Under the pieces are notes generated by a model. That model was not told the origin of the DNA and ran no database searches. It saw nothing but the letters and a program-made list of their open reading frames with translations. This document shows, in pieces, positions 1 to 64,000 of a stretch of DNA of 64,000 nt (position 1 is its first letter; each line of letters opens with the position of its first letter). This stretch comes from a virus. The position numbers and the translations under genes are program-made. Location: positions 1 through 64,000 of IMG/VR virus record IMGVR_UViG_3300046499_000591, one strand, 5' to 3'.

Positions 1-860
1 GCGTCGGCCAGCGGGCCCAGGTGGCGTTCGGCGACGCTCTCGACCTCGCCGAAGCCGCCGCCCGCCAGGCCATGGACGACGCCGGCCTGCACCCCGGCGA
101 CGTCGACGCCATCATCACCAGCCACACAACCAGTTGGACCGTGCCCGGCCTCGACGTGCACCTCGTCGAACGCCTCGGCCTGCGTCCCACCGTGGCCCGC
201 ATGCCGCTGTCGACCCTCGCCTGCGCCGGCGGCGCCCAGGCCCTGGTGCGCGCCCTCTACTTCACGCAGGCCCGGCCCGCGGCCCGCGTCCTGGTCGTCG
301 TCGCCGAAACCCTCTCCACGATTTACCACCAGTCGGAGAGCAGCCCGCAGTCGATGATTTACCGGGCTCTGTTCGGTGACAGCGCCGCCGCCTGCATCGT
401 CACCGGCGTCACCGAAGCCACCGCCGGCGGCCTCCCGGCCGGCTTCATCGCGCTCACCCCGCTCGAGCTGGTCCTGCCCAACAGTCTTGACCGCTACTGG
501 GGCGCCATCGACGATGAGGGCCTGCACTTCGAGTCCACCAAGGCCGCGGCCCGCGCACCCGCCGACGCCCTGCCGTACATAACCGACTGGCTGGGTGACC
601 GAATGATCAATTGGGTTGTTGCTCACCCCGGCGGCCCGCGCATAATTGACGATGTGGTGGCGGGAGTTGGTCTAGATGCGGACAAGGACGGCCGCCACTC
701 TCACGCCTCCCTCACCGAGAACGGCAACCTAGGCGGCGGCGCAGTCCTCGACGTGCTGCGCCGCACCCACGATGACCCGCCCGCACCCGGAGCCCCCGGT
801 GTGCTGGTCGCCTTCGGCCCCGGCTTCAATGTCGCCGGCGTCTACGGCACCTGGGCATAA
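1..860 (+). CDS. Type III polyketide synthase (chalcone-synthase-like), 5' end cut by the window edge
   Basis: A homodimeric ketosynthase family that condenses an acyl-CoA starter with malonyl-CoA, without an acyl carrier protein. The frame is open to base 1, so the true start lies upstream; 279 residues follow the GTG at 21, against about 350 for a whole enzyme. All three catalytic positions are visible: Cys in LACAGG (codon 222-224), His in AHPGGP (624-626) and Asn in ENGNLGG (726-728). The family C-terminal signature appears as FGPGF near residue 270. The missing N-terminus holds no catalytic residue, so the enzyme could be functional. The starter unit cannot be predicted. It lies on the late-gene strand just before small genes and the phage methyltransferase, an unusual place for a secondary-metabolite enzyme. 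Confidence 0.9.
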   Translation, partial: VGQRAQVAFGDALDLAEAAARQAMDDAGLHPGDVDAIITSHTTSWTVPGLDVHLVERLGLRPTVARMPLSTLACAGGAQALVRALYFTQARPAARVLVVVAETLSTIYHQSESSPQSMIYRALFGDSAAACIVTGVTEATAGGLPAGFIALTPLELVLPNSLDRYWGAIDDEGLHFESTKAAARAPADALPYITDWLGDRMINWVVAHPGGPRIIDDVVAGVGLDADKDGRHSHASLTENGNLGGGAVLDVLRRTHDDPPAPGAPGVLVAFGPGFNVAGVYGTWA

Positions 861-906
861 ACCCCTCGCGTCCCCACCGCGTCCAGCCCCGAGGATCCCC
901 CTACCG

Positions 907-1677
907 ATGAGCATCTCCTCTCCGCAGGCAACCCGCAGACTCGCCCGTGACGGACGCGGTCACCTGACGCTGGTCCCCAGCCAAGACGACTCGGCCACCC
1001 CGGCTGACCCGGCGGACGACGACACCGACCGGCAGCCGGGCAAGCATGCCGACCAACACCGCAGGCCCACCCTCGCCGGCAGTGCCACCGTCCGCGCACT
1101 CATCGCCCTCGGAGCGCTCGCCTCGGCCCTCGGCATCCCGCTCGGCAAGCAGGCCGAGGCGTCGTTCACCATCCACATGCACGACCCCGCCATGCCCCTC
1201 GACCAGGCCGACACCCTCGTCCCCGACACCAACGACACCGTCGTCCCCGAGACCGCGCCGACCAAGACCGTCAACGCGACCGTCAACACGCCCCGGCTGA
1301 GCGCCGGGTACTGGACGCCCCCCGTGAAGCAGGTGGAGCCCGTCGTCTACAAGATGCGGTCTGCGGTCCCGGGGACCGGCCGGCACCGCAAGCCCACCCC
1401 GGCGATCCACACGTCCCGGGCGTCATCCGCCCCGGGTCGCGGCCGGCACCGCCGCACCACGCCCACCGCGCCCCCGTCCCGGCGGACGCTCCGCACGGGC
1501 GCAACCATCCAGGTCTCCGTGTCCGTGCCTGCACCCGTACACATGCACGGCTCCGGGCACGAGCACGAGCACGGGCACGAACACGGCCCCGGGCACGGGC
1601 ATGAGCGCGGGCACGGGCATGAGCGCGGGCACGAGCATGAGCGCGGGCACGAGCATGAGCGCATGCGCCTGTGCTGA
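907..1677 (+). CDS. Membrane-anchored protein with histidine-rich tail
   Basis: Family not recognised. From the ATG at 907 it has 256 residues: a charged N-terminal segment, one hydrophobic stretch (TVRALIALGALASALGIPLG, about residues 60-80), a Pro/Thr/Arg-rich middle, and a C-terminal run of Gly-His-Glu-His units with about 20 His in the last 45 residues. Such tails bind Zn, Ni or Co in other proteins, so metal binding is an inference. An in-frame start at 772 would overlap the PKS gene and lacks a ribosome site. The close spacing suggests co-transcription with the PKS gene. Confidence 0.6.
   Translation: MSISSPQATRRLARDGRGHLTLVPSQDDSATPADPADDDTDRQPGKHADQHRRPTLAGSATVRALIALGALASALGIPLGKQAEASFTIHMHDPAMPLDQADTLVPDTNDTVVPETAPTKTVNATVNTPRLSAGYWTPPVKQVEPVVYKMRSAVPGTGRHRKPTPAIHTSRASSAPGRGRHRRTTPTAPPSRRTLRTGATIQVSVSVPAPVHMHGSGHEHEHGHEHGPGHGHERGHGHERGHEHERGHEHERMRLC
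1555..1668 (+). repeat. Tandem repeat encoding Gly-His-Glu-His
   Basis: Short units built on GGGCACGAGCAT and GGGCATGAGCGC repeat about eight times with small changes and encode the His-rich tail of the preceding gene. The near-identity of adjacent units suggests expansion by slippage. Confidence 0.8.
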
Positions 1678-1735
1678 TTTGACTCCGAGCCCGTAGTGAA
1701 CCCACTATGTGCTCAGCTGAAATACATGTCACCGA

Positions 1736-1761
1736 GGGCCGCCCCGCACGGGCGGCCCTTT
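1736..1761 (+). terminator. Hairpin terminator
   Basis: Perfect 9-bp stem GGGCCGCCC / GGGCGGCCC with a 5-nt loop, followed by TTT. It follows the His-rich gene. Confidence 0.65.
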
Positions 1762-1789
1762 GGTGTTTCTCGGGGAGGTACCGCACCCG

Positions 1790-1990
1790 ATGCCGACGGC
1801 GTATCGCCCTGTCCTGCTGTCCCCCTCGGACGTCGCCCACCTCATCGGCAAGCCGGTGGGCACCGTGAAGCGGTGGGCACACGAGGGCCGCATCACCTCC
1901 CACGACGGCAGGTACGACTACCTCGAGGTCCGCGACGTCGCCACCGGCGACGTCAAGGTGCCACCGAGGCGCACCCTGGCCGCGGTCTAA
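1790..1990 (+). CDS. Small helix-turn-helix protein (MerR/excisionase-like)
   Basis: 66 residues from the ATG at 1790, preceded by GGGGAGG. The segment LSPSDVAHLIGKPVGTVKRW followed by AHEGRI fits the MerR/Xis winged helix in which a short helix-turn-helix reads DNA. It ends in a basic PPRRT tail. It could be an excisionase or a small regulator; no recombinase gene is adjacent to decide this. Confidence 0.6.
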   Translation: MPTAYRPVLLSPSDVAHLIGKPVGTVKRWAHEGRITSHDGRYDYLEVRDVATGDVKVPPRRTLAAV

Positions 1991-2009
1991 CCCCCGGCCC
2001 CCACAGACC

Positions 2010-2042
2010 GGCCCCGCGCGGACGCATGTTTCCGGCGGGGCC
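2010..2042 (+). terminator. GC-rich hairpin, possible terminator
   Basis: 8-bp stem GGCCCCGC / GCGGGGCC around a 17-nt loop, followed by TTAAA. It lies between two small genes. Confidence 0.4.
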
Positions 2043-2110
2043 TTAAACGTCGGCCGCCCGCATTGAGGGGTGCGCGGCGGCCGACCACCCTCACCCTCGG
2101 GAGCAGCCCC

Positions 2111-2302
2111 ATGTCGTCCCTTCCCGCCGGATACGCGCCGCGCGCCCCGCGCGCCGAGCGCCGCCGTGTCTCCCGCCGTACCGCACGCCAGCAGACCCGG
2201 GCCATGCACACCGTCCTGGGCACCACGCCGCGATACGAGCCGGCCCGCAACGACGGCTGCCCCGAGCACCACCGCGCGCTCCCGTGCAAGCGGTGCGTGT
2301 AG
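2111..2302 (+). CDS. Small basic protein with a C-terminal Cys/His cluster
   Basis: 63 residues from the ATG at 2111; not recognised. The N-terminal half is Arg-rich. The C-terminus has CPEHHRALPCKRC, a four-ligand pattern suited to one Zn ion, so nucleic-acid binding is possible. An in-frame upstream start at 2063 has no better ribosome site. Confidence 0.45.
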   Translation: MSSLPAGYAPRAPRAERRRVSRRTARQQTRAMHTVLGTTPRYEPARNDGCPEHHRALPCKRCV

Positions 2303-2352
2303 GGACGACCTCCCCCCACCACGACCTCGAACACCGCCACGGAGGCGCCACC

Positions 2353-2685
2353 ATGTCCCACCTCATCGACGAACTCCACGGCCTGGCGGAAGACCTCGAG
2401 GACGAAGGCCACAGCCTCGCCGGCCGTTTCCGCGACCTCGTCGACCGCGTCAAGGCCGACTTCGGGCACCTGATCGGCGGCGGCGAGAACGAACTCGACG
2501 CGTTCGTCACCCGCTTCGTCAGCACGCTCGCCCCGGAACTCGACCGACTCAAGACGCAGATCGTCGCTGACCTCGTCGTCGAACTCCAGAAGGCGAGTGC
2601 CGAGATCAAGGCCCTCGTCGACGTCTCCAAGCTCGCCGCGACGGCCCCCCCGGCCGACCCCGCGGCACCCGCAGCCCAGGTGTAG
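2353..2685 (+). CDS. Predicted helical protein, unknown function
   Basis: 110 residues from the ATG at 2353, after GGAGGCGCC. Most of the chain is an acidic heptad-like helix (about residues 3-95) with regular Leu/Val spacing, ending in an Ala/Pro tail. It resembles apolipophorin-type or coiled-coil helical proteins. No catalytic motif is visible. Confidence 0.5.
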   Translation: MSHLIDELHGLAEDLEDEGHSLAGRFRDLVDRVKADFGHLIGGGENELDAFVTRFVSTLAPELDRLKTQIVADLVVELQKASAEIKALVDVSKLAATAPPADPAAPAAQV

Positions 2686-2760
2686 GTAGAGCCCGCCCCG
2701 GCTCCCTCCCCGGCTGCACCCGGGCCCCGGCCGCCGACTCCCGGCCGGGGCCCGCCCCAA

Positions 2761-2831
2761 GGGCGCGTAGCTCAACGGGAGAGCAGCGGTCTCCAAAACC
2801 GTGAGTGCAGGTTCGATTCCTGCCGGGCCTG
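2761..2831 (+). tRNA. tRNA-Trp (anticodon CCA)
   Basis: Cloverleaf parts are visible: D stem GCTC/GAGC, anticodon stem GCGGT/ACCGT with loop CTCCAAA (anticodon CCA), and T stem GCAGG/CCTGC with loop TTCGATT. The acceptor stem pairs six of seven positions, with one G-U and one G-G mismatch. The CCA end is not encoded. A terminator follows at once. The mismatch leaves some doubt about full activity. Confidence 0.8.
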
Positions 2832-2846
2832 CCCCCGCATCACCCA

Positions 2847-2873
2847 CCCCGGTCCTCGTGGCCGGGGTTTTTT
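2847..2873 (+). terminator. Intrinsic terminator after the tRNA
   Basis: CCCCGG / CCGGGG stem-loop (2847-2867) followed directly by six T. It separates the tRNA from the methyltransferase gene. Confidence 0.8.
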
Positions 2874-2904
2874 CGTTGCCCCGACCCTCACGGGAGACCC
2901 GCAG

Positions 2905-4392
2905 ATGCCCGCCGTCTATGTCGAGACCCGTGAAGTTCCGCTCGATGAGCTGACCCACTTCGAAGGCAACGCCAAGCGAGGCGACGTCGAGGCCATCCGC
3001 GCCTCGATCCGCCGTAACGGCCAGTACCGCAGCCTCGTCGTGCGACGCATCGACAACGGGCCCCTGGTCGTCCTCGCCGGCAACCACACCATGCGCGCGC
3101 TCGGCGCCGAGGGCTACGAAACTGCCCGGTGCGAGATCGTCCTCTGTGACGACGACGAGGCCCGCCGCATCAACCTGGCGGACAACAAGTTGGCCGAGCT
3201 CGGCGGATACGACAACGACGCCCTCGCCGAACTCCTCTCCTACATGGACGGGGATTACGAGGGCACCGGCTACACCGACGACGACGTCATGAAGCTGATC
3301 ACCCCGCCGGACATCGACGACCTCACCGACGACGATGACGGGCCGGACGACGAGCCGGCCGATAACCCCTCCCTCGCGGACCGGTTCCTCATCCCGCCGT
3401 TCGACGTCCTCGACGCCCGCCAAGGCTGGTGGCGCACCCGTAAACGGCAGTGGCTCTCCCTCGGCATGCGTTCCGAGGTCGGGCGCGGCGACAACCTCGT
3501 CTTCGAGGGCATGGCCAAGGCCGACCCGAAGTACTACGACAAGAAGCGTGCCGTCGAGCAGGCCCTCGGCCGGCCGCTGACGAGCGCCGAGTTCGAGGCC
3601 GACCACTACGTACGCCCCGACGACGCCGTCGCCTCCGGCACGTCCGTGTTCGACCCCGTCGTGTGTGAACTGGCCTACCGATGGTTCTGCCCGCCGGCCG
3701 GCCAGATCCTCGACCCGTTCGCCGGCGGATCGGTCCGCGGCATCGTCGCCGGCATCCTCGGCCGCCCGTACCACGGCAACGACCTCCGGCCCGAGCAGGT
3801 CGAGAGCAACCGCGAGCAGCGCGACGAGTTCCAGAACCGCCGCATGCTCGCCGCCGACCCGTCCTGGTCCATCGGCGACAGCGCCGACTGGGTCAAGACC
3901 CTCGAGCCGAACAGCGCCGACATGGTGTTCACGTGCCCGCCGTACTACGACCTCGAGGAGTACTCGGACAACCCGGCCGACCTCTCCTCCATGTCCTACG
4001 ACGGCTTCGACGAGGCGTACGCGCGGATCATCGCTGGCGTCGCGAAGGCCCTGAAACCGAACCGGTTCGCCGTGTTCGTGACCGGTGACGCCCGCGACAA
4101 CCGCGGCGGCCTCCACGACCTCCGCGGCTCGACGATCCGCGCCGCGGTCGCCGCCGGCCTCACCTACGCGTCCGGCGCCGTCCTCGTCAGCCCGATCGGT
4201 ACGGCCGCCGTCATGGCCGGCCGCACGTTCACCGGCACCCGCGGCCTCGCCCGCACCCATCAAGACGTCCTCGTGTTCTGCAAGGGCAACCGGTCCGAGG
4301 CGGCGAAGGTGTGTGGTGACGTTGACGTCCACCTGCCCGACGGCGTCGAGGAAGCATTCGCCGCCGACGAGGAAGTCGCCGAAGCGGCTTGA
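2905..4392 (+). CDS. ParB-domain / DNA methyltransferase fusion
   Basis: 495 residues. Residues 1-125 are a ParB/sulfiredoxin-like domain (VPLDELTHFEGNAKRGD, then VLAGNHTMRALG, then NLADNKLAELGGYDND). Residues about 250-430 are an amino-methyltransferase: the target motif TCPPYYDLEEY at about 343 and the SAM-binding DPFAGG at about 270. This is an N4-cytosine or N6-adenine type enzyme. The fusion is common in actinophages, where it probably protects phage DNA from host restriction. No restriction enzyme lies nearby. Confidence 0.9.
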   Translation: MPAVYVETREVPLDELTHFEGNAKRGDVEAIRASIRRNGQYRSLVVRRIDNGPLVVLAGNHTMRALGAEGYETARCEIVLCDDDEARRINLADNKLAELGGYDNDALAELLSYMDGDYEGTGYTDDDVMKLITPPDIDDLTDDDDGPDDEPADNPSLADRFLIPPFDVLDARQGWWRTRKRQWLSLGMRSEVGRGDNLVFEGMAKADPKYYDKKRAVEQALGRPLTSAEFEADHYVRPDDAVASGTSVFDPVVCELAYRWFCPPAGQILDPFAGGSVRGIVAGILGRPYHGNDLRPEQVESNREQRDEFQNRRMLAADPSWSIGDSADWVKTLEPNSADMVFTCPPYYDLEEYSDNPADLSSMSYDGFDEAYARIIAGVAKALKPNRFAVFVTGDARDNRGGLHDLRGSTIRAAVAAGLTYASGAVLVSPIGTAAVMAGRTFTGTRGLARTHQDVLVFCKGNRSEAAKVCGDVDVHLPDGVEEAFAADEEVAEAA

Positions 4393-4416
4393 GAAGCCGT
4401 CCCGTTCTCCGCAAGC

Positions 4417-4432
4417 TGTAGCTACACGCAAG
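4417..4432 (+). promoter_or_regulatory. TGTAGCTACA palindrome, copy 1
   Basis: TGTAGCTACACGCAAG matches copies at 37272 and 40775. The core TGTAGCTACA is a perfect palindrome. It lies 22 bases upstream of the next gene. Probable operator; the regulator is unknown. Confidence 0.5.
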
Positions 4433-4453
4433 CGGCTGAACTGGGAGAACGCA

Positions 4454-4714
4454 ATGGGACTGGCTCGCGAACTGACGATGGGGACCCGGCGCCCCCGCGG
4501 TGGCGGCATCGCCGCTAACCCCGACTACGCCGCGCTGCGCCGCCTCACCCGGGCCGCCAGCCCGGACCTCGAGACCATGCGCACCATCCTGGACCGTGTC
4601 GGCGCCTCCCCGGCCCGTATGCGGTTCAAGGAGGGCGCCATCTACATCGAGGCGTGCGCCCGCTACCGGGCGCTTACCGGCCTCGAGTACGGGCCGGTCC
4701 TCGGCACCTACTGA
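4454..4714 (+). CDS. Small conserved-type protein before the terminase genes
   Basis: 86 residues from the ATG at 4454, chosen for the GGGAG 9 bases upstream; longer in-frame starts run inside the methyltransferase gene. The protein is basic at the N-terminus (TRRPRGGG) and helical after that, ending in a Tyr/Gly-rich stretch. Function not recognised. Confidence 0.6.
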   Translation: MGLARELTMGTRRPRGGGIAANPDYAALRRLTRAASPDLETMRTILDRVGASPARMRFKEGAIYIEACARYRALTGLEYGPVLGTY

Positions 4715-4728
4715 CCACCCGACACACC

Positions 4729-4771
4729 GCCTGCGGCCCGCACCCCGACACCGGGGGAGCGGGCCGCAGGC
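4729..4771 (+). terminator. Strong hairpin before the terminase operon
   Basis: 13-bp perfect stem GCCTGCGGCCCGC / GCGGGCCGCAGGC with a 17-nt loop. There is only a weak T run after it. Confidence 0.55.
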
Positions 4772-4801
4772 GTTCCCCGCCCTCCGAGGAGGTGGCCGGC
4801 C

Positions 4802-5116
4802 GTGGCCCACGACGAGCGCGCCGTCCAGGCCCTCACGCTCCGCCTTGCCGGCGTCGACTGGACCACCATCGCCGACAAACTCGGCTACGACGACGCCGCC
4901 GACGCCCTCGACGCCGCCACCGAGGCCGCCGACACCCAGTACGACGGCCTCCCCATGGACCCGCTCCGCGTCCTCGAGGTGCTGCGCTACGACCGGTTGC
5001 AGGCCGCCGTGTGGGGCGCCGCGATGAAGGGCGACCTCAACGCCGTCTCCGCCGTCCTCCAGATCGGTGACCGCCGCACCCGCGCCCTCCGCCTCAACCA
5101 GCGGAGCCGGGATTGA
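4802..5116 (+). CDS. Probable terminase small subunit
   Basis: 104 residues from the GTG at 4802, with GGAGGTGG upstream. An N-terminal helix-turn-helix (TLRLAGVDWTTIADKLGY) is followed by a helical region, LQAAVWGAAMKGDLNAVSAV then LQIGDRRTRAL, a pattern typical of actinophage small terminase proteins. The DNA-recognition role is inferred from this pattern and from its place just before the large subunit. Its end overlaps the next start by 4 bases. Confidence 0.7.
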   Translation: MAHDERAVQALTLRLAGVDWTTIADKLGYDDAADALDAATEAADTQYDGLPMDPLRVLEVLRYDRLQAAVWGAAMKGDLNAVSAVLQIGDRRTRALRLNQRSRD

Positions 5117-5703
5117 GCAGCATGCGCCCGGAGCACGCCGACGGCGACAAGCCGAAGTGTGGGGCGCGGAAACGACAAGGCGCCGCCGGCGAGACGTGCA
5201 CGTTCGTCGCCGGCTGGGGCACCGACCACGTCGGCTTCGGGCACTGCCGGCTCCACGGCGGCAACACCCGCACCCAACGCACCGCGGCCCGCGCGGAGAT
5301 GGTCGACAGCCAGGCCCGGAAGGTGCTCGCCACCCTCGACGTCTCCCCGGTCGGCGATCCGTTCGCCGCGCTGTCCCGCCTCGCCGGCCAGGTACTCGCC
5401 TGGCAAGAGGCGATCAGCGACATCGTCAACGGCCTCGGCGACCGCGTCCGCTACGAGGGCGCCGCCGGCTCCGAGCAACTCCGCGCCGAGATCGCCTTGT
5501 ACGAGCGTGCGATGGACCGCACCGGCCACGTCCTCGGCATGATCGCGAAACTCAACATCGAGGACCGCATGGCCCGGGTCACCGAGCGCCAGGCCGACGC
5601 CCTCGTCTCCGCCCTCGAGGCGGCCCTCGCCGCGGCCGGCATCACCGGCAACGCGGCCCACGAAGCCCGCCAGGCCGCCGCCCGCCACCTGCGCGCCGTA
5701 TAA
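5113..5703 (+). CDS. Zn-binding terminase-associated protein
   Basis: 196 residues from a TTG at 5113; an ATG at 5122 is the alternative. The N-terminus has a Cys/His cluster: CGARKRQGAAGETC, then GTDHVGFGHCRLHGG, which could hold one Zn. The rest is helical. Proteins of this pattern sit between the small and large terminase genes in many actinophages and may help DNA recognition. A similar Cys/His block occurs in the gene at 57746. Confidence 0.6.
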   Translation: MSSMRPEHADGDKPKCGARKRQGAAGETCTFVAGWGTDHVGFGHCRLHGGNTRTQRTAARAEMVDSQARKVLATLDVSPVGDPFAALSRLAGQVLAWQEAISDIVNGLGDRVRYEGAAGSEQLRAEIALYERAMDRTGHVLGMIAKLNIEDRMARVTERQADALVSALEAALAAAGITGNAAHEARQAAARHLRAV

Positions 5704-5763
5704 CCCCCACACCCCCTCGGAGCACCACGCGCAGCCCAGCAGCCCGGGAGGAGGCGACCCGAG

Positions 5764-7389
5764 GTGTCCAGCGACATGGACGCGCTCGCGATGGCCGCCG
5801 ACCGCCTGGAAGGGCGTAGCGCTGCCGCCGACCGCCACCCCACACCGCACGACCTCGCCCGCGCACTCGACCCGAAGGTCGTCCGTACGCCGGCGCTCGC
5901 CCTCCTCGACCAGAACCTCATGGACGTCGCCGAGGGCCGATGCCGGCGCCTCATCTGGACCATGCCCCCGCAGGAGGGAAAATCCCAGCGGGTGTCGCGA
6001 ACGTTCCCCGCGTGGATGCTCGCCCGGGACCCGGACAAGCGCATCGCCATCGCGTCGTACGAGGCGACCACCGCCCGCCGGTGGGGCCGCGCGATCCGTA
6101 ACGACATCCGCGACAACCGCGAGATCTTCGGCCTCGCCATCAGCGCCGACACGTCGTCGGCCCAGGAGTGGCAGATCCAGGACCACGCCGGCGGCGTCTA
6201 CTCCGTCGGTATCCAAGGCGCGCTCACCGGCCGGCCCGTCGACGTGCTGATCGTCGACGACCCGATCAAGGACCGCGCCCAGGCCGAGAGCCTGGTGTTC
6301 CGGCAGCGGGCATGGGACTTCTGGACCGACACCGCCCGCACCCGACTGGCGCCGGACGCCGTCGTGATCGTCGTCCTCACCCGCTGGCACGAGGACGACC
6401 TCGCCGGCCGCCTCCTCGCCCAAGACGTCCGCGGCGAGTGGCGGCACGTCAACATCCCCGCGGAGGCCGACCACAAGCCCGAGGAAGGGCAGACCGACCC
6501 CCTCGGCCGGCAGCCCGGCGAGTTCCTTCTTTCGGCCCGCGGCCGCACCCCGAAGGACTGGCAAGACACCCGGCACGACGTCGGCTCGAGGACGTGGACG
6601 AGCCTCTACCAAGGCCGGCCGGCCCCGCAGTCCGGCGACGTATGGAAACGCCACTGGTGGCGCCGCTACGGCACACCGATGTGGTCGCAGCACCCGGACC
6701 ACCCGGACGCGTACACGGTCGCCGAGTTCGACCAACTGATCATGTCGTGGGACATGACGTTCAAAGACACCAAGTCGAGTGACTACGTCGTCGGTCAGGT
6801 GTGGGCCCGCAAGGGCGCGAACGTCTACCTTCTCGACCAGGTCCGCAAACGGCTGTCGTTCACCGACACGTTGACCGCGTTCCAGGCCATGGTGAAGCGG
6901 TGGCCCCAGGCCACCGCCAAGCTCGTCGAGGACAAGGCCAACGGCACGGCGGTCATCAACACCCTGAAGTCGAAAATCCCCGGCATCATCGAGGTCACGC
7001 CGACCGAGAGCAAATACGCCCGCGCCAACGCGGTCGCCCCCGTCATCGAGGCCGGTAACGCGTTCCTCCCGGAGAAGGCCATCGGGCTGTTCGACCCGGA
7101 CGAACTCACCGACGAGGCCGCGGCGTTCCCGAACGCCACGCACGACGACCAGGTCGACGCGGCGTCCCAGGCCCTCGCCTATCTCCTCCTCGACCAGTCC
7201 GGCGCCCACGCATGGATCAGTCACTTCCGGGCCCTGGCCGAGGCCGGCCAGACCGACGACGAGCCGGCCGACGACACCCCGCCGGCCGACGACGCGTCAC
7301 CAGACCTCGACCCGTTCGACGCCATGTCGGAAGACCCGGCCGCCATCCGTAAGCGCATGCGTGACGCCCGCTTCCGGGACCAGCAATAA
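5764..7389 (+). CDS. terL: Terminase large subunit
   Basis: 541 residues. The ATPase that pumps DNA into the procapsid and the nuclease that cuts it. Walker A is the variant MPPQEGKSQ at residues 67-75 and Walker B is VDVLIVDDP ending near 164. The C-terminal RNase-H-like nuclease shows SWDMTFKDTKSSDY (Asp 330) and a later HDDQVDA (460-466). The length is normal for the family. It starts with GTG after GGGAGGAGG, 60 bases after the previous gene. Confidence 0.93.
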   Translation: MSSDMDALAMAADRLEGRSAAADRHPTPHDLARALDPKVVRTPALALLDQNLMDVAEGRCRRLIWTMPPQEGKSQRVSRTFPAWMLARDPDKRIAIASYEATTARRWGRAIRNDIRDNREIFGLAISADTSSAQEWQIQDHAGGVYSVGIQGALTGRPVDVLIVDDPIKDRAQAESLVFRQRAWDFWTDTARTRLAPDAVVIVVLTRWHEDDLAGRLLAQDVRGEWRHVNIPAEADHKPEEGQTDPLGRQPGEFLLSARGRTPKDWQDTRHDVGSRTWTSLYQGRPAPQSGDVWKRHWWRRYGTPMWSQHPDHPDAYTVAEFDQLIMSWDMTFKDTKSSDYVVGQVWARKGANVYLLDQVRKRLSFTDTLTAFQAMVKRWPQATAKLVEDKANGTAVINTLKSKIPGIIEVTPTESKYARANAVAPVIEAGNAFLPEKAIGLFDPDELTDEAAAFPNATHDDQVDAASQALAYLLLDQSGAHAWISHFRALAEAGQTDDEPADDTPPADDASPDLDPFDAMSEDPAAIRKRMRDARFRDQQ

Positions 7390-7409
7390 CCCCTCAAGGA
7401 GCCCCCGCG

Positions 7410-7607
7410 ATGGCGTCCCTCGCCCCCATCTCCATCGACTGCCCGGTCTGCCCGGACCAGGTGGACGTCCCGGTCAGGCAGATCGGCGGCGACGGCTGCA
7501 TCCACACCGTCGAGGTCGGCCACGACGACGACATCATCACGTTCGAAGTCGACCTCGCCGCGTGGCGCGAGCACATCGAGGCCGCCCATTCCCGGAGGAC
7601 GGCATGA
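7410..7607 (+). CDS. Small CxxC protein
   Basis: 65 residues with AAGGAG upstream of the ATG. The CPVC near the N-terminus and later His residues (HIEAAH) suggest a single Zn finger. Function unknown. The end overlaps the next start (ATGA). Confidence 0.55.
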   Translation: MASLAPISIDCPVCPDQVDVPVRQIGGDGCIHTVEVGHDDDIITFEVDLAAWREHIEAAHSRRTA

Positions 7608-7816
7608 GCGAGCAGGCCACGAAGGCGTCACACCGGTCCGCCGAGACGTACTTCGTCATCACGCGCGCCGACGGCACGGTCACCGACCTCGGCCTCGGCG
7701 TCTACTGGCACCGCAACCCCCTCCGTCGCCTCTGGTGGCGCGCCTGGGGCCAGCCCCGCTTCAACCGCCGCGTAGCAGCGGCGAACCGATCCGCGGCACG
7801 GGCCGCTAAGGAGTAG
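7604..7816 (+). CDS. Small basic protein, unknown
   Basis: 70 residues from the ATG that overlaps the previous stop. Tyr/Trp-rich in the middle (GVYWHRNPLRRLWWRAWGQ) with a basic helical tail. It lies in the late operon. No family recognised. Confidence 0.55.
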   Translation: MSEQATKASHRSAETYFVITRADGTVTDLGLGVYWHRNPLRRLWWRAWGQPRFNRRVAAANRSAARAAKE

Positions 7817-7818
7817 GA

Positions 7819-8457
7819 ATGGCCACCACGGTCGCATTCACCAGCAAGGGCCGCGAGATCGTGGCCAGCCGACTCATCGGCGCTACCCCGACTCAGGCCG
7901 AGCCGAAGAACATCGGGTGGGGCATCGGCGCCGGCACCGCCGCGGCAACCGACGTCGCCCCGTTCCAGGAGGCCACCGAGGCCCGCGTCGCCGGCACCAG
8001 TTCCCAGGTGACCACGACGAGCGCGAACGACACCTACCAGGTTTCGGGCACCATCACCTCGGCCAGTTCGCAGACGATCACCGAGACGTTCCTCAGCGAC
8101 TCGGCGTCCAAGCCGCCGGCGACCACCCTGTCCGGTGCCATCGCCACCACCGGCGCCACGTCGATCAGCGTCACGTCCGCGGCCGGTTTCCCCGGCTCGG
8201 GCAACTACAACATCCAGGTGGACAGCGAGGTCATGACCGTGACCGGCGGTCAGGGCACCACCACGTGGACCGTGACCCGCGGCGTCAACGGCTCCACCGC
8301 CGCGACCCACTCCGCCGGCGCGACGGTCACCGGCGGGAACACGCCCGGGTCGACCGCCGTGGGCAACGGATCGCTCCTCGTCCACGCCAGCTTCACGGGC
8401 CTCGCCCTCAACTCCGGCGACACCCTGACCGCCACCACGAAGCTCTCGTTCTCCTGA
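7819..8457 (+). CDS. Virion structural protein, beta-rich
   Basis: 212 residues, Thr/Ser/Gly-rich with alternating hydrophobic positions. The block VMTVTGGQGTTTWTVTRGVN followed by GSTAATHSAGA resembles short domains of phage tail and decoration proteins; a related segment ends the tail protein encoded at 26631. It starts 2 bases after the previous gene. Role in head or tail is unproven. Confidence 0.6.
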   Translation: MATTVAFTSKGREIVASRLIGATPTQAEPKNIGWGIGAGTAAATDVAPFQEATEARVAGTSSQVTTTSANDTYQVSGTITSASSQTITETFLSDSASKPPATTLSGAIATTGATSISVTSAAGFPGSGNYNIQVDSEVMTVTGGQGTTTWTVTRGVNGSTAATHSAGATVTGGNTPGSTAVGNGSLLVHASFTGLALNSGDTLTATTKLSFS

Positions 8458-8483
8458 CCGACCCCGCCGGCGGGAGGTGACCC

Positions 8484-10946
8484 GTGACGATCTCCGCCGT
8501 CGGTAGCCTCCAGCAGAACCGCGGTTCCGGCGTCAGCACCCTGACCGTGTCCGGCGCCGTGGTGAGCAACGCATGGCTGGTCATCGTGCGCGTCGCCGAC
8601 CAGGCAATCGGCGTCAACTCCATCACCGGCGGCGGCCCCGACACCTGGACCCGGGTTGCGTCGGTGGCGCAGGCGGTCGTCAACGGCACCATTGAGATCT
8701 GGCTCGGCCAGATCACATCAACGGCGTCGACGACGGTCACCGCCTCCTTCAACTCGGACATCACCGGCGTGGCAACCGAGCTGTGCGCCATGCAGTTCTC
8801 CTCCAACCTCGCCAATACGGCCTGGACCGCGGACGGTACGGGCGGCAGCACCTCCGGCTCCGCCACCACGGCGCTCACCTGGTCCACGCTCACCCCGAGC
8901 GCGGGCAAGGAGCTATACATCGGGTACGCGTACGTCAGTAACACCGTCGTGGCCGGCTCCACGAGCGGGTTCACGTACGCCGTCACGGCCGCCGGTAACG
9001 GCGTGCTGTGGAACCCCGCCGTCACCGGGGCGGTCACACCGACCGCCACGCAGACCCCGGCGGGCAACGTCGCCACCCTCGCCGTCCTCATCCGGGCCGC
9101 TGGCACGGTCAGCCTCGCCGGCACGGCCGCCTCGTCGACCGCGCTGGGCCGACAACCCGGGCTCATCGGGGCGGTGACCGGGACCAGTAGCGCGAGCATC
9201 GTCCGGGCCGCGTCCATGGCCCGCAGCGTGACCGTAGCGGCGTCAGGCGCGGTCGGCCGGGCCATCGCCCGCCGCCTGGCCGCGACCGCGACGGCCGCGC
9301 GGACCATCGCGAACACCACCGTGCGGGCGCTCCTCTTCGTGGCGGCCGTCGCCGGCATCGGCGCCACGGTCCGGGGAGTTGGCCAGCCGCTCCCCGCGAC
9401 GGCCACCAGCACGAGGACGCTACGCCGCGGCGCCGGCCCGACCTACCTTGCCGGGGCCGCCGGAACCACCAGCGTGCAGCGTGGCATAGCGGCCGCCTTC
9501 CCCACCGCCCGGGCCGCCGGCGCCGCACTCGCCCGCGGGCTGCAACTCGGCTACACCCGGGCCGCACACGGCAACACGCTCTCCGTCTACGTCCCCGGCC
9601 TCAACTTCGCGGCCACCGCCCTCGGTGCCGCGGTGACCCGCCGCGGTGCCGGCCGCGTTCTGGCGGCGTCCGCGGTCGCCGCCGGCACCCTGCGGCGCGC
9701 GGCCGCAACGGTGGTCACCGTCCCCGCCGCGGCCGCCGCCACGCTCCGCCGGGCCGCGGCCCGCGCGTACGGCACCACGGCCAACTCCACGGCGGCCGCC
9801 GGCGTCCGGGCGACGCTCGCCCGCACCTACACGGCGACGGCGACCGCGGCCGGCACGACGGCCCGAGCGATCGTCGTGTACCTCGCCACGGCGCGGACCG
9901 CCACCGCGGCGTTCGCAACGAACACGGCGCGACACGTCACCGTGGCCGTCGCGATCACCGCCGGCGCCACACTGGCCATCGGCCGGGCCCTGTACGCCGT
10001 GCTCGTGGCCACCGCCACCGCGGCCGGCAGCATCCGCCGGACCCTCAACCAAACCCACACCACCGGGACGGCCACCGCTACCAGCGCCCTGGCCCGCACG
10101 GTAGGCACCAGCCTGCCGGCGACATCGGGGGCCGCCGGGACGCTCCGTAAGGGCCTATCGCGCCCCCAGGTGGCCACAGTTACCGGGACGGCCGTTCTGG
10201 CCCGCCAGACGGCGCGCCAGATCGTTTTGGCGGCCACTACGACCGCCGCCCGGGCGCTCACCTGGACCCGAACCAACCTCATCACCCTTACGGCCGCCGC
10301 GTACGGCACTGTCGCCCTCGGACGCGGCGCCCGCACCACGCTGCCAGCATCGGGCACCGGCACGGCCGGCATCACCCGCGGCGTCGGCGTCACCACCACG
10401 GCGGCCGCGGCCGCCGACGGCGACATCACCCGATGGCTCGCACTGACCGCGTCCGGCATCGCGGCCGGAACCGGTGCCGTCCGCCGCGCACTGGCACGCC
10501 CGTTCACCGCCGTCGTGTCCACGCACCCGGCGATACGGTCCGCGGTCGCCCGCGTCCTCGAGGCCGCGGCGACGCCGACAGCGGGCATGCTGCGGGCGGC
10601 CGCACTACGGCACACGGCGACCGCCACCACGACCGGGGCCCTGGTCCGCGGGGCGGCACTGAACGCCCGCGCAAACGCGCTGGCTGGCGCACTACTCCGC
10701 CGGGACATCGGCCGGCCCACAACCGTCACGGTCCACGGCACGGCGTCCACGGGCCTCGCCCGCGTCTTCGCCCTCCTCCTTGCGGCGGCCGCCGTCGCCA
10801 CGGCGGCGACGAGCACGCAACTCATCCGCACACTCCGCGACCTCGCCCTCGCGACCACCGGCGTCATCGCCCGCTGGACGGTCGCCGAGCCCGGCGCCAC
10901 ATGGCGGGCCTGGTTCACCGGAAGCCGCTGGAACACCGACGAATAG
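8484..10946 (+). CDS. Virion-region protein with about 30 copies of an 18-residue repeat
   Basis: 820 residues. Residues 1-205 form a beta-rich head (IEIWLGQITSTASTTVTASF). Residues about 206-800 are a degenerate tandem array with a period near 18 and a rough consensus xATATAAGTLRRALARxL; examples are PATATSTRTLRRGAGPTY and AASAVAAGTLRRAAATVV. The repeat is Ala/Thr-rich with regularly placed Arg and is strongly basic. An 18-residue period fits a beta-solenoid rung but also an amphipathic helix. Its place before the portal suggests a virion spike, fibre or DNA-binding internal protein. No TM segment or enzyme motif is seen. Confidence 0.75.
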   Translation: MTISAVGSLQQNRGSGVSTLTVSGAVVSNAWLVIVRVADQAIGVNSITGGGPDTWTRVASVAQAVVNGTIEIWLGQITSTASTTVTASFNSDITGVATELCAMQFSSNLANTAWTADGTGGSTSGSATTALTWSTLTPSAGKELYIGYAYVSNTVVAGSTSGFTYAVTAAGNGVLWNPAVTGAVTPTATQTPAGNVATLAVLIRAAGTVSLAGTAASSTALGRQPGLIGAVTGTSSASIVRAASMARSVTVAASGAVGRAIARRLAATATAARTIANTTVRALLFVAAVAGIGATVRGVGQPLPATATSTRTLRRGAGPTYLAGAAGTTSVQRGIAAAFPTARAAGAALARGLQLGYTRAAHGNTLSVYVPGLNFAATALGAAVTRRGAGRVLAASAVAAGTLRRAAATVVTVPAAAAATLRRAAARAYGTTANSTAAAGVRATLARTYTATATAAGTTARAIVVYLATARTATAAFATNTARHVTVAVAITAGATLAIGRALYAVLVATATAAGSIRRTLNQTHTTGTATATSALARTVGTSLPATSGAAGTLRKGLSRPQVATVTGTAVLARQTARQIVLAATTTAARALTWTRTNLITLTAAAYGTVALGRGARTTLPASGTGTAGITRGVGVTTTAAAAADGDITRWLALTASGIAAGTGAVRRALARPFTAVVSTHPAIRSAVARVLEAAATPTAGMLRAAALRHTATATTTGALVRGAALNARANALAGALLRRDIGRPTTVTVHGTASTGLARVFALLLAAAAVATAATSTQLIRTLRDLALATTGVIARWTVAEPGATWRAWFTGSRWNTDE

Positions 10947-10960
10947 CAAGGGAGGCCCGG

Positions 10961-11281
10961 GTGCAGAGCGTCGACCGCGACTCCCGTGAGTTCGTGCAAG
11001 CACACGTCACCGTCACCGTCGCCGGCCAGCCCTTCAACCCGACGGCCGACGTCGTCGAGTTCGCGTTCACCGCCATCGGCGCCCGGCCCGTCACCTGGTA
11101 CCCGGGCGGCTGGGACGGCATCGAGCCGATACCCGGCACCAACGGCTACCGGGCGCAAGTCCTCATCGGGCCCGGCAGCACCGGCCCCGCCCTCACCCCC
11201 GGCCGGTACGCCGTGTGGCTGCGCATCACCGACAACCCGGAGCAGCCCGTCATGCCCGTCGGGCAACTCGTCGTCGCCTGA
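10961..11281 (+). CDS. Small virion-region protein
   Basis: 106 residues from the GTG at 10961 (AGGGAGG upstream). An Ig-like beta pattern: QAHVTVTVAGQPFNPTAD, then YAVWLRITDNPEQPVM. This type of short beta protein is common among phage head or tail accessory genes. Function unproven. Confidence 0.55.
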   Translation: MQSVDRDSREFVQAHVTVTVAGQPFNPTADVVEFAFTAIGARPVTWYPGGWDGIEPIPGTNGYRAQVLIGPGSTGPALTPGRYAVWLRITDNPEQPVMPVGQLVVA

Positions 11282-11296
11282 CCGGAGGAGACCGCA

Positions 11297-11695
11297 GTGG
11301 CCACCCCAACCCCCCTGACCGCGGGACCTTTCTGCGCGGCATGTGGCGGCGACGCGGTCGTGAACTGGCAGCGCCGCCCCACCCAGACGGAAGTGTCCGC
11401 CGTCATCGAGACGGAGACGGAACGCCGCACGGAGCTGCTGATCCTCGCCGACCCGCAGCTCCCGCGCCCCCAGTTCGGGCCGCTACCGACCGGCGACGGC
11501 ATGACCCGCGCCGTCTACGCGTGCGCCGAGCACGCCATCAGCCTCGACGGCGCCGCCCACCTCCACGAAAGCAACTGCACGGCCCCGAACGAGGCCGACC
11601 TGCCCGGCTGCAACTGCACCCCCGCCGCGCCCGAGCAAGAGGCCGCCGAACCGGCCTCGAGCGTGCAACTGCCCGACCACTGGATCACCGGCTGA
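11297..11695 (+). CDS. Cys-rich protein before the portal gene
   Basis: 132 residues from a GTG with GGAGGAG upstream. It has CAACGG near the N-terminus, a middle CAEHA and a C-terminal cluster of Cys in CTAPNEADLPGCNC. Probably binds one or two Zn ions. Role not recognised. Confidence 0.6.
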   Translation: MATPTPLTAGPFCAACGGDAVVNWQRRPTQTEVSAVIETETERRTELLILADPQLPRPQFGPLPTGDGMTRAVYACAEHAISLDGAAHLHESNCTAPNEADLPGCNCTPAAPEQEAAEPASSVQLPDHWITG

Positions 11696-11726
11696 CGGCC
11701 ACGCGCAGATAGGAGGCACGCCCACG

Positions 11727-14700
11727 ATGAGCCTCCGAGACCGGTTCGTTAAGGCGTTCGGTAACCGGCCCCCGGCCGAGATGCAGGCGGCCGAGGCAGA
11801 CGCCGGGATGAGCGCCACACGGCCGTTCTCCCCGGGCGCGCCGATCGCCCCGTACGACGGGTACAGCCGCACCCCCCGCACCCACGACTACGCCAGCGGA
11901 TACAACATCTCCGCCCGGCCGAAGACCAACGAGCGCGTCTCCTTCGACTCGCTCCGCGGCCTCGTCGAGTCGTACGACGTCGCCCAGATGTGCATCTGGC
12001 ACCGCATCGACTCCATACGCGCCCTCGACTGGTCCCTCGTCCCCGCCCGCGGGTTCCGCGGCGAGGCCGACGAACTCATCGACATCGGCATGACGGTGCT
12101 CGCCAAGCCCGACCGGCAGACCCCGTTCTCGTCGTGGCTCGCGAAATGGCTGTACGACATCCTCGCGTACGACGCCGGCGCCCTCTACCGGCTCCGCAAC
12201 CGCGGCGGCCGCGCGATCGGCCTCCGCGTCGTCGACGGCACGACAATTGCGCCGCTGCTCGACTACTGGGGCAACAGCCCTGAGGCGCCGGCCGAGGCGT
12301 ACGTCCAGTACGCGAACGGCCTTCCGTGGAACTGGCTCACCCGCAACGACCTCGTCTATGTGCCGTTCCGGCCCCGGTCGAACAGCCCCTACGGCCTCGC
12401 TCCGCTCGAGACGATCCTCCTCAACGCCAACACCGATCTTCGGTTCCAGGCGTACTTCCTCCAGCGGTTCACCGAGGGCAACATCCCGCAGGCGTTCGCG
12501 TCGGCGCCGGAGTCGTGGACCCCGCAGCAGATCGAGGAGTTCCAAGGCTATTGGGACGCCTTCCTCCGCGGTGACCAGGCCGTCAAGCACCAAATCAAGT
12601 GGATGCCCGGCGGCGGCAAGATTGAGTGGTCGAACGAGAAGGAGTTCAGCGACTCGTTCTCCCTCTTCCTCATGCGGAAGACGTGCGCGGCCTACCACAT
12701 CGTCCCGTCGGATCTTGGTTTCACCGAGTCGGTGAACAAGTCCTCGGGTGAGACCCAGGCGGACGTGCAGCACCGCGTCGGTGACCTCCCCCTCGTCTCG
12801 CACGTCCAGGACGTCATCACCAACTTCCTCCAGCACGACCTGGGGCTCCCGCTCGAGTTCGCGTTCGACACCGGGCAGGAGAAGGAAGACCGGCTGGCGA
12901 CCGCCCAGGCGTGGGGTATCTACATCGACAAGGGCATGGCCAGCCCCGACGAGGGCCGCGAAGAACTCCTCGGCCTCCCCGCCGACCCGCGCCGGCCCAC
13001 CCCCCGTTTCTACAACAACAACAACGCCGGCCCCGTCCCGCTCCTCGCCATCGAGGGCGTCGCCGGCCACATCGACCCGGAGACGTACGGGCCGGCCGAC
13101 GACCAGCCGGTACCGGCGCAGCCGTTCGTGCCGGCCTCCGGCACCATCCCGGCCGCCGGCACCACCGACGCGGCCGCCGCCGACGCCGCCCAGGACACGC
13201 ACCAGACCGAGGCCCGACACACCGCCCAGGCCGTCGACGTCACGAAGGAACTGGACGCGGCCCTGGCCCGACGCCTCGGCCCGTCCGCCGACGTCACGAA
13301 GGAAATGGGCGCGTTCCGCTCGTTCCGCAAGGCACGCCGGCGCACCGGCGCATGGCGTGACTTCGAGTTCCGGCACGTCGACACGGTCACCGCGCACCGC
13401 CTCAACCAGTCCGGCCGCGCGCAGATACGTAAGGACGCCGGCGAGATCGCATGCGCCGGCCTCGCCGTTCGCGCCGCCGACACCGGCCGCGTCCTCATGC
13501 TCCAGCGAGCCCTGGACCCGACCGACCCGGCCGGCGGCACGTGGGAGTTCCCCGGCGGCCACCTCGAAGGCGAGGAACCCCCGATCACGGGCGCCATCCG
13601 CGAGTGGTCCGAGGAGACCGGGTTCATTCTCCCGTTCGACATTGAGGAGCTCGCCGCCCACGCCTTCGGCACCGGTTCCGGGTGGACGTCCGGCATCTAC
13701 GCCGGGTTCGTCTACACGGTGCCGTCCGAATCGGTCCTCGACCTCGGCCGACGCGACCAGGTGAACAACCCGGACGACCCCGACGGCGACGTCGTCGAGG
13801 CCCTGGCGTGGTGGGACCCCGAGCAGCTACGCGGTAATCCCGTCGTCCGCCCGGAACTCCTGGCCAACCTGGACGCCGTCCTCGACGCGCTCACGGACAC
13901 GTTCGACGACGACGCGGACGACACACTCGCCGAGTTCGACGAACTCGACGCGGCGCTCATCAAGGCGGCCCGCGACCCAAAAGGCGCCGGCGCTGACGAA
14001 GGCGCGGGCCGGTGGCTCGGATGGCGCATGGACCTCAAGGCCATCCGCTACTGGGCTCCCCGCATCGCCGCCGCCTTCCGCAGCGCCGTCAACCCCCGCC
14101 GCCTCGCCGAATCATGGCTCGCCCTGAACCCCCGCTCCACCGCGGGACGTAAGGCCGACCGCATCCGCGACCTCGACAAGCAGGCCCAACGGTGGCTGAA
14201 GAAGAACGCCCCGGACCTCGAGGCCGCCATCACGGAAACCCTCGGCGGCGTCTACACCGACGGCTACATCATCGGTGTCCTCGCCGCCGAGGACGCCGCC
14301 GGCATCAGCGCGGCCGCCGCCTCCGGCATCACCTGGGACACGTGGGAGCCCGGCGACGCGAACGCCGCCCGTCTCCTCCTCGGTGACGCCGGCGACGGCT
14401 CCGGCCTCGAGGCCCTGCTCAACGAGAGCGGGGTGACGATCCGCTCAATCGCCGCGACCCGCCTCAAGACCCTCGGCCGTGTCCTCGCCGAAGGCGCCGA
14501 GCGGGGCGACAGCCCCACGACGATCGGCAAGGCAATCGAGAGCCTGCTCTCCAACCCGACCCGCGCCGAGATGATCGCCACGACGGAACTGACCCGGGCC
14601 GTGTCCCAGGCCAGCCTCAACACCTACCTGGCGAACGGCATCGAGCGCATCGAGTGGGACAGCGCCGGCGACGGCCGCGTCTGCCCGATCTGCCAGACCA

Positions 14701-14813
14701 ACCAAGACGCCGGCTCGCGCCGCCCCGGAGACAGCTTCCCCTCCGGGCAGACCTCACCGCCCGGACACCCCTGGTGCCGCTGCGCCCTCGTACCCGTGAC
14801 CGGAGGATCTTGA
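11727..14813 (+). CDS. Portal - Nudix hydrolase - MuF-like fusion protein
   Basis: 1028 residues with three parts. Residues 1-430 are a portal protein (WHRIDSIRALDWSLVPARGF, later DLVYVPFRPRSNSPYG and ETQADVQHR). Residues about 575-725 are a Nudix domain with an unbroken signature GX5EX7REUXEEXGU at 611-633 (Arg625-Glu626, Glu629-Glu630), preceded by GGTWEFPGG. Residues about 870-1028 match the Mu F / SPP1 gp7 minor head protein, ending in CPICQ (986-989) and WCRCALVPV. Portal-MuF fusions are known in actinophages; MuF proteins are packaged and can be ejected. A Nudix domain between the two is unusual and would be carried in the virion, at about 12 copies if the portal ring is normal. Confidence 0.88.
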   Translation: MSLRDRFVKAFGNRPPAEMQAAEADAGMSATRPFSPGAPIAPYDGYSRTPRTHDYASGYNISARPKTNERVSFDSLRGLVESYDVAQMCIWHRIDSIRALDWSLVPARGFRGEADELIDIGMTVLAKPDRQTPFSSWLAKWLYDILAYDAGALYRLRNRGGRAIGLRVVDGTTIAPLLDYWGNSPEAPAEAYVQYANGLPWNWLTRNDLVYVPFRPRSNSPYGLAPLETILLNANTDLRFQAYFLQRFTEGNIPQAFASAPESWTPQQIEEFQGYWDAFLRGDQAVKHQIKWMPGGGKIEWSNEKEFSDSFSLFLMRKTCAAYHIVPSDLGFTESVNKSSGETQADVQHRVGDLPLVSHVQDVITNFLQHDLGLPLEFAFDTGQEKEDRLATAQAWGIYIDKGMASPDEGREELLGLPADPRRPTPRFYNNNNAGPVPLLAIEGVAGHIDPETYGPADDQPVPAQPFVPASGTIPAAGTTDAAAADAAQDTHQTEARHTAQAVDVTKELDAALARRLGPSADVTKEMGAFRSFRKARRRTGAWRDFEFRHVDTVTAHRLNQSGRAQIRKDAGEIACAGLAVRAADTGRVLMLQRALDPTDPAGGTWEFPGGHLEGEEPPITGAIREWSEETGFILPFDIEELAAHAFGTGSGWTSGIYAGFVYTVPSESVLDLGRRDQVNNPDDPDGDVVEALAWWDPEQLRGNPVVRPELLANLDAVLDALTDTFDDDADDTLAEFDELDAALIKAARDPKGAGADEGAGRWLGWRMDLKAIRYWAPRIAAAFRSAVNPRRLAESWLALNPRSTAGRKADRIRDLDKQAQRWLKKNAPDLEAAITETLGGVYTDGYIIGVLAAEDAAGISAAAASGITWDTWEPGDANAARLLLGDAGDGSGLEALLNESGVTIRSIAATRLKTLGRVLAEGAERGDSPTTIGKAIESLLSNPTRAEMIATTELTRAVSQASLNTYLANGIERIEWDSAGDGRVCPICQTNQDAGSRRPGDSFPSGQTSPPGHPWCRCALVPVTGGS

Positions 14814-15187
14814 TGTCCGACGAACAGCGCTACGTCCTCGGCGTCGCCTACCAGGCCGGACCGGACCCCATGATCAAGCGGGGTGCGGACGGCGGCCGCG
14901 ACTTTTTCAGCGCCGTGGAGCTGGAGAAAGCGGCGTGGGGATACCTCCCCAACGGCGCCGAGGTGGGCCTCTTCCACGCCGACGGCACGACCGGAGCGGC
15001 CACGGTCGTCGAGTCGTACATCTACCGCGGCCCGGACTGGGACCTCGGCGACGTCGTCGTGAAGGCCGGCGACTGGCTCGTCGGGGCGATCCTCGACGAA
15101 CACGCCTGGCAGCTCTACAAATCCGGGCGCGTCACCGGCTGGTCCCCGCAGGGTTCGGCGCGCCGCATCTCCCCCCGGAGTAGCTGA
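14813..15187 (+). CDS. XkdF-like phage protein (possible prohead protease relative)
   Basis: 124 residues; its ATG overlaps the stop of the portal fusion by one base. The pattern FHADGTTGAATVVESYIYRG then GWSPQGSARR matches the XkdF family found with portal and scaffold genes in PBSX-type and actinophage heads. XkdF is sometimes grouped with prohead proteases; a catalytic set is not clear here. Confidence 0.7.
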   Translation: MSDEQRYVLGVAYQAGPDPMIKRGADGGRDFFSAVELEKAAWGYLPNGAEVGLFHADGTTGAATVVESYIYRGPDWDLGDVVVKAGDWLVGAILDEHAWQLYKSGRVTGWSPQGSARRISPRSS

Positions 15188-16632
15188 TGCCCCACACCCC
15201 TGACGACGAGTTCACCGAACTGGTGGACGCAACCATTCCCCGCGTCGACCTGGTCGACAAGGCCGCGAACGGGACGAGCTTCCTCATCGCCAAGGCGGCC
15301 GACGGCAGCCCCGCCGGCCTCATCAATCCGGACATCGTCCGCGGCCTCATCGGCAAGACCGCTGACCCCGAGCCCGAGCCGGCCGCCGACCCCAGCATCG
15401 TGAAGGAAGCGGCCATGGCCACCCCCGAAGACCTCGACCCGACCGTCGTACTCGCCGACCCGGACGAAAAGGTTGGCGGCAACGCCAACACCCCCGGCTC
15501 CCCGGCGTGGGAGGCCGTCGACGCGGCCACCGCCCGGAAGTGGACCGCCATCCTCTCCCGCGCCAAGACGGCGCTCCTCGTCATGGAGGACCGCGAACTC
15601 CTCGAGTCCGCGGCCGGCGACGTCGACGCCTACGACTCCGCCCTCGACCTCGACAACGCGGCATGCGCCATCGACTACGCGATCTCGGTCCTTGCACCGT
15701 TCGCCGTCGACGAGCAGGCCGAGGTCGACGCCGCGGACCTGGAAGCGGTCGGGAAGGCCCTCGACGGCTACGACCCGGCCGACCTCGACGTCATCGAATC
15801 GCTGACCCAGGTGGCGAAGGCCGGCCGGTCCCTGTCCGCGTCGAACGAGCGCGCGATCCGGGACGCCGTCGAGTCCCTCACCAAGGTGCTCGCGTCCCTG
15901 CCGGCCGCCCCCGAAACCCCGGAGACCGGCCGCCCGGTCACGAAGAAGGAGACCGACATGCCGGAGACCGGCAACGCACCCGAGACCGTCGACGCCCCGG
16001 CCGTGGACCCGATCGGCAAGGCCGACGACGAGGGCAAGCCGGCCGCGGTCGCCGTCTACGACGCCAAGGGCAAGCTGGTGGGCATCGTCGCCCCCACCGA
16101 CATCACCCCCATCTCCGGGGCCGACGCCGTCGACGAGGAGCCCGAAGCGGCCCCCGAGGCGCCCGCGCCGGCCGCCGCCGACCTCGAGCCGGCCCCGGCC
16201 GCCGCCGTCGGCGTCCCCGCCGAAGAGGTCGCCAAGACCACCGACACCGACTCGGACATTCTCAAGAGCAGCGACTTCCGCGACGTGGTCAAGGGACTGC
16301 TCGACGAGCACAGCGCCGGCCAGAAGGACCTCATCACCAAGCAGGGTGAGGCCCTCCTCGAGCTGGCGGACCTCGTCGAGACCCTCAAGGGCCAGGTCAA
16401 GGCGCTGGAGGAGCAGCCCGCCGAGCCGCGTGTGTTCGCCAACGGAGCCCAGACGCAGCAGATGCTGCGCGGCCAGGACCGCGGCGCCGCCGCTACCCAG
16501 GTCGACATGGCCAAGGCCCGCGAGCTGAAGAAGGCCATGTACTCCGGTACCGCGCCCGAGCAGAACGCCGCCGCTGTCGAGATGCAGACGGCGGCCATCG
16601 ACGCGCTGATGGCGATCCACCGCGGCGCCTAA
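15187..16632 (+). CDS. Probable scaffold protein
   Basis: 481 residues, strongly acidic and Ala/Pro/Glu-rich. The N-terminus has the XkdF-associated segment RVDLVDKAANGTSFLIAKAA. A long low-complexity acidic middle (EEPEAAPEAPAPAAADLEP) is followed by a helical C-terminal region with coiled-coil spacing (LADLVETLKGQVKALEE). Length, charge and position just before the capsid gene fit a scaffold. It begins at the last base of the previous stop. Confidence 0.7.
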   Translation: MPHTPDDEFTELVDATIPRVDLVDKAANGTSFLIAKAADGSPAGLINPDIVRGLIGKTADPEPEPAADPSIVKEAAMATPEDLDPTVVLADPDEKVGGNANTPGSPAWEAVDAATARKWTAILSRAKTALLVMEDRELLESAAGDVDAYDSALDLDNAACAIDYAISVLAPFAVDEQAEVDAADLEAVGKALDGYDPADLDVIESLTQVAKAGRSLSASNERAIRDAVESLTKVLASLPAAPETPETGRPVTKKETDMPETGNAPETVDAPAVDPIGKADDEGKPAAVAVYDAKGKLVGIVAPTDITPISGADAVDEEPEAAPEAPAPAAADLEPAPAAAVGVPAEEVAKTTDTDSDILKSSDFRDVVKGLLDEHSAGQKDLITKQGEALLELADLVETLKGQVKALEEQPAEPRVFANGAQTQQMLRGQDRGAAATQVDMAKARELKKAMYSGTAPEQNAAAVEMQTAAIDALMAIHRGA

Positions 16633-16660
16633 CCGCCGCATCTTCCTTCACCGACCCCCG

Positions 16661-16690
16661 AGCCCCCGGCCTGACGTGCCGGGGGCTTTT
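16661..16690 (+). terminator. Terminator between scaffold and capsid
   Basis: 10-bp perfect stem AGCCCCCGGC / GCCGGGGGCT, 7-nt loop, four T. Capsid expression may therefore depend on partial read-through or an unseen promoter. Confidence 0.75.
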
Positions 16691-16710
16691 GCATGCCCAG
16701 GAGGCACCCC

Positions 16711-18207
16711 TTGAGCGCTGCGCTCGAAAACGTCACCGCGGAGACCCTGGACGCCATCAGCAAGGCGCAGACCACGGGCATCCTGACCAACACCGGCGTC
16801 TACAGCTACGACCTGTCCGGACTGGTCAGCCTCATCCCGGTCCACACCCCGTTCCGTGACCTCGTGTCCCGCGTCAAGTCCACGGACGGTAACCCGTTCG
16901 CGAACTGGCGCGCGATCATGGACACGACCGCCGCCCAGCCGGACCCGTCGATGGGCTTCGACTTCGCGGCCAACGAAGTCGTGTTCTCCGAGCAGGACTT
17001 CCAGGCCCGGTACAAGCCGACCGGCCTCGCCGGCATGGCCACCCAGGACGCCTTCGACCTGGGCACCGGCTACGCCGACCCGTTCCAGATCGCGACGTTC
17101 CAGACCCTGAACCAGGTTCTGATCGGTGACGACCGCAAGCTGATCGGCGGCCAGTCCTTCGCGCTCGCCCGGCCGGCCGCGCCGACCATCGCGCAGGTCG
17201 CGACCGGCGGCACCATCGGCGCCGTCGCCGTGTTCGTCGGTGTCGCGGCCCGCACCGGCTCCGGCTACTACTACGGGTCCGGCAACAGCCAGGGCAACTC
17301 CGGGTCGACCACGTTCGCGTCGGGCGCCACCAACAGCCTCACCGCGACCGTCGGCGCGGTCCGCGGTGCGGTCGCCTACGACTGGTTCCAGTCGGCGAAC
17401 GGCTCGACCTGGTTCTACTACACGACCACCACGGTCAACACCGTCTCGATGAACAAGGTCATCGGCTCGAACCAGGCGCTCCCGTCGGGCATCGCCGTGC
17501 CGGACCTCACGAGCAACTGGAAGGGCGCCGCGGCCACCGTCCCGACGTTCAACGCGGCGGCCGACAACGGGTCGGCCAACGCGAACGACTACGACGGTTT
17601 CCTCGCCAGCCTCAGCGGCGACTACAACGGAAGCGGTCAGTGGGTGCAGCCCGGCACCGGCACCACCAACCCGTCGATCTTCAAGAGCCTCGACGGCGCC
17701 GCGCTGACCCTCTCGGGCGGAAGCGTTCAGGAGATCGAGAACTACATCTTCCTGAACCTGTGGAACCAGATCAAGGCGTCCCCGACCGCGCTCATGATGA
17801 ACGCGCAGCAGGCCCAGGAGATCGCGAACCTGGTCCTCGGCTCGACCTCGGCGACGACCTTCCTGAACACCGACCAGTCCGGGCGCATCAGCGTGACCGC
17901 GGGTGGCCGGGTCGGCGAGATCGTCAACGCCCCGGCCGGCGGCATCACCGTGCCCATCGAGGTCCACACCTCGCTGCCCCCGGGCACGATCATCGCCCGC
18001 ACCGACCGCGTGCCTTTCCCCCAGGCCAACATCTCGAACGTCCTCGAGTACCGGAACCTGCGCGACTGCGCGCAGTTCGACTACGGCATCAGCCGCAACC
18101 CCGGCGTGGCCGGCGGCGGCCCCCGCCGCGAGTTCGAGATCCGCTCCGTCGGCGCGTTCGTGAACCGCGCCCCCGTCGCGATGGCGACCCTCTCCAACGT
18201 CGGCTAA
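16711..18207 (+). CDS. Major capsid protein
   Basis: 498 residues from the TTG at 16711, chosen because AGGAGG lies 6 bases upstream; an ATG at 16693 overlaps the terminator. The order of genes and the C-terminal features (IIARTDRVPFPQANISNVLE, then RREFEIRSVGAFVNRAPVA) fit an HK97-fold capsid subunit. Residues about 150-260 form a separate beta-rich, Tyr/Ser/Gly-rich block (GSGYYYGSGNSQ, AVAYDWFQSANGSTWFYY) that looks like an Ig-like surface insertion. Confidence 0.85.
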   Translation: MSAALENVTAETLDAISKAQTTGILTNTGVYSYDLSGLVSLIPVHTPFRDLVSRVKSTDGNPFANWRAIMDTTAAQPDPSMGFDFAANEVVFSEQDFQARYKPTGLAGMATQDAFDLGTGYADPFQIATFQTLNQVLIGDDRKLIGGQSFALARPAAPTIAQVATGGTIGAVAVFVGVAARTGSGYYYGSGNSQGNSGSTTFASGATNSLTATVGAVRGAVAYDWFQSANGSTWFYYTTTTVNTVSMNKVIGSNQALPSGIAVPDLTSNWKGAAATVPTFNAAADNGSANANDYDGFLASLSGDYNGSGQWVQPGTGTTNPSIFKSLDGAALTLSGGSVQEIENYIFLNLWNQIKASPTALMMNAQQAQEIANLVLGSTSATTFLNTDQSGRISVTAGGRVGEIVNAPAGGITVPIEVHTSLPPGTIIARTDRVPFPQANISNVLEYRNLRDCAQFDYGISRNPGVAGGGPRREFEIRSVGAFVNRAPVAMATLSNVG

Positions 18208-18213
18208 GCCCGT

Positions 18214-18245
18214 CGGGGCCCCGCAGCACCCGCTGCGGGGCCCCG
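18214..18245 (+). terminator. 14-bp hairpin after the capsid gene
   Basis: Perfect 14-bp stem with a 4-nt loop, no T run. It may stop or slow polymerase, or protect the 3' end of the capsid message. Confidence 0.6.
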
Positions 18246-18292
18246 GCCCGGCGTCCTCCCGTCTTCCCTCACCCCTCTTGATTGGAGCAGGC

Positions 18293-18685
18293 ATGCGCCT
18301 GTACTCGCGCATGGGCACCGTCGCCCTTGACGACCCCGAATACGGCAACTTCCAGGCCGATGCGGCCGGCGGCTTCGACTTCCCCGACGAGGTGTCGGAC
18401 CGGCTCCACGGTTTCCACTTCCGCGGCAAGCCGATGTGGGAGACGGACGTCGAGCGGCAGAACCGCCTCATGTCCGAGGAGCTGGAGCGCCGCAAGGACC
18501 CCGCAACGCTGCTGTCCGCGGTCGAGCAGCTCGTCAAGGCCGCGTCCGCGACCGCCGCCCTCACCGCCCAGGCCCCCGCCGCGCCCGCGCCGGCCCCCGC
18601 CGAGCCCGTCACGCCGGCCGAGCCGGCACCTGCGGCCAAGAAGGCCCCCGCCAAGCGATCCGCCGCCAAGACGGCCGACCAGTAA
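18293..18685 (+). CDS. Head-tail region protein with Ala/Pro-rich tail
   Basis: 130 residues from the ATG at 18293 (GGAGCA upstream). Residues 1-55 look folded (FPDEVSDRLHGFHFRGKPMW), then a helix, then an Ala/Pro/Lys low-complexity tail (PAAKKAPAKRSAAK). Its position after the capsid suggests a head accessory or connector role. Confidence 0.5.
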   Translation: MRLYSRMGTVALDDPEYGNFQADAAGGFDFPDEVSDRLHGFHFRGKPMWETDVERQNRLMSEELERRKDPATLLSAVEQLVKAASATAALTAQAPAAPAPAPAEPVTPAEPAPAAKKAPAKRSAAKTADQ

Positions 18686-18711
18686 CCCGGCCCCGAGGGA
18701 GGTGACCGCCC

Positions 18712-19560
18712 ATGGCTGCCACCCCGTACGTGACCGCCGCCGAGTTCGTCGCTCACCCGACGTACCTGGACCTCGAGACGCTACGCCCCGGCATCATGGA
18801 CCCGGACGCGCAGACGGCCGAGCTGACGAACGTGCTCCTCATGTCGTCCGCTTGGGCCGACAACGTCTGTAACCAGCCGCTCGGCGCGCACCGCGTCGAC
18901 CTCGGCACCCAGGGCCGCATCGACGCGGACGGCAACTTGATTGTCTTCCCGTCGGACCGGCCCGTACTGTCCGTCGACGCGGTCTCCTACGGCTCCACGT
19001 TCTCCCGCATGGCGTACGTCCCCCGGCCGGCGGCGAGGGTCGACAAGAACCAGACGATCTATGTCCCCGTCGGGGGAACCGCGACCCGCGGCCGCGTCTG
19101 GGTCGACATCACGTACACGGCCGGCTGGGTATCCACCCTTCTCGCCGAGGACGCGTTCGCCGGCGTCAACTCGCTGACCGTCCTCGACCCCACCGGCATC
19201 ATGCCCGGCGCCTCCTACCGACTGTGGGAGCCCGGCGTCGAGGAGACCGTCACCGTCGCCCCGACCTGGACCCCGCCACCCGTCACGGCCCCGGCAACGC
19301 CCGTAGCGGTACCGCTGACCGCCCCGACCATGCACGCCCACAACGAGGGCGCCGGATGGTCCGGCATGCCGGCAGACATGCGCCTGGCGGTCGTCAACTA
19401 CACGATCAGTCAACTGATGCGCCCGGACACCGCGGCGGAGGACTCCTACCCGGACACCTCACTGTCCGCCGGCACCCGCCAAGCGGACAGCCGTAGGGAC
19501 GGCAGCGGCCTCGTCCGCGAGGCCGAACGGATCCTCGGCTCGTATGCGAGGCGCATGTGA
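18712..19560 (+). CDS. Head-tail connector (adaptor-like) protein
   Basis: 282 residues. The N-terminal helical part and YVTAAEFVAHPTYLDLETLR resemble phage head-tail adaptor proteins. A beta-rich middle (RGRVWVDITYTAGWV) is an added domain, and the C-terminus is helical (LVREAERILGSYARRM). Its end overlaps the next start (GTGA). Confidence 0.65.
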   Translation: MAATPYVTAAEFVAHPTYLDLETLRPGIMDPDAQTAELTNVLLMSSAWADNVCNQPLGAHRVDLGTQGRIDADGNLIVFPSDRPVLSVDAVSYGSTFSRMAYVPRPAARVDKNQTIYVPVGGTATRGRVWVDITYTAGWVSTLLAEDAFAGVNSLTVLDPTGIMPGASYRLWEPGVEETVTVAPTWTPPPVTAPATPVAVPLTAPTMHAHNEGAGWSGMPADMRLAVVNYTISQLMRPDTAAEDSYPDTSLSAGTRQADSRRDGSGLVREAERILGSYARRM

Positions 19561-20093
19561 GCGTCCAAGAAGCCCTCGACGGCATGTGCCGCTACTTCGG
19601 CGGCGACTACGACCCGCAGACCCGCACCTACCGCTCGTCCCCGCTGTCGAAATACGGCGTCGGTGTCGTGCGTCGGGCGTGGGGGAAACGCGACGACCAC
19701 GCCGACTACTTCTGGGGCCAGCCCCCCGGCTCCCGCACCGGTTGCCAGATCGTGGTGTTCATCCCCCGGCACTCCGAGCGGCGGATCACCGTCGGCGGCG
19801 AGCACGGCGGCATGAAGCAAGTCACCTACGAGGTGACGCTCAACTGCTACATCCGATCGAACAGCGGCTACGCCGAGGACGCCCAAGACGACGTCCACGC
19901 CCTCCGTGACGCCCTCGTCGAACACATGCGGAAAGACCGCACCCTCGGCGGCGCGGTCTTCCAGGCCGGCGAGCACACCGACGGCGGCATGGACGGAATC
20001 GACTTCCGATACGCCCAGCCCGAGACCAAGGCCGAACTCACCAAGTCGTTCCTCGAGATCACGTTCGCCGCGATCGAGTTCGTCAACGCCTGA
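19557..20093 (+). CDS. Tail terminator / neck protein candidate
   Basis: 178 residues from the GTG overlapping the previous stop. The pattern EVTLNCYIRSNSGYAEDAQD then FLEITFAAIEFVNA, a beta sheet with a helix of about 20 residues between (DVHALRDALVEHMRK), fits tail-completion proteins that close the tail tube. Assigned largely by position. Confidence 0.55.
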   Translation: MSVQEALDGMCRYFGGDYDPQTRTYRSSPLSKYGVGVVRRAWGKRDDHADYFWGQPPGSRTGCQIVVFIPRHSERRITVGGEHGGMKQVTYEVTLNCYIRSNSGYAEDAQDDVHALRDALVEHMRKDRTLGGAVFQAGEHTDGGMDGIDFRYAQPETKAELTKSFLEITFAAIEFVNA

Positions 20094-20138
20094 CCGGCCG
20101 CATCTTCCCCCGCCCCCTTCTCTGCCTGCGGAGTCCGC

Positions 20139-20474
20139 ATGCCCACTTCCAAGTCCGCCAAGGACACCGACCCGACGCCGCAGCCGGAACCGTCCGCCGC
20201 GCCGGCCGCCGTCGACACCCCCGCGCCGGCCCCCGCCGAGGCACCCGATCCGGCCGACACGACCGGGCCGCCCCCGGGCGTCTACGCCTACTCGTACTTC
20301 GCCGACTGCGTGTACCCGCACGTCCCGCTGTCCGCCCGCGCCGCGACCGCCGACGCCCCCGCGACCATCTTCGACTGGCCTTTCGGGCCGCCCGACGACG
20401 GCCGCTGGACCCCGACCAGCAAGAGCCCGAACCAGGCCGCCGACAATGCGCCGGCGCCCTCCAGCGAGGAGTAA
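20139..20474 (+). CDS. Pro/Ala-rich small protein before the tail tube gene
   Basis: 111 residues. Low-complexity N-terminus (PQPEPSAAPAAVDTPAPAPA), then a short aromatic block GVYAYSYFADCVYPHVPLS and FDWPFGPPDDGRW. It stops 4 bases before the next gene. Function unknown. Confidence 0.5.
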   Translation: MPTSKSAKDTDPTPQPEPSAAPAAVDTPAPAPAEAPDPADTTGPPPGVYAYSYFADCVYPHVPLSARAATADAPATIFDWPFGPPDDGRWTPTSKSPNQAADNAPAPSSEE

Positions 20475-20477
20475 CCG

Positions 20478-21728
20478 GTGGCCCCGACGCCCGTAACCTA
20501 TGCACCCGCGAAGCAGTTCATCGGCATCGCCACCGAGACCACCCAGGGAACGCCGGTCCCGATGACGGCGACGATCCTCGTCGACGAGGCCAAGCCCAAG
20601 GACAACCCCCAGTTCCTCGACGACAAGTCGTGGCGTGGGTCGATGGGCACCGACAGCTTCGCCAAGATCGCCGGCACGAAGATAGCCGAGGTCGAACTCG
20701 GCGGCCCCGCATACGGCGACGCCCTCGGCTATTTCATGCGGAACATCCTCGGTGACCTCTCCTGCACCGGCACGTCGACCGGTACGGGCGGTACCACGCT
20801 GTCCGCGCCCGGCCTCGTCGGCGCCGCCTCGATCAGCACCGCGGCGACCATCCCGGCCGGCACGACTGTGCAGATCGGCAGCGGCGCGACCGCCGAGTGC
20901 TTCGTCACCGGCACGCCCACCGGCTCCGGCCCGTACACCATCCCGCTCGCCACCCCGGCCGGCGGCCTCGTGTACGGGCACGCCGCCTCGCAGCCCGTGC
21001 AGCCCGTCACCGCCCCGTTCACGCAGGCCCACTCCCTGCTGAACTCCGGCGGCGGCCAGCCGGTGTCGCACACCATCACGCACTTCCTCGGCCCGACCGC
21101 GACGTCCGGGGCACGCCAGTACCCGGGCTTCTGCATGTCCGAACTCGGCCTCAAATGGAACGCTGAGAGCGAGCTTTTGACGTGGTCCGGCAAGGGCACG
21201 TCGTGGCCGTCCGTCCCGGCCGGCGCTGCGCCCGTCGCCGCCCCGTCGCTGACCCTGCCTGTCGCCTCCTGGCGCATGGTCGTCGGTATCGGCGGCCCCG
21301 CGGTCGGCGGGACGCTCGTCAACACCATCACCGACGGCGAGCTGACGATCAAGCGGGAGCTGTCCCCGTACTACACGGTGTCGGGCACCCAGAACCCGTA
21401 CATCATCCAGCGCGGCGGCCTCAGCGTCGAAGGCAAGCTGAACTTCATCGCGGCCGACGAGTCCCCGCTGCTCTGGATGCTGAACAACACCCAGCCGCAG
21501 CTTCAGCTCTACCTCGACAACGGCCTCACCGGCGCGAACAAGCTCGTCTTCCAGGTCGATTGCCAGATCGCGGCGTTCACCGAGTCCGAGGCCGACGGCA
21601 CCAAGTCGGCCGTGGAGTACGGCAACGGCTTCCAGGCGCTGTTCAACACCACCAACGCCGGCGGCAGCGGCGGCTACTCGCCGATCAAGGCCAGCCTCAC
21701 CAACAGCGTCCCGGCCGGCACCTACTAA
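20478..21728 (+). CDS. Major tail (tube) protein
   Basis: 416 residues. Starts with KQFIGIATETTQGTPVPMTAT, the usual opening of siphophage tube proteins, and has a repeated beta pattern with EVELGGPAYGDALGYFM and LTIKRELSPYYTVSGTQNPY. Its position before the frameshifted chaperones and tape measure supports the call. A Gly/Thr/Pro-rich insertion around residues 95-190 may be surface exposed. Confidence 0.85.
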   Translation: MAPTPVTYAPAKQFIGIATETTQGTPVPMTATILVDEAKPKDNPQFLDDKSWRGSMGTDSFAKIAGTKIAEVELGGPAYGDALGYFMRNILGDLSCTGTSTGTGGTTLSAPGLVGAASISTAATIPAGTTVQIGSGATAECFVTGTPTGSGPYTIPLATPAGGLVYGHAASQPVQPVTAPFTQAHSLLNSGGGQPVSHTITHFLGPTATSGARQYPGFCMSELGLKWNAESELLTWSGKGTSWPSVPAGAAPVAAPSLTLPVASWRMVVGIGGPAVGGTLVNTITDGELTIKRELSPYYTVSGTQNPYIIQRGGLSVEGKLNFIAADESPLLWMLNNTQPQLQLYLDNGLTGANKLVFQVDCQIAAFTESEADGTKSAVEYGNGFQALFNTTNAGGSGGYSPIKASLTNSVPAGTY

Positions 21729-21784
21729 GCCCCGCCGGCGCCACCCCACCCCCTTCACGTCTTCGCCCTCGAATCGGAGCCCTC

Positions 21785-22147
21785 ATGTCTGTCACCGAAC
21801 GCGTCACCCTCCCGTCCGGCGGATGGGTCCAGCTGCGCGACCCGCACACCCTCCGCCGCGGCGACAAGCAGAGGGCGATGCGTGCCGTCCAGGACACCGA
21901 CGCCGGAGAACTGTCCCAGGCCCTTGACCTCATCAACGGCCTCCTCACCGTCCTCATCATCGACTGGTCGTACCCGTACCCGATCCCCAGCGAGACGCCC
22001 GGGTCCCTGGACCTCATCCCGCTCGAGGACGACGACGCGCTCTCCGAGTCCGTCGAGGCGGCCCGCACCCTCCTCTTCCCGGGTAAGCCCGACCCGGTGA
22101 AGGACTCGAAGGACCCGGCGTCCCCTATCGAGCCCTCCGCCGACTAA
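21785..22147 (+). CDS. Tail assembly chaperone, upstream (G-type) protein
   Basis: 120 residues from the ATG at 21785. Contains RGDKQRAMRAVQD and an acidic end. It lies between tube and tape-measure genes, as the G protein does in siphophages. A second reading frame continues past its stop (see the next entry). Confidence 0.75.
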   Translation: MSVTERVTLPSGGWVQLRDPHTLRRGDKQRAMRAVQDTDAGELSQALDLINGLLTVLIIDWSYPYPIPSETPGSLDLIPLEDDDALSESVEAARTLLFPGKPDPVKDSKDPASPIEPSAD

Positions 22148-22371
22148 GGGCGCGGCTGGAGGGGCACACCGTCCCGCCCACCCACCCCATCACCGTCGTC
22201 GACCGGGCGTACGACTACCTCTGGTACGCCGAGCGGTACCGATGGACGCCGGCCCAGGTCGACGAGATCCCGGCGTGGCTGGACGTGTGGCTGCCGTTGA
22301 TGGCCTCGGAGGTCGACGCCGCGAAGGAAGCGGCCCACGACAAGGCGATGCGGGAAGCCGAAAGGGGGTGA
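22087..22371 (+). CDS. Tail assembly chaperone T-part, made by -1 frameshift
   Basis: The -1 frame relative to the G gene is open from 22087 to the stop at 22369-22371 and has no start codon of its own before a clearly protein-like stretch (DRAYDYLWYAERYRWTPAQV, then WLDVWLPLMASEVDAAKEAA). G-GT frameshifting is the rule for tail chaperones. The shift must occur after the -1-frame TAA at 22084. A CCCGGTG at 22093-22099 is a candidate but not a perfect XXXYYYZ site. Confidence 0.7.
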   Translation, partial: ARPGEGLEGPGVPYRALRRLRARLEGHTVPPTHPITVVDRAYDYLWYAERYRWTPAQVDEIPAWLDVWLPLMASEVDAAKEAAHDKAMREAERG

Positions 22372-22375
22372 CCGC

Positions 22376-22837
22376 ATGGCCGGGTCGTCCGTCGAGGTCA
22401 TCGGCGTCGCCCAACTAAACCGCGCGTTCGAGGGCATGGTCGCGTCGCTGAACGCGGCGACGCGGACCGCGACGGGGCAGGCATCCCACCTCCTCGAGCG
22501 GCACATCAAGGCCACGCTGGCGACGTCCAGTCACCCGCGGGGCACACCGACGCCCTCGAGCCCGGGGGAGCCCCCGTCACTCGTGACGGGCACCCTGCGC
22601 CGTTCCATCTCCGTGAAGGGCCCCGTCCCGCTCGGCATGGGCCGGTGGGAGGCCCAGGTCGGTCCGACGGCCGTGTACGGGCGGATCCAGGAACTCGGCG
22701 GCGTCACCGGCCGCGGAGGCGCCACCGTGCTACCCGCCCGCCCGTACGTACGCCCGTCGTACGAACGGCTCGCCGCGAGCGGCGCACTAACCAACCTCTA
22801 CCACTCGGCATGGCGCGCAGCCATCAACCGCCACTGA
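22376..22837 (+). CDS. HK97 gp10-like protein
   Basis: 153 residues, GGGGG upstream. The segment VYGRIQELGGVTGRGG then LPARPYVRPSYERL is characteristic of the HK97-gp10 family, tail-completion or minor head proteins. The family normally sits among the connector genes; here it follows the chaperones and precedes the tape measure. Confidence 0.7.
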   Translation: MAGSSVEVIGVAQLNRAFEGMVASLNAATRTATGQASHLLERHIKATLATSSHPRGTPTPSSPGEPPSLVTGTLRRSISVKGPVPLGMGRWEAQVGPTAVYGRIQELGGVTGRGGATVLPARPYVRPSYERLAASGALTNLYHSAWRAAINRH

Positions 22838-22882
22838 CGTAACACGCGCCCGGAGGCGCCCAACCCTGGAAAGGGGGGCGCC

Positions 22883-25800
22883 GTGTCCGAGGGCACCCTT
22901 CTCCCGCCCGTAGTCGTCCGCCTCATGGGCGACATGACCCAGCTTCGCGGCACCCTCGCGACGGCTCGTACGCAGGTCGACGGCACGGCGAGCGGGTTCA
23001 AGAAGGCCGGCGCCACCGCGTACGCCGGCCTCGCCCAGATGGGCCGCTCGGTGTCCCTGATCGGCGTGGGTGTCGCCGCGGCCAGCGTCAAAATGGCCGG
23101 CGACTTCCAGGCGAAGACGATGGTCCTGCATACCGCGGCCGGCGAGAGCGTCAAGAACCTCGCCACGGTCCGGAAGGGCATCCTCGACATCTCGTCCGGC
23201 ACCGGTACCGGCATCGAGAACTTGACCGACGGCATGTACCAGATTGAGAAGGCCGGTTACCGCGGCGCCGGCGGCCTCAAGGTACTCAAGGCCGCGTCCC
23301 AGGGCGCCCGCGAGGAGAACGCATCCCTCGAGTCCGTCACCAACGCGATGACGTCGGTGATGGCGTCGTACCACCTCAAGGCCACGGACTCCGTCCGTGT
23401 CATGAATGGTATGAAAACGGCCGCCGGCGAGGGCAAGATGACCATGGAGGAGTTCGCCGGCTCCCTGTCGACGGTCCTCCCCATCGCCTCGGCGAACAAC
23501 ATCAGTTTCGGACAGGTGTCCGGCGCCCTCGCAACGCTCACCCAGCACGGTACGAGCGCCCGCGAGGGCACCCAGGAACTCGCCAACACCATCCGGAACC
23601 TGGCCGCGCCCAACAACGTCGCGACGTCGACAATGCAGCGGTTCGGACTGTCCTCCACGGACGTCTCCACCAAGCTCGGCAAGCGAGGTCTGACCGGCAC
23701 ACTGGACCTGCTCACCAAGACCGTGCTCGGGAAGATGGGCAAGTCCGGCACAGTCCTGCTCTCGGCGTTCAACAACTCCAAGCAGGCCGCCTCCAACCTC
23801 AAGACGATGCTCGAGCAGATGCCTGCCGGCGTGAGGAAACTCGCGACGGGTCTGCAAAACGGCTCGACGAACGTCAAGGCGTACGGCAAGGCAATCAAAC
23901 AACTGCCGGCCGACCAGTACGCGATGGGGCAGCAGTTCGCGACCCTCTACGAGAAGTCGCACGGCTTCAACGACGCCCTCAAGCGGGGCGGGCCGGCGGC
24001 GTCCACGTACACCGACTCCATCAAGAAGATGACCGGCGGCGCGACCGGCCTCAACACCACCCTGATGCTCACCGGTGAGAACACCGAGGGATTCAAGGAC
24101 CGGGTCGGGAAGGTCAGCGCGTCGTTCAACCACGCCTCCAAGAACGTCGAGGGCTGGGACGCCACCCAGAAGCTTTTCAACGTCCAGATGGCGAAGGCCA
24201 AGCAGACCCTGCAAGTCCTCGCCATCGAGATCGGCACCAAGCTGATACCGGTCATCACGTCCGTGATCAGTTGGTTCGGGAAGCACAAGGACATCGCCGT
24301 CGCCCTCGCGGCGGTCATCGGCGGTGTCCTCGCCCTGTCCGTCGTCGCCTACGCGGCGAAACTCGTCACGAGTGCAGCCAAGACCGTCGGCTCCTTCGCC
24401 AAGATGGGTGTCTCTGGGGTCAAGGCCGGCGCCAACGTCGTCAAGGGCTTCCGTAGCGCTTCCGTCGCCGCGTCCGACGCGTCGGGGATGGCGGGGACGT
24501 TCGGCGGCAAGCTCCGCAAGGGGTTCGACGCCGCGGCGCGGGGCGCGAAGTCGGCCGGTGGCGCGGTGAAGACCTTCGCCTCCGCCGTCGGCCGGGTGTC
24601 GGCGAGCGCGGGCAAGGCGGCCTGGTCGGGCCTCGTGTCCGGCATCAAGGGCGTGGGCGGGGCCATGAAGACGGCCGCCGTGCAGTCCGCGTCCTTCATA
24701 CGCAGCATGGCCGCGTCGGCGCTCGCCGGGCTTCGGGCGGCCGCCGCGTGGACGGCGCAGAAGGTTGCGCTCGTCGCGTCCGCCATCGCGGAGAAGGCCG
24801 CCGCGCTCGCCCAGTGGGCGCTGAACGTGGCGATGGACGCCAACCCGATGATGCTCATCGTCCTCGGCATCGTCGCCCTCGTCGCCGGCCTGGTCCTGGC
24901 CTACAACAAAATCGGCTGGTTCCGGGACCTCTGCAACGCCGCCTTCCACATGATCGGCGCCGCGGTCGGCTGGGTCGTCGACTTCGTCAAGGCGCACTGG
25001 CCGTTGCTGCTCGCGATCCTCACCGGCCCCATCGGTATCGCGGTCCTCCTGATCGTCAAATACTGGGGCAAGATCAAATCCGGCTTCCTGAGCGCCTACC
25101 ACGGCACCGTCAACGTCGGAAAGTCCCTGGTCAACTGGATCTCCGGCCTACCCGGGCGGGCGGGGAGCGCCCTGGCCTCCCTCGGCTCCCGGATCGTGTC
25201 GATTGCCACGCGCGCCTGGAACAGCTTCAAGACGGCCACGGTCAACAAGGCCGTTGACCTGATTGCGTGGGTCAAGGGCCTCCCCGGCAAGATCAAATCG
25301 GGGCTCGGCAACATGGGCAGCCTCCTCCTGTCTGCCGGCAAGGACCTGATCACCGGCTTCATCCACGGTGTCTCGTCGATGGCCTCGGCCGCAATCGACA
25401 AGGTCAAGTCGATCGGCTCGTCCGCGGTGTCGGGCATCAAGCACGTCTTCGGTATCCGCTCGCCGTCGCGAGTGTTCCGGCAGATCGGTATCTACCTCAA
25501 CGAGGGCCTGGTCGACGGTCTCACCGGCAGCACCGCCAAGGTGAAGACGGCGACGAAGCGTATCGAGACCCTCCTCATGCAGACCTACAACAAGGTCTCC
25601 GACCTCAAGGGCACCCACGGCGTCAGCAACAAGTGGGTGAAGCAGCACGAGGCATCGATCAAGAAGCTCGAGGCGTACGCCAAGAGGGAAGACAAGATCC
25701 TTCGCGCCCTCGCGTCCAAGCGTGACGCGGTCGCCGTCAAGATCAAGGCGGCACAGAAGACCCTCACGGATCTTCAGAAGAAGTGGACCGACGAGGTCAA

Positions 25801-26581
25801 GTCGGTGGCCGACGGCATCAAGCAGGGCTTCTCCATCGTCACCGAGGCCCCGCAAGACGGCGTCGCACTGACCACGCAAGACGTCATCAACAAGATGCAA
25901 GACCAGATGCAGAAGGCCACCGCTTTTGCGGCGCAGCTCCAAGCGCTCCAGAAGAAGGGCCTCTCGTCGGACCTGATCGCGCAGATTGCCGCGTCCGGCG
26001 TCGACGCCGGCGGTGCGACGGCCTCCGCGCTGTCCTCGGCGACCAAGGGCCAGATAGACCAGATCAACGCCATGAACAAGACGACCAACGCCGCCGCGAA
26101 CAAGGCCGGCGGGGCGGTCGCCGACGCCATGTACGGATCGGGCATCAAGGCCGCCCAGGGTCTGGTCAAGGGCCTGCAATCGCAGGAAAAGGCCATCGAA
26201 AAGCAGATGGTCAAGATCGCAAAGTCCATGCAGAAGGCAATCAAGTCCGCTCTCGGGATTCACTCCCCGTCGCGGGTGTTCGCTGCGATCGGCCAGTGGG
26301 TCCCCCGGGGCCTGGCGGCCGGCGTCGAGGGCGGTACGCACCACGCCACCCGCGCCGTCACCCGCCTCGCCGGGTCGGTGGCAGCGGCCGGCGCGGGTTC
26401 GTTCGCCGGTAGCGGCCTGGCCATGGGCGGCGGATCACGGGGGGCCGTCGTGCACCAGACCGTGGTCGTGAACGTCGAGGGCCACGTGCTGACGGAGAAG
26501 AAGCTCCGCGACCTCGTCGAGAAGCAGATGCTCCGCCTCGGCATGCGCAACTCGACGACGTACGCGCCGTACCGGCGCTGA
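22883..26581 (+). CDS. Tape measure protein
   Basis: 1232 residues. Sets tail length and is ejected during infection. The N-terminal 330 residues match the usual family start (DFQAKTMVLHTAAGESVKNL; ALATLTQHGTSAREGTQELA). Hydrophobic stretches near residues 480 and 650-670 (PMMLIVLGIVALVAGLVLAY) fit membrane insertion. Two copies of the short C-terminal motif (F)GI(R/H)SPSRVF occur near 855 and 1130. The rest is helical. At about 0.15 nm per residue it predicts a tail of roughly 180 nm. Confidence 0.92.
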   Translation: MSEGTLLPPVVVRLMGDMTQLRGTLATARTQVDGTASGFKKAGATAYAGLAQMGRSVSLIGVGVAAASVKMAGDFQAKTMVLHTAAGESVKNLATVRKGILDISSGTGTGIENLTDGMYQIEKAGYRGAGGLKVLKAASQGAREENASLESVTNAMTSVMASYHLKATDSVRVMNGMKTAAGEGKMTMEEFAGSLSTVLPIASANNISFGQVSGALATLTQHGTSAREGTQELANTIRNLAAPNNVATSTMQRFGLSSTDVSTKLGKRGLTGTLDLLTKTVLGKMGKSGTVLLSAFNNSKQAASNLKTMLEQMPAGVRKLATGLQNGSTNVKAYGKAIKQLPADQYAMGQQFATLYEKSHGFNDALKRGGPAASTYTDSIKKMTGGATGLNTTLMLTGENTEGFKDRVGKVSASFNHASKNVEGWDATQKLFNVQMAKAKQTLQVLAIEIGTKLIPVITSVISWFGKHKDIAVALAAVIGGVLALSVVAYAAKLVTSAAKTVGSFAKMGVSGVKAGANVVKGFRSASVAASDASGMAGTFGGKLRKGFDAAARGAKSAGGAVKTFASAVGRVSASAGKAAWSGLVSGIKGVGGAMKTAAVQSASFIRSMAASALAGLRAAAAWTAQKVALVASAIAEKAAALAQWALNVAMDANPMMLIVLGIVALVAGLVLAYNKIGWFRDLCNAAFHMIGAAVGWVVDFVKAHWPLLLAILTGPIGIAVLLIVKYWGKIKSGFLSAYHGTVNVGKSLVNWISGLPGRAGSALASLGSRIVSIATRAWNSFKTATVNKAVDLIAWVKGLPGKIKSGLGNMGSLLLSAGKDLITGFIHGVSSMASAAIDKVKSIGSSAVSGIKHVFGIRSPSRVFRQIGIYLNEGLVDGLTGSTAKVKTATKRIETLLMQTYNKVSDLKGTHGVSNKWVKQHEASIKKLEAYAKREDKILRALASKRDAVAVKIKAAQKTLTDLQKKWTDEVKSVADGIKQGFSIVTEAPQDGVALTTQDVINKMQDQMQKATAFAAQLQALQKKGLSSDLIAQIAASGVDAGGATASALSSATKGQIDQINAMNKTTNAAANKAGGAVADAMYGSGIKAAQGLVKGLQSQEKAIEKQMVKIAKSMQKAIKSALGIHSPSRVFAAIGQWVPRGLAAGVEGGTHHATRAVTRLAGSVAAAGAGSFAGSGLAMGGGSRGAVVHQTVVVNVEGHVLTEKKLRDLVEKQMLRLGMRNSTTYAPYRR

Positions 26582-26630
26582 CAACCCGTACGAATGAGGG
26601 CGCCACCGGGCGCCAGATTGGTGGTGCCCG

Positions 26631-29600
26631 GTGGCCAACCCGAAGCTGTCCTCGCTCGTCGACGCCTTCACCACGGCGGCGATCAACATAACCCTGTGGT
26701 CCTCCGTCACCGGCGGCGCCGCCACGCTGGACACGGTCAACGACCTCGTCACGCTGGCGGTACCGACCGCATTCGGGGTCACCAACACCTTCGGCAGTAA
26801 TCAGTTGTTCGACGCGACCTCGAGCGCGCTCTATGCGCAGGTCGGGGCCGCACCGAACGGCAACGGCGGCACCAAGACCGTCATCAAGCTGACGGTGGAC
26901 GCCAGCAACTCGGTTTCCATGCGCCTGGAAAACGGATCGTTCCTCCTGCGGGTCCAGACCGCGGGCGGGAACGTCGACACCGCCCTGGGGGCGTACAGCC
27001 CGCACGCACACCGCTGGTGGCGGCTCCGCGAGAGCGCCGGTTCCTGGTACGCGGAGGCGTCCGCGGACGGCCTGACCTGGTCGACGCTGGCCTCCTCGTC
27101 CTACACCTGGTCCGCGACGGCAGTCACGTTCGCGTTCCAGGCCGGAGCCAACGTGACCGAGGCCGCCGGGAACGTGGCCACGATCGCGAACGTCAACACG
27201 CGCGACGGCGGCCCGTACAACCCCAACTGGCCCCGCCTCGACGTCGGCTGGGCGCCGTTCTGGAACGCCAACGGCGGAACGTTCCCCATTGACCGCTACG
27301 TGGAGGTCACCGACCGCACCCGCGGCTCGCTGTCCGTTCAGCGGGGCCGCCAGTACGAGACCGACCAGGTCCGTTCCGGTGAGGCGTCGCTACGCCTGGC
27401 CAACAACGACGCCGCCCTCGACCCGGTCAACGCCGGCGGCCCGTGGGCTGGCCACATCAACCCGTACCAGCCGTACCGCCAGCGCGCGCAGTGGCCGCCG
27501 TCGAGGAACCTCCTCGACCAGGTCACGGCGACGGGTGGCGACCTCGGCCCGTACGCACTCGGCGCCATCAACACGAGCTCGTCCGGCCCGGACATCATCT
27601 CGACGACGGACGTGACCGGCGGGGCCTTCGTTACCTCCTCCTCGGCCTGGGCCGGTGGCACCGTCATGCAGTTCTCGGTGCCGTCCGCGTCCGCGGCCGG
27701 CGCGCGGCCCTGCCACACACCGCGCTGGTCCGTCATCCCGGGACAGACGTACACGGTGCAGCTCCGCGTCCGGAACATCACCGCGTCCACGTCGCTGAGC
27801 GTGCAGGCGTTCCTCGGCTGGTACACCGTCGGCACCGCCACCCCGACGAGCTTCAACTACGGCACCAGCACCGGCCTGACCGGGTCGACAACCGCCGGGT
27901 GGACGACGCTCACCGTCACCGCCACCGCGCCGGCGAATGCTGCCGGCATCGACTGCGGGGTGGCCCTCGCCGGCGTCGCCGCGGCTACCGCGTCCATCCA
28001 GGTCGACGGCTGGCAGTTGGAGAAGGGCGCGGCCGCCACCACGTGGACGTGCCCCGGCGCCTGGACCAGCGTCTACGCCGGGTGGATCGAGCGCTGGCCG
28101 TCATCCTGGGACATGGAGGGCCTGTACGGAATCGTCGAGCCCACCGCGGTCGACACGTTCTCCTTGCTGAGTCAGCAGCAGCTCAACGACTCCTTGACCA
28201 TGGAGCTGAACGCCAACTCCCCCCGGTTCGTCTACAAGCTCGACGACCCCGCCGGCAGTGCGTCGGTGACGGACTGGGCCGGCAACTGCCCGCCCGCCCA
28301 GATCGGCATCAGCAAGTACGGCGCCGGCTCGTTGACATTCGGCGCTGCCATCGCGGCCAACGACGCCGGCGGCACCTACACCGGCAGCACCGACACCGTC
28401 GCCAGGATCAACAACTCGAACCCTGGCACCAACCTAATCACCGGCGGCGCGTCGTTCATCAAGCTGTCCTCGGCCGGGATTGTCGGGCCCGCCGACCCGA
28501 CCTCGTGGACGAGGGCGATTGCGTTCCGCTACACGGGGCCGATGCCGACGTCCGGCGCCTACCTGTGGTCCAGCATGGACAATCAGCGCGTTGGCGGAGG
28601 GCCGTCGGGAAGCCACATTTACGTCTTCATCGACGCCACGGGCAAGCCCCAGGTGTGGATCCAAGGGCCCACCGGTGTTGGCACGTCCACCTTTTTCGGT
28701 GGCGCGACGAACGTGGTCGACGGCGACTGGCACCTGCTGATCTTCGGCTACAGCTCGGCCACCCAGCAGATCCTCGCGAGCCAGGACGGCTCCCTCTCCG
28801 CCTACATCGGCGGCGTCCCCACCACCACCACGCCCACCGGGCTCATCAGTGACAACGTCGGCGGCTTCGTCGACGCCACGGTCGGCAACGGCACGACCAA
28901 CAATTTCAAGGGCGACATCTCGTTTGTCTCGGAGTTCCCCGCTCTGTTCGGGGCCGCGGCAATCGCCAACTTGTACACGGCCTGGAAGTCCGCGTGCGCC
29001 GGCGAGTCGAGCGATGCCCGCTACTCGCGGATCCTGCGGTACGCCGGATACAAGGGCACCACCAACATCCAGGCCGGCATGACGACGTCGATGGGACCCG
29101 CCTCCATCGACGGCCAGGACGCCATGAGTGCACTCCAGGCGGTCGTTGAGACGGAGAACGGCGCGCACTTCGTGGACGCGGCCGGCGGTATCACCTTCCG
29201 CGCCCGCTCCACCCGTTACAACGCGCTCACGCCCACCTACACCTTCGGGGAGCGCGTCGACCTCGGCGAGTGGCCATACGAGGACTGCACCCTCGACTAC
29301 GACAGCACCCACCTGTCGAACCAGGTCACGGTCACCCAAGAGGGCACGTCGCAGAATTTCTACGCCGCCGACGCCGCCTCGGTGAACGCGTACTTCTTGC
29401 GGACCATGTCGCGCAGCATCAATGCGTCCGACACCAACGAATGCAACGACGCAGCGAACTACCTCCTCTCCCGGTACCGACAGCCCGCGATGCGCGTCAA
29501 CTCGCTGAAGCTGCACCCCAGCGCCAACCCGGCCCTCTGGCCGGTCTGCCTCGCGCTGGAGCTCGGCACCCGCATACGGGTGATGCGGCGCCCGCCCGGC

Positions 29601-30059
29601 GCCCCGGCCGTGACCGTCGAGTGCTTCGTCGAGAACATGTCGTGGGAGTTCTCCGACGACAACGAGGCATGGCTCGAGCTCCAGTGCTCGCCGGCCGACC
29701 TCACCCCCTACGGGGTGTTCGCCGCATGGCACACCACGCTGAACACGACCGTCTCCTCCGGCGTCACCTCGATCACCGTCAAGGCGCCGGCCGACAACAC
29801 CAACCTGCTCAAACAGCAGATTGCGCCCGGGCAGCAACTCACCCTCGGGCAGGGCACGGCCAACGCCGAGACGGTCACCGTCCTCGCGGTCGGTACGACG
29901 AGCAGCGGATGGCTGACGGGCACCCTCACGCTCACCGCGGCGACCACCAAATCCCACACCGCCGGCGACGTCGTCTGTGAGCCGCTCCCGTCCGGGACGA
30001 CCGACGCCACCACCTGGGACGCCGTCGCCAAGTTCGACAACATCGCCTTCGCCTACTAG
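26631..30059 (+). CDS. Large minor tail protein with lectin-like domains
   Basis: 1142 residues, starting with GTG. It appears to combine two laminin-G/concanavalin-type jelly rolls: residues about 30-190 (HRWWRLRESAGSWYAEAS) and about 610-790 (SWTRAIAFRYTGPMPTSGAY, then VDGDWHLLIFGYSS), with carbohydrate-binding-type sheets between. The segment RYVEVTDRTRGSLSVQRGRQ followed by YETDQVRSGEASLRLANNDA is typical of distal tail proteins. A role in host recognition is inferred. Confidence 0.8.
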   Translation: MANPKLSSLVDAFTTAAINITLWSSVTGGAATLDTVNDLVTLAVPTAFGVTNTFGSNQLFDATSSALYAQVGAAPNGNGGTKTVIKLTVDASNSVSMRLENGSFLLRVQTAGGNVDTALGAYSPHAHRWWRLRESAGSWYAEASADGLTWSTLASSSYTWSATAVTFAFQAGANVTEAAGNVATIANVNTRDGGPYNPNWPRLDVGWAPFWNANGGTFPIDRYVEVTDRTRGSLSVQRGRQYETDQVRSGEASLRLANNDAALDPVNAGGPWAGHINPYQPYRQRAQWPPSRNLLDQVTATGGDLGPYALGAINTSSSGPDIISTTDVTGGAFVTSSSAWAGGTVMQFSVPSASAAGARPCHTPRWSVIPGQTYTVQLRVRNITASTSLSVQAFLGWYTVGTATPTSFNYGTSTGLTGSTTAGWTTLTVTATAPANAAGIDCGVALAGVAAATASIQVDGWQLEKGAAATTWTCPGAWTSVYAGWIERWPSSWDMEGLYGIVEPTAVDTFSLLSQQQLNDSLTMELNANSPRFVYKLDDPAGSASVTDWAGNCPPAQIGISKYGAGSLTFGAAIAANDAGGTYTGSTDTVARINNSNPGTNLITGGASFIKLSSAGIVGPADPTSWTRAIAFRYTGPMPTSGAYLWSSMDNQRVGGGPSGSHIYVFIDATGKPQVWIQGPTGVGTSTFFGGATNVVDGDWHLLIFGYSSATQQILASQDGSLSAYIGGVPTTTTPTGLISDNVGGFVDATVGNGTTNNFKGDISFVSEFPALFGAAAIANLYTAWKSACAGESSDARYSRILRYAGYKGTTNIQAGMTTSMGPASIDGQDAMSALQAVVETENGAHFVDAAGGITFRARSTRYNALTPTYTFGERVDLGEWPYEDCTLDYDSTHLSNQVTVTQEGTSQNFYAADAASVNAYFLRTMSRSINASDTNECNDAANYLLSRYRQPAMRVNSLKLHPSANPALWPVCLALELGTRIRVMRRPPGAPAVTVECFVENMSWEFSDDNEAWLELQCSPADLTPYGVFAAWHTTLNTTVSSGVTSITVKAPADNTNLLKQQIAPGQQLTLGQGTANAETVTVLAVGTTSSGWLTGTLTLTAATTKSHTAGDVVCEPLPSGTTDATTWDAVAKFDNIAFAY

Positions 30060-30068
30060 GAGGACCCC

Positions 30069-30617
30069 GTGGCACGCACGGTGCCCGTCATCGCATCCGA
30101 GAGCCCGGGAAACTTCCTGACCGGCGCCTTGTGGAACGCCAACGTCAAGGCGATGGGCGACTGGCTCATGGGCTCGGCCGGTAACGGCATGCCCAGGTTC
30201 CGCGGCTATCAAGCCACGGCCCAGGCCGTCGCCAATAACACCTGGGTCAGCGTCACCCTCGACACCGAGCAATACGACTCCGACAACGGCCACTCGACCA
30301 CGACGAACTCCAGCCGGTACACCGTGCAGGTCCCCGGCACGTACCTGATCGTCGGCAGTATCGGCATGGTCGCGAGCGCCACCGCCAACCGTGCTGTCCG
30401 GATCACCGTCAACGGATCACCGATTCCCGGTTCGTTCGTCAAGACGGGCGCGCCGGACGCCAGCGGCTCGTCTGGGCTCGTCTCGGTGACCACTGCTGTC
30501 TGCGCGGTCGGTGACTTCATCGAGGTCCAGGTCAACCAGAACTCCGGCGGGACCCTCAACACGGCGGCCGCCGGCGATGTGGCGTGCTCGATGGCCGCGA
30601 CCTGGTTTACCGGCTGA
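30069..30617 (+). CDS. Small tail fibre-like protein (C1q/TNF-type jelly roll)
   Basis: 182 residues from GTG with AGGAGG upstream. The N-terminal 45 residues (FLTGALWNANVKAMGDWLMG) look like an attachment segment. Residues 55-182 have the beta order of C1q-like domains (YTVQVPGTYLIVGSIGMVAS, VRITVNGSPIPGS). Probably trimeric at the tail tip. Confidence 0.7.
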   Translation: MARTVPVIASESPGNFLTGALWNANVKAMGDWLMGSAGNGMPRFRGYQATAQAVANNTWVSVTLDTEQYDSDNGHSTTTNSSRYTVQVPGTYLIVGSIGMVASATANRAVRITVNGSPIPGSFVKTGAPDASGSSGLVSVTTAVCAVGDFIEVQVNQNSGGTLNTAAAGDVACSMAATWFTG

Positions 30618-30647
30618 CCCTTCCGCCCCCCATCAGCCACCCACTCA

Positions 30648-30674
30648 AGCCCCCCGGCCCGCCGGGGGGCTTTT
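30648..30674 (+). terminator. Terminator after the tail genes
   Basis: 11-bp stem AGCCCCCCGGC / GCCGGGGGGCT, 2-nt loop and four T. The bases after it, GCATGCCC then GGAGG, nearly match those after the terminator at 16661. Confidence 0.75.
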
Positions 30675-30696
30675 GCATGCCCGGAGGCCCGCACTC

Positions 30697-31515
30697 GTGC
30701 TCACCCATGGCACCCTCGTTCACCGCTACCAGCCGACCGACGTACGCCTCGGCCGGCACCGCCGCCTCGACGCCCGGTCCCTGAACCACCTTCACCACCA
30801 CGACGGCAGCCAGCTCCTGCCCGTCCGGCACGAGATCCCGATCCCGATCCTCGACCAGGAAGACCTGGACGTTCAGGGCATCAACACCCACCTCCTCGTG
30901 CCCGGCGCGAAGCGGGTGAAGGCCCTCGGATCGTGCACCGCGAACGCCGGCACCGCCGGCCTCGCCTTCCTCCTCGGCGCCGGCCGCCTCGCCGACGTCG
31001 GCCTCTCCGCCACCGACCCGGTGGTGTGCGAGGAGTACGCGATCCGGCTGTACCACGAGGAGACCGTCGCCGACGAGTTCCCCGGCGAGTGGCCCCCGGA
31101 CGACGTCGGCTCCTCCGGCCTCGGTATCGCCCGCGCGCTCAAGGCCCGCGGCCTCATCGGCGGGTACGTCCACGCGACCACCGCCGACGCCATCGCGTCT
31201 CTTCTGCAGAATGGCCCCGTCCTCCTCGGCGTGCCCTGGTTCCAGGCGTGGTTCACCCCCGACGCCGACGGGTTCGTCGACTCCGGCGACTGGATCGCAA
31301 GCCCCCTCGCCGGCGGACACGAGATCCTCGCCATCGGCCTCGACGCCGTCGCGCAGCGCCCCGACGGCCGCGTCATACCCGAGCAGACCGTCGTCCGGCT
31401 CCGGAACTCGTGGAACACCACCTGGGGCCTCGACGGCGAGTTCCGCCTCCGGCTGTCGACGTACGTCAAGCTGCGCCAGCACATCGACGCCATCCAGCTG
31501 AAGGCGAAGGCGTGA
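30697..31515 (+). CDS. Papain-family (C1-like) cysteine protease
   Basis: 272 residues from the GTG at 30697 (GGAGG upstream). The triad is recognisable: Cys80 in LGSCTANA, His208 in GGHEILAIG and Asn237 in LRNSWNTTWG. The order and spacing match C1 papain-fold peptidases. No signal peptide. It lies between tail-fibre and lysis genes, so it could be a tail-tip enzyme, a lysis helper or a host-takeover protease. Its end overlaps the next gene. Confidence 0.8.
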   Translation: MLTHGTLVHRYQPTDVRLGRHRRLDARSLNHLHHHDGSQLLPVRHEIPIPILDQEDLDVQGINTHLLVPGAKRVKALGSCTANAGTAGLAFLLGAGRLADVGLSATDPVVCEEYAIRLYHEETVADEFPGEWPPDDVGSSGLGIARALKARGLIGGYVHATTADAIASLLQNGPVLLGVPWFQAWFTPDADGFVDSGDWIASPLAGGHEILAIGLDAVAQRPDGRVIPEQTVVRLRNSWNTTWGLDGEFRLRLSTYVKLRQHIDAIQLKAKA

Positions 31516-31943
31516 CCCGCCCGGTCACCGCACACGACCAGGCGCAGACCCACCAGTACGTCATGCACTACCCGGACCACGCCCCCCGCGAGGGTGACCC
31601 GCACTATCGGGCGTTCGAGGCGTACGGCCGGCACCACCGCGCCGGTGCCGTCTGCTACGTCGCCGAGCGGGCCGGCCACGCCCAGTGTGCCGGCGCCCTC
31701 GAACTCCACCACTCGGTGCTCGAGTTCGCCACGGCCAACGCGGCCGACCCCAAGGCCCTGCACCGCGACTTCCCCGAGATCCGCGAGGACGCCACCGCCG
31801 ACGAGGTCGCCGAGTGGGTCGAGTCCAGCCCGGGCGCCTTCCGGTGGCTGTGCGCCTTCCACCACCGCGGCCACGGCGGCGCCCACACGGCATCCCACGC
31901 CGACTGGACGGCCCAGCTCTACGTCCCCGGCCTCATCTCTTAA
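31512..31943 (+). CDS. HNH-like nuclease candidate
   Basis: 143 residues from a GTG overlapping the previous stop. Conserved residues fit a Zn-bound His-Asn-His core: CAGALELHHSVLEF then RWLCAFHHRGHGGAH. HNH proteins help terminase in many phages, but they usually sit beside it; here the gene is far from the terminase genes. Confidence 0.6.
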   Translation: MTRPVTAHDQAQTHQYVMHYPDHAPREGDPHYRAFEAYGRHHRAGAVCYVAERAGHAQCAGALELHHSVLEFATANAADPKALHRDFPEIREDATADEVAEWVESSPGAFRWLCAFHHRGHGGAHTASHADWTAQLYVPGLIS

Positions 31944-31944
31944 C

Positions 31945-31984
31945 CGGCGGCCGGCCGGCCCCTCGAGCGGCCGGCCGGCCGCCG
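31945..31984 (+). terminator. 14-bp GC hairpin
   Basis: Stem CGGCGGCCGGCCGG / CCGGCCGGCCGCCG with a 12-nt loop, no T run, between the HNH-like and holin genes. Confidence 0.5.
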
Positions 31985-32047
31985 TCACCCCCCACCGTTT
32001 CGCCCCGCGGCCGCCGGCCCGGGGCCCGCATATCCGAGGCGGCATTC

Positions 32048-32476
32048 GTGTCCAACGCGTCCTCGGGCGCCAGCGCCCTAGAGACCATCTCCTTCGCCGG
32101 GGGAGCCCTCGGCACCCTCCTGACGATCGTCGCCCTCGCGCGCCGTATCCGGCCCATGCTGCGCCGGCGCGTGCACCGCTGGGACCGTCTCGACCAGCTC
32201 ATGGGCGACCCGGACACCAGTCCGCCGCGCCCGGGCGTCCTCGAGCACGTCGCCGCGCTCCGCGACGAGGTCGCCGACATGCGCGGAAGCCAGGAGACCG
32301 TGCGCCGGCTCGCCGCCGAACTCGTCCCGAACTCGGGCTCGTCATGGCGCGACGCGTACGACCGCGACCAGGCCCACCAACACCTGGTCAACACCGCCAT
32401 TGCCGCGCGGCTCGGTATCGAGCTGCCGCCGCTGCCGCCCCGCTCCGTCCACCGTCACCACGACGACGAGGCGTAG
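32048..32476 (+). CDS. Holin candidate (one TM, DUF2746-like)
   Basis: 142 residues from the GTG at 32048. One transmembrane segment near residues 12-30 (ISFAGGALGTLLTIVALA), then a basic region and a coiled coil (LEHVAALRDEVADMRGSQET). This layout and its position just before the endolysin fit actinophage membrane proteins of the lysis cassette. Not proven to be the holin. Confidence 0.6.
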   Translation: MSNASSGASALETISFAGGALGTLLTIVALARRIRPMLRRRVHRWDRLDQLMGDPDTSPPRPGVLEHVAALRDEVADMRGSQETVRRLAAELVPNSGSSWRDAYDRDQAHQHLVNTAIAARLGIELPPLPPRSVHRHHDDEA

Positions 32477-32550
32477 AGCCCGGCCGGCCGCACACACACC
32501 ACCGCCCCGCCGGCATCGCCGCGGCGGCCCCATGACCCCGGAGGTCAGTG

Positions 32551-33990
32551 ATGCTCAACGGCATCGACGTCAGCGGCTACCAGTCGAACACCCCCGACGT
32601 GTCCGGCAGCGCCTTCGTCTTCGTCAAGGCGACCGAGGGCACGTCGTACATCAACCCCAAGCAGTCCGACCAGGCCGCGACCGCCCGCGCGGCCGGCGCC
32701 GTCGTCGGCTTCTACCACTTCGCGCGGCCGGGCAACATCCAGGCGCAGGCCCAGTATTTCGTCGACAACGCGGCCTCCGCCGAGGGTGACATCCTCGCCA
32801 TCGACTGGGAGGACTCCGGCGTCTCGTGCGCCGACAAGGACGCCCTCCTCAAGGCCGTCAAGGCGCTGCGCCCGACGCACAAGGTCGTCCTCTACTGCAA
32901 CACCTCGTTCTGGAAGAACATCGACACCACGTCGTACGTCGAAGACGGCCTCTGGATCGCGGACTACAGCCACCCCGCGGGCTCCCCGAACATCCTCCAC
33001 TCGTGGGTGTTCCACCAGTACAGCCAGACCGGCGTCGACCAGGACGTCGCGAACTTCGCGAACGCGGCGGCCCTCACGGCGTGGGCGACCAGCGACGTAC
33101 CCAGCGGCACGCCGAAGTGGCGGACGCTCCTCGACCACGTCGAGAGCATTCCGGAGAAGATCTACGAGACGTGGACGTCCGCCGACGGGTGGGACAACCA
33201 CACCGAGTTCGGCGTCGAGTACGGCGAGGACGGCGTCTCGTGGTGCGTCATCTTCGACTGGGACATGTACCACGACGTCGGCCTCGACGCGATCGTCCCG
33301 AAGACCGACAACGTCGACTCCTTCACGTCGTGGGCGAAGGCTCACGGGCAGTGGTCGCTGTACCCGTCGGTCGGCGCCTGGGTCAACTTCTCCAACGGCG
33401 CCCACACGGAGATCGTCGTGGGCTTCGACGCTACGACCGTCTACACCAAGGGCGGTAACTCCATCCAGTCCGGCGCCGTCGACAACGGGCAGGGCAATGG
33501 TGTGTGGTCCCACTCGCACGCCCGCACCGACGCGGCCGTCGTCGGCTACCTCGCCCCGCGCTTCCCCGACGGCGTATGCCCGCCCACCGCGGACCCGGCC
33601 GACCCGCGCGGCGGTACGGCCGTCACGTCCTACACGTGGCCCGGGGCGGTGTCCTCGCCGTCGAAGCCGACGCCGAGCAAGCCGGCACCGACCGCGACGC
33701 CGACCGTCGACCTGTCCAAGCTCATCGCCGCGGCGAAGAAGGACCCGACGGCGAAGCAGGGCCACCAGACGTACGCGGTCGGCGTCAAGATCGTCGAGGC
33801 CGCGCTGCGCGCCGAAGGCCTCCTCGACAAGAAGTACGCCGGCGACGGCTCGTTCGGGTCGCTCACCGTCACGGCGTACCGGAAGTGGCAGCAGCGGCTG
33901 CACTTCTCCGGGCAGGCCGCGGACGGCATCCCGGGCATCGAGTCGCTGAAGGCGCTCGGCAAGAAGCACGGGTTCAAGGTCATCGCCTGA
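32551..33990 (+). CDS. Endolysin: GH25 lysozyme - CHAP - peptidoglycan-binding
   Basis: 479 residues, GGAGG upstream. Residues 1-180 are a GH25 muramidase (MLNGIDVSGYQ, Asp5; catalytic DWED at 85-88). Residues 195-350 are a CHAP-type amidase/peptidase with Cys232 (SWCVIFDW) and His285 (GAHTEIVVGF). Residues about 390-479 are a C-terminal peptidoglycan-binding repeat region (GDGSFGSLTVTAYRKWQQRL). Two cutting activities in one lysin. A GTG at 32548 is an alternative start. Confidence 0.92.
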   Translation: MLNGIDVSGYQSNTPDVSGSAFVFVKATEGTSYINPKQSDQAATARAAGAVVGFYHFARPGNIQAQAQYFVDNAASAEGDILAIDWEDSGVSCADKDALLKAVKALRPTHKVVLYCNTSFWKNIDTTSYVEDGLWIADYSHPAGSPNILHSWVFHQYSQTGVDQDVANFANAAALTAWATSDVPSGTPKWRTLLDHVESIPEKIYETWTSADGWDNHTEFGVEYGEDGVSWCVIFDWDMYHDVGLDAIVPKTDNVDSFTSWAKAHGQWSLYPSVGAWVNFSNGAHTEIVVGFDATTVYTKGGNSIQSGAVDNGQGNGVWSHSHARTDAAVVGYLAPRFPDGVCPPTADPADPRGGTAVTSYTWPGAVSSPSKPTPSKPAPTATPTVDLSKLIAAAKKDPTAKQGHQTYAVGVKIVEAALRAEGLLDKKYAGDGSFGSLTVTAYRKWQQRLHFSGQAADGIPGIESLKALGKKHGFKVIA

Positions 33991-34000
33991 CGGCCGGTGC

Positions 34001-34033
34001 GCCCCCGCTCGACCCTTCGGGGCCGGCGGGGGC
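34001..34033 (+). terminator. Hairpin ending the late operon
   Basis: GCCCCCGC / GCGGGGGC stem 10 bases after the endolysin stop, with a T-poor tail. Confidence 0.6.
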
Positions 34034-34044
34034 GTCCCCCTTCT

Positions 34045-34081
34045 GTCCGATGTTCTGTCTAAGTAATGGGGGGGTCGAGAC
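34045..34081 (+). repeat. 37-bp inverted repeat, left copy
   Basis: Reads GTCCGATG, four variable bases, then a 25-base block beginning GTCTAAGTAATGG. The block occurs in reverse orientation at 55084-55108 with 24 of 25 bases equal, and GTCCGATG is kept too (55113-55120). A weaker version (GTCCGATA, 4 bases, GTCTA) lies at 35141. It adjoins the recombinase-like gene at 34141. Confidence 0.85.
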
Positions 34082-34140
34082 CACCTCGAGCGGCTTCACC
34101 CCGGGGGAGGCCGGCCGACGTCGTTACCCGCCGGCCTCAC

Positions 34141-35118
34141 TCATTGGACGCCTTCGGCGGCGGCCAATTGGTCCGCGCCGCCCCGGGCGACGACGTAGAG
34201 GTCGGTGGGCACAGGCCAGCCCGGTTGCCCGACGTTCTCGCCGTTCAGCCGGCGTGCCCACTGCGAGAAGTTGGTTTCCAGGCCGTTGCCCGCGATGCGG
34301 ACCCCGGGCGGCACCATCCGCGGCGTCCCGTCCGGGTACGCGCCGACGGTGTGCCGCAGCGTGACGAACAGCGCCCCGTTCGCCGGATGGTCGGCGCCCT
34401 CCCGCAAGTACCGGTCGATGACCGCGCGGCGGGCCGGCATCCACATGCCCAGCGCGGCCCGGGCGCTCGCCGGCAGCGTGAACGTCTGCACCGTCGCCTC
34501 CGTCCGGCCGGGCGGGTTGACGGTCAGCTCGATCGTGGTCCGGCCCGGGCCGAGGTGCGGGACGTCGGCGCCGACCAGGCCCTCACGGGTCACGCCGGTC
34601 GCCCAGAGGATTTCCAGCGCGGCGAGGAGCCGCAGCCGGTACGGGTCGCGCCGTGGGTCGACGGGCTCGGAGAGGGCGCGACGGAGGACTATGTGGCCGC
34701 GCGGGTCGAGTGGCGCCCGGGTGTGCTTCGACCACGGCCGCAGCCCGGGAAGCTCCCACCAGAACGGCCGGCGTCGCGCGGCCCGGTTGAGGTCTACGAG
34801 GCCGTCCATGATGTGCCGCTGCATCGCCGGCGCGAGGGCCTGCCCGTATGGGGGGCGGGTGCGGTACGCGCCGGCGGCGACGCGGCCGAGGACGGTGTCC
34901 GGGTGGTCGGGGTGGCCCATGACGTCTCGGTGGAAGAGGGCCGGCAGGCTGCGCAGCGATTCGGCCGGCAGGTCCACGGCCGCCCGCTCGATCGTCCGTA
35001 CGACGGTGTGGAGGCGTTCCTCGCGCTTCGCCGACGTATTGATCTCCGGGTCGGCCAGGGCTCGGCGTAGGGCCGCGTGAAGCTGCCGTAGAGCTTGCGG
35101 CGGCGCGGACGACGTCAT
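34141..35118 (-). CDS. Tyrosine-recombinase-like protein, probably not catalytic
   Basis: 325 residues from the ATG at 35118. The middle resembles a phage integrase catalytic domain: LRLLAALEILWATGVTREGL (box I Arg) then a beta hairpin VNPPGRTEATVQTFTLP. The expected HxxR region reads PTDLYVVARGG and the protein stops soon after, with no clear nucleophilic Tyr. It is either a degenerate recombinase that binds DNA or a family I do not know. A TACTCT box lies 6 bases before the ATG, so the message may be leaderless. It is divergent from the GntR gene. Confidence 0.4.
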   Translation of the reverse strand: MTSSAPPQALRQLHAALRRALADPEINTSAKREERLHTVVRTIERAAVDLPAESLRSLPALFHRDVMGHPDHPDTVLGRVAAGAYRTRPPYGQALAPAMQRHIMDGLVDLNRAARRRPFWWELPGLRPWSKHTRAPLDPRGHIVLRRALSEPVDPRRDPYRLRLLAALEILWATGVTREGLVGADVPHLGPGRTTIELTVNPPGRTEATVQTFTLPASARAALGMWMPARRAVIDRYLREGADHPANGALFVTLRHTVGAYPDGTPRMVPPGVRIAGNGLETNFSQWARRLNGENVGQPGWPVPTDLYVVARGGADQLAAAEGVQ

Positions 35119-35180
35119 GGGCAAAGAGTAGAGCGATCACGTCCGATAGGTTGTCTAGAGAGGCGACGGGAGGGGCCCGG

Positions 35181-35930
35181 ATGGCGGACGGCGGCGGCGT
35201 GCCGAAGTACGAGGAGATCGCGGCGGCACTACGGGCGGCGATCTTGTCGGGCGAGTACGGGCCGGGTGAACGGCTGCCCGGCGAGAACCGGCTGATGGCG
35301 GAGTACGACGTCGCCCGAATGACGGCACGGCAGGCCCTCGGCGTGCTCCAAGCCGAGGGCCTGACCGACACCCGTAAGGGGGCAGGCGTGTTCGTGCGCA
35401 CGTTCCGGCCGCTACGGCGCCGCGCGGTGCAGCGGCTCGCCGCCGAGCAGTGGACGGCCGGCCGCTCCGTGTGGGCCGACGAGGTCGACGACCGGCAGCT
35501 ACTCGTGGACCAGGTCGAGGTGGCCGAGCGGCCGGCGCCCCGCCGCGCCGCGGACCGCCTGGGGCCGCCGGCCGGGCCCGTGTGCGTCCGGTCCCGCCGG
35601 TACACGCTGGACGGCAAGCCGGTGCTGTTCGCGGTCAGCTACCTGCCCGCCGACCTGGTCGCCGGGTCGCGGATCGTCGAGGAGGACACCGGGCCGGGCG
35701 GCGTCTACGCGCGGCTTGCTGAACTCGGCCACCGGCCGGTGCGGTTCGTGGAGGAGGTCCGGTCACGGATGCCGCGCCCGGAGGAGACGCAACGGCTCTC
35801 CCTACCCGCCGGCACTCCCGTGGTCCGCCTATGCCGGACCGCCTTCGCGGAGGACGGCCGGCCCGTCGAGGTCAACGACATGACCCTTGACGCGTCCGCA
35901 TTCGTCCTCGAGTACGACTTCCCCGCGTAG
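35181..35930 (+). CDS. GntR-family regulator (UTRA/HutC type)
   Basis: 249 residues from the ATG at 35181 with GGGAGG upstream. Residues 8-75 are the winged helix (YEEIAAALRAAILSGEYGPG, then RLPGENRLMAEYDVARMTAR). Residues about 90-249 are a UTRA ligand domain (YTLDGKPVLFAVSYLPADLV). In Streptomyces plasmids, GntR proteins of this type repress transfer and replication genes; here it may control the divergent recombinase-like gene. It may bind TGTAGCTACA or the GTCCGATA-N4-GTCTA site at 35141. Confidence 0.8.
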   Translation: MADGGGVPKYEEIAAALRAAILSGEYGPGERLPGENRLMAEYDVARMTARQALGVLQAEGLTDTRKGAGVFVRTFRPLRRRAVQRLAAEQWTAGRSVWADEVDDRQLLVDQVEVAERPAPRRAADRLGPPAGPVCVRSRRYTLDGKPVLFAVSYLPADLVAGSRIVEEDTGPGGVYARLAELGHRPVRFVEEVRSRMPRPEETQRLSLPAGTPVVRLCRTAFAEDGRPVEVNDMTLDASAFVLEYDFPA

Positions 35931-35951
35931 CCGGCGTGGTGGAGAATGGCG

Positions 35952-35986
35952 GAAGCCCCGCAGGAGGTCGAGACCTGCGGGGCTTC
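35952..35986. terminator. Bidirectional terminator
   Basis: 13-bp stem GAAGCCCCGCAGG / CCTGCGGGGCTTC between convergent genes. Confidence 0.75.
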
Positions 35987-36004
35987 TGTCTGTGGCGGGG
36001 CCGG

Positions 36005-36430
36005 TCAGCGGCGGGTATCGACGAGGTGGGCGAACCGCTCGTCGGGGTCGGGGCCGATGCGGGTACCCGGCGGGTACTCCATCTCCGACATGGCGTGGCA
36101 CGTCGTCGTGTAGTCGTCGCCCGGGAACTGGACCTCGACGTACTGGCCGGCGAAGCCCGCGACGGTGCCGGCCCGGCCCTCGTGCTTGACGTCCATGCCG
36201 ACGAAGAGTTCGAGGCCGTAGTAGCCGCGGATGTGCTGGCGACTCGACTCGATGCGGGCCTTGATGTTCGCCGCGTGCTCGCGGAGGTCGTCGATGCGGT
36301 CGAGGGTGTTGCAGCGCCACCGGTGGACGTCGGGGGTACCCGCGGGCGGGGCGCCGTACAGGCTGTCGTACAGCGTCCGGGCCTCGGCCTCCATCGCTTC
36401 GGCCTCGGCGTGGATGGCGGCGGCGCTCAT
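36005..36430 (-). CDS. Helical protein with SH3-like C-terminus, unknown
   Basis: 141 residues, GAGGAGG upstream of the ATG. Residues 1-65 form a long charged helix (EAEAMEAEARTLYDSLYG). Residues 70-120 look like a small beta barrel (GLELFVGMDVKHEGRAGTVA). The start overlaps the end of the next minus-strand gene upstream, so the two are co-translated. Confidence 0.6.
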   Translation of the reverse strand: MSAAAIHAEAEAMEAEARTLYDSLYGAPPAGTPDVHRWRCNTLDRIDDLREHAANIKARIESSRQHIRGYYGLELFVGMDVKHEGRAGTVAGFAGQYVEVQFPGDDYTTTCHAMSEMEYPPGTRIGPDPDERFAHLVDTRR

Positions 36431-36939
36431 GCGCTGGCCTCCTCGTTGTTGGTCTTGCGGGGGCGGCCGGGGGTCCGCGGCCGCCGTGCGGCGTACGCGA
36501 TGACCTGCTCCTCGACGAACACCGGGCCGGAGCGGAGGGAGGCGACGATGGGCGGGAACCCGTCGCGCTCGGCGAGTACGCCGGCGCGCTGCCGAGTGAC
36601 GCCGAGGATGTCCCCGACTTCGCTGAGGCCGGCCAGCTTCGGAATCGCGGGCTCGGCGAGGCGCCGGTCCATCTCCTCCTCGGTCATCACCTCGACGCCG
36701 AGTACGGCCGTCGAGGCGCCGGCCGCATAGGCGGCGTCGGTGGCGGCCCTGATGCCCGCGTCCATGGCCTTCCGGGCGGTGGTGGCGTCCAGCATCATGC
36801 GGACGCTGACGTTGCCGCTGCCGGGCGCGTATCCGGTCGTGGCGTGGTGTTCGGTGAGGTGCTCGCGGATCACGTCGAGGGCGCTCTCGGGTGCGCCGTC
36901 GTTGTGGAGCTCGACGTGCACACTCCAGCCGGTCATCAT
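36427..36939 (-). CDS. HicB-like / helix-turn-helix protein
   Basis: 170 residues, AGGAAGGG upstream. The N-terminal half (VHVELHNDGAPESALDVIRE) has an alpha/beta pattern. Residues 110-150 are a helix-turn-helix (LSEVGDILGVTRQRAGVLAE then RDGFPP) with a basic, AT-hook-like end RRPRTPGRPRK. It follows a HicA-like gene in the same operon, so it could be its antitoxin and repressor. A stand-alone regulator is the alternative. Confidence 0.55.
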   Translation of the reverse strand: MMTGWSVHVELHNDGAPESALDVIREHLTEHHATTGYAPGSGNVSVRMMLDATTARKAMDAGIRAATDAAYAAGASTAVLGVEVMTEEEMDRRLAEPAIPKLAGLSEVGDILGVTRQRAGVLAERDGFPPIVASLRSGPVFVEEQVIAYAARRPRTPGRPRKTNNEEASA

Positions 36940-36976
36940 CGGGTCTATCCCTTCCTTGCCGCTGTCGGGTGGGGGT

Positions 36977-37008
36977 GCGGGCCGCCGGGGTGCATCCCGG
37001 CGGCCCGC
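36977..37008 (-). terminator. 13-bp hairpin between hicA-like and downstream gene
   Basis: Stem GCGGGCCGCCGGG / CCCGGCGGCCCGC with a 6-nt loop, no T run. It may give partial termination, changing the ratio of the two products. Confidence 0.55.
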
Positions 37009-37015
37009 TGTGTTG

Positions 37016-37216
37016 CTACTTCCGGGGCCACTGGAACCCGGCTCGCCGGAGGTCGGCGAGGCAGTTCTTCATGGTGCGGTGGTCGGAGGCGCTGCCCGGG
37101 AGGGTGGTGACCCGGAGGCCGTTGAGCCGCACCGTCTTGTGGCCGTTCTTGGTTGGCACGACCTGGAAGTTCTGGTCCTTGAGGGCCTTTTCGAGCTTCC
37201 TCTGGTCGCTGCTCAT
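37016..37216 (-). CDS. HicA-like small protein (possible mRNA interferase)
   Basis: 66 residues with GAAAGGCGAG before the ATG. The layout LEKALKDQNFQVVPTKNGHK, then GLRVTTLPGSASDHRTMKNC and LADLRRAGF, matches the HicA double-stranded-RNA-binding fold, including the conserved Gly-His after strand 1. HicA toxins cleave mRNA; solitary phage versions may not. The operator copy at 37272 lies upstream. Confidence 0.55.
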   Translation of the reverse strand: MSSDQRKLEKALKDQNFQVVPTKNGHKTVRLNGLRVTTLPGSASDHRTMKNCLADLRRAGFQWPRK

Positions 37217-37271
37217 CTTCTCGCCTTTCTGTTGCCGCTGTCAACCTTTCTGGCTTCAGCTTGCCCCGTCG

Positions 37272-37287
37272 TGTAGCTACACGCAAG
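37272..37287 (-). promoter_or_regulatory. TGTAGCTACA palindrome, copy 2
   Basis: Perfect 12-bp palindrome GTGTAGCTACAC with CGCAAG beside it. On the minus strand it overlaps TTGCGT, followed 17 bases on by CAAGCT; copy 3 has the same spacing to GAAGCT. Probable operator and promoter of the hicA-like gene. Confidence 0.55.
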
Positions 37288-37357
37288 GGGGAGCGGTAAG
37301 GAATTTTTCGGGACCAATCCGGCGATGTCGTCGGGGTGCGCTACGGTGCCGCCCATG

Positions 37358-37951
37358 ACCAACGACGACCCGCGCGGACGCCGCGACGGACGCGAACCCA
37401 TGGCCACCGCCGACCAGTTGAACGCCGCAATCGAGGCCCTCGGCATCGCCACGGGGGACGGCCCGAAGATGCCCCGGGCGCAGGCCCTCGGCGCGCTGCT
37501 GTTCTGCGTCGAGCAACTGACCATGTTCGACGTCGACCGGACCGACGCCGCCGAGGTGCGCTCCGGGTACGTCAACATGGCGCTCATGGCCGGCCTCGCC
37601 ATGGAGGGGGAGCAGCTACCCGCCGGCGCCGTCATGCCCGGCCGGGAGTTCACCGAGGACTTGTGGCTCGCGGCGTCGTTCGCCGTCGCGCGCATGGCCG
37701 AGCACCGGCTGAACATGACCCTGCTCGACATGGAGGAGATGCAGCCCCCGAAGGAGCCGGGCGCGTTCAATGTCGCCTGGCCGGCCATGGCATGGCTCCG
37801 CGCGGCGGTCGCCATCGCCGGACTGATGAACGCCGGCGACGTCTCACCGCCCGAGATCCTCAAGGCGGCGAAGGCCGCGAAGAAGCATGCGGCCGAGGGC
37901 CGACAGCACCTCGCCGACCTGATCAAGCTCGCCGAGAAAGGGGCCGTGTGA
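37358..37951 (+). CDS. Conserved-type helical protein, leaderless
   Basis: 197 residues from the ATG at 37358. A TACGGT box lies 7 bases before the ATG and there is no ribosome site, which suggests a leaderless message. The protein is helical with ALGALLFCVEQLTMFDVDRT and a Lys/Ala-rich end. Not recognised. Its stop overlaps the next start. Confidence 0.55.
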   Translation, partial: TNDDPRGRRDGREPMATADQLNAAIEALGIATGDGPKMPRAQALGALLFCVEQLTMFDVDRTDAAEVRSGYVNMALMAGLAMEGEQLPAGAVMPGREFTEDLWLAASFAVARMAEHRLNMTLLDMEEMQPPKEPGAFNVAWPAMAWLRAAVAIAGLMNAGDVSPPEILKAAKAAKKHAAEGRQHLADLIKLAEKGAV

Positions 37952-38193
37952 TGGCCCAGGTGCGACTGATGAGCGATGACGACGGTGAGGTGTCCAAGGT
38001 GCTGGACGCCCTCATGCCCCTCCTGCGGGCTCACCCGGCCTTCGTGGTGAGCGGCACCCGTGCGCTCGGGAAGCGCGGCCCGGGGGAGCGCGTCACGTTC
38101 GAGCTGCTGCTCACCGACGGCGCCGACGGCCCCGAGGTCACGGTGGAGCGGGCCGACAGCCCGCCGCCGGCCCGCCGGGCACTGCCCCGCTGA
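37951..38193 (+). CDS. Small protein co-translated with the previous gene
   Basis: 80 residues from the ATG that uses the last base of the previous stop. An alpha/beta pattern (KVLDALMPLLRAHPAFVVSG, VTFELLLTDGADGPEVTVER). Function unknown. Confidence 0.5.
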   Translation: MAQVRLMSDDDGEVSKVLDALMPLLRAHPAFVVSGTRALGKRGPGERVTFELLLTDGADGPEVTVERADSPPPARRALPR

Positions 38194-38243
38194 ACCCGCC
38201 ATAAGGGGTGTAGCGGCCCCGCCCGGGCCGCTACGCTTCCCGT

Positions 38244-38468
38244 ATGGCGAAGAACATCGAGGTACCGGTCCCCGACGACGTGTACGCGGCCCTCGCCGAA
38301 GAGGCCGAGCGCGCCGGCGTCACGGTGCCGGAGCTGGCCGGCCAGTACGTGATGCACGACGTCGGCCGGCGCCGCTTCCTCGCGGCCGCCGACCACTTCA
38401 CCGAGGCGTGGGGGCCGGCGTTCGACGAGCGGTTCGGCACGGTCCGCGCCGGCGGTGCCGCCGCGTGA
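38244..38468 (+). CDS. Antitoxin of a Doc-type module
   Basis: 74 residues. N-terminal ribbon-helix-helix pattern (IEVPVPDDVYAALAEEAERA then GVTVPELAGQYV), C-terminal acidic helix that could cover the toxin (FTEAWGPAFDERFG). TACGCT lies exactly 6 bases before the ATG, so the message is probably leaderless. It overlaps the toxin start by 4 bases, the usual antitoxin-first order. Confidence 0.7.
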   Translation: MAKNIEVPVPDDVYAALAEEAERAGVTVPELAGQYVMHDVGRRRFLAAADHFTEAWGPAFDERFGTVRAGGAAA

Positions 38469-38836
38469 TCCTGACCGTCGACCGCGGCTGGCTCCTGGAC
38501 GTCGCGCAGCGGTACGTCCGCCCGGAGCCCGACGTCACCGACTGGGGGAGCCTCGCGGCCGCCGTCGCCCGGCACGCCGACGAGGTCATGGGCATTGCCG
38601 TGTACCCGGAGGCCCACCACCGAGCGGCGTCCCTCATGCACCTGCTCATCCGCGTCCCCGCGCTGGAGCACCGCAGCGAGCTGTTCGGGGCGGCCGTCGC
38701 CGCGGCGTACCTGACCGCGTCCGGGCTGACCGTCACGGTGTCCCCGAAGGACGCGGCGGCCCTCGCCGAGCGCGTCCGGGACGGCCTCGGCGTCCGCGAG
38801 CTTGCCCAGGAGATCAAACGCGACTGGCTCACGTGA
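38465..38836 (+). CDS. Fic/Doc-like toxin, catalytic loop not canonical
   Basis: 123 residues from the GTG at 38465. Matches the actinobacterial Fic/Doc toxin group (LAAAVARHADEVMGIAVYPE, then LEHRSELFGAAVAAAYLTAS and VSPKDAAALAERVRDG). The Fic motif HxFx(D/E)GN(G/K)R is replaced by LEHRSELFGAAVA, so kinase or AMP-transferase activity is uncertain. It probably stabilises the prophage plasmid. Confidence 0.7.
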   Translation: MILTVDRGWLLDVAQRYVRPEPDVTDWGSLAAAVARHADEVMGIAVYPEAHHRAASLMHLLIRVPALEHRSELFGAAVAAAYLTASGLTVTVSPKDAAALAERVRDGLGVRELAQEIKRDWLT

Positions 38837-38850
38837 CCACCGCACACCAC

Positions 38851-38881
38851 GAACGCCCCGCCGGATGCCGGCGGGGCGTTC
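38851..38881. terminator. Bidirectional terminator
   Basis: 13-bp stem GAACGCCCCGCCG / CGGCGGGGCGTTC between the toxin gene and the convergent coiled-coil gene. Confidence 0.8.
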
Positions 38882-38886
38882 GTCGT

Positions 38887-40275
38887 TCAGTGCTCCGACG
38901 GGGCGTCGTCGCCGGCTGCTGCGGCGGCGGCCGCCGCGGCGTCCTCGGCCGCACGGGCCCGCTCCTCCGCCCGTACGCGCTCCTCCGTCGTACGGGCGAG
39001 TTCCTCGGCCTCGCGGAGCAGCCGGCGGACGCCCTCCACCTCGTCCCGCAGCGTATCGACGCGGGTTTCCAGCGCGCCGGCCCGTTCCGTCGCCCGGTCC
39101 ACGTCGGCGCGCGCCCGCCGCAACTCGGCTTCCAGGCCCTTCCGTAGCTGGGTCGCGGCCGCCTCCACGGCGGTAACCCGTGCCGTCGCGCTCTCGGCGG
39201 CCTGGCGGGCGGCGGCGTCCGCGGCGCGCGCCCGGTCGTCCGCCGCGTTCGCGGTCGTCTGCGCGGCGCTGACGGCCTCGGCCGCCTCGGCCTTCACGCC
39301 GGCGGCCGCGGCCCGTTCCTGCTTCACGGTCGCAGTCATCTCGTCGACGAGCCGCTTGGCCTCGTTCTGCGCCCGGCCGGCGACGGCCTCGCGGGCGGCG
39401 GCGGCCTCCTTCGCGGCCCGGACCGTCTCGGCGGACTCGGCCTTGACCCGCTTGACTTCGTCGCGGGCCTCTCGGACGGCCCGCTCGGCCTCGGCCCGGG
39501 CCTCCGCCACCAGGCGCTCCGCCTCGACGCGGCCAGCCTCGATGCGGTCGGCGGCGTCGGCCAAGGCTGCGGCTGTGTCCTCCGCGGCCTTGGTCTTCGC
39601 CCGCTCGACCTCGCCGGCCGCTTCCGCGCGGGCTGCCTCGACGTCCCGGGCCGCATCCTCGCGGGCCGTCTCGACCTCGCCGGCCGCCTCCGTGCGGATG
39701 CGCTGCACCTCGGCGTCGAAGCCGGCCCGGGCTTGGTCGAGTTGGGCGATGGCCTCCTCGGCCGCATCGTCCGCGGCCTTCTGGAGTTCGGCGGCGCCCC
39801 GGGCGGCGGTCTCCGCGGCGTTCCGGCCGGCGTGCGCGGTGGAGGCGGTGGCCTCGGCCGCCGCGATTCGGGCGGCGGCGTCGTTGGTGACCGCGAGCAT
39901 TTGCGCCTCGGCGGCCTCCGGGTCGGTGATGGTCTGGAGTTGCTGGACGTAGCGGCCGAGGTCGCCGGAGAGGCGCTGCATCGCGCCGAGGACGTCGGCG
40001 CGGAGGTCCACGGCGGTCGCGGCCGCCACGGACACGGGGCGGTCGACGTCCTCGGGCTCGGGCCGGCCGGCGGCCTTGGCCTCCCTGCGGTTGCGGGCCT
40101 TGTACGCCGTGAGCGCGTTGTGGTCCTCCCGCTCGCAGTAGACGGACGGCCGGCCGGTCGTGCCGGGGGCGCGTTCCTTCACCGGGTCCATGCACCCGGG
40201 GTACGCGCACGTCGGGGGCGCCTCGGCGTCGTCCTCGTCGCGCTCTGCCGTTTCGACGCGCTGGGGCTCGCTCAC
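38887..40275 (-). CDS. KfrA/TlpA-like coiled-coil DNA-binding protein
   Basis: 462 residues from a GTG with GAGGAGA upstream. Residues 20-75 hold Cys residues (CAYPGCMDP, YCERED) and a basic patch (KARNRREAKAAG) that could bind DNA. Residues about 95-455 are one almost unbroken Ala/Glu/Arg coiled coil. KfrA-type plasmid proteins have this shape, bind palindromes upstream of their own gene and support partition. The 19-bp inverted repeat upstream is a fitting target. Confidence 0.65.
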   Translation of the reverse strand: MSEPQRVETAERDEDDAEAPPTCAYPGCMDPVKERAPGTTGRPSVYCEREDHNALTAYKARNRREAKAAGRPEPEDVDRPVSVAAATAVDLRADVLGAMQRLSGDLGRYVQQLQTITDPEAAEAQMLAVTNDAAARIAAAEATASTAHAGRNAAETAARGAAELQKAADDAAEEAIAQLDQARAGFDAEVQRIRTEAAGEVETAREDAARDVEAARAEAAGEVERAKTKAAEDTAAALADAADRIEAGRVEAERLVAEARAEAERAVREARDEVKRVKAESAETVRAAKEAAAAREAVAGRAQNEAKRLVDEMTATVKQERAAAAGVKAEAAEAVSAAQTTANAADDRARAADAAARQAAESATARVTAVEAAATQLRKGLEAELRRARADVDRATERAGALETRVDTLRDEVEGVRRLLREAEELARTTEERVRAEERARAAEDAAAAAAAAAGDDAPSEH

Positions 40276-40325
40276 CCGTATCTCCTCGTGGTCGTGGGGC
40301 GACGCCGAGTGTACTCACGGGCCGG

Positions 40326-40386
40326 TTTCGTTCCATTCCATTCCATTTCATGGCGCGAGAATGGAACGGAATGGAATGGAACGAAA
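40326..40386 (-). promoter_or_regulatory. 19-bp inverted repeat of ATTCC units upstream of the coiled-coil gene
   Basis: TTTCGTTCCATTCCATTCC (40326-40344) and its exact reverse complement (40368-40386). Each arm holds three TTCCA/TGGAA units and the region is far richer in A and T than its surroundings. It begins 50 bases before the coiled-coil gene start. Probably the gene's operator, possibly a centromere-like site. Confidence 0.75.
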
Positions 40387-40435
40387 CCCCGGCCCGGGGT
40401 CGCGTACGCCCGTTTCCGGCCCGTAGACGCGACGG

Positions 40436-40463
40436 CGCCCCCGCCGGCAGTCCGGCGGGGGCG
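40436..40463 (-). terminator. Terminator of the small membrane gene
   Basis: 12-bp stem CGCCCCCGCCGG / CCGGCGGGGGCG with a 4-nt loop. Confidence 0.6.
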
Positions 40464-40484
40464 TCGTACGGGCGGAGGGGGGCG

Positions 40485-40727
40485 TCAGTCGCCGAAGATG
40501 GTGGCGAACAGCGCGTAGATGGCGCAGCCCCCGCCGACCAGGATGAAGCCCCACACGATCAGGACGTCGAGGGGGTTGCCGTAGTCGATGGGCGTGAAGA
40601 CGTCGGGGGTGTCCTCCGCCTGCTGCCGGGCTTCCTGGTTCTTCATATGCCAGCTCTGCGCGGCCATGTAATCGCTCGCCTGCTGGCGGAACGCGTCGTC
40701 GGCCTGCTGGCGTTCCCAGTCCTGCAT
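40485..40727 (-). CDS. Tail-anchored small membrane protein
   Basis: 80 residues, GAGGGGG upstream. A polar, Gln-rich helix (DWERQQADDAFRQQASDYMA) precedes one C-terminal TM helix (PLDVLIVWGFILVGGGCAIY). The operator copy at 40775 lies 48 bases upstream. A prophage surface or exclusion role is possible but not shown. Confidence 0.65.
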   Translation of the reverse strand: MQDWERQQADDAFRQQASDYMAAQSWHMKNQEARQQAEDTPDVFTPIDYGNPLDVLIVWGFILVGGGCAIYALFATIFGD

Positions 40728-40774
40728 GGGTCCCCCTCGTATAGTGCGGATGCGGCGATCAGCTTCGCATCCCG

Positions 40775-40790
40775 TGTAGCTACAGGCAAG
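40775..40790 (-). promoter_or_regulatory. TGTAGCTACA palindrome, copy 3
   Basis: TGTAGCTACAGGCAAG, one base different from copies 1 and 2. On the minus strand it gives TTGCCT followed after 17 bases by GAAGCT, as at copy 2. Confidence 0.55.
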
Positions 40791-40797
40791 AGGGGTC

Positions 40798-40983
40798 TTA
40801 CCAGGTGCGCGGCCCCCCGTAGTACGCCCATTCGGCCTTCCGGTCGGCCTCGACCTGGATCAGAATGTCGCGCATGAAGTCACCGGTGCCGTACTTGCAG
40901 CCGGGCTTGTGCGGGAACGGGAACTGGTTCGACGTCACGCCGCAGCCGCCGCCGTCGCACGTGTCGTAGCCGTACCGGATCAC
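40798..40983 (-). CDS. Small Cys-containing protein overlapping the recombinase stop
   Basis: 61 residues from a GTG (40983) that overlaps the recombinase stop by 4 bases (GTGA). Cys residues in CDGGGCG and PGCKYG, then an acidic helix. The overlap implies translational coupling with the recombinase. Unknown function. Confidence 0.55.
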   Translation of the reverse strand: MIRYGYDTCDGGGCGVTSNQFPFPHKPGCKYGTGDFMRDILIQVEADRKAEWAYYGGPRTW

Positions 40984-42056
40984 AGGCCGATGCCTCTCAT
41001 GGGGTTCTCTTCGCGGTCGTCCACGGGCCGGATGTACGCGAGGACTTGCGGCGAGTTCTCCGCCCACCGGCCCTGGGTGCGGATCGCGGAGACGGGCGCC
41101 TTCTGTCGGTACGCCTCGCTCGCGCCGCCGGCCCGGAAGCCGTGGGCGGTGTAGGTCAGTCCGTCGTCGGGGAACACGACGGCGGCCCGGCGCTGCACCA
41201 TCTCGTTGATGGCGTCGCCGGACATGGAGTCGTGGGTGATCTGGTCCCACTGGTTGATGGCGCGCAGGAGTCGGCCGGTGGTGATGCCGCGGTCGGCGAG
41301 CGCGGCCCGGTACGCGCGGACGACGCGGACGGGGTCGGTGTCGTTGTGGACGCCGCGCGGCACGATGACCTCGACGCCGTCGCCCTCCTGGTCGGTCTTG
41401 GAGGCGCGGATCAGGATGGTGAGGTCGCCCTCGTCGTCCTCGCTGATGTCTTCCAGGTGTAGGCCGGCCAGTTCGGAGCGGCGGGCCATCATCGCGAACC
41501 CGAGGACGAGGATGACCCGGTCGCGGAGGCCGGCGAGGGTGGTGAGGTCGCACGTGTCGATGAGGGCGCGCAGCTTGGCGAGGTTGATGGGCGGCGCCTT
41601 GCGCTTGCGGGTGCCGGCCTTCGCGCGCCCCTTCTTGTAGGCGGCGAGCAGGCGCAGCGCGCCGGCGGTGTCCGGCTGGTCGCGGTAGCCGGCCGACTTG
41701 TGGCGGGAGCGGATGACGCCGAGGGCCTGCTCGATGCTGGACGGGGCCGGCGTGCGGCCGGTGCGCTCCGACGGGGTCACGGTCATGTGCCGGACGTACT
41801 CGGTGAGGGTGGCCGGCGTCGCCGGCAGCGGCACCCGCCCCTGGACGGTGCACCAGCCGGCGAACGTCTGCCACTGTCGGGTGTAGGCGCGTTGGGTGTT
41901 CTCGGGGACGGAGTCGACGAGGGCCTGGCGGGTCTCGTCGCTCACCTCGTGGTCGCGGTCGGTGTGGACGAGGGGCGTCTCGGGGCGTGCCGCCGGCAGG
42001 AGGTGGTCGTCGTCGACGAGCTCGGCGTCGACCACTTCGGATTCGTCGTCTGTCAC
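40980..42056 (-). CDS. Cre-like tyrosine recombinase
   Basis: 358 residues from a GTG with GAGGGC upstream. The N-terminal core-binding domain (SVPENTQRAYTRQWQTFAGW) and catalytic domain (about 155-358) are complete: Arg in ARRSEL (192-193), Lys220, HGFR (305-308), Trp331 in GRW, and the nucleophile Tyr341 in LAYIRP. The end (AYIRPVDDREENPMRG) resembles phage P1 Cre more than typical phage integrases, and there is no arm-binding domain. A lox-like site lies 14 bp upstream of the gene. Dimer resolution of a circular plasmid prophage is the best reading; chromosomal integration is the alternative. Confidence 0.8.
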   Translation of the reverse strand: MTDDESEVVDAELVDDDHLLPAARPETPLVHTDRDHEVSDETRQALVDSVPENTQRAYTRQWQTFAGWCTVQGRVPLPATPATLTEYVRHMTVTPSERTGRTPAPSSIEQALGVIRSRHKSAGYRDQPDTAGALRLLAAYKKGRAKAGTRKRKAPPINLAKLRALIDTCDLTTLAGLRDRVILVLGFAMMARRSELAGLHLEDISEDDEGDLTILIRASKTDQEGDGVEVIVPRGVHNDTDPVRVVRAYRAALADRGITTGRLLRAINQWDQITHDSMSGDAINEMVQRRAAVVFPDDGLTYTAHGFRAGGASEAYRQKAPVSAIRTQGRWAENSPQVLAYIRPVDDREENPMRGIGL

Positions 42057-42069
42057 GCCCTCAATCTTA

Positions 42070-42095
42070 CCCGTGATAAGCCAAGTTATCCGGGG
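42070..42095. promoter_or_regulatory. lox-like recombination site candidate
   Basis: Arms CCCGTGATAA and TTATCCGGGG (8 of 10 positions symmetric) around the 6-bp spacer GCCAAG, 14 bases from the recombinase start. The layout fits a tyrosine recombinase core site. It could instead be the recombinase gene's operator. Confidence 0.45.
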
Positions 42096-42253
42096 TTATG
42101 CGCTGAACGGCTCCTGATACAGGGCCAGAAAACGGCTGTGCGGCTCCGTGGGAGCCGAACGGCCCTCCCGACGTCCGGTCGCACCGGACACGGCGAGATC
42201 GTCGACGAGAGGGCCCGTTCTGTGGGTCGCGTTTCTACCGATCCGCGAGCGTT

Positions 42254-42610
42254 TCACCCTTTGGGCGGATTGACGAGACGGGCGCGGGAGTTCACGCACT
42301 CGAACCGGTCCCATGGCATCGGATGGGAACACTCGTTGCCATGCTCGGGGCAGTCGGTGCAGTCCGGGCAGTAATCCTCATCCGGCCGGAACACGCGCCG
42401 ACACCGACCACACACAGGGTGCCGCTTCATCCGGCCCAGATTGATCGCCAGGTTCACGGCCGCGTCCGCCGCCGTGCCCGGCTCGGGCACGACGTAGAGG
42501 AGCTCGTACTCCAGCACGGCAATGCGCAGGCGGTCGGCGCGCGACCGGGCGGGACGACGACGGAACCAGGGCACGAGGGGACCGTACCCCCGCGTACCGA
42601 CAGAGAGCAT
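42254..42610 (-). CDS. Zn-ribbon protein
   Basis: 118 residues from the ATG at 42610; an upstream in-frame start at 42652 would cross a hairpin. C-terminal Zn sites: CGRCRRVFRPDEDYCPDC and CPEHGNECSH. The N-terminal half is basic and helical. Possible DNA- or RNA-binding protein. Confidence 0.55.
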   Translation of the reverse strand: MLSVGTRGYGPLVPWFRRRPARSRADRLRIAVLEYELLYVVPEPGTAADAAVNLAINLGRMKRHPVCGRCRRVFRPDEDYCPDCTDCPEHGNECSHPMPWDRFECVNSRARLVNPPKG

Positions 42611-42670
42611 GAAGCGCGACCCCGCACTCCCCCGCCAAGGGGACTGCAACATGCGGGACCGCGCTTCATG
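42608..42670. repeat. 19-bp inverted repeat around a 25-bp centre
   Basis: CATGAAGCGCG plus 8 bases at 42608, and the near-complement ending GCGCTTCATG at 42670 (17 of 19 pairs). It separates the Gp88-like gene from the Zn-ribbon gene and covers the latter's start codon, so it could be a terminator or a control hairpin. Confidence 0.6.
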
Positions 42671-42780
42671 TGGTTGGAGCCAGGCAGCCCAGGCAGGGGC
42701 CCGACTCCTGAACGCTACGGCTCACGGACCGGCGGCCGCCACCCGAACTCAGCTTCCTGGGCGCCGGCGCATCAACTCTG

Positions 42781-43530
42781 CTACGGACGGCCGGAGTCGA
42801 ACTGCTTGCCCGGGCCGCGACGCCGGCGCGCACGGGCCCGCTCGTCGGCCTCCCGCTGAATCGAGCCGAACGTCTCCTCACCCTGCCTTTTGCGAAGGTG
42901 GCGGATGTTGTTCGCAGGTATGCCGACCTTCGGCGGCCCGTACACGGCGAGGAGGTCCGACGCCTCCTGGGACGAGTAGCCGGCGGCCTCCATGGCGGCA
43001 TCGTCGATGAAGACGTCGGCGTGCCGGTCGTGTTCGAGGTCGATGAGGTGGTCCTCCTTCCCACCCAAGGAGAGCACCCACAGGAAGTTCGCCGGCGGGT
43101 CCGGCTGGACGATCCGGCGAAACCGGTCGACGGCCTTGGTGTACGCGTAAAACGTCACGGCCGGCGTCGCGCGGATGATACGAAGCCAGGCTTCGACGTA
43201 CGCATCGCTGTAGAAGTCACCGCTGTCATGGATGCGGACGTGGGCGCCAGAGGCGTACCGCTTGTGCGTCAACTCCTTGATCATGCGGGCCTCCCAGCCC
43301 GGCATGTCGTCCATGAGCATGGCGAGGTTGCGCTCGTGAGCTGCGAGGACGCCGCGGAACCGGTACGTGCCGGTGCGGGCGTAGCAGAGTTTCACGCACG
43401 CCTGCGCCTCCGGGCACGTGTTGTATGTGCGACCGTCGGCGAGCCGGCCCGCCCACGCCGGCAGCGACCAATTCCATATGCCTTCGCGGCGTAGCTCGCT
43501 GTTCTGCCGAAGCAGCCATTCGGTAGCCAT
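42781..43530 (-). CDS. Gp88-like phage protein
   Basis: 249 residues, GGAGGGAG upstream. Motifs NTCPEAQACVKLCYARTGTY and HVRIHDSGDFYSDAYVEAW match the actinophage GP88 family. The Cx(5)CxxxCYA-type Cys cluster recalls Fe-S or radical-SAM-like proteins, but function is unknown. It ends in a basic tail (RARARRRRGPGKQ). Divergent from the lipoprotein; a palindrome GATCGCAT-T-ATGCGGTC at 43579-43595 lies between them. Confidence 0.75.
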   Translation of the reverse strand: MATEWLLRQNSELRREGIWNWSLPAWAGRLADGRTYNTCPEAQACVKLCYARTGTYRFRGVLAAHERNLAMLMDDMPGWEARMIKELTHKRYASGAHVRIHDSGDFYSDAYVEAWLRIIRATPAVTFYAYTKAVDRFRRIVQPDPPANFLWVLSLGGKEDHLIDLEHDRHADVFIDDAAMEAAGYSSQEASDLLAVYGPPKVGIPANNIRHLRKRQGEETFGSIQREADERARARRRRGPGKQFDSGRP

Positions 43531-43634
43531 ACACGGCTCCCTCCGTCGATGCGATAGGCGGAGGGACGCCTTCCAAGTGATCGCATTATGCGGTCGGCCT
43601 GCGACGAACGCGAATCATCGGCAACGATGCGCCC

Positions 43635-43976
43635 ATGAATCACCACATGATCAGGATTGCGGCCGGCGCCGTCCTCGCCGGCGCGCTCATTACCGGCTGT
43701 TCCAGCAGCGGCCCGACCGCCGACCAGAAGAGATACGCCGACGCCGCGGCGGCCGCCGACCCCGACGACTTCGGCGGGATGAAGACCGACGACCTCGCCG
43801 GCACCCTCGGGGACGAAGGCAAGGAGCTGTGCGACCAGTTGAAGAAGGGCTCGTACGCCGACGCCCTGGCGTACGCCAAGACCGGCTTCCCGGGGAAGCA
43901 AGCGGCCGCGCTCGTCGACGCCGCGGTGCTCGTCAACTGCCCGGACCAGAAGGGGAAGGTGCCGGCCGGATCGTAG
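43635..43976 (+). CDS. Small lipoprotein (prophage surface protein candidate)
   Basis: 113 residues. Signal peptide with lipobox LITGC (Cys22), so the mature protein is lipid-anchored outside the cell. The remainder resembles small actinobacterial DUF732-type secreted domains (GEELCDQLKKG-like, one Cys pair). Prophage lipoproteins often block superinfection; that role is inferred. Confidence 0.7.
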   Translation: MNHHMIRIAAGAVLAGALITGCSSSGPTADQKRYADAAAAADPDDFGGMKTDDLAGTLGDEGKELCDQLKKGSYADALAYAKTGFPGKQAAALVDAAVLVNCPDQKGKVPAGS

Positions 43977-43994
43977 GCCGGCCCCGGAACGACC

Positions 43995-44025
43995 GAGCGC
44001 CCCCGGGGTACCTCCGGGGGCGCTC
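43995..44025 (+). terminator. Terminator of the lipoprotein gene
   Basis: 12-bp stem GAGCGCCCCCGG / CCGGGGGCGCTC, 7-nt loop. Confidence 0.7.
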
Positions 44026-44028
44026 TGG

Positions 44029-44057
44029 GCCACAGCCCCGCGTGCGCGGGGAGCAGC
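44029..44057. repeat. Solitary CRISPR type I-E repeat-like sequence
   Basis: Contains CCCCGC-GTGC-GCGGGG followed by AGCAG, the hairpin and flank of actinobacterial type I-E repeats. No adjacent second repeat and no cas genes, so it is not an array. Confidence 0.4.
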
Positions 44058-44098
44058 GGTAGCCCGGTGGTCGACCTACAGTCTCCGCATGGGCCATA

Positions 44099-44193
44099 CC
44101 CGACACGTCGGGTGGTGCTCGACCGAGGAGAGGTGTATCTATCTAGGCGAAAGCACACCTGAAGTTGTTGCTTCGATGGTGCCTCGGTCGAGC
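44099..44193. other. Structured region: small hairpin plus three-way-junction-like fold
   Basis: CCCGAC/GTCGGG hairpin (44099-44112), then a 12-bp outer stem GCTCGACCGAGG (44117-44128) / CCTCGGTCGAGC (44182-44193) enclosing AGGTGT/ACACCT (44131-44160, capped by GCGAAAGC) and GAAG/CTTC (44161-44174). Compact enough for a folded RNA or a DNA recombination/replication site. No coding signal is seen in it. Confidence 0.55.
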
Positions 44194-44239
44194 GGTTCAA
44201 CTATGGCACAGGCCGCTGACACCGTGCAGCCGAACCGGG

Positions 44240-44848
44240 TCACTCGATCGGGCGATGGGCGCGCCGGCACATCGTCCCGCGGCATCCCTGCCGGTACCCG
44301 CACGGCCGGCCGCACCGGTCGCCGCCGACGCACAGCGCGACGGCGGCCTCGTCGAGGGCGGCCCTAAAGTCGTCGTCGCGGCGGGCGAGCCCGAACACCT
44401 GGCCCGGGGTCACCTCGGCCCGGACGGCGGCCGCCTCGATGGTGGCGACGTCGCCGGCCGAGACCAGTTCGAGCACCTGCCGGCGCCGCTGCTCGGGGAA
44501 CACGGCGTCGGCGGCCGTACGCCGGCGCGTACGGGAGTCGGCGTTGTGCCAGGCCAGGCAGTCATCGCACCCGCAGCCGAGGCGCCACAGCGTCGACGGG
44601 GCGTAGCGGCTGTGGTCGAGGGCCGGCGGGTCGGTGTCGGCGGCGGCGATGAGGGCCGCGCCGGTCCATACCCGCCCTCGGCCGTCGGCGCCGGGCACCC
44701 GTTCCCACTCGGCGCCGGGGAACCAGCCGCTGAGGACCAGGGTGTTCGTCGACGACACGGCCAGGCCGAGGAGTTCGGCGAGGTCGGCGGCGCGGTACCG
44801 GGCGTCGGGGTCGATGCGGTCGACGACGCGGGCGAGGGGGTGGTCCAT
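44240..44848 (-). CDS. Regulator-like protein with helix-turn-helix and Zn sites
   Basis: 202 residues from the ATG at 44848, preceded by AGGGAGAGAAG. Residues 17-50 are helix-turn-helix-like (YRAADLAELLGLAVSSTNTL). Later Cys clusters (CGCDDC; CVGGDRCGRPCGYRQGC) suggest one or two Zn ions. Streptomyces has many uncharacterised proteins of this kind. CRISPR-repeat-like hairpins lie on both sides of the gene. Confidence 0.55.
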   Translation of the reverse strand: MDHPLARVVDRIDPDARYRAADLAELLGLAVSSTNTLVLSGWFPGAEWERVPGADGRGRVWTGAALIAAADTDPPALDHSRYAPSTLWRLGCGCDDCLAWHNADSRTRRRTAADAVFPEQRRRQVLELVSAGDVATIEAAAVRAEVTPGQVFGLARRDDDFRAALDEAAVALCVGGDRCGRPCGYRQGCRGTMCRRAHRPIE

Positions 44849-44879
44849 GCTTCTCTCCCTGGGTATGGGGGTGTCTGCT

Positions 44880-44965
44880 GCGGTCACCTCCGCATGCGCG
44901 GAGCAGAATCCGGCTCCTCGGCGAGCAGCAGCCAAGGGCGATACCCCCGCGTTTGCGGGGAAGAG
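44880..44965. repeat. Two CRISPR type I-E repeat-like hairpins, 57 bp apart
   Basis: Hairpins CTCCGC-ATGC-GCGGAG (44888-44903) and CCCCGC-GTTT-GCGGGG (44945-44960), with flanks similar to actinobacterial I-E repeats. The period is 57 bp against about 61 for a real I-E array. They lie in the leader of the gene starting at 44848. Possibly a relic mini-array or repeat mimics. Confidence 0.4.
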
Positions 44966-45013
44966 TTCGACGTCATGATGGCACACTCCGCCGGCAGCGG
45001 GCGGGGAACCGGG

Positions 45014-45229
45014 TCAGTCCTCGTTGTACAGCGACGGGAACGAGCGCCGGGCGACGCCGCCCGTGTAGGCGAGCATGTGGGCCGTCTCCGCCGGCGTCAA
45101 CGGCCGTGGATCGCGGAGCCCTTCGGCGAGGCCGTCGGCGAAGCAGCGGCCCAGGTATTCCAGCGCGGCCCGGTCCCGCTCGGCGATGGTGGGCCCCATG
45201 CCCAGGAGGCGGCGAAGGAGTCGATGCAT
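45014..45229 (-). CDS. Small helical protein, unknown
   Basis: 71 residues from the ATG at 45229. Basic amphipathic N-terminus (MHRLLRRLLGMG) and a helical body (ERDRAALEYLGRCFADGLAE). The ribosome site is weak. Divergent from the XRE regulator. No family recognised. Confidence 0.45.
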   Translation of the reverse strand: MHRLLRRLLGMGPTIAERDRAALEYLGRCFADGLAEGLRDPRPLTPAETAHMLAYTGGVARRSFPSLYNED

Positions 45230-45338
45230 GCCGGCAGCATCGCACGCCGCACCGACATCAGACCGTATGCGAAAGCCCCTCACGTCACAGGTACGTAAGG
45301 GGCGTTCGCAGTCTCCGCCCGGCCGGCCGGGGGTACCG

Positions 45339-45358
45339 TTCCTAGTGGACGCTAGGAA
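45339..45358 (+). promoter_or_regulatory. Operator candidate TTCCTAG-N6-CTAGGAA
   Basis: Perfect 7-bp inverted repeat centred 20 bases before the XRE regulator start. The position suggests autoregulation. Confidence 0.55.
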
Positions 45359-45368
45359 TGGAGCCAGT

Positions 45369-46598
45369 ATGCCCCACTACGCCGACACCGGGGGGAGCGC
45401 AGAGAGCAACGGGCAGCGCCTTGCCCGCCTCCGTGCGCGCCACCGGTGGACTCAGCAACGCCTGGCAGATGAAGCCGGGTACTCTCTCGCAGCCGTGAAA
45501 GCCTACGAACAAGGGCGCCGCAGCCTGGACCGCCCCGCCGTGGTCCTCGCGTTCGCTCACGCCCTGGACTGCCATCCCACCGAGATCACCGGCGGCCCGT
45601 ACTCGCCGGTGTCCACCGACACCGAGGGGCAGGTCGCCGTCGCGGCCGTCGCCGCGGTACGCCGCGCCCTGCTGCGGCACGGCCGCCCCACCAGGCCGGA
45701 GGAGCACGAGGTTGCCGCTGTCGACCTGCCGGAGCTACGGCGACGCGTCGCCGAGGGCAACGCCTTCCGCCAGGCCGCGGCTTTAGCGAAGTCCGGTCCC
45801 ATCCTGCCCGCACTGCTCCGCGACCTCCAGGTGGCCGCCGAGGTGTGCGAGGGCGACCAACGCCGGGAAGCCTTCGGGCTGCTCTCGTCGGCGTACGAGT
45901 GCGCCATGCAGTACCTCTACAAGCTGGGCCACACCTCGGATGCCACCCTGGCGACCGAGCGGGTGCTGTGGTCCGCGCAGGAGTCCGGCGACCCGCTCCG
46001 CATCCTGGCCTCGCACTGGTACGACGCCGGGGAGTTCCTGTCGATCGGCGAGCACGACGAGGCCGGCGCCATCATCGACGACGCCCTGACCGAGCTGGGG
46101 ACGGTCCGCGACCGTACGCCGGAGGTGGTGTCCCTGTGCGGCGCGTTCCTCCTCAAGGCATCGCTGAACTCGGCCCGCTCGGCGGACAACCGGGGCGCCG
46201 AGCAACACCTGGCGAAGGCGAAGACCGCGGCGGAGGAGCTGGGCGGCGACCGCAACGACTACCAGCTGCAATTCGGGCCGACCAACGTGGCCATCTGGGG
46301 TGTGTCCTTGCCGGTGGAGATGGGCAAGGGCCGCGTCGCCGTGGACCGGGCCGAGGGGGTGCGCCTGCCGGCGCAGTTCTCCCCGGAGCGGCACTCGCAC
46401 CACTTCATCGACGTGGGCCGCGCGCACTTCTACAACGGGCAGCGCGAGGCGGCTATCGGCGCGTTCCTCAAGGCGGAGCGGCTGGCACCGCAGGCGACCC
46501 GCATGCATGCCGGTGTGCGGGAGACCGTCGGCACGATGATCCGTACTCAGAAGCGCGGTGAGCTGGTGGAGTTGGGTATCCGGCTCGGCGTCGTGTGA
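45369..46598 (+). CDS. XRE-family regulator with TPR-like domain
   Basis: 409 residues from the ATG at 45369. Residues 15-75 are the Cro/C1-type helix-turn-helix (RLARLRARHRWTQQRLADEA then GYSLAAVKAYEQGRRS). The rest is helical with TPR-like spacing (FGLLSSAYECAMQYLYKLGH; AAIGAFLKAERLAPQ). Streptomyces has many such regulators, often beside accessory or natural-product genes. It is the first gene of a rightward group ending at 49737. Its repressor or activator role is unknown. Confidence 0.75.
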   Translation: MPHYADTGGSAESNGQRLARLRARHRWTQQRLADEAGYSLAAVKAYEQGRRSLDRPAVVLAFAHALDCHPTEITGGPYSPVSTDTEGQVAVAAVAAVRRALLRHGRPTRPEEHEVAAVDLPELRRRVAEGNAFRQAAALAKSGPILPALLRDLQVAAEVCEGDQRREAFGLLSSAYECAMQYLYKLGHTSDATLATERVLWSAQESGDPLRILASHWYDAGEFLSIGEHDEAGAIIDDALTELGTVRDRTPEVVSLCGAFLLKASLNSARSADNRGAEQHLAKAKTAAEELGGDRNDYQLQFGPTNVAIWGVSLPVEMGKGRVAVDRAEGVRLPAQFSPERHSHHFIDVGRAHFYNGQREAAIGAFLKAERLAPQATRMHAGVRETVGTMIRTQKRGELVELGIRLGVV

Positions 46599-46606
46599 GC
46601 GTGCAG

Positions 46607-46629
46607 AAGGGCTACGTTTTGTAGCCCTT
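46607..46629 (+). terminator. Hairpin after the XRE gene
   Basis: 9-bp stem AAGGGCTAC / GTAGCCCTT around GTTTT. Probable terminator or attenuator. A CCCCCTGG / CCAGGGGG pair (46636 and 46684) brackets the likely promoter of the next gene. Confidence 0.55.
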
Positions 46630-46697
46630 GGGTCACCCCCTGGTCCCTACTGTCGGTTGAGTACCCGTCACCGACTTCCCGGGCCAGGGGGTTTCCT

Positions 46698-47099
46698 ATG
46701 AGCACCGCGCCACCACCGCTGGCGTTCCTCTACGACCGCTGCTTAACAGAGAACGCCGCGATGCTGGAGCTGCGCTGCACGGCCCTCGCCGAATACGTCG
46801 AGGAGCGGGGCTGGGTAGAGGCCGGCAGCTTCGTCGACTACGGCGACGCGGCACTGACCAACGACAACCGGCCGGCGTTCGACGAGCTGCTGCGCACCAT
46901 GGCGCGCGCCACCGACGTGGACCGGGTGTGCCTGGTGTACGACTGGGGCCGCCTGAGCCACGACGCCGGCCACCGGCAGGTGTTCACCCGCCGGGTCCTG
47001 GGCGCCGGCGGCTGGCTGGCGTCCCTCAACGGGGAGACGGTGCGAATCGGAGCGGTCCCGGACGGGCGGCTGACGAGCGCACCGCAGGCAATCGCATGA
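46698..47099 (+). CDS. Resolvase-N-terminal-like protein lacking the catalytic serine
   Basis: 133 residues. The pattern FLYDRCLTENAAMLELRCTA, then RPAFDELLRTMARATDVDRV and YDWGRLSHDAGHRQVFTRRV, follows the serine-resolvase fold. The position of the nucleophilic Ser (YxRxS) is Leu, and no DNA-binding domain follows. Probably not a recombinase; it may be a repurposed fold. Its stop overlaps the next start. Confidence 0.6.
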   Translation: MSTAPPPLAFLYDRCLTENAAMLELRCTALAEYVEERGWVEAGSFVDYGDAALTNDNRPAFDELLRTMARATDVDRVCLVYDWGRLSHDAGHRQVFTRRVLGAGGWLASLNGETVRIGAVPDGRLTSAPQAIA

Positions 47100-47740
47100 G
47101 CCCCGTGTCCGCACCGACACCGCTCAGGCACAAGGGCCGTCCCGTCCCGTTCATCGCCGCGTGGAGCGCCGAGGTGGTTCCGTTGCCGCGCGTCCTCGTC
47201 ACCCCCGTCGGCATCAGGTTGGAGGGGCACCCACCCGACCCGTCATGGGGGGTGACGTGGAAGCCGTGGCTGGACGTCCGGGGTCAGGGCGAGCCCTACT
47301 TCGACAAGGTCCATGTGTCGCGGCAGCGCTACGTGATGCAGCCCTCTTGCCTGAGGTGTCAGGTGTGCGCCCGGCCCGTGGAGCGGAACGAACACGGCTG
47401 GCCGTGGCTGCTGGAGGACCACCGCGGGGAGCCGGGTTGGCCCGAGCAGGAAGTGACGACGCACCCGCCGGTGTGCCCGGAGTGCCAGCCCGTGTCTAAC
47501 CTCCAGTGCACGCCGAACCGGGGCAACTTCGTGTCGGTCCGCGCCCGCCGGGTCCTCATCGACGGCGTGTACGGCGAGCTGTACGAGCCCGGCCGACAGC
47601 CGGTGAAGACGGTTCTGTTCGCCGGCGATGGGCGGCTGCGGTGGATGCTCGGCGGTCAGGTTGCGGTGACCCTCACCGGCGTCACGGTCGTCGACATGGA
47701 CACCCAGACGCCGGCGCCCCGACAGGCGGTACGCCGATGA
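47096..47740 (+). CDS. Zn-binding protein, unknown
   Basis: 214 residues from the ATG overlapping the previous stop. Cys pairs CLRCQVCARP and CPECQP at about residues 85-130 fit a Zn ribbon. A beta-rich C-terminus (RVLIDGVYGELYEPGRQ, VAVTLTGVTVVDMD). Translationally coupled on both sides. Confidence 0.55.
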   Translation: MSPVSAPTPLRHKGRPVPFIAAWSAEVVPLPRVLVTPVGIRLEGHPPDPSWGVTWKPWLDVRGQGEPYFDKVHVSRQRYVMQPSCLRCQVCARPVERNEHGWPWLLEDHRGEPGWPEQEVTTHPPVCPECQPVSNLQCTPNRGNFVSVRARRVLIDGVYGELYEPGRQPVKTVLFAGDGRLRWMLGGQVAVTLTGVTVVDMDTQTPAPRQAVRR

Positions 47741-48177
47741 CCGCCCCCGGGGCGCCGGCCGCACCGGCGCGTGTCGACGCCACCCGGATACGCCGCACGT
47801 ACGAAGCGGTCCTGGGAGACCCGCGGATCGGCCCCCCGCCCCTGGCGGACGAGGAGCAGCGGGCGCATTTCGCCGGGCTCCTGCGCGGGCACATGTGGCT
47901 GCTGCTGCCCCCGGTCGAGCAACTGGTGCCCGGCATGGCCGTCCCCTTCAACCGGAGCGCCGCCCGGCACGTCATCACCCGGGCGCGTGGCGTCCTTGCC
48001 GTTCCCGTCCTCGGGGCGTCGTCGGCCGACGACCTCTTCGACCTGGCGACGCTGTCCCGGGCGCTCCTCACTTTGTACGCGCGCCCTGACGACCGCGAAG
48101 GAGGAGCCGCCCCATGGAGGCGCAATGGGTCACCGGTGACTGCTGGCTCGGGTGCGAGCGCACCGGAGTGCCGGTGA
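47737..48177 (+). CDS. DUF6415-like helical protein
   Basis: 146 residues. The pattern HMWLLLPPVEQLVPGMAVPF then LATLSRALLTLYAR resembles a Streptomyces family annotated DUF6415 and linked to natural-product loci. This match is from memory of the pattern. It overlaps the next gene by about 60 bases in another frame. Confidence 0.5.
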   Translation: MTAPGAPAAPARVDATRIRRTYEAVLGDPRIGPPPLADEEQRAHFAGLLRGHMWLLLPPVEQLVPGMAVPFNRSAARHVITRARGVLAVPVLGASSADDLFDLATLSRALLTLYARPDDREGGAAPWRRNGSPVTAGSGASAPECR

Positions 48178-48302
48178 TCTGGCTCGGCCCGGTGCAGTGG
48201 GACGGGCAGCACGCCCCGTTCATGGTGTGCAAGGGCTGCCTCGACCGCCTCAAGCGGCAGGCGAACGCGTACTTCATGCAGCGGCAGCCGGCTGTCGCCT
48301 GA
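48114..48302 (+). CDS. Small Cys-rich protein
   Basis: 62 residues from the ATG at 48114 (AGGAGG upstream), inside the end of the previous gene. Four Cys in CWLGC and CKGC fit a Zn knuckle. Function unknown. Confidence 0.55.
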   Translation: MEAQWVTGDCWLGCERTGVPVIWLGPVQWDGQHAPFMVCKGCLDRLKRQANAYFMQRQPAVA

Positions 48303-48436
48303 GCTCCACCGGCCCCCGGCGTGCGTACGCCGGCGGGCCCTCATGACCCCCGTACCCGTGCGGTGCGGGAGCGCCTGGTCGTCGTCCGGCGGCCGGGTAG
48401 GTAGCGCCACGCAATCCGACTGAATCGGAGGGCACC

Positions 48437-48898
48437 ATGGCAACACCGACAATCGACAAGGACCGGGAGACCTACGTGGTCACCCGCGACCCGCGGACCT
48501 ACGTCAAGCCTGACGTGTGGGACCGTGAGGTCATTCTGCTCATGCGCGACTACCCGTTCGACAGGGTCATGGCGGAGCGCATGTTCGCCGGCGCCGTCTC
48601 GTACCTCATCACGGCCATGGAGAAGTGGGGCCAGGGGCTGGAGATGTGCTGCGGGCGGATCGTCGACATCGCCGTCCACACGTTCATCCTCGACACCCGG
48701 AACTACCGGGAGTTCTGCGCGGAGTACTTCGACGGCCGGTTCCTGGAGCACATTCCGGAGATCGCGTTCAAGTACGACGGGAGCGTCGAGCGGACCGCCC
48801 ACATCATCGCCGACAACGGGTTCCCCGTGGACTGGTCGCTGTGGGAAGCGGACTTCGCCAAGTGCGGGCCGTGCACTCCCGGCTCCAACTGCCACTGA
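48437..48898 (+). CDS. Glycine-rich-domain (GRDP/DUF1399)-like protein
   Basis: 153 residues, CGGAGGG upstream. The segment IVDIAVHTFILDTRNYREFC then GRFLEHIPE matches the conserved core of this family (VDxxWHTFILxTxxYxxFC then HHxP). The C-terminus ends with three Cys in CGPCTPGSNC, suited to metal or disulphide. Biochemical role unknown. It shares the strand of the next methyltransferase gene, but a terminator lies between them. Confidence 0.6.
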   Translation: MATPTIDKDRETYVVTRDPRTYVKPDVWDREVILLMRDYPFDRVMAERMFAGAVSYLITAMEKWGQGLEMCCGRIVDIAVHTFILDTRNYREFCAEYFDGRFLEHIPEIAFKYDGSVERTAHIIADNGFPVDWSLWEADFAKCGPCTPGSNCH

Positions 48899-48924
48899 CC
48901 CCGTAGGCCCGTAGGGGCCACCCC

Positions 48925-48961
48925 GTGCCCGGGACCGCTTCACGCGGCCCCGGGCACTTTT
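48925..48961 (+). terminator. Intrinsic terminator
   Basis: 9-bp stem GTGCCCGGG / CCCGGGCAC, then TTTT. Confidence 0.75.
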
Positions 48962-49059
48962 ATGCCCATACGTGCGGGTTTCTGACTTTCACTCACGCCA
49001 CCGTGGCGGCGTCGGTAGCGTGACGTCCCTGGAGCACGTCTCTCCCCCGGAGGATCCAC

Positions 49060-49737
49060 ATGTCCAGCGCCGCCCCCCTGACCGCAGCCGAATACTGGGA
49101 CAAGTACAAGCCGCACCGCGGCGAGGGGGCCCAGCAGCGCCCCGCGGCGGCCCGCTTCGACTGGACCGGCGTGGACGACCACGGGCCCGGGGCGGAGATC
49201 CTGGGCGCCCCGAAGGCTGCGCTCGACCTGGGGCCGGCCGAGGGCGAGAACGCCGCCTTCCTGACCCGCGCCGGCGTCGAGGTCACCGGCGTGGACTTCT
49301 CGCCCGTGCAGGTCGCCCGCGCCCGCGAGTTCTGGCGTGACGTCCCCGGGCTGGAGTTCGTCCACGCCGAGGCATGCGCCTTCCTCGACGACGACCTGCG
49401 GTGGTGGGATGCCATCTACTCGACGTGGGGCGCGGTCTGGTTCACCGACCCGGAAGACCTCTTCCCCCGCGTCCTCAAGCGCCTGGCCCCGGGCGGTGTC
49501 TTCGCCTTCTCGCACCGGGAGCCGATCGCCGGCCAGTACGGCGCGCAGCAGATGGGCGGCAAGTGGCTGGAGGGCCGCGAGACGGAACTGACGGTGTACC
49601 GCTGGCAGTACAGCGCCCCGCAGTGGGCCGACGCCCTCAAACGCCACGGCTTTACCGACGTCCGGGCGGAGGTTCTCCCTCATCCGGACGCCGGCGCCCT
49701 GGGCACGCTTCTGGTCAGGGCGTGCGCCCCTCGGTGA
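49060..49737 (+). CDS. Class I SAM-dependent methyltransferase
   Basis: 225 residues, GGAGGATC upstream. SAM-binding motif I is ALDLGPAEGENAAFL (about residues 49-63), then VTGVDFSPVQVARAREFW and a motif-IV-like WDAIYSTWGAVWFTDPE. The fold is that of small-molecule methyltransferases rather than DNA methyltransferases (no PPY/NPP). Substrate unknown. The gene closes the accessory cluster. Confidence 0.8.
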   Translation: MSSAAPLTAAEYWDKYKPHRGEGAQQRPAAARFDWTGVDDHGPGAEILGAPKAALDLGPAEGENAAFLTRAGVEVTGVDFSPVQVARAREFWRDVPGLEFVHAEACAFLDDDLRWWDAIYSTWGAVWFTDPEDLFPRVLKRLAPGGVFAFSHREPIAGQYGAQQMGGKWLEGRETELTVYRWQYSAPQWADALKRHGFTDVRAEVLPHPDAGALGTLLVRACAPR

Positions 49738-49796
49738 CCTTCCGTGAAGTTGTGGGTTCCGTTTGCCGCGAGGTTGATCTATACTCGCCCTCGCGC

Positions 49797-49831
49797 GGGC
49801 CGTCACCTCTTGGAGGTGGGGGCCCTTTTTT
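49797..49831 (+). terminator. Strong intrinsic terminator
   Basis: Stem-loop GGGCC..CACCTC / GGAGGTG..GGCCC followed by six T. It insulates the accessory cluster from the early genes. Confidence 0.85.
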
Positions 49832-49937
49832 CATGCCTGGCGGCCCGCGCGATTCCCCCGCCGGCCGGCCTCTCGACGCATGCATGACGTCACGTGCGCT
49901 CATCGCATGAATGCCCTGGTGGGAGCGTTGTTTACTG

Positions 49938-49966
49938 TTGCGCGCGCATTAGTTACCGGGTAGCTT
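49938..49966 (+). promoter_or_regulatory. Early promoter TTGCGC-N17-TAGCTT
   Basis: A good primary-sigma match with 17-bp spacing in a 310-base gap. GTTGCGCGCGC over the -35 is half of the palindrome seen complete at 50016. Leftover gap sequence (49832-49936) shows no gene. Confidence 0.6.
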
Positions 49967-50015
49967 GTGCAGCGCCGGGTCACCGATCCGGACGACCCGC
50001 GGGCACACACCCCGG

Positions 50016-50029
50016 GTTGCGCGCGCAAC
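50016..50029 (+). promoter_or_regulatory. Operator candidate GTTGCGCGCGCAAC
   Basis: Perfect 14-bp palindrome, followed by AGG. The same palindrome is at 62349-62362, where it overlaps a -35 box. Here it lies just before the ribosome site of the next gene. Confidence 0.6.
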
Positions 50030-50049
50030 AGGCATAAGGAGATCGTGGC

Positions 50050-50574
50050 GTGGACACGAACCGCTCGCGTCCTCCCTCGGTGCATCCGCCGGGCGGACGC
50101 CCGCCCAATCGGAGACCCACCGTGGCCCGCCCCAAGAAGCGTCCCGCCCAGGCCGAACTGCTCACCCAGGCCGCCGAGAAACTCGCGAACGTCGGTATGC
50201 CCGAGCACGCCGACGCCATCCGCGAGGCCCTGACCGAACTCACCCGCCCCAAGGCGCGGGAGGGCAACCCGACCCTCACCGTGTGGACCACGCCGGAGAT
50301 CTGGCGGGCCGCGCAGGAGGCCGGGTCGGTCCCCGACCTCATCGAGGAAGGGTTCGCCGCCCTCCTCGCCGGCCGCTTCAAGCCGGCGAAGGCACGACGT
50401 ACCACCGGCGGGCCGGCCAAGGGCAGTTTCAGCGCCCGGGCCACCGTCGACCGGCAGCGCGAGGTCACCGACTACGTCGCCGCGCACGCCGACACCCTCG
50501 GCTGGTCCCCATCGGCACGCCAGGTCGCGGCCGCATGGCTTGAGCACAAGTTCAGCCCCCGACCGCGCACGTAG
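50050..50574 (+). CDS. First early gene, DNA-binding-like protein
   Basis: 174 residues from the GTG at 50050, chosen for AAGGAG 8 bases upstream; a GTG at 50122 with GGAGA is the alternative and would remove a Pro-rich leader. Contains LTQAAEKLANVGMPEHADAI and a basic linker (KARRTTGGPAKGSF), ending with VTDYVAAHADTLGWSPSARQ, which may be a helix-turn-helix. Function not recognised. Confidence 0.6.
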   Translation: MDTNRSRPPSVHPPGGRPPNRRPTVARPKKRPAQAELLTQAAEKLANVGMPEHADAIREALTELTRPKAREGNPTLTVWTTPEIWRAAQEAGSVPDLIEEGFAALLAGRFKPAKARRTTGGPAKGSFSARATVDRQREVTDYVAAHADTLGWSPSARQVAAAWLEHKFSPRPRT

Positions 50575-50651
50575 CGCGGGCAGCGGGGCGCCGGCCTGGA
50601 CGCCGACACCGGGCACGCCCCGCACACGAGTCCCCAAGGGAGACACCCCAG

Positions 50652-51836
50652 ATGGCATCCGCACCCAAGGCCGCCGGCACCGCCAGCGACCCCACCGCCC
50701 ACACCCTCACCCTCACGCCGGGGCAGCTGGCCGGCCTCGAAAAGCTCCGCGAGCCGTTCCCCGAGACCGCCATCGCGAAGCGCCCCCAGATCTCGTGTGG
50801 CGCCTGCAAGGACGCGAGCACGAAGGTGTGCAACACCCACAGCAAGGCGACGTGCGCGGCCTGCGGCCAGTACGTGACCACGGCCCACAAGCACCTCGAC
50901 TACGTCGGGCACGCCGAGGCCACCGACCGGCTCCTCTCGGTCGACCCCACGTGGGACTGGGAGCCGATCGCCCGGGACGACAAGGGCCGCCCGCTCATCG
51001 ACTCCGACGGCGGCATGTGGATCACGCTGACCGTCTGCGGCATGACCCGCAAGGGATACGGCGACGCCGTCGGCAAGCGCGCCGGCACCACGGCCACGAA
51101 GGAGATCATCGGCGACGCCATCCGCAACGCGGGCATGCGCTTCGGCATGGCCCTGGACCTGTGGGCGAAGACCAAGCTGCACATCGAGCCCCCGCACCCG
51201 GCCGAGCCGTTCCTCGAAGCCATCAAGACCGAACGCGTCTGGATGTCGTCGGAGTGGCTGGCCGGGGTCCGCCAGGAGGCCGACGAGGCCGGGCAGTTGG
51301 ACTACGTCCTTCCCCGCGGCGGCGGCAAGACCCTCGGCGACATCATCGACGGGCAGCTCGCGGTCCTCGCGGACGCGGCCGAGCGGTACGCCGCCATGCG
51401 CATCAAGGCCGACGAGGAGCGCCAGGCCCGCAAGGAGGAGCGCGCCGCGGTCACCGCGCACGTCGCGGCCTCGCACCCCGACCCGGCGCAGCAGCCCGCG
51501 CCGCCGGCCGGACAGCAGCCGCCGCCGGCGGGTCCGCCGCCGGCCGACATCGGGCCGAAGACCGCGCAGCAGATCCGCGACGCGTGCGGCCCGGTGTGGC
51601 TCGACCCGGACGGTTTGCAGCGCGTGCTCGACCGGGCTACCGAGATCCGGGTCATCAACGAGCCGGCCGACCCGTCGAAGCCGCGCGGCTCGACGCTCGG
51701 CCAGGCCCTCCAGATCCAGATCACCGAACTCCGCCGGCGCGCCGCGCAGAGGACCAGCACGACCCAGGCGTCGGACGCCGCCCACCAGTACGCCGAACAC
51801 GATGATTGGGGACACACGGGTGACGCTGCGGGATGA
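50652..51836 (+). CDS. Rad52/Sak-type single-strand annealing protein
   Basis: 394 residues. N-terminal Zn-like Cys set (CGACKDASTKVC, CAACGQYV). Residues about 80-175 match the annealing-protein core: YVGHAEATDRLLSVDPTWDW, then MWITLTVCGMTRKGYGDAVG and IIGDAIRNAGMRFGMALDLW. A Pro-rich linker and a helical C-terminus follow. It would pair single-stranded phage DNA during replication and recombination. No partner exonuclease is obvious in the window. Confidence 0.8.
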   Translation: MASAPKAAGTASDPTAHTLTLTPGQLAGLEKLREPFPETAIAKRPQISCGACKDASTKVCNTHSKATCAACGQYVTTAHKHLDYVGHAEATDRLLSVDPTWDWEPIARDDKGRPLIDSDGGMWITLTVCGMTRKGYGDAVGKRAGTTATKEIIGDAIRNAGMRFGMALDLWAKTKLHIEPPHPAEPFLEAIKTERVWMSSEWLAGVRQEADEAGQLDYVLPRGGGKTLGDIIDGQLAVLADAAERYAAMRIKADEERQARKEERAAVTAHVAASHPDPAQQPAPPAGQQPPPAGPPPADIGPKTAQQIRDACGPVWLDPDGLQRVLDRATEIRVINEPADPSKPRGSTLGQALQIQITELRRRAAQRTSTTQASDAAHQYAEHDDWGHTGDAAG

Positions 51837-52161
51837 GACCCGCTGGCCGTCGATGTGGGGAGCCGGACAGGAACCTGTCCGGCTCCCCGCGCTTTTGGCG
51901 ACGGCCCAGCCGACCGAGGACGAGTGGCGCTACGACGCCGCATGCGCATCAAACGAGACAGACCTCTTCTTCCCCGTCGGGACCACCGCGGGCGCCGTCG
52001 CCCAGACCGAAGCCGCCAAGGAGGTCTGCGCCGGCTGCTCCGTACGCGAGGCGTGCCTCGCGTTCGCGCTGGACACCGACCAGAACCACGGCGTCTGGGG
52101 CGGCACCTCGGAAGACGAACGCCGCGCCATAAAGCGGCGCCGCGCCAGGAGGAAGACATGA
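51820..52161 (+). CDS. WhiB-like iron-sulfur regulator
   Basis: 113 residues from the GTG at 51820. All four [4Fe-4S] Cys are present (Cys42, then CAGCSVREAC at 70-79), as is the GVWGG turn (91-95) and the basic tail RRAIKRRRARRK. Phage WhiB proteins such as that of TM4 interfere with host WhiB regulators and cell division and can exclude superinfection. It overlaps both neighbours. An ATG at 51802 is the alternative start. Confidence 0.88.
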   Translation: MTLRDETRWPSMWGAGQEPVRLPALLATAQPTEDEWRYDAACASNETDLFFPVGTTAGAVAQTEAAKEVCAGCSVREACLAFALDTDQNHGVWGGTSEDERRAIKRRRARRKT

Positions 52162-52493
52162 GGGGACTGACCCGCCGGGAGCGGAACGCGGCCGCCGTCC
52201 GCGACGCGACCCTCGAGGACCTGCTTGCCGCAGCCTGGCCATGGGATATCGACCGGGTCAAGGAGGTCGCCCTCACCCTCGCCATGGTCCACGGCGAGGT
52301 GTCCGCGAACACCGTCCGGGAGGTGCTGGAGGAACGCCTCCACCACCTCATCGGGCCGGCGTTCAACAGCCTCACCCACCAGCGCGGGCCGCTGGTGAAC
52401 ACCGGCCGGCGCGTCCCCTCGACGTCGCCGGCGACGAAAGGTCACGGGATCTCCGTGTACCGCTGGGCCGCGTCCGCCGACAAGGCGGCATGA
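52158..52493 (+). CDS. Small early protein, unknown
   Basis: 111 residues from the ATG that overlaps the WhiB stop (ATGA). Helical N-terminal part (DRVKEVALTLAMVHGEVSAN) then VREVLEERLHHL, winged-helix-like. The C-terminus has RGPLVNTGRRVPS then ISVYRWA, which reads like a wing. Possibly DNA-binding. Confidence 0.55.
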   Translation: MRGLTRRERNAAAVRDATLEDLLAAAWPWDIDRVKEVALTLAMVHGEVSANTVREVLEERLHHLIGPAFNSLTHQRGPLVNTGRRVPSTSPATKGHGISVYRWAASADKAA

Positions 52494-52553
52494 ACGCGCG
52501 GGCCCCGTGGGCCTCACCGGGCCCACGCCGGCCCTGATCGAAAGGACACAGTC

Positions 52554-52754
52554 GTGTGGTTGCTGGTTACGGTCGCCGCCTCCCTGGGGGGCCTCGTCGT
52601 CGCATGGGCGGTACGGCGCCGCATAGAGCGGGAGTTGGCCGCGGAGTGTGACCGGCGCGCCCGTGACGTGCACAGCGCCCGCGCAGAGGTCGCGCAGCTA
52701 CGCCGCGGCGTACCCGACGCCCTCGCGGGCCTCGCCACGGAGAGGAAAGCGTGA
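52554..52754 (+). CDS. Small membrane protein
   Basis: 66 residues from a GTG with AAAGGA upstream. One N-terminal TM helix (WLLVTVAASLGGLVVAWAV) then a basic coiled coil. The end overlaps the next start. Confidence 0.55.
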   Translation: MWLLVTVAASLGGLVVAWAVRRRIERELAAECDRRARDVHSARAEVAQLRRGVPDALAGLATERKA

Positions 52755-53155
52755 GCGGCCGCGGCCAGCCCCCCAAGATCGAGCCCGACCGCTACGGCGA
52801 ACTTCTCGGCCTCCTCCACGACGGCCTCTCGATGCCGGCGGCCGCGGAGCGCATGAACGTCTCCCGCGCCACTCTCTACAACCTCGCCGTGCGCGTGCCG
52901 GCGATGGGGGAGGCGATGCAGCGCGCCCGGGACGCCGCGAAGGCCGCCCGCCGGGCCGCACACGAGCCGTCCGAGGGCTGCTACGTCAACACCGGCTGTC
53001 GCCGCCCCGACTGCACCCGGGCCGCGACCGACGCCCGCATCCGCCGGCGCGCCGCCAAGTACGCAACGGTCACCGCGCTGCCGGAGCCGGCCGTCGTGTC
53101 CGTGTACGAACTGCTCGCCCTCGCCGCACCACCGCCGATGGCCGACAGCGCATAG
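52751..53155 (+). CDS. Helix-turn-helix protein with Cys cluster
   Basis: 134 residues. Residues 10-45 are a resolvase/transposase-type helix-turn-helix (LLHDGLSMPAAAERMNVSRA then TLYNLAVR). A later CYVNTGCRRPDC may bind Zn. Regulatory or replication role possible. Confidence 0.6.
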   Translation: MSGRGQPPKIEPDRYGELLGLLHDGLSMPAAAERMNVSRATLYNLAVRVPAMGEAMQRARDAAKAARRAAHEPSEGCYVNTGCRRPDCTRAATDARIRRRAAKYATVTALPEPAVVSVYELLALAAPPPMADSA

Positions 53156-53166
53156 AGGAGGACCCC

Positions 53167-53511
53167 GTGGACCATGCAGCAACCCGGCCGCCCCAGTTCG
53201 ATGGGGCGGCCTTCGCTTTGTACGAGGCCATGTCGGGCATCTCCGAGGCCGCATACGGCCTCCGGTGGGCCCAGGGAACCGAGTACGGGGTGTGGACGCT
53301 CCTCGTCGTCCCACGCACCCGCTGGGGCCGCGTACGGGCCGACCACGCCGACGTCGCGTCGGCCCTCGTCACCATCCGCGCCCTCGCGATGCAGGCAGGT
53401 ATCTGGATCATCTGGCCGGCCGGGGAGTTCGCCCCGCGGGTCATGTCCCTCGACAACTGGCGGGTGCGCTACGTGTCCGCTCACCTGCCGACCGAGAGGC
53501 GGATCGCATGA
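53167..53511 (+). CDS. Small early protein, unknown
   Basis: 114 residues from the GTG at 53167 (GAGGAGG upstream). An alpha/beta pattern with many Trp (YGVWTLLVVPRTRWGRVRAD, then AGIWIIWPAGEFAP). Overlaps the next gene by 4 bases. Confidence 0.55.
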   Translation: MDHAATRPPQFDGAAFALYEAMSGISEAAYGLRWAQGTEYGVWTLLVVPRTRWGRVRADHADVASALVTIRALAMQAGIWIIWPAGEFAPRVMSLDNWRVRYVSAHLPTERRIA

Positions 53512-54248
53512 CCACGCACACCACCCCGCCGCCGGCGTTCGCGACGTGCCAGTGCTGCCCCCGCCGGCTCATCGGCGTCGAGGTGCGAACCGGGCGCCTC
53601 GTGTGCCGGCCGTGCGAGCGGCGCATCGACGCCGAGCTCGGCGAGGTCGTCGACCTCTGGGCCAAGCTGCCCGGGCTCCTCGCACCGGGCACGGCCGCCG
53701 GCACCGACGGCGACGACGCCCCGCGCGCCCCCGGCCCGTCCGGGTCGAAACCGCCGGCCAACTTGGCTGTGCTCTCACTCCTCGGCGGCGGTGTCACCGA
53801 GCCGCTCCTCGCCGAGGAGGACGCCTGGCGGCGGGAGTTGCGCAAGACGGGCCACTACCCGCTCACCCCGAACCGCGGCCGACAGGACCACGTGCTCGCC
53901 GGGACCGTCCGCTGGCTCCGCGTGAACCTCTACTGGGCCTGCCACGCCTATCCGGACGTCGACGACCTCAGTCGCGCCGTGGGCCGGCTCCTCGGCGAGA
54001 TGCGCGGCCTGGTGTCCGGTGACCGGCGCCGGCGCGAAGACCTCAAGCCCGGTTGCCCGATGCCGGCGCGCGGTCACGTCGAGGACGACCCGGCCACCCC
54101 GAAGTGCGGCGGGAAGCTCACGTACGACCCGCGGGCGGCCCTCATCCGCTGCGACACCTGCCGGCGGAAGTTCGGGCCGGCCGACTGGGACACCCTCGGC
54201 GCCGCGGCCGGCCTCATCACCATCCCGTTCACCATCCGCGCCGCATAG
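53508..54248 (+). CDS. Protein with N- and C-terminal Zn ribbons
   Basis: 246 residues. N-terminal CQCCPRR and CRPCERR, C-terminal CGGKLTYDPRAALIRCDTC: two four-Cys sites. The middle is helical (TVRWLRVNLYWACHAYPDVD). Such proteins are common in Streptomyces phages and plasmids and probably bind nucleic acid. Confidence 0.6.
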   Translation: MTTHTTPPPAFATCQCCPRRLIGVEVRTGRLVCRPCERRIDAELGEVVDLWAKLPGLLAPGTAAGTDGDDAPRAPGPSGSKPPANLAVLSLLGGGVTEPLLAEEDAWRRELRKTGHYPLTPNRGRQDHVLAGTVRWLRVNLYWACHAYPDVDDLSRAVGRLLGEMRGLVSGDRRRREDLKPGCPMPARGHVEDDPATPKCGGKLTYDPRAALIRCDTCRRKFGPADWDTLGAAAGLITIPFTIRAA

Positions 54249-54256
54249 GAGGCCCC

Positions 54257-54514
54257 GTGTTCTTCCGTACGCCCGCCGAGGAGCCACCGCCCCCGGACCT
54301 CGACGAGATGGAAAAGGCCCGCAGCGACCTCGCCAACGGCATGTTCATGATGCGCGAGTCCCTGACCCCTGCCTTCGACGCGGCGGACGGCATGCGCGCC
54401 GACCTCCTCGCCCGCGGCTGGTCTCCCTCGGCCGCCGAAATCCTCACCATGACGTGGCTCCAGCGCATCGTCATGAACTGCACGCCCCTGATCGGAATCG
54501 GAGACCTGAAGTGA
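54257..54514 (+). CDS. Small helical protein
   Basis: 85 residues from a GTG with AGGAGG upstream. One long helix (MEKARSDLANGMFMMRESLT) then WLQRIVMNCTPLIGIGD. Overlaps the next gene by 4 bases. Not recognised. Confidence 0.5.
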   Translation: MFFRTPAEEPPPPDLDEMEKARSDLANGMFMMRESLTPAFDAADGMRADLLARGWSPSAAEILTMTWLQRIVMNCTPLIGIGDLK

Positions 54515-55023
54515 TACGCGAGACCCCGCTGCCCGGCGACATTGGCCTGACGAGCATCACCGGCGCCGTCGGCCGGCTCATCAAGTTCGGGCAGTGGCTC
54601 AACGGCGACGGCTTCGGCGCCTACCAGCACGCGTTCGTGGTGCTGCCCGGAAGCCTGCTCGTCGAGGCGATGCCCGGCGGCGCCATCGTCGACCGGCTGT
54701 CGAAGTACGACGACCGCGACGTGCTGTACGTGTCGCCGGCCGGCCTCACCGACGCGCAGCGCAAGGCGATATGCGATGCCGCACTGCGGTACCGCGGCGT
54801 CCCGTACAGCTTCCTCGACTATCTCGCCCTCGCCGCGCACCGGTTCCACCTGCCCGTGCCCGGGCTCCGCCGCTACATCCAGTCGACCGGCCATCAGATC
54901 TGTTCCCAGCTGGCCGACCGCGCGTACCTCGACGCCGGCCAGCACCTGTTCACCGACCGGCGGTGGGAGGGGTACATAACCCCCATGGCCATCGCCGCCG
55001 AACTCATGTGGCCCGGCCGCTGA
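54511..55023 (+). CDS. NlpC/P60 superfamily (YiiX-like) protein
   Basis: 170 residues from a GTG overlapping the previous stop. The permuted papain-like pattern is visible: His in GAYQHAFVVLPG (about residue 39), EAMPGGAIVDRLSKY, and Cys in ICSQLADRAYLDAG (about residue 131). Members act as amidases, peptidases or acyltransferases. No signal peptide. An early-gene position makes a lysis role unlikely; modification of a host molecule is more likely. Confidence 0.65.
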   Translation: MIRETPLPGDIGLTSITGAVGRLIKFGQWLNGDGFGAYQHAFVVLPGSLLVEAMPGGAIVDRLSKYDDRDVLYVSPAGLTDAQRKAICDAALRYRGVPYSFLDYLALAAHRFHLPVPGLRRYIQSTGHQICSQLADRAYLDAGQHLFTDRRWEGYITPMAIAAELMWPGR

Positions 55024-55083
55024 CCGCAAGTCGTAATCCCTTCCCCGTAGGGGCTGCTTCGGGGGGTTCCGGACGTCCACGGC

Positions 55084-55120
55084 GTCTCGAACCCCCCATT
55101 ACTTAGACGGTTCATCGGAC
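55084..55120 (-). repeat. 37-bp inverted repeat, right copy
   Basis: Reverse-orientation partner of 34045-34081: 24 of 25 bases equal in the core (55084-55108) and GTCCGATG equal at the outer end. It follows the NlpC/P60-like gene by 60 bases. Confidence 0.85.
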
Positions 55121-55196
55121 CGTCGAACGGGTGACGATGACGTGCCGTCATGGGCACATAACCTGCTGAAACTTGCGCGGCCGGATGCGGGGGCTT

Positions 55197-55225
55197 TTGC
55201 CGTGGGAAAGATGTACGCTTAGCGC
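55197..55225 (+). promoter_or_regulatory. Promoter TTGCCG-N17-TAGCGC
   Basis: 17-bp spacing. It would begin transcription near 55232, giving a leader of about 550 bases before the replication gene at 55798. Confidence 0.5.
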
Positions 55226-55247
55226 GCGCCAGCGGTGCATGATCTTC

Positions 55248-55374
55248 CAGGTCGGCCCGCCGCGACGCACCCAGACCTGAAAAATGATCTGGGGCCCGGC
55301 TCTCCCAGGTGGCGCCAACCACCAGGCGGGAGACGGACCCCAGGTAGCGGAGGCGCCTTCAGCAAGCCCTCCGC
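55248..55374 (+). ncRNA. Structured leader RNA candidate upstream of the replication gene
   Basis: Three consecutive hairpins: CAGGTC/GACCTG (55248-55279); a nested stem CTGGGG/CCCCAG (55289-55343) enclosing TCTCCC/GGGAGA and GGTGG/CCACC with loop CGCCAA; and GCGGAGG/CCTCCGC (55347-55374). No matching family is known to me. It may control copy number or translation of the downstream gene. Confidence 0.5.
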
Positions 55375-55405
55375 GGACGACCCCTTACTCCAAGGACGGT
55401 GTCGC

Positions 55406-55591
55406 GTGAACGATGTTACTGGCGTACCCGCCAATGTGCACACCCTGGCCCGCTACTCCGGCGTGAGGATTCCGCCGTCGAGGAGCGGGCCCTCGTGTAT
55501 CCCGGCCCGGGTCGCCCTCGTTGAACTTCCTGCGACCGCCGGTCGCAGGGTGCCCATGGAACCCCCGGGGAGGGTGTTGGAAGGAAGTTGA
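55406..55591 (+). CDS. Possible short leader ORF
   Basis: 61 codons from a GTG with AAGGAC upstream, in the 774-base gap between 55024 and 55797. Composition is Pro/Arg-rich and weakly protein-like. A 9-bp hairpin CCTGCGACC/GGTCGCAGG (55529-55549) lies inside. It may be a leader peptide or non-coding. The remaining gap (55592-55797) shows no convincing gene. Confidence 0.25.
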   Translation: MNDVTGVPANVHTLARYSGVRIPPSRSGPSCIPARVALVELPATAGRRVPMEPPGRVLEGS

Positions 55592-55797
55592 TATCGGGGG
55601 CGGCCCCGGCTCTGTCACGAGCCTCTTACCGCCCCGGCCGGCGTCTGGTGTGTCACCACCTGACCTAACCGGCCCTCATGCCACCGCCGGATCGGGAGTC
55701 ACCCCGAGCCCCCGGCGAAGAACCCGGTAGTCAACCGGGCCCCTTTCCGCGTCGAGTCCCTTTGTCAGAGGGCGCATCGGCGTTTTTACGAGTCGAG

Positions 55798-57114
55798 ATG
55801 AGTATGCAGCACCTTCACGCCTCTTGTCAGCTTCGCGTGCCCGAAACGGGTCATGTCGCGCCGGAATCCACCCTCGGAACCGAACACACGTCTGCCCGCC
55901 GGCGGAAGGCGTGGGCCCCCGAGCCGTCCGAGACCATCGCATGCACGACGTCCCGGCGTACCGGCCCCCGCGCATGGCTCCGCGCCCTCGAGCGCGCCGT
56001 CGACGCCGGCCTCGTCCCCGGGTTCAACGACACCACCCTCGCCATCATCACCGTCCTCGCGTCCCGCATGGACTACGACACCGGGCACGCCCGCTACGTC
56101 ATGCGCGACGTCATGGAGCGCACCGGCCTGGGCCGGACCGCGGTCACCGACCACGTGAAGATGCTCCGCGCCGGCGGCTGGCTCGCATGGGCCGAGCACG
56201 GCAGCCTCCGCAACGCGCTCCGCAACCTCGGCAAGCCCGGGTACGCCAAGACCGCGACCGTGTACGCCGCGACCATCCCGCCGGCCTATGACCACCTCGT
56301 GGGCCACATCCTCATCGGGTCCGGATACGACGCCCGCGTCATCGTCGACCACCGCCCCGGAGCTGTGGAAACCGTTGTGGATACCGCGGGTACGACGGCT
56401 GTGGAAAACCCCAGCGGTGAAACGGCGCGGACCCCTTCCCTCTGGGTGGATAAGGAAGAGGGTCAGGTTCAGGTAGTGGGTGGTGTAGACAGATCTACCG
56501 CTAGCGCGGCAGTCACGAAGTCCCGCCGCAAGAGGAAGCTCACCGTCACCGGCTACAAGATCACCGGGGAGCGGATCGAGCGGGCCCGACGACTCGCCGT
56601 GTCTGTCCGCCCGTTGGTGAACTGGATTCAAGGCGCCAGCTACGACGAGCTGTCGTGGGTCCTCCTCGACCTCGTCGCCCGCGACTGGTCCGACTCCCGC
56701 ATCGTGTTGTGGCTGGGGAAGGTGGGCCAGGACGTCGGAGCGGCCCGCAGACGCCCCCGCGCCCCGCACCGGGTCATCGCGGCCGCCCTCCGCCGAAAGG
56801 ACCGCGAGGACGCCACCAGCGCCGTTCCCGCAGACCTCGCGGCCGAGGAGTACATGCGCCCGGCCGCCCCGAACGCCGCCTTCGCCGCGGCCCGGGAGGC
56901 CATCAGGCCGCGCCAGGAGCGCATGGTGGACTACCCGGCGGCCGACGTGCTGCCGACGCTCCGTGAGGAACTCTTCGAGCAGCGCGCGGCCGCCGAGCTC
57001 GACCCGGGCCTCGTGCGGGCAACCGCCCACATCCTGGGCCGCGATGAAGCCCTGCGCATGTTCGGCCCCCGGGCCGCCGGGATCCTCGAGGCCGCGCTCC
57101 TCGTGACCGCCTGA
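55798..57114 (+). CDS. Winged-helix replication-initiator-like protein
   Basis: 438 residues from the ATG at 55798; an in-frame ATG at 55678 is possible. Residues 58-150 are a winged helix (TTLAIITVLASRMDYDTGHA, then VMERTGLGRTAVTDHVKMLR). A second helical domain (VRPLVNWIQGASYDELSWVL) and a third (DEALRMFGPRAAGILEAALL) follow. This layout is found in replication or regulatory proteins of Streptomyces plasmids. Its place beside the partition genes supports replication; a pure regulator is the alternative. Confidence 0.5.
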   Translation: MSMQHLHASCQLRVPETGHVAPESTLGTEHTSARRRKAWAPEPSETIACTTSRRTGPRAWLRALERAVDAGLVPGFNDTTLAIITVLASRMDYDTGHARYVMRDVMERTGLGRTAVTDHVKMLRAGGWLAWAEHGSLRNALRNLGKPGYAKTATVYAATIPPAYDHLVGHILIGSGYDARVIVDHRPGAVETVVDTAGTTAVENPSGETARTPSLWVDKEEGQVQVVGGVDRSTASAAVTKSRRKRKLTVTGYKITGERIERARRLAVSVRPLVNWIQGASYDELSWVLLDLVARDWSDSRIVLWLGKVGQDVGAARRRPRAPHRVIAAALRRKDREDATSAVPADLAAEEYMRPAAPNAAFAAAREAIRPRQERMVDYPAADVLPTLREELFEQRAAAELDPGLVRATAHILGRDEALRMFGPRAAGILEAALLVTA

Positions 57115-57200
57115 CCCCACCTCACCCACCCGACCCGCAACCGTCGCGCCGGCGGTCGCCCTGGCCTGCCCGCACACCGACCCGACCCGAAGGGGGCCCC

Positions 57201-57737
57201 ATGGTTCTGCCCGCCAACCCGCAGATCCTCGCCGCGTCCAACATCGACGGCCCGACCGTCACGGCCGCACCGTGGACCGACGACCAGGTCTCGAACCTGA
57301 ACCGCTACCAGCGGGCCGGCGTGTTCCACCCGTTCACGTGCGGCCGGCGCGACGAGCACCGCGACGACCCCGGCGTCCTCGTCGCCGACCGCGACGGGTG
57401 GCACTGCCCGGCCGCCGGCTGCACCTACCGGCAGGGGTGGGCGCACCCGTTCATGGCCATGACGCCCACCCCGGCGATGGCGGCCGTGGAGGCGGACATG
57501 CAGCGGATGCGGCAGATAGCGGCCGAGCCCCGCCCGTGCCTGCTCCACGAGGACGTACACGGGGAGCACGGCATCGAGTGCATGGGCGCGTACGCCCAGT
57601 GGCTCGCCGCCCACCGGCCGCTTGTCGGCAAGCCGGCCCGCGACGCGTACGCCCTCGAGGTCGAGCAGCGGATCCTCAACCGCCTCGTCCGCGGGCACGC
57701 GCCGGCCCACACCATCAACCCCGCCTTGTCGAAGTGA
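57201..57737 (+). CDS. Zn-finger protein
   Basis: 178 residues. HPFTCGRRDEHRDDP, then WHCPAAGCTYRQGWAHPF, a Cys/His set repeated in actinobacterial plasmid proteins. The C-terminus is helical. It follows the replication gene by 86 bases. Confidence 0.6.
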   Translation: MVLPANPQILAASNIDGPTVTAAPWTDDQVSNLNRYQRAGVFHPFTCGRRDEHRDDPGVLVADRDGWHCPAAGCTYRQGWAHPFMAMTPTPAMAAVEADMQRMRQIAAEPRPCLLHEDVHGEHGIECMGAYAQWLAAHRPLVGKPARDAYALEVEQRILNRLVRGHAPAHTINPALSK

Positions 57738-57745
57738 GGGACACC

Positions 57746-58057
57746 ATGCCGAACCCCCGTCACGTGCTCACCACCCAGCCCGTCGCCCCCCGTTGCCCGG
57801 CGACCGGGGCGGACGGATGGCACTGCCCCCGCCATGCCGGCTTCGGCACCGACCACCCCGGCACGGGAAACTGTCGGCAGCACGAACTCGAGGCCGCCGC
57901 TGCGACCCGGGCCGCGCACGCCGACCGCGTCCCGCCGGCCGTGTTCCAGGAGGCCTCCTACGTCGACGGCCTCCCGTACCGCGAGACCGCCCCGGGCCCG
58001 AACGGCATCACCGACGAGGACGACGAGGACGACACCGACTGGGGCATGGTGGCCTAA
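57746..58057 (+). CDS. Small Cys/His protein with acidic tail
   Basis: 103 residues from the ATG at 57746. RCPATGADGWHCPRHAGFGT then DHPGTGNCRQHE resembles the Zn block of the terminase-associated gene at 5113. Ends in an acidic run (DEDDEDDTDW). It lies just before the parS-like sites. Confidence 0.55.
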   Translation: MPNPRHVLTTQPVAPRCPATGADGWHCPRHAGFGTDHPGTGNCRQHELEAAAATRAAHADRVPPAVFQEASYVDGLPYRETAPGPNGITDEDDEDDTDWGMVA

Positions 58058-58073
58058 CCGCGCCGACGGCCCG

Positions 58074-58201
58074 AAACCCTGCCACATGTGGCAGGGTTTC
58101 CGACGCCCCGAATCTCTGCCACATGTGGCAGAAAACGCGAGGGCCGGCACCCCCATGGGGAGCGCCGGCCCTCGAGGCGAAAACCCTGCCACATGTGGCA
58201 G
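58074..58201. promoter_or_regulatory. Three parS-like centromere sites
   Basis: Three exact copies of the 16-bp palindrome CTGCCACATGTGGCAG at 58079-58094, 58116-58131 and 58186-58201. The first is extended to a perfect 26-bp palindrome (58074-58099). They lie directly downstream of the minus-strand partition genes. Probable centromere. Confidence 0.8.
58138..58174. terminator. Bidirectional terminator inside the parS cluster
   Basis: 11-bp stem CGAGGGCCGGC / GCCGGCCCTCG between the convergent genes, between the second and third palindromes. Confidence 0.65.
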
Positions 58202-58215
58202 AGAATCCGGCGGTA

Positions 58216-59130
58216 CTAGTCCACCGTCACACCCGCCTCGGTGAGTGCCGCGTTGAGGACCCGCACTAGGTCCCGTACCCGCGCCGGATCCTTGCGGACC
58301 GCCTCGCGCACGGTCTCCGGCACGAGCAGCTTCGCGGCCCGCTCCACGACGGCGCCCGGGTCGGCGGCCGCCGCGAGCGCCGGCGTCTCCTCGGGGTCGA
58401 CCCTCGTGGTGATGCCCAGGAGTGCCTTCGCCTTCTCCAGCTCGTCGGGGGTCGGCGTCGCCCCCTTCTTCGTCTCGCACGCCGTCTTCCAGATCTTGAC
58501 GACCCGGTCGGCCCCGTGCTGCAACCGCACCGAGTGCAGCGCGTCGACCTGCCGGGAGGACAAGTCCTCGAGGACGTAGCCGGCGCCCCGAAGGACCGCG
58601 AGGAGCGGGAGCGTCTGCGTGATCCGGTAGCCGGTGCGTTCCGAGAGGTCGTGTTGCTCGCGGAGGTACTTCGCGAAGGACCGGTAGGTCTTCCCGTCGT
58701 TCCCCTTGATCAGCTTGTAGAGCTTGTGCTCGTGGACCCAGCACAGGTACGGGCCGGCCGCGGCGATGAACTCCTCGTTGGCCGCGTCCACCTTCGCCTT
58801 CCACTGGGCCTTCGCCCCGTGGATGCCGCGCTCGCACACGGCGAGCTGTTCGGCCGGCTCGGCGTCCGGGCTGGGCAACGCCGGCGGCACGAACGCCGTC
58901 GGCGCCACGAACGTCGGCATGACCACGGCCGGGGCCGCGGCGGGTTCCGCGGGACGGGTGGCCGGGACGGCCGCCGGCTGCGCCCCGCCGACGGGTGCGT
59001 CTCCCTGCTCCCCGCCCTTTGTCTCCTCCCACTCCGCCATCACCTGCGCGCGCGTCCGGACCACCGGCGCCGGAGCGCCCGGCGGCTCCAACCCCGTCGA
59101 CGGCAGCTCCTTGGGCTTGTACTTACTCAC
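58216..59130 (-). CDS. Centromere-binding partition protein candidate
   Basis: 304 residues. The start overlaps the ParA stop by 4 bases. Residues 25-95 are Ala/Pro-rich. Residues 115-210 are helical with a helix-turn-helix-like part (SFAKYLREQHDLSERTGYRI then TQTLPLLAVLRG). There is no ParB/Srx domain, so it is a non-canonical ParB. The operon order and the adjacent palindromes support its DNA-binding role. Confidence 0.65.
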   Translation of the reverse strand: MSKYKPKELPSTGLEPPGAPAPVVRTRAQVMAEWEETKGGEQGDAPVGGAQPAAVPATRPAEPAAAPAVVMPTFVAPTAFVPPALPSPDAEPAEQLAVCERGIHGAKAQWKAKVDAANEEFIAAAGPYLCWVHEHKLYKLIKGNDGKTYRSFAKYLREQHDLSERTGYRITQTLPLLAVLRGAGYVLEDLSSRQVDALHSVRLQHGADRVVKIWKTACETKKGATPTPDELEKAKALLGITTRVDPEETPALAAAADPGAVVERAAKLLVPETVREAVRKDPARVRDLVRVLNAALTEAGVTVD

Positions 59131-60272
59131 GCCGCCAACTCCTTCGCCACGGCGCGCATCGTCTCCGCCTGCGGGCTGTCCGGCGCGTACTCAAGGAGCG
59201 GGATCTCGTAGTCGGACGACTCGCGGCCCTCCACGGAGTCCTTGAGGTGGGCCAGCACACCGGGCGTCGTGAGTTCGTTCCACGCGTCGTAGAACGACCG
59301 GGTCACCGTGCCCTTACGGGAGTCGTACGCGTTGACGATGATGCCGAGCTGGTCGACGACGATGCCGGTCCGCTCGCACTGGGTGACGATCTGGTTGTTG
59401 AGGAGCTTGTACGCGCGGAACGACGACTTGTCGGCCCACACGGGGACGAGGACACCGGAGCGCTCCATCAGCTCACCCGGCCGGCGCTGCACGTAGTCGA
59501 TGGCGAGGTCGAGGCCGAGCCCGAGGTTCGGCGGGCCGTCGAGGAGGACGACGTCGTAGTTGGCCTCGACGGGGGCGAGGGCGCGGGCGAGGCAGGTGTC
59601 CCGGCCGGCGCGCATGGAGGCGAGTTCGGCGTCCATGAGGAACGCGTCCTCGGAGGCCGGCAGTATGTGCAGCCGTCCACCGAACCGCTCGCCGTCGAGG
59701 GCGATGATGGACCGGGCGAGGTGCGTCGCGGCCTTGCCGAGCATGTGCTGGAGGAGGCTGTCGCCGCCGAGCGGAAGTTCGGCGACCTGGAGCCGGGCGG
59801 AGAGGTGGCCCTGCGGGTCGTAGTCGACGAGGAGGACGCGGAGCCCCATCTCGGCGAGGGCCTGGCCGACGCCGGCAGTGATGAACGTCTTTCCTACGCC
59901 GCCCTTTTGATTGGCAATCAGGACGCGCTGCACCGGTTGCGACACGAGCCGGTGTTCCGGGGACGGGTGGGCCTTGAGCCACACCGTGACCGCTTGCGCC
60001 ATGCCCTGGACCTTGGTGAGTCCGCGGGCGTCGCACTCGGCTTCGAAGCGTGCCGGGCCGCCGGGAGGGAGGAAGACGCCCCACGACTTGGCGCCCTCGA
60101 CCGGGACCGCGTCGGCGGCCGGCGCGGCGTACCAGAGGTTGAGGGCGTGGGCGGCGGCGTCCTGGACGTTCACCCCGTGCTCGGCCGCACGGATCTTGAG
60201 GTCCCGCCGCATCGACGGCATGAGGTTGACAAGCAACTTCTCGCGCGCGTTGTCAGGTGTTTCGGTCGTCAT
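59127..60272 (-). CDS. parA: ParA-family partition ATPase with N-terminal DNA-binding domain
   Basis: 381 residues from the ATG at 60272; the frame is open upstream but poorly protein-like there. Deviant Walker A KGGVGKT (123-129), Walker A' VLLVDYDPQGHLS and Walker B YDVVLLDGPPNLG are all present. Residues 13-47 (LLVNLMPSMRRDLKIRAAEH) and 66-101 look like two ribbon-helix-helix units, so the protein probably represses its own operon, as type Ia ParA proteins do with a different domain. It moves plasmid copies over the nucleoid. Confidence 0.88.
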   Translation of the reverse strand: MTTETPDNAREKLLVNLMPSMRRDLKIRAAEHGVNVQDAAAHALNLWYAAPAADAVPVEGAKSWGVFLPPGGPARFEAECDARGLTKVQGMAQAVTVWLKAHPSPEHRLVSQPVQRVLIANQKGGVGKTFITAGVGQALAEMGLRVLLVDYDPQGHLSARLQVAELPLGGDSLLQHMLGKAATHLARSIIALDGERFGGRLHILPASEDAFLMDAELASMRAGRDTCLARALAPVEANYDVVLLDGPPNLGLGLDLAIDYVQRRPGELMERSGVLVPVWADKSSFRAYKLLNNQIVTQCERTGIVVDQLGIIVNAYDSRKGTVTRSFYDAWNELTTPGVLAHLKDSVEGRESSDYEIPLLEYAPDSPQAETMRAVAKELAA

Positions 60273-60526
60273 GGCGAGCAAATTACCAGTCTCGGTTCCG
60301 GATGCCGGTGGGACGCCACACAACGACACCGGAGGGTGACCCGGGCGGCCGAACGCGCGTACACATCGGGTGGCGTGGTGGGGTGGCGCGTTGCCGTGAC
60401 GTCGCTCTACAATCACCCGCATGCCGGGGCTTTCCCCGGCGACCTTGAAGGACTCGGCCGTCCTCTTCGCTTGTGATTCATGTCGGCAAACCTGGGCATG
60501 AGCGGAGGGGGCGGCTCCTTTATGCG

Positions 60527-60551
60527 TGATCACCTGCGGGTAAGGTGATCA
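60527..60551 (+). promoter_or_regulatory. Operator candidate in the divergent parA region
   Basis: Perfect 9-bp inverted repeat TGATCACCT / AGGTGATCA with a 7-bp centre. The gap 60273-60697 is otherwise non-coding and must hold the parA promoter and that of the next gene; AT-rich stretches near 60275 and 60515. Confidence 0.55.
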
Positions 60552-60697
60552 GCCGTGCGTTACGAAGGGGACTAGACATCACGGAAACAGTGGCGGCCGG
60601 CAAGTCGGTCTGTCACCCTGCCGATAGGGATACCGGTAGTTTCGCGTTGTCTGCCCGCGGAGAAACGCCATTCCAGCTAAGCGTGAAGAGAGACCCG

Positions 60698-61105
60698 ATG
60701 CCTGCGACTGCGGCCCATCAGCCGGACGAGGGTGGTTCCGACCTGGCGCCAGTCGTTCCCCTCGCCGCCCGCCGCAGCTTGAAGAAGGCCGTGGCCGGCC
60801 CCGCCATGACCGGCGGTGACGTCGGCGTGGATACCGAACTTCGGGAGCAGGCAAGCCGGCACTGGGCGCAGGTGTTCGCCGCCGCCGGTGTCGACCTGGG
60901 CGCCCGCAACACGGCCGCCGTCATCTCGCTGGTCACCAAGGAGCTCGAGCGCCTGGTCGGCGGTCTCCTCGTTATCCGTGAGGGCCGCGGCGAGAGCCTG
61001 CCGGCCAACCCGGCCGCCGGCGTCGACCTCACGTCGGCGATGGAGATCGCGGGCGTGCTGCGGGACCTCGCGCACGCCGCGGACGTCGCGGCCAAGCGCC
61101 CCTGA
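60698..61105 (+). CDS. Small helical protein divergent from parA
   Basis: 135 residues from the ATG at 60698 (GAAGAGAGA upstream). A basic N-terminus (LAARRSLKKAVAG) and a helical body (RNTAAVISLVTKELERLVGG). Unknown. It could help replication or partition, given its position. Confidence 0.5.
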   Translation: MPATAAHQPDEGGSDLAPVVPLAARRSLKKAVAGPAMTGGDVGVDTELREQASRHWAQVFAAAGVDLGARNTAAVISLVTKELERLVGGLLVIREGRGESLPANPAAGVDLTSAMEIAGVLRDLAHAADVAAKRP

Positions 61106-61381
61106 CGCACACTCGCTATTCGCCCGTCAACCCGTCAATAACGGGCACCTCGGGCATGGTTGTACGTGGCACGACCCCCCTTGGCTAAAAGCTAGCTAAC
61201 GACTAGGTAAAGCCTTGGCTGTTGATTGAACATTCCCACACCCCGTCTCCACGACTCCTTCACTGCCTGGCAATATGTGCATGCCGACCGCGACCGGAAC
61301 CGATCACTCCAACCACACGGAGTCACATAGGTAACGTCGCGCACCGGTGCCAACACGAAAACGAACACCGGGGGGCGTCAC
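61106..61381. other. AT-richer intergenic region with short direct repeats
   Basis: Contains CCCGTCAA twice in a row (61127-61142) and CCTTGGCT twice (about 61178 and 61212) around AAAAGCTAGCTAACGACTAG. The change in composition suggests a promoter region or replication origin. No gene seen. Confidence 0.35.
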
Positions 61382-61942
61382 ATGAGTCAACCGCAGCACA
61401 CGCACCAACGAGCCGCCCTCATCTACGGGATAGCCGCCGACCCGCACTGGGCCAGTGCCGGCGCCACCCGTATCGCCGGCGCCCTCGCCCTCCCCGAACG
61501 CCGGGCGACCCGCACGAGCGCCGGCACCCCGTACAACCTCAGCGTCTACGACCTCGCGCTCGACCTCGACCGGGCGCTCGAGGAGTTCGCGCACCGGCAC
61601 GGCGTCGACACCGAGATCCCCGCCGGCCGTACCGCGGTCGCCGCGTACGCCGCCAGCCTCGCCGAGCGCGACGACGCCACCCGCGTCGAATACGCCGAAC
61701 TCCGTCTCACCCACGACCTCCGGGCCGCGCTGACGATCGGCGACGCCGACGACCTCCTCGGCAAACTCGCCTGCCCCGCGTGTCTGTGCTGGTCCCTCGT
61801 CGGCGTTCCCACCCCCTCCGCCGGCTGGGCCGCGACGTGCCGCATGCTCCGCTGCGCCGTCGAGCCCGACGTCCCCCGGGTGTTCACGCTCGCCGAGGTC
61901 GCCCGCCACCACATCGCCCACCGCGACGCCCGCGCCGCCTGA
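61382..61942 (+). CDS. Early protein, unknown
   Basis: 186 residues. Helical N-terminal 110 residues (LYDLALDLDRALEEFAHRHG-like), then a CPACLCWSLVG Zn-knuckle-like site and an Ala/His-rich helix. Many actinophages carry a protein of this pattern; function unknown. Confidence 0.55.
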   Translation: MSQPQHTHQRAALIYGIAADPHWASAGATRIAGALALPERRATRTSAGTPYNLSVYDLALDLDRALEEFAHRHGVDTEIPAGRTAVAAYAASLAERDDATRVEYAELRLTHDLRAALTIGDADDLLGKLACPACLCWSLVGVPTPSAGWAATCRMLRCAVEPDVPRVFTLAEVARHHIAHRDARAA

Positions 61943-61956
61943 ACGACCGGACCAAC

Positions 61957-62232
61957 GTGTACGACGCCGCACCCCGCCCGGGCTGCGTGACCGCCACCTT
62001 CTTCAAGAGGGTGCCGCCCGACCTCATCTTGTGGGCCGAGGCGGAGGCCGTGGTCGCGACGAGCCCGCATCCCATGAGCGCCCGCGACCTGCGCCGCAAG
62101 TACAAGGCCGCCGACCGGCCCACCTACCGCAAGTTCGGTCAGCGCGGCGAGCACGTCAGCCGGTCCGCGCTCCTCGAGTTCCACCGCGACCTGGTCCACG
62201 GATGGCTCACCGCCACCGGCCGGCGCATCTGA
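61957..62232 (+). CDS. Small basic protein
   Basis: 91 residues from the GTG at 61957. FFKRVPPDLILWAEAEAVVA then SARDLRRKYKAADRPTYRKF, strongly basic C-terminal half, suggesting nucleic-acid binding. Start uncertain. Confidence 0.5.
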   Translation: MYDAAPRPGCVTATFFKRVPPDLILWAEAEAVVATSPHPMSARDLRRKYKAADRPTYRKFGQRGEHVSRSALLEFHRDLVHGWLTATGRRI

Positions 62233-62245
62233 CCCACCCGACCCG

Positions 62246-62282
62246 AAGGCCCCGCCCCGAATTCCCCCGGGGGCGGGGCCTT
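62246..62282 (+). terminator. Strong hairpin terminator
   Basis: 13-bp stem AAGGCCCCGCCCC / GGGGCGGGGCCTT with an 11-nt loop. Confidence 0.75.
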
Positions 62283-62348
62283 CGTCATGTCCGGGTCCCG
62301 TGTCCACACACGGACCAGGCCCGACCTGGGAAAACTCTCCCCGGCACT

Positions 62349-62378
62349 GTTGCGCGCGCAACAGGTACGCCTTAGTGT
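62349..62378 (+). promoter_or_regulatory. Early promoter with operator: GTTGCGCGCGCAAC over TTGCGC-N17-TAGTGT
   Basis: The 14-bp palindrome (62349-62362) covers the -35 box; 17-bp spacing to TAGTGT (62373-62378). Same arrangement as the promoter at 49938. It would serve the genes from 62529. Confidence 0.65.
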
Positions 62379-62528
62379 TGTCAGTGCCGACAGGGAAACG
62401 GGGCCGACAACCCCGGGACCCGTAACCAACCCACCCCGGAGCAGGCCGGGCGGAGCGGTCGAGTACCGCCTCCCGCCCGCCCGGCCGCAGCACCCCACGA
62501 CTTCCACCCCGCGACGGGAGACCTCGCC

Positions 62529-62957
62529 ATGCCTGCAACACCCCCCGAGACGATCGCCGGCCACCTCCGCACCATGGCCGACGACATCGAGAAGTTCGGC
62601 CTCTGGACTGACGGCCCCAACTTCATCGACCCGGCCAGCGAGCGCCTGGACGTCCCCGCGGCCGCCTACAAGGCGACCGCCGGCGGCCTGCCGTTCCTCT
62701 TCGCCATCCCCACCTGGGACGCCTCGGTCGAGGCCCGCGCCTACATCGAGCGGACGCCGGCCGCGATGGACGTCCTCGGCGCCATCGCCGCGCACATGGC
62801 GACCGTCCGGCCCGACGCCGACTGGGCCGACGACCCGATCGAGCGCCTGTCCGCATGGCCGGACCTCCTCGGCACCACCGAGGCCGAGATCCCCCAGACC
62901 CTGCGCGACCTCGCGCTCTCCCTCACGACCGCCGCATCCGCGCCGGCCGCCGCGTAA
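62529..62957 (+). CDS. Early protein, unknown
   Basis: 142 residues. AGHLRTMADDIEKFGLWTDG and a helical, acidic C-terminus (AEIPQTLRDLALSLTTAAS). It follows the early promoter by about 150 bases. Not recognised. Confidence 0.55.
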   Translation: MPATPPETIAGHLRTMADDIEKFGLWTDGPNFIDPASERLDVPAAAYKATAGGLPFLFAIPTWDASVEARAYIERTPAAMDVLGAIAAHMATVRPDADWADDPIERLSAWPDLLGTTEAEIPQTLRDLALSLTTAASAPAAA

Positions 62958-62981
62958 CACCCCGCAAGGAGCACAACCGAG

Positions 62982-63878
62982 ATGACCACAGCCCCCGTCC
63001 GCCCCACCACGGTCCGCCCGGTCACCAACCCGTTCACCCCGCCGGTCCCGGCCATGCCCGCCCCGGTCGTGAGCACCGTTTCCGCGCAGGTCGTGGCCGT
63101 GACCCCGGTCATCGCCCGGGAGTGGCTGCGGCTCAACAACCGCAACCGCGTCATACGGCCGGCCCGGGTCAACGCCTACGCCCGGCAGATGACGAAGGGA
63201 CTGTGGACGGTCAACGGCGAAGCCATCAAGATCGCCACCAACAACGACATCCTCGACGGACAGCACCGCCTCCTCGCGGTCGTGAAGTCCGGCGTGACCA
63301 TTCACATCCTCGTCGTCACGGGCCTGCCCCCGGAGACCCAGGACACGATGGACGGCGGCGCGAAGCGGTCTTCCGGCGACGTCTTCGGCCTCCGCGGCGA
63401 GCAGAACGCCACGATCCTCGGCTCCGTCGCCCGCAAGGTGTGGCTCTACAACTCGGGCGACCGCCGGTTCTCCGCCGGCGAGAACCCCAGCACCCCCGAA
63501 CTCGTGGCCCTCCTCGACGAGAACCCGGGCCTCCGCCGCTCCGCCGACATCGCGGTCCGCGTCTACCACTCCTTCCGCTACATCCCGCCGTCGGTCGTCG
63601 GGTGCGCCCACCACCTCTCGTCGCGCATCGACCCGGACGCCGCCGCCTGGTTCTACGAGCGCCTTGGCACCGGCGCTGAACTCGCCGTGCGCCACCCGGT
63701 CCTGACCCTGCGCAAGCGGGTCATGACCGACAAGGACAACAACAAGCTCGTGCCCGACGGCCTCCACCTCGCGCAGGTCCTCACCGCCTGGAACGCCGTC
63801 CGCGACGACAAGACCCTGGCCGCCATCAAGGTCCCGCTCGACAGCGACGGCAAGTTCCAGCTCGTCGACCCCAAGTAA
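62982..63878 (+). CDS. ParB-fold DGQHR-type phage protein
   Basis: 298 residues, AAGGAG upstream. NNRNRVIRPARVNAYARQMT, then GEAIKIATNNDILDGQHRLL, is the DGQHR pattern of ParB/DndB-like domains common in actinophages. The C-terminal half is helical. Its role may be DNA binding or nucleotide-dependent regulation; unproven. Confidence 0.7.
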   Translation: MTTAPVRPTTVRPVTNPFTPPVPAMPAPVVSTVSAQVVAVTPVIAREWLRLNNRNRVIRPARVNAYARQMTKGLWTVNGEAIKIATNNDILDGQHRLLAVVKSGVTIHILVVTGLPPETQDTMDGGAKRSSGDVFGLRGEQNATILGSVARKVWLYNSGDRRFSAGENPSTPELVALLDENPGLRRSADIAVRVYHSFRYIPPSVVGCAHHLSSRIDPDAAAWFYERLGTGAELAVRHPVLTLRKRVMTDKDNNKLVPDGLHLAQVLTAWNAVRDDKTLAAIKVPLDSDGKFQLVDPK

Positions 63879-63895
63879 CCCGCCCGGAACGCCAC

Positions 63896-63925
63896 GGGCC
63901 GCCGCCCCTCGACCGGCGGCGGCCC
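63896..63925 (+). terminator. Hairpin
   Basis: 11-bp stem GGGCCGCCGCC / GGCGGCGGCCC with an 8-nt loop, between the last two genes. Confidence 0.55.
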
Positions 63926-63955
63926 GGCCCCCGACACGCCCCCAAGGAGCAGCAC

Positions 63956-64000
63956 ATGAGCAAGAACATGAAGGCCCACGCCCTCGAGGAAGTCGTCCTC
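63956..64000 (+). CDS. Start of a gene cut by the window end
   Basis: 15 codons from the ATG at 63956 (AAGGAG upstream). Too short to classify. Confidence 0.6.
   Translation, partial: MSKNMKAHALEEVVL

Follow-up and report, generated by a model that had tools for sequence, protein, structure and literature searches.

The window analysed here, 64,000 nucleotides long (positions 1-64000 of a 98,216-bp virus record), begins inside a gene. Frame 3..860 on the plus strand is open and encodes the C-terminal 285 codons plus stop of a type III polyketide synthase (PKS), as identified by Pfam, PDB and end-overlap analysis. The gene is truncated by the window edge only, and its N-terminal 142 codons lie at the opposite end of the record (97789-98216). 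The complete synthase has 357 amino acids and a GTG start at record position 97789, preceded by GGAGG. Inside the PKS gene the ends of the record share a 214-bp overlap (window 1-214 against record 98003-98216) with 3 mismatches, every one synonymous, which points to a circular molecule from a mixed population; the mismatches suggest that the sample contained a mixed phage population. Since the record closes on itself within the PKS gene, the gene lies inside the circular element and not at a chromosomal junction. The original prediction had placed the synthase on a phage-plasmid, and leftward extension around the circular record revealed no chromosomal junction upstream of it. The PKS was also present in the related elements that were found, and the independent records L005, L006 (99,284 bp), L007, L008 (97,787 bp) and L086 had identical gene order around it. 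These five, L009, L017 and the window element are the window-type members (n=8) referred to below.

The protein encoded by frame 3..860 exceeded the Pfam cut-off of 27 bits for each chalcone/stilbene synthase domain (Chal_sti_synt_N, 1e-20, 74.6 bits; Chal_sti_synt_C, 7e-8, 33.1 bits), and the best solved structure in a PDB sequence search was germicidin synthase (3v7i). The triad C146, H280 and N314 and the CHS-type gatekeeper Phe pair F196 and F248 are present (numbering of the full protein). Within the family, the Cys and the His were conserved in 84/84 sequences, the Asn in 83/84 and each gatekeeper Phe in 84/84. The fold predicted for the L006 homologue matched germicidin synthase, THNS/RppA and Mtb PKS11, which have the fold, the triad and the gatekeeper Phe in common with the family PKS and were 29-30% identical to the L006 model in structure alignments. 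Pfam, the PDB match and the triad residues agree with the claim of a synthase with an intact Cys-His-Asn triad: the gene is a type III PKS with an intact-looking active site, predicted to add malonyl-CoA units iteratively to an acyl starter. A KAS III/FabH enzyme misread as a PKS was rejected, since FabH-type models gave lower Pfam scores and the two gatekeeper Phe residues of the CHS type are conserved. DpgA (3,5-dihydroxyphenylacetyl-CoA synthase), the best NCBIfam match, was rejected with 91 bits against an equivalog cut-off of 425. In plasmid annotation the PKS is called “PhlD”, which is an annotation label only.

Downstream of the PKS, a frame at 907..1677 (+) encodes a single-pass membrane protein with a conserved N-terminus and TM segment, for which no Pfam match was found. 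Its position was conserved in all 8 window-type members; its His-rich tail was not conserved and had 10-27 His across relatives. The gene was absent from the pZL12-type and chromosomal units described below, so the earlier idea that this protein belongs to the same unit as the synthase holds in the window lineage and not outside it. A strong hairpin with a T-rich tail and an 11-bp stem was found by scan at 1734..1760 (+) as a candidate terminator, and a GC-rich GGGCCGCCC/GGGCGGCCC-type hairpin stands shortly 3' of the membrane-protein gene in all relatives. The first gene after the hairpin (1790..1990, +) encodes a small HTH_17/excisionase-like protein with a weak Pfam HTH_17 match and a conserved position, and we regarded it as context outside the unit. 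A tRNA-Trp gene (anticodon CCA) lies among small genes at 2761-2833, with a terminator-like hairpin after it. The frame at 2905-4392, immediately ahead of the terminase genes, matched a DNA methylase and, weakly, the ParB N-terminal domain, and its position was conserved in relatives. The terminase large subunit is encoded at 5764..7389 (+; Pfam Terminase_6N/6C; PHROG 38, 1.6e-102).

An MltR-type regulator paired with the synthase

A gene for a 296-aa MltR-type regulator, identified by Pfam, lies directly upstream of the PKS on the plus strand (record 96790-97680, outside the window). It escaped the original prediction because it is located across the origin of the record. The protein scored 49.3 bits with MLTR_LBD (8e-13, cut-off 26.3) and 24.8 bits with HTH_31, just below the cut-off of 27, while the L012 and L014 homologues were above that cut-off. 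The AlphaFold2 model of the L006 regulator (pLDDT 89.7) had a helical N-domain, and its top fold match was MltR (3pxp, E 2.5e-8). The MmyB/MltR regulators (3pxp; PF17765), its closest fold match, have an XRE helix-turn-helix and a PAS-like domain as here; MltR was 15% identical to the L006 model in the structural alignment, and the partner enzyme here is a type III PKS. The regulator is of the MmyB/MltR type, with an XRE helix-turn-helix and a PAS-like domain for which model and sequence predict ligand binding. In the MltR crystal a fatty acid occupied the ligand pocket, and MmyB responds to small furan signals (PMC3406030).

Upstream of the regulator gene we found the palindrome CCTGCAAATCTCGCAGG (record 96710-96726), which occurs as a single copy in the whole 98-kb element. 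It had no more than 1 mismatch in L005-L009 and 2 in L017, and its flanks have diverged. The pZL12-type and chromosomal copies have another conserved block at the corresponding place, and the palindrome differs between lineages. The pZL12 promoter block was unique in pZL12, with 63 bits against 2 for the next hit (pZL12 was among the training rows). With one site each in the element (the palindrome) and in pZL12 (its own block), a role of the regulator as a general phage switch was rejected; there was no sign of wider regulator targets. The palindrome is operator-like, and another protein could in principle use it. The palindrome and regulator on the 5' side and the hairpin on the 3' side set the regulator-PKS-membrane-protein unit off from the packaging genes. 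Among window-type members, the PKS had a dN/dS of 0.26-0.48 and the regulator one of 0.23-0.43, which indicates that both genes are kept by purifying selection in this lineage.

The pairing emerged from queries with the PKS only. These recovered 71 loci from genomes and 29 viral ones, of which 95 were testable after removal of duplicates and with enough upstream sequence. The regulator was directly upstream of the PKS on the same strand in 87/95 testable loci, a count that takes in L004 and L109, two loci in which the record ends within the PKS. Another 2/95 had one gene between regulator and PKS, and in the remaining 6/95 (L015, L016, L067, L073, L079 and L085) no regulator was found upstream of the PKS. 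As a control within the same 12 genomes, the regulator was beside 0/15 ordinary type III PKS genes and beside 9/12 family members (P ~5e-5). Regulator and PKS distances were correlated (Mantel rho 0.84, with 0/2000 permutations as high), but this co-divergence could be explained by linkage alone. A synthase and a ligand-binding regulator kept as a conserved adjacent pair are what is looked for in a synthase-receptor signalling system; we do not file the pair as such a system, and a response of the regulator to the product is a candidate only. In one plasmid record (CP042280; L082/L108), and in this record only, regulator and PKS are each broken into several frames, by sequencing error or decay.

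Carrier elements, distribution and evolution

The element carries phage genes for terminase, portal, tape measure, tail proteins and endolysin, and on the minus strand a ParA-type partition ATPase (59127..60422; Pfam AAA_31 6e-23, CbiA/ParA 4e-17). No replication initiator was recognised among the genes identified on the element. The virion and packaging genes, the plasmid-type ParA ATPase and the overlapping ends of this one record make phage-plasmid a fair name, judged from the sequence record alone, and the carrier proposed originally was of this kind. The terminase shared 54% identity with its counterpart in Brevibacterium phage LuckyBarnes and only about 30% with pZL12-type terminases. 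The host is probably Streptomyces, judging from L017 and from the hosts of pZL12-type relatives.

Type III PKS genes are already known on Streptomyces phage-plasmids (pZL12 and pSLE1). The record of phage ZL12 (GQ919031) is annotated with one: on the circular phage-plasmid pZL12, the PKS gene pZL12.100 stands directly behind the MltR-type regulator gene pZL12.99 on the same strand. Its PKS was 50% and its regulator 42% identical to those of the window element. However, only about 15 of the 117 called genes of the window element had matches in pZL12, and pZL12 is without the membrane protein and has its PKS far from the packaging genes. Instead of the shared terminase and most core genes that define the pZL12 type, these terminase and gene matches were found, and on sequence comparison the window element represents a phage lineage other than pZL12, with the PKS and its neighbour common to both. 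The pair is also carried by pSLE1 of S. leeuwenhoekii (L014), an 86-kb circular phage-like plasmid which, unlike the window element, belongs to the pZL12 lineage. In 2015 the type III PKS of pSLE1 was noted as lying outside any cluster, and the parts of that paper available to us do not discuss its regulator partner (PMC4487206). A survey of actinobacterial prophages found type III PKS genes in plasmid prophages only (PMC10023795).

The pair was thus found in two phage-plasmid lineages with different terminases (window-type and pZL12-type), and also among ordinary genes in at least 6 recurrent chromosomal settings. For most of the chromosomal loci tested, the genome had no pZL12-type terminase. 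A search of the plasmid collection gave 58 records that matched the PKS at E 1e-20 or better, and among the matches listed the PKS was present in 23/31 Streptomyces plasmids with a related terminase. The other 8/31 listed terminase-positive plasmids were not among the PKS matches; the gene is frequent there without being universal. Among the isolated phages of INPHARED, only phage ZL12 (two records) had the PKS. The original statement that phages rarely carry such enzymes is therefore right for isolated phages, but it does not describe the listed Streptomyces phage-plasmids.

A PKS tree of 70 rows, comprising pair-linked PKSs and sampled ordinary Streptomyces type III PKSs, put the pair-linked PKSs in one group apart from the sampled ordinary ones with 100% support. 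The window lineage formed a single clade, while pZL12-type and chromosomal PKSs were interleaved, with well-supported branches that force at least 5 switches between the two. Gene-neighbourhood comparison found no larger biosynthetic cluster around the PKS, and the regulator was its sole constant neighbour. In three chromosomal or linear-plasmid copies of the pair, an MBL-fold hydrolase gene stands between regulator and PKS (L051, 8877-9761; L068, 8921-9757; L143, 3887-4885), and on linear plasmids (L140-L142 and L144) the regulator subfamily occurs without the PKS. This suggests that enzymes other than the PKS can be partners of the regulator, whose ligand may be something other than the product of the PKS. 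The orphan regulators of L140, L141 and L142, on linear Streptomyces plasmids, were 44-45% identical and are each followed by a small gene, with ParA/ParB genes nearby and no PKS; pFRL5 (L144) has the regulator and an annotated MBL-fold gene, with no PKS. In L017, a close relative within an 11.6-Mb Streptomyces contig with a partial terminase match nearby, an insertion-sequence-like element with a transposase-like frame splits the PKS (8600-10010). This relative may be chromosomally integrated, and the split gene indicates that the PKS is dispensable, at least in L017.

Possible function of the regulator-synthase unit

The occurrence of the pair in a second phage-plasmid family and on many Streptomyces chromosomes suggests a mobile chemical control circuit. 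We propose, with a probability of roughly 0.5, that the PKS is the enzyme half of a self-contained, mobile, ligand-controlled regulator-synthase cassette with feedback. The regulator would most likely bind the palindrome directly upstream of its own gene and control the transcription unit regulator-PKS(-membrane protein), closed by the hairpin before the packaging genes. From an acyl starter and malonyl-CoA the PKS would form, by condensation, a small molecule that by analogy is alkylpyrone- or resorcinol-like. The most economical use of the arrangement would be feedback, in which this product, or its fatty-acyl precursor, is the ligand of the regulator; that the regulator senses one of the two is what we infer from the position of an acyl-consuming synthase beside a regulator of this family. 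As a lysogen or plasmid, a resident phage-plasmid would then both produce and sense a compound of its own, presumably to its benefit. A comparable neighbourhood is SGR_6891-afsA, where an MmyB-family regulator adjoins the A-factor synthase gene afsA and a functional link is only proposed (PMC3406030); there too the regulator stands beside a small signal synthase gene, although AfsA is not a PKS. In the literature searched, from which subscription journals were mostly missing, no paper joining MmyB-type regulators with type III PKSs was found. What is new here is the cassette formed by regulator and synthase together with a control region of its own; we did not find a description of the partner.

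Reports of type III PKSs on phage-plasmids go back to pZL12 and pSLE1, and the genes were left unexplained because no biosynthetic cluster surrounds them. A constant ligand-binding regulator with a conserved promoter region turns the orphan enzyme into a testable two-gene system, and the cassette offers a compact route to a new natural-product class together with a natural product-responsive sensor. If the product is the ligand, temperate phages would make and sense a polyketide signal. As a full quorum circuit, the PKS would supply a diffusible signal, the MltR-type protein would be its receptor and the element would sense the density of other carriers, which we consider rather doubtful. Such a circuit would be the small-molecule counterpart of peptide (arbitrium-type) phage communication, but the operator data suggest that it would act on its own unit and not directly on lysis genes.

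The main rival is straightforward regulation of a pathway that makes a useful compound: the pair would be regulated metabolic cargo without feedback, making an antimicrobial, a pigment or a membrane lipid that helps host or lysogen, and the MltR-type protein would be an ordinary pathway-specific activator answering a host cue, as in MmyB and methylenomycin. We regard this as a serious possibility. Since MmyB acts as a pathway-specific activator, control of the pathway may be simple and lack any feedback, and a link of MmyB-like regulators to antibiotic clusters has been described (PMC3406030). The pair is moreover common on chromosomes, and the repeated exchange between chromosomes and phage-plasmids in the tree is as expected of cargo. 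However, no tailoring, export or resistance genes lie beside the pair, and the authors of the pSLE1 paper likewise report no cluster around the PKS (PMC4487206). The operator-like site also occurs only once per element, which suggests that the regulator is dedicated to this unit.

The remaining readings concern the phage itself. A product that protects element or host against other phages, by superinfection exclusion or chemical anti-phage defence, would suit resident prophages and the presence of the PKS in 23/31 listed pZL12-type phage-plasmids and the window-type ones found, but the PKS is also widespread on chromosomes outside any phage context, and we think this use improbable. The original prediction leaned towards an auxiliary metabolic gene expressed late, with the packaging genes in lytic growth, and altering host metabolites. 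Its strand and position stood, since in window-type relatives too the PKS lies on the terminase strand a few kb upstream of the terminase. Late expression is weakened by the unit's own regulator, the conserved palindrome upstream and the conserved hairpin before the packaging genes, and in pZL12 the pair is about 24 kb from the terminase region, elsewhere on the map; a simple late gene is accordingly quite improbable in our judgement. An assembly or classification artefact, in which a phage was joined to the end of a chromosomal contig with a PKS, would fit a PKS at the record end and an imperfect overlap, but the overlapping ends and the identical gene order in independent L005-L008 and L086 rule out an assembly junction or chromosomal fragment, and we give this explanation next to no weight.

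Two further frames of the element are recorded here. The integrase-like gene at 40980-42056 (-) had no Pfam match and was 32% identical to the pZL12 integrase. The single frame at 11727-14813 seems to be an unusual fusion of a portal protein (residues 50-515) with a NUDIX-like domain (574-703) and, further on, a head-morphogenesis/MuF-like domain (895-1025).
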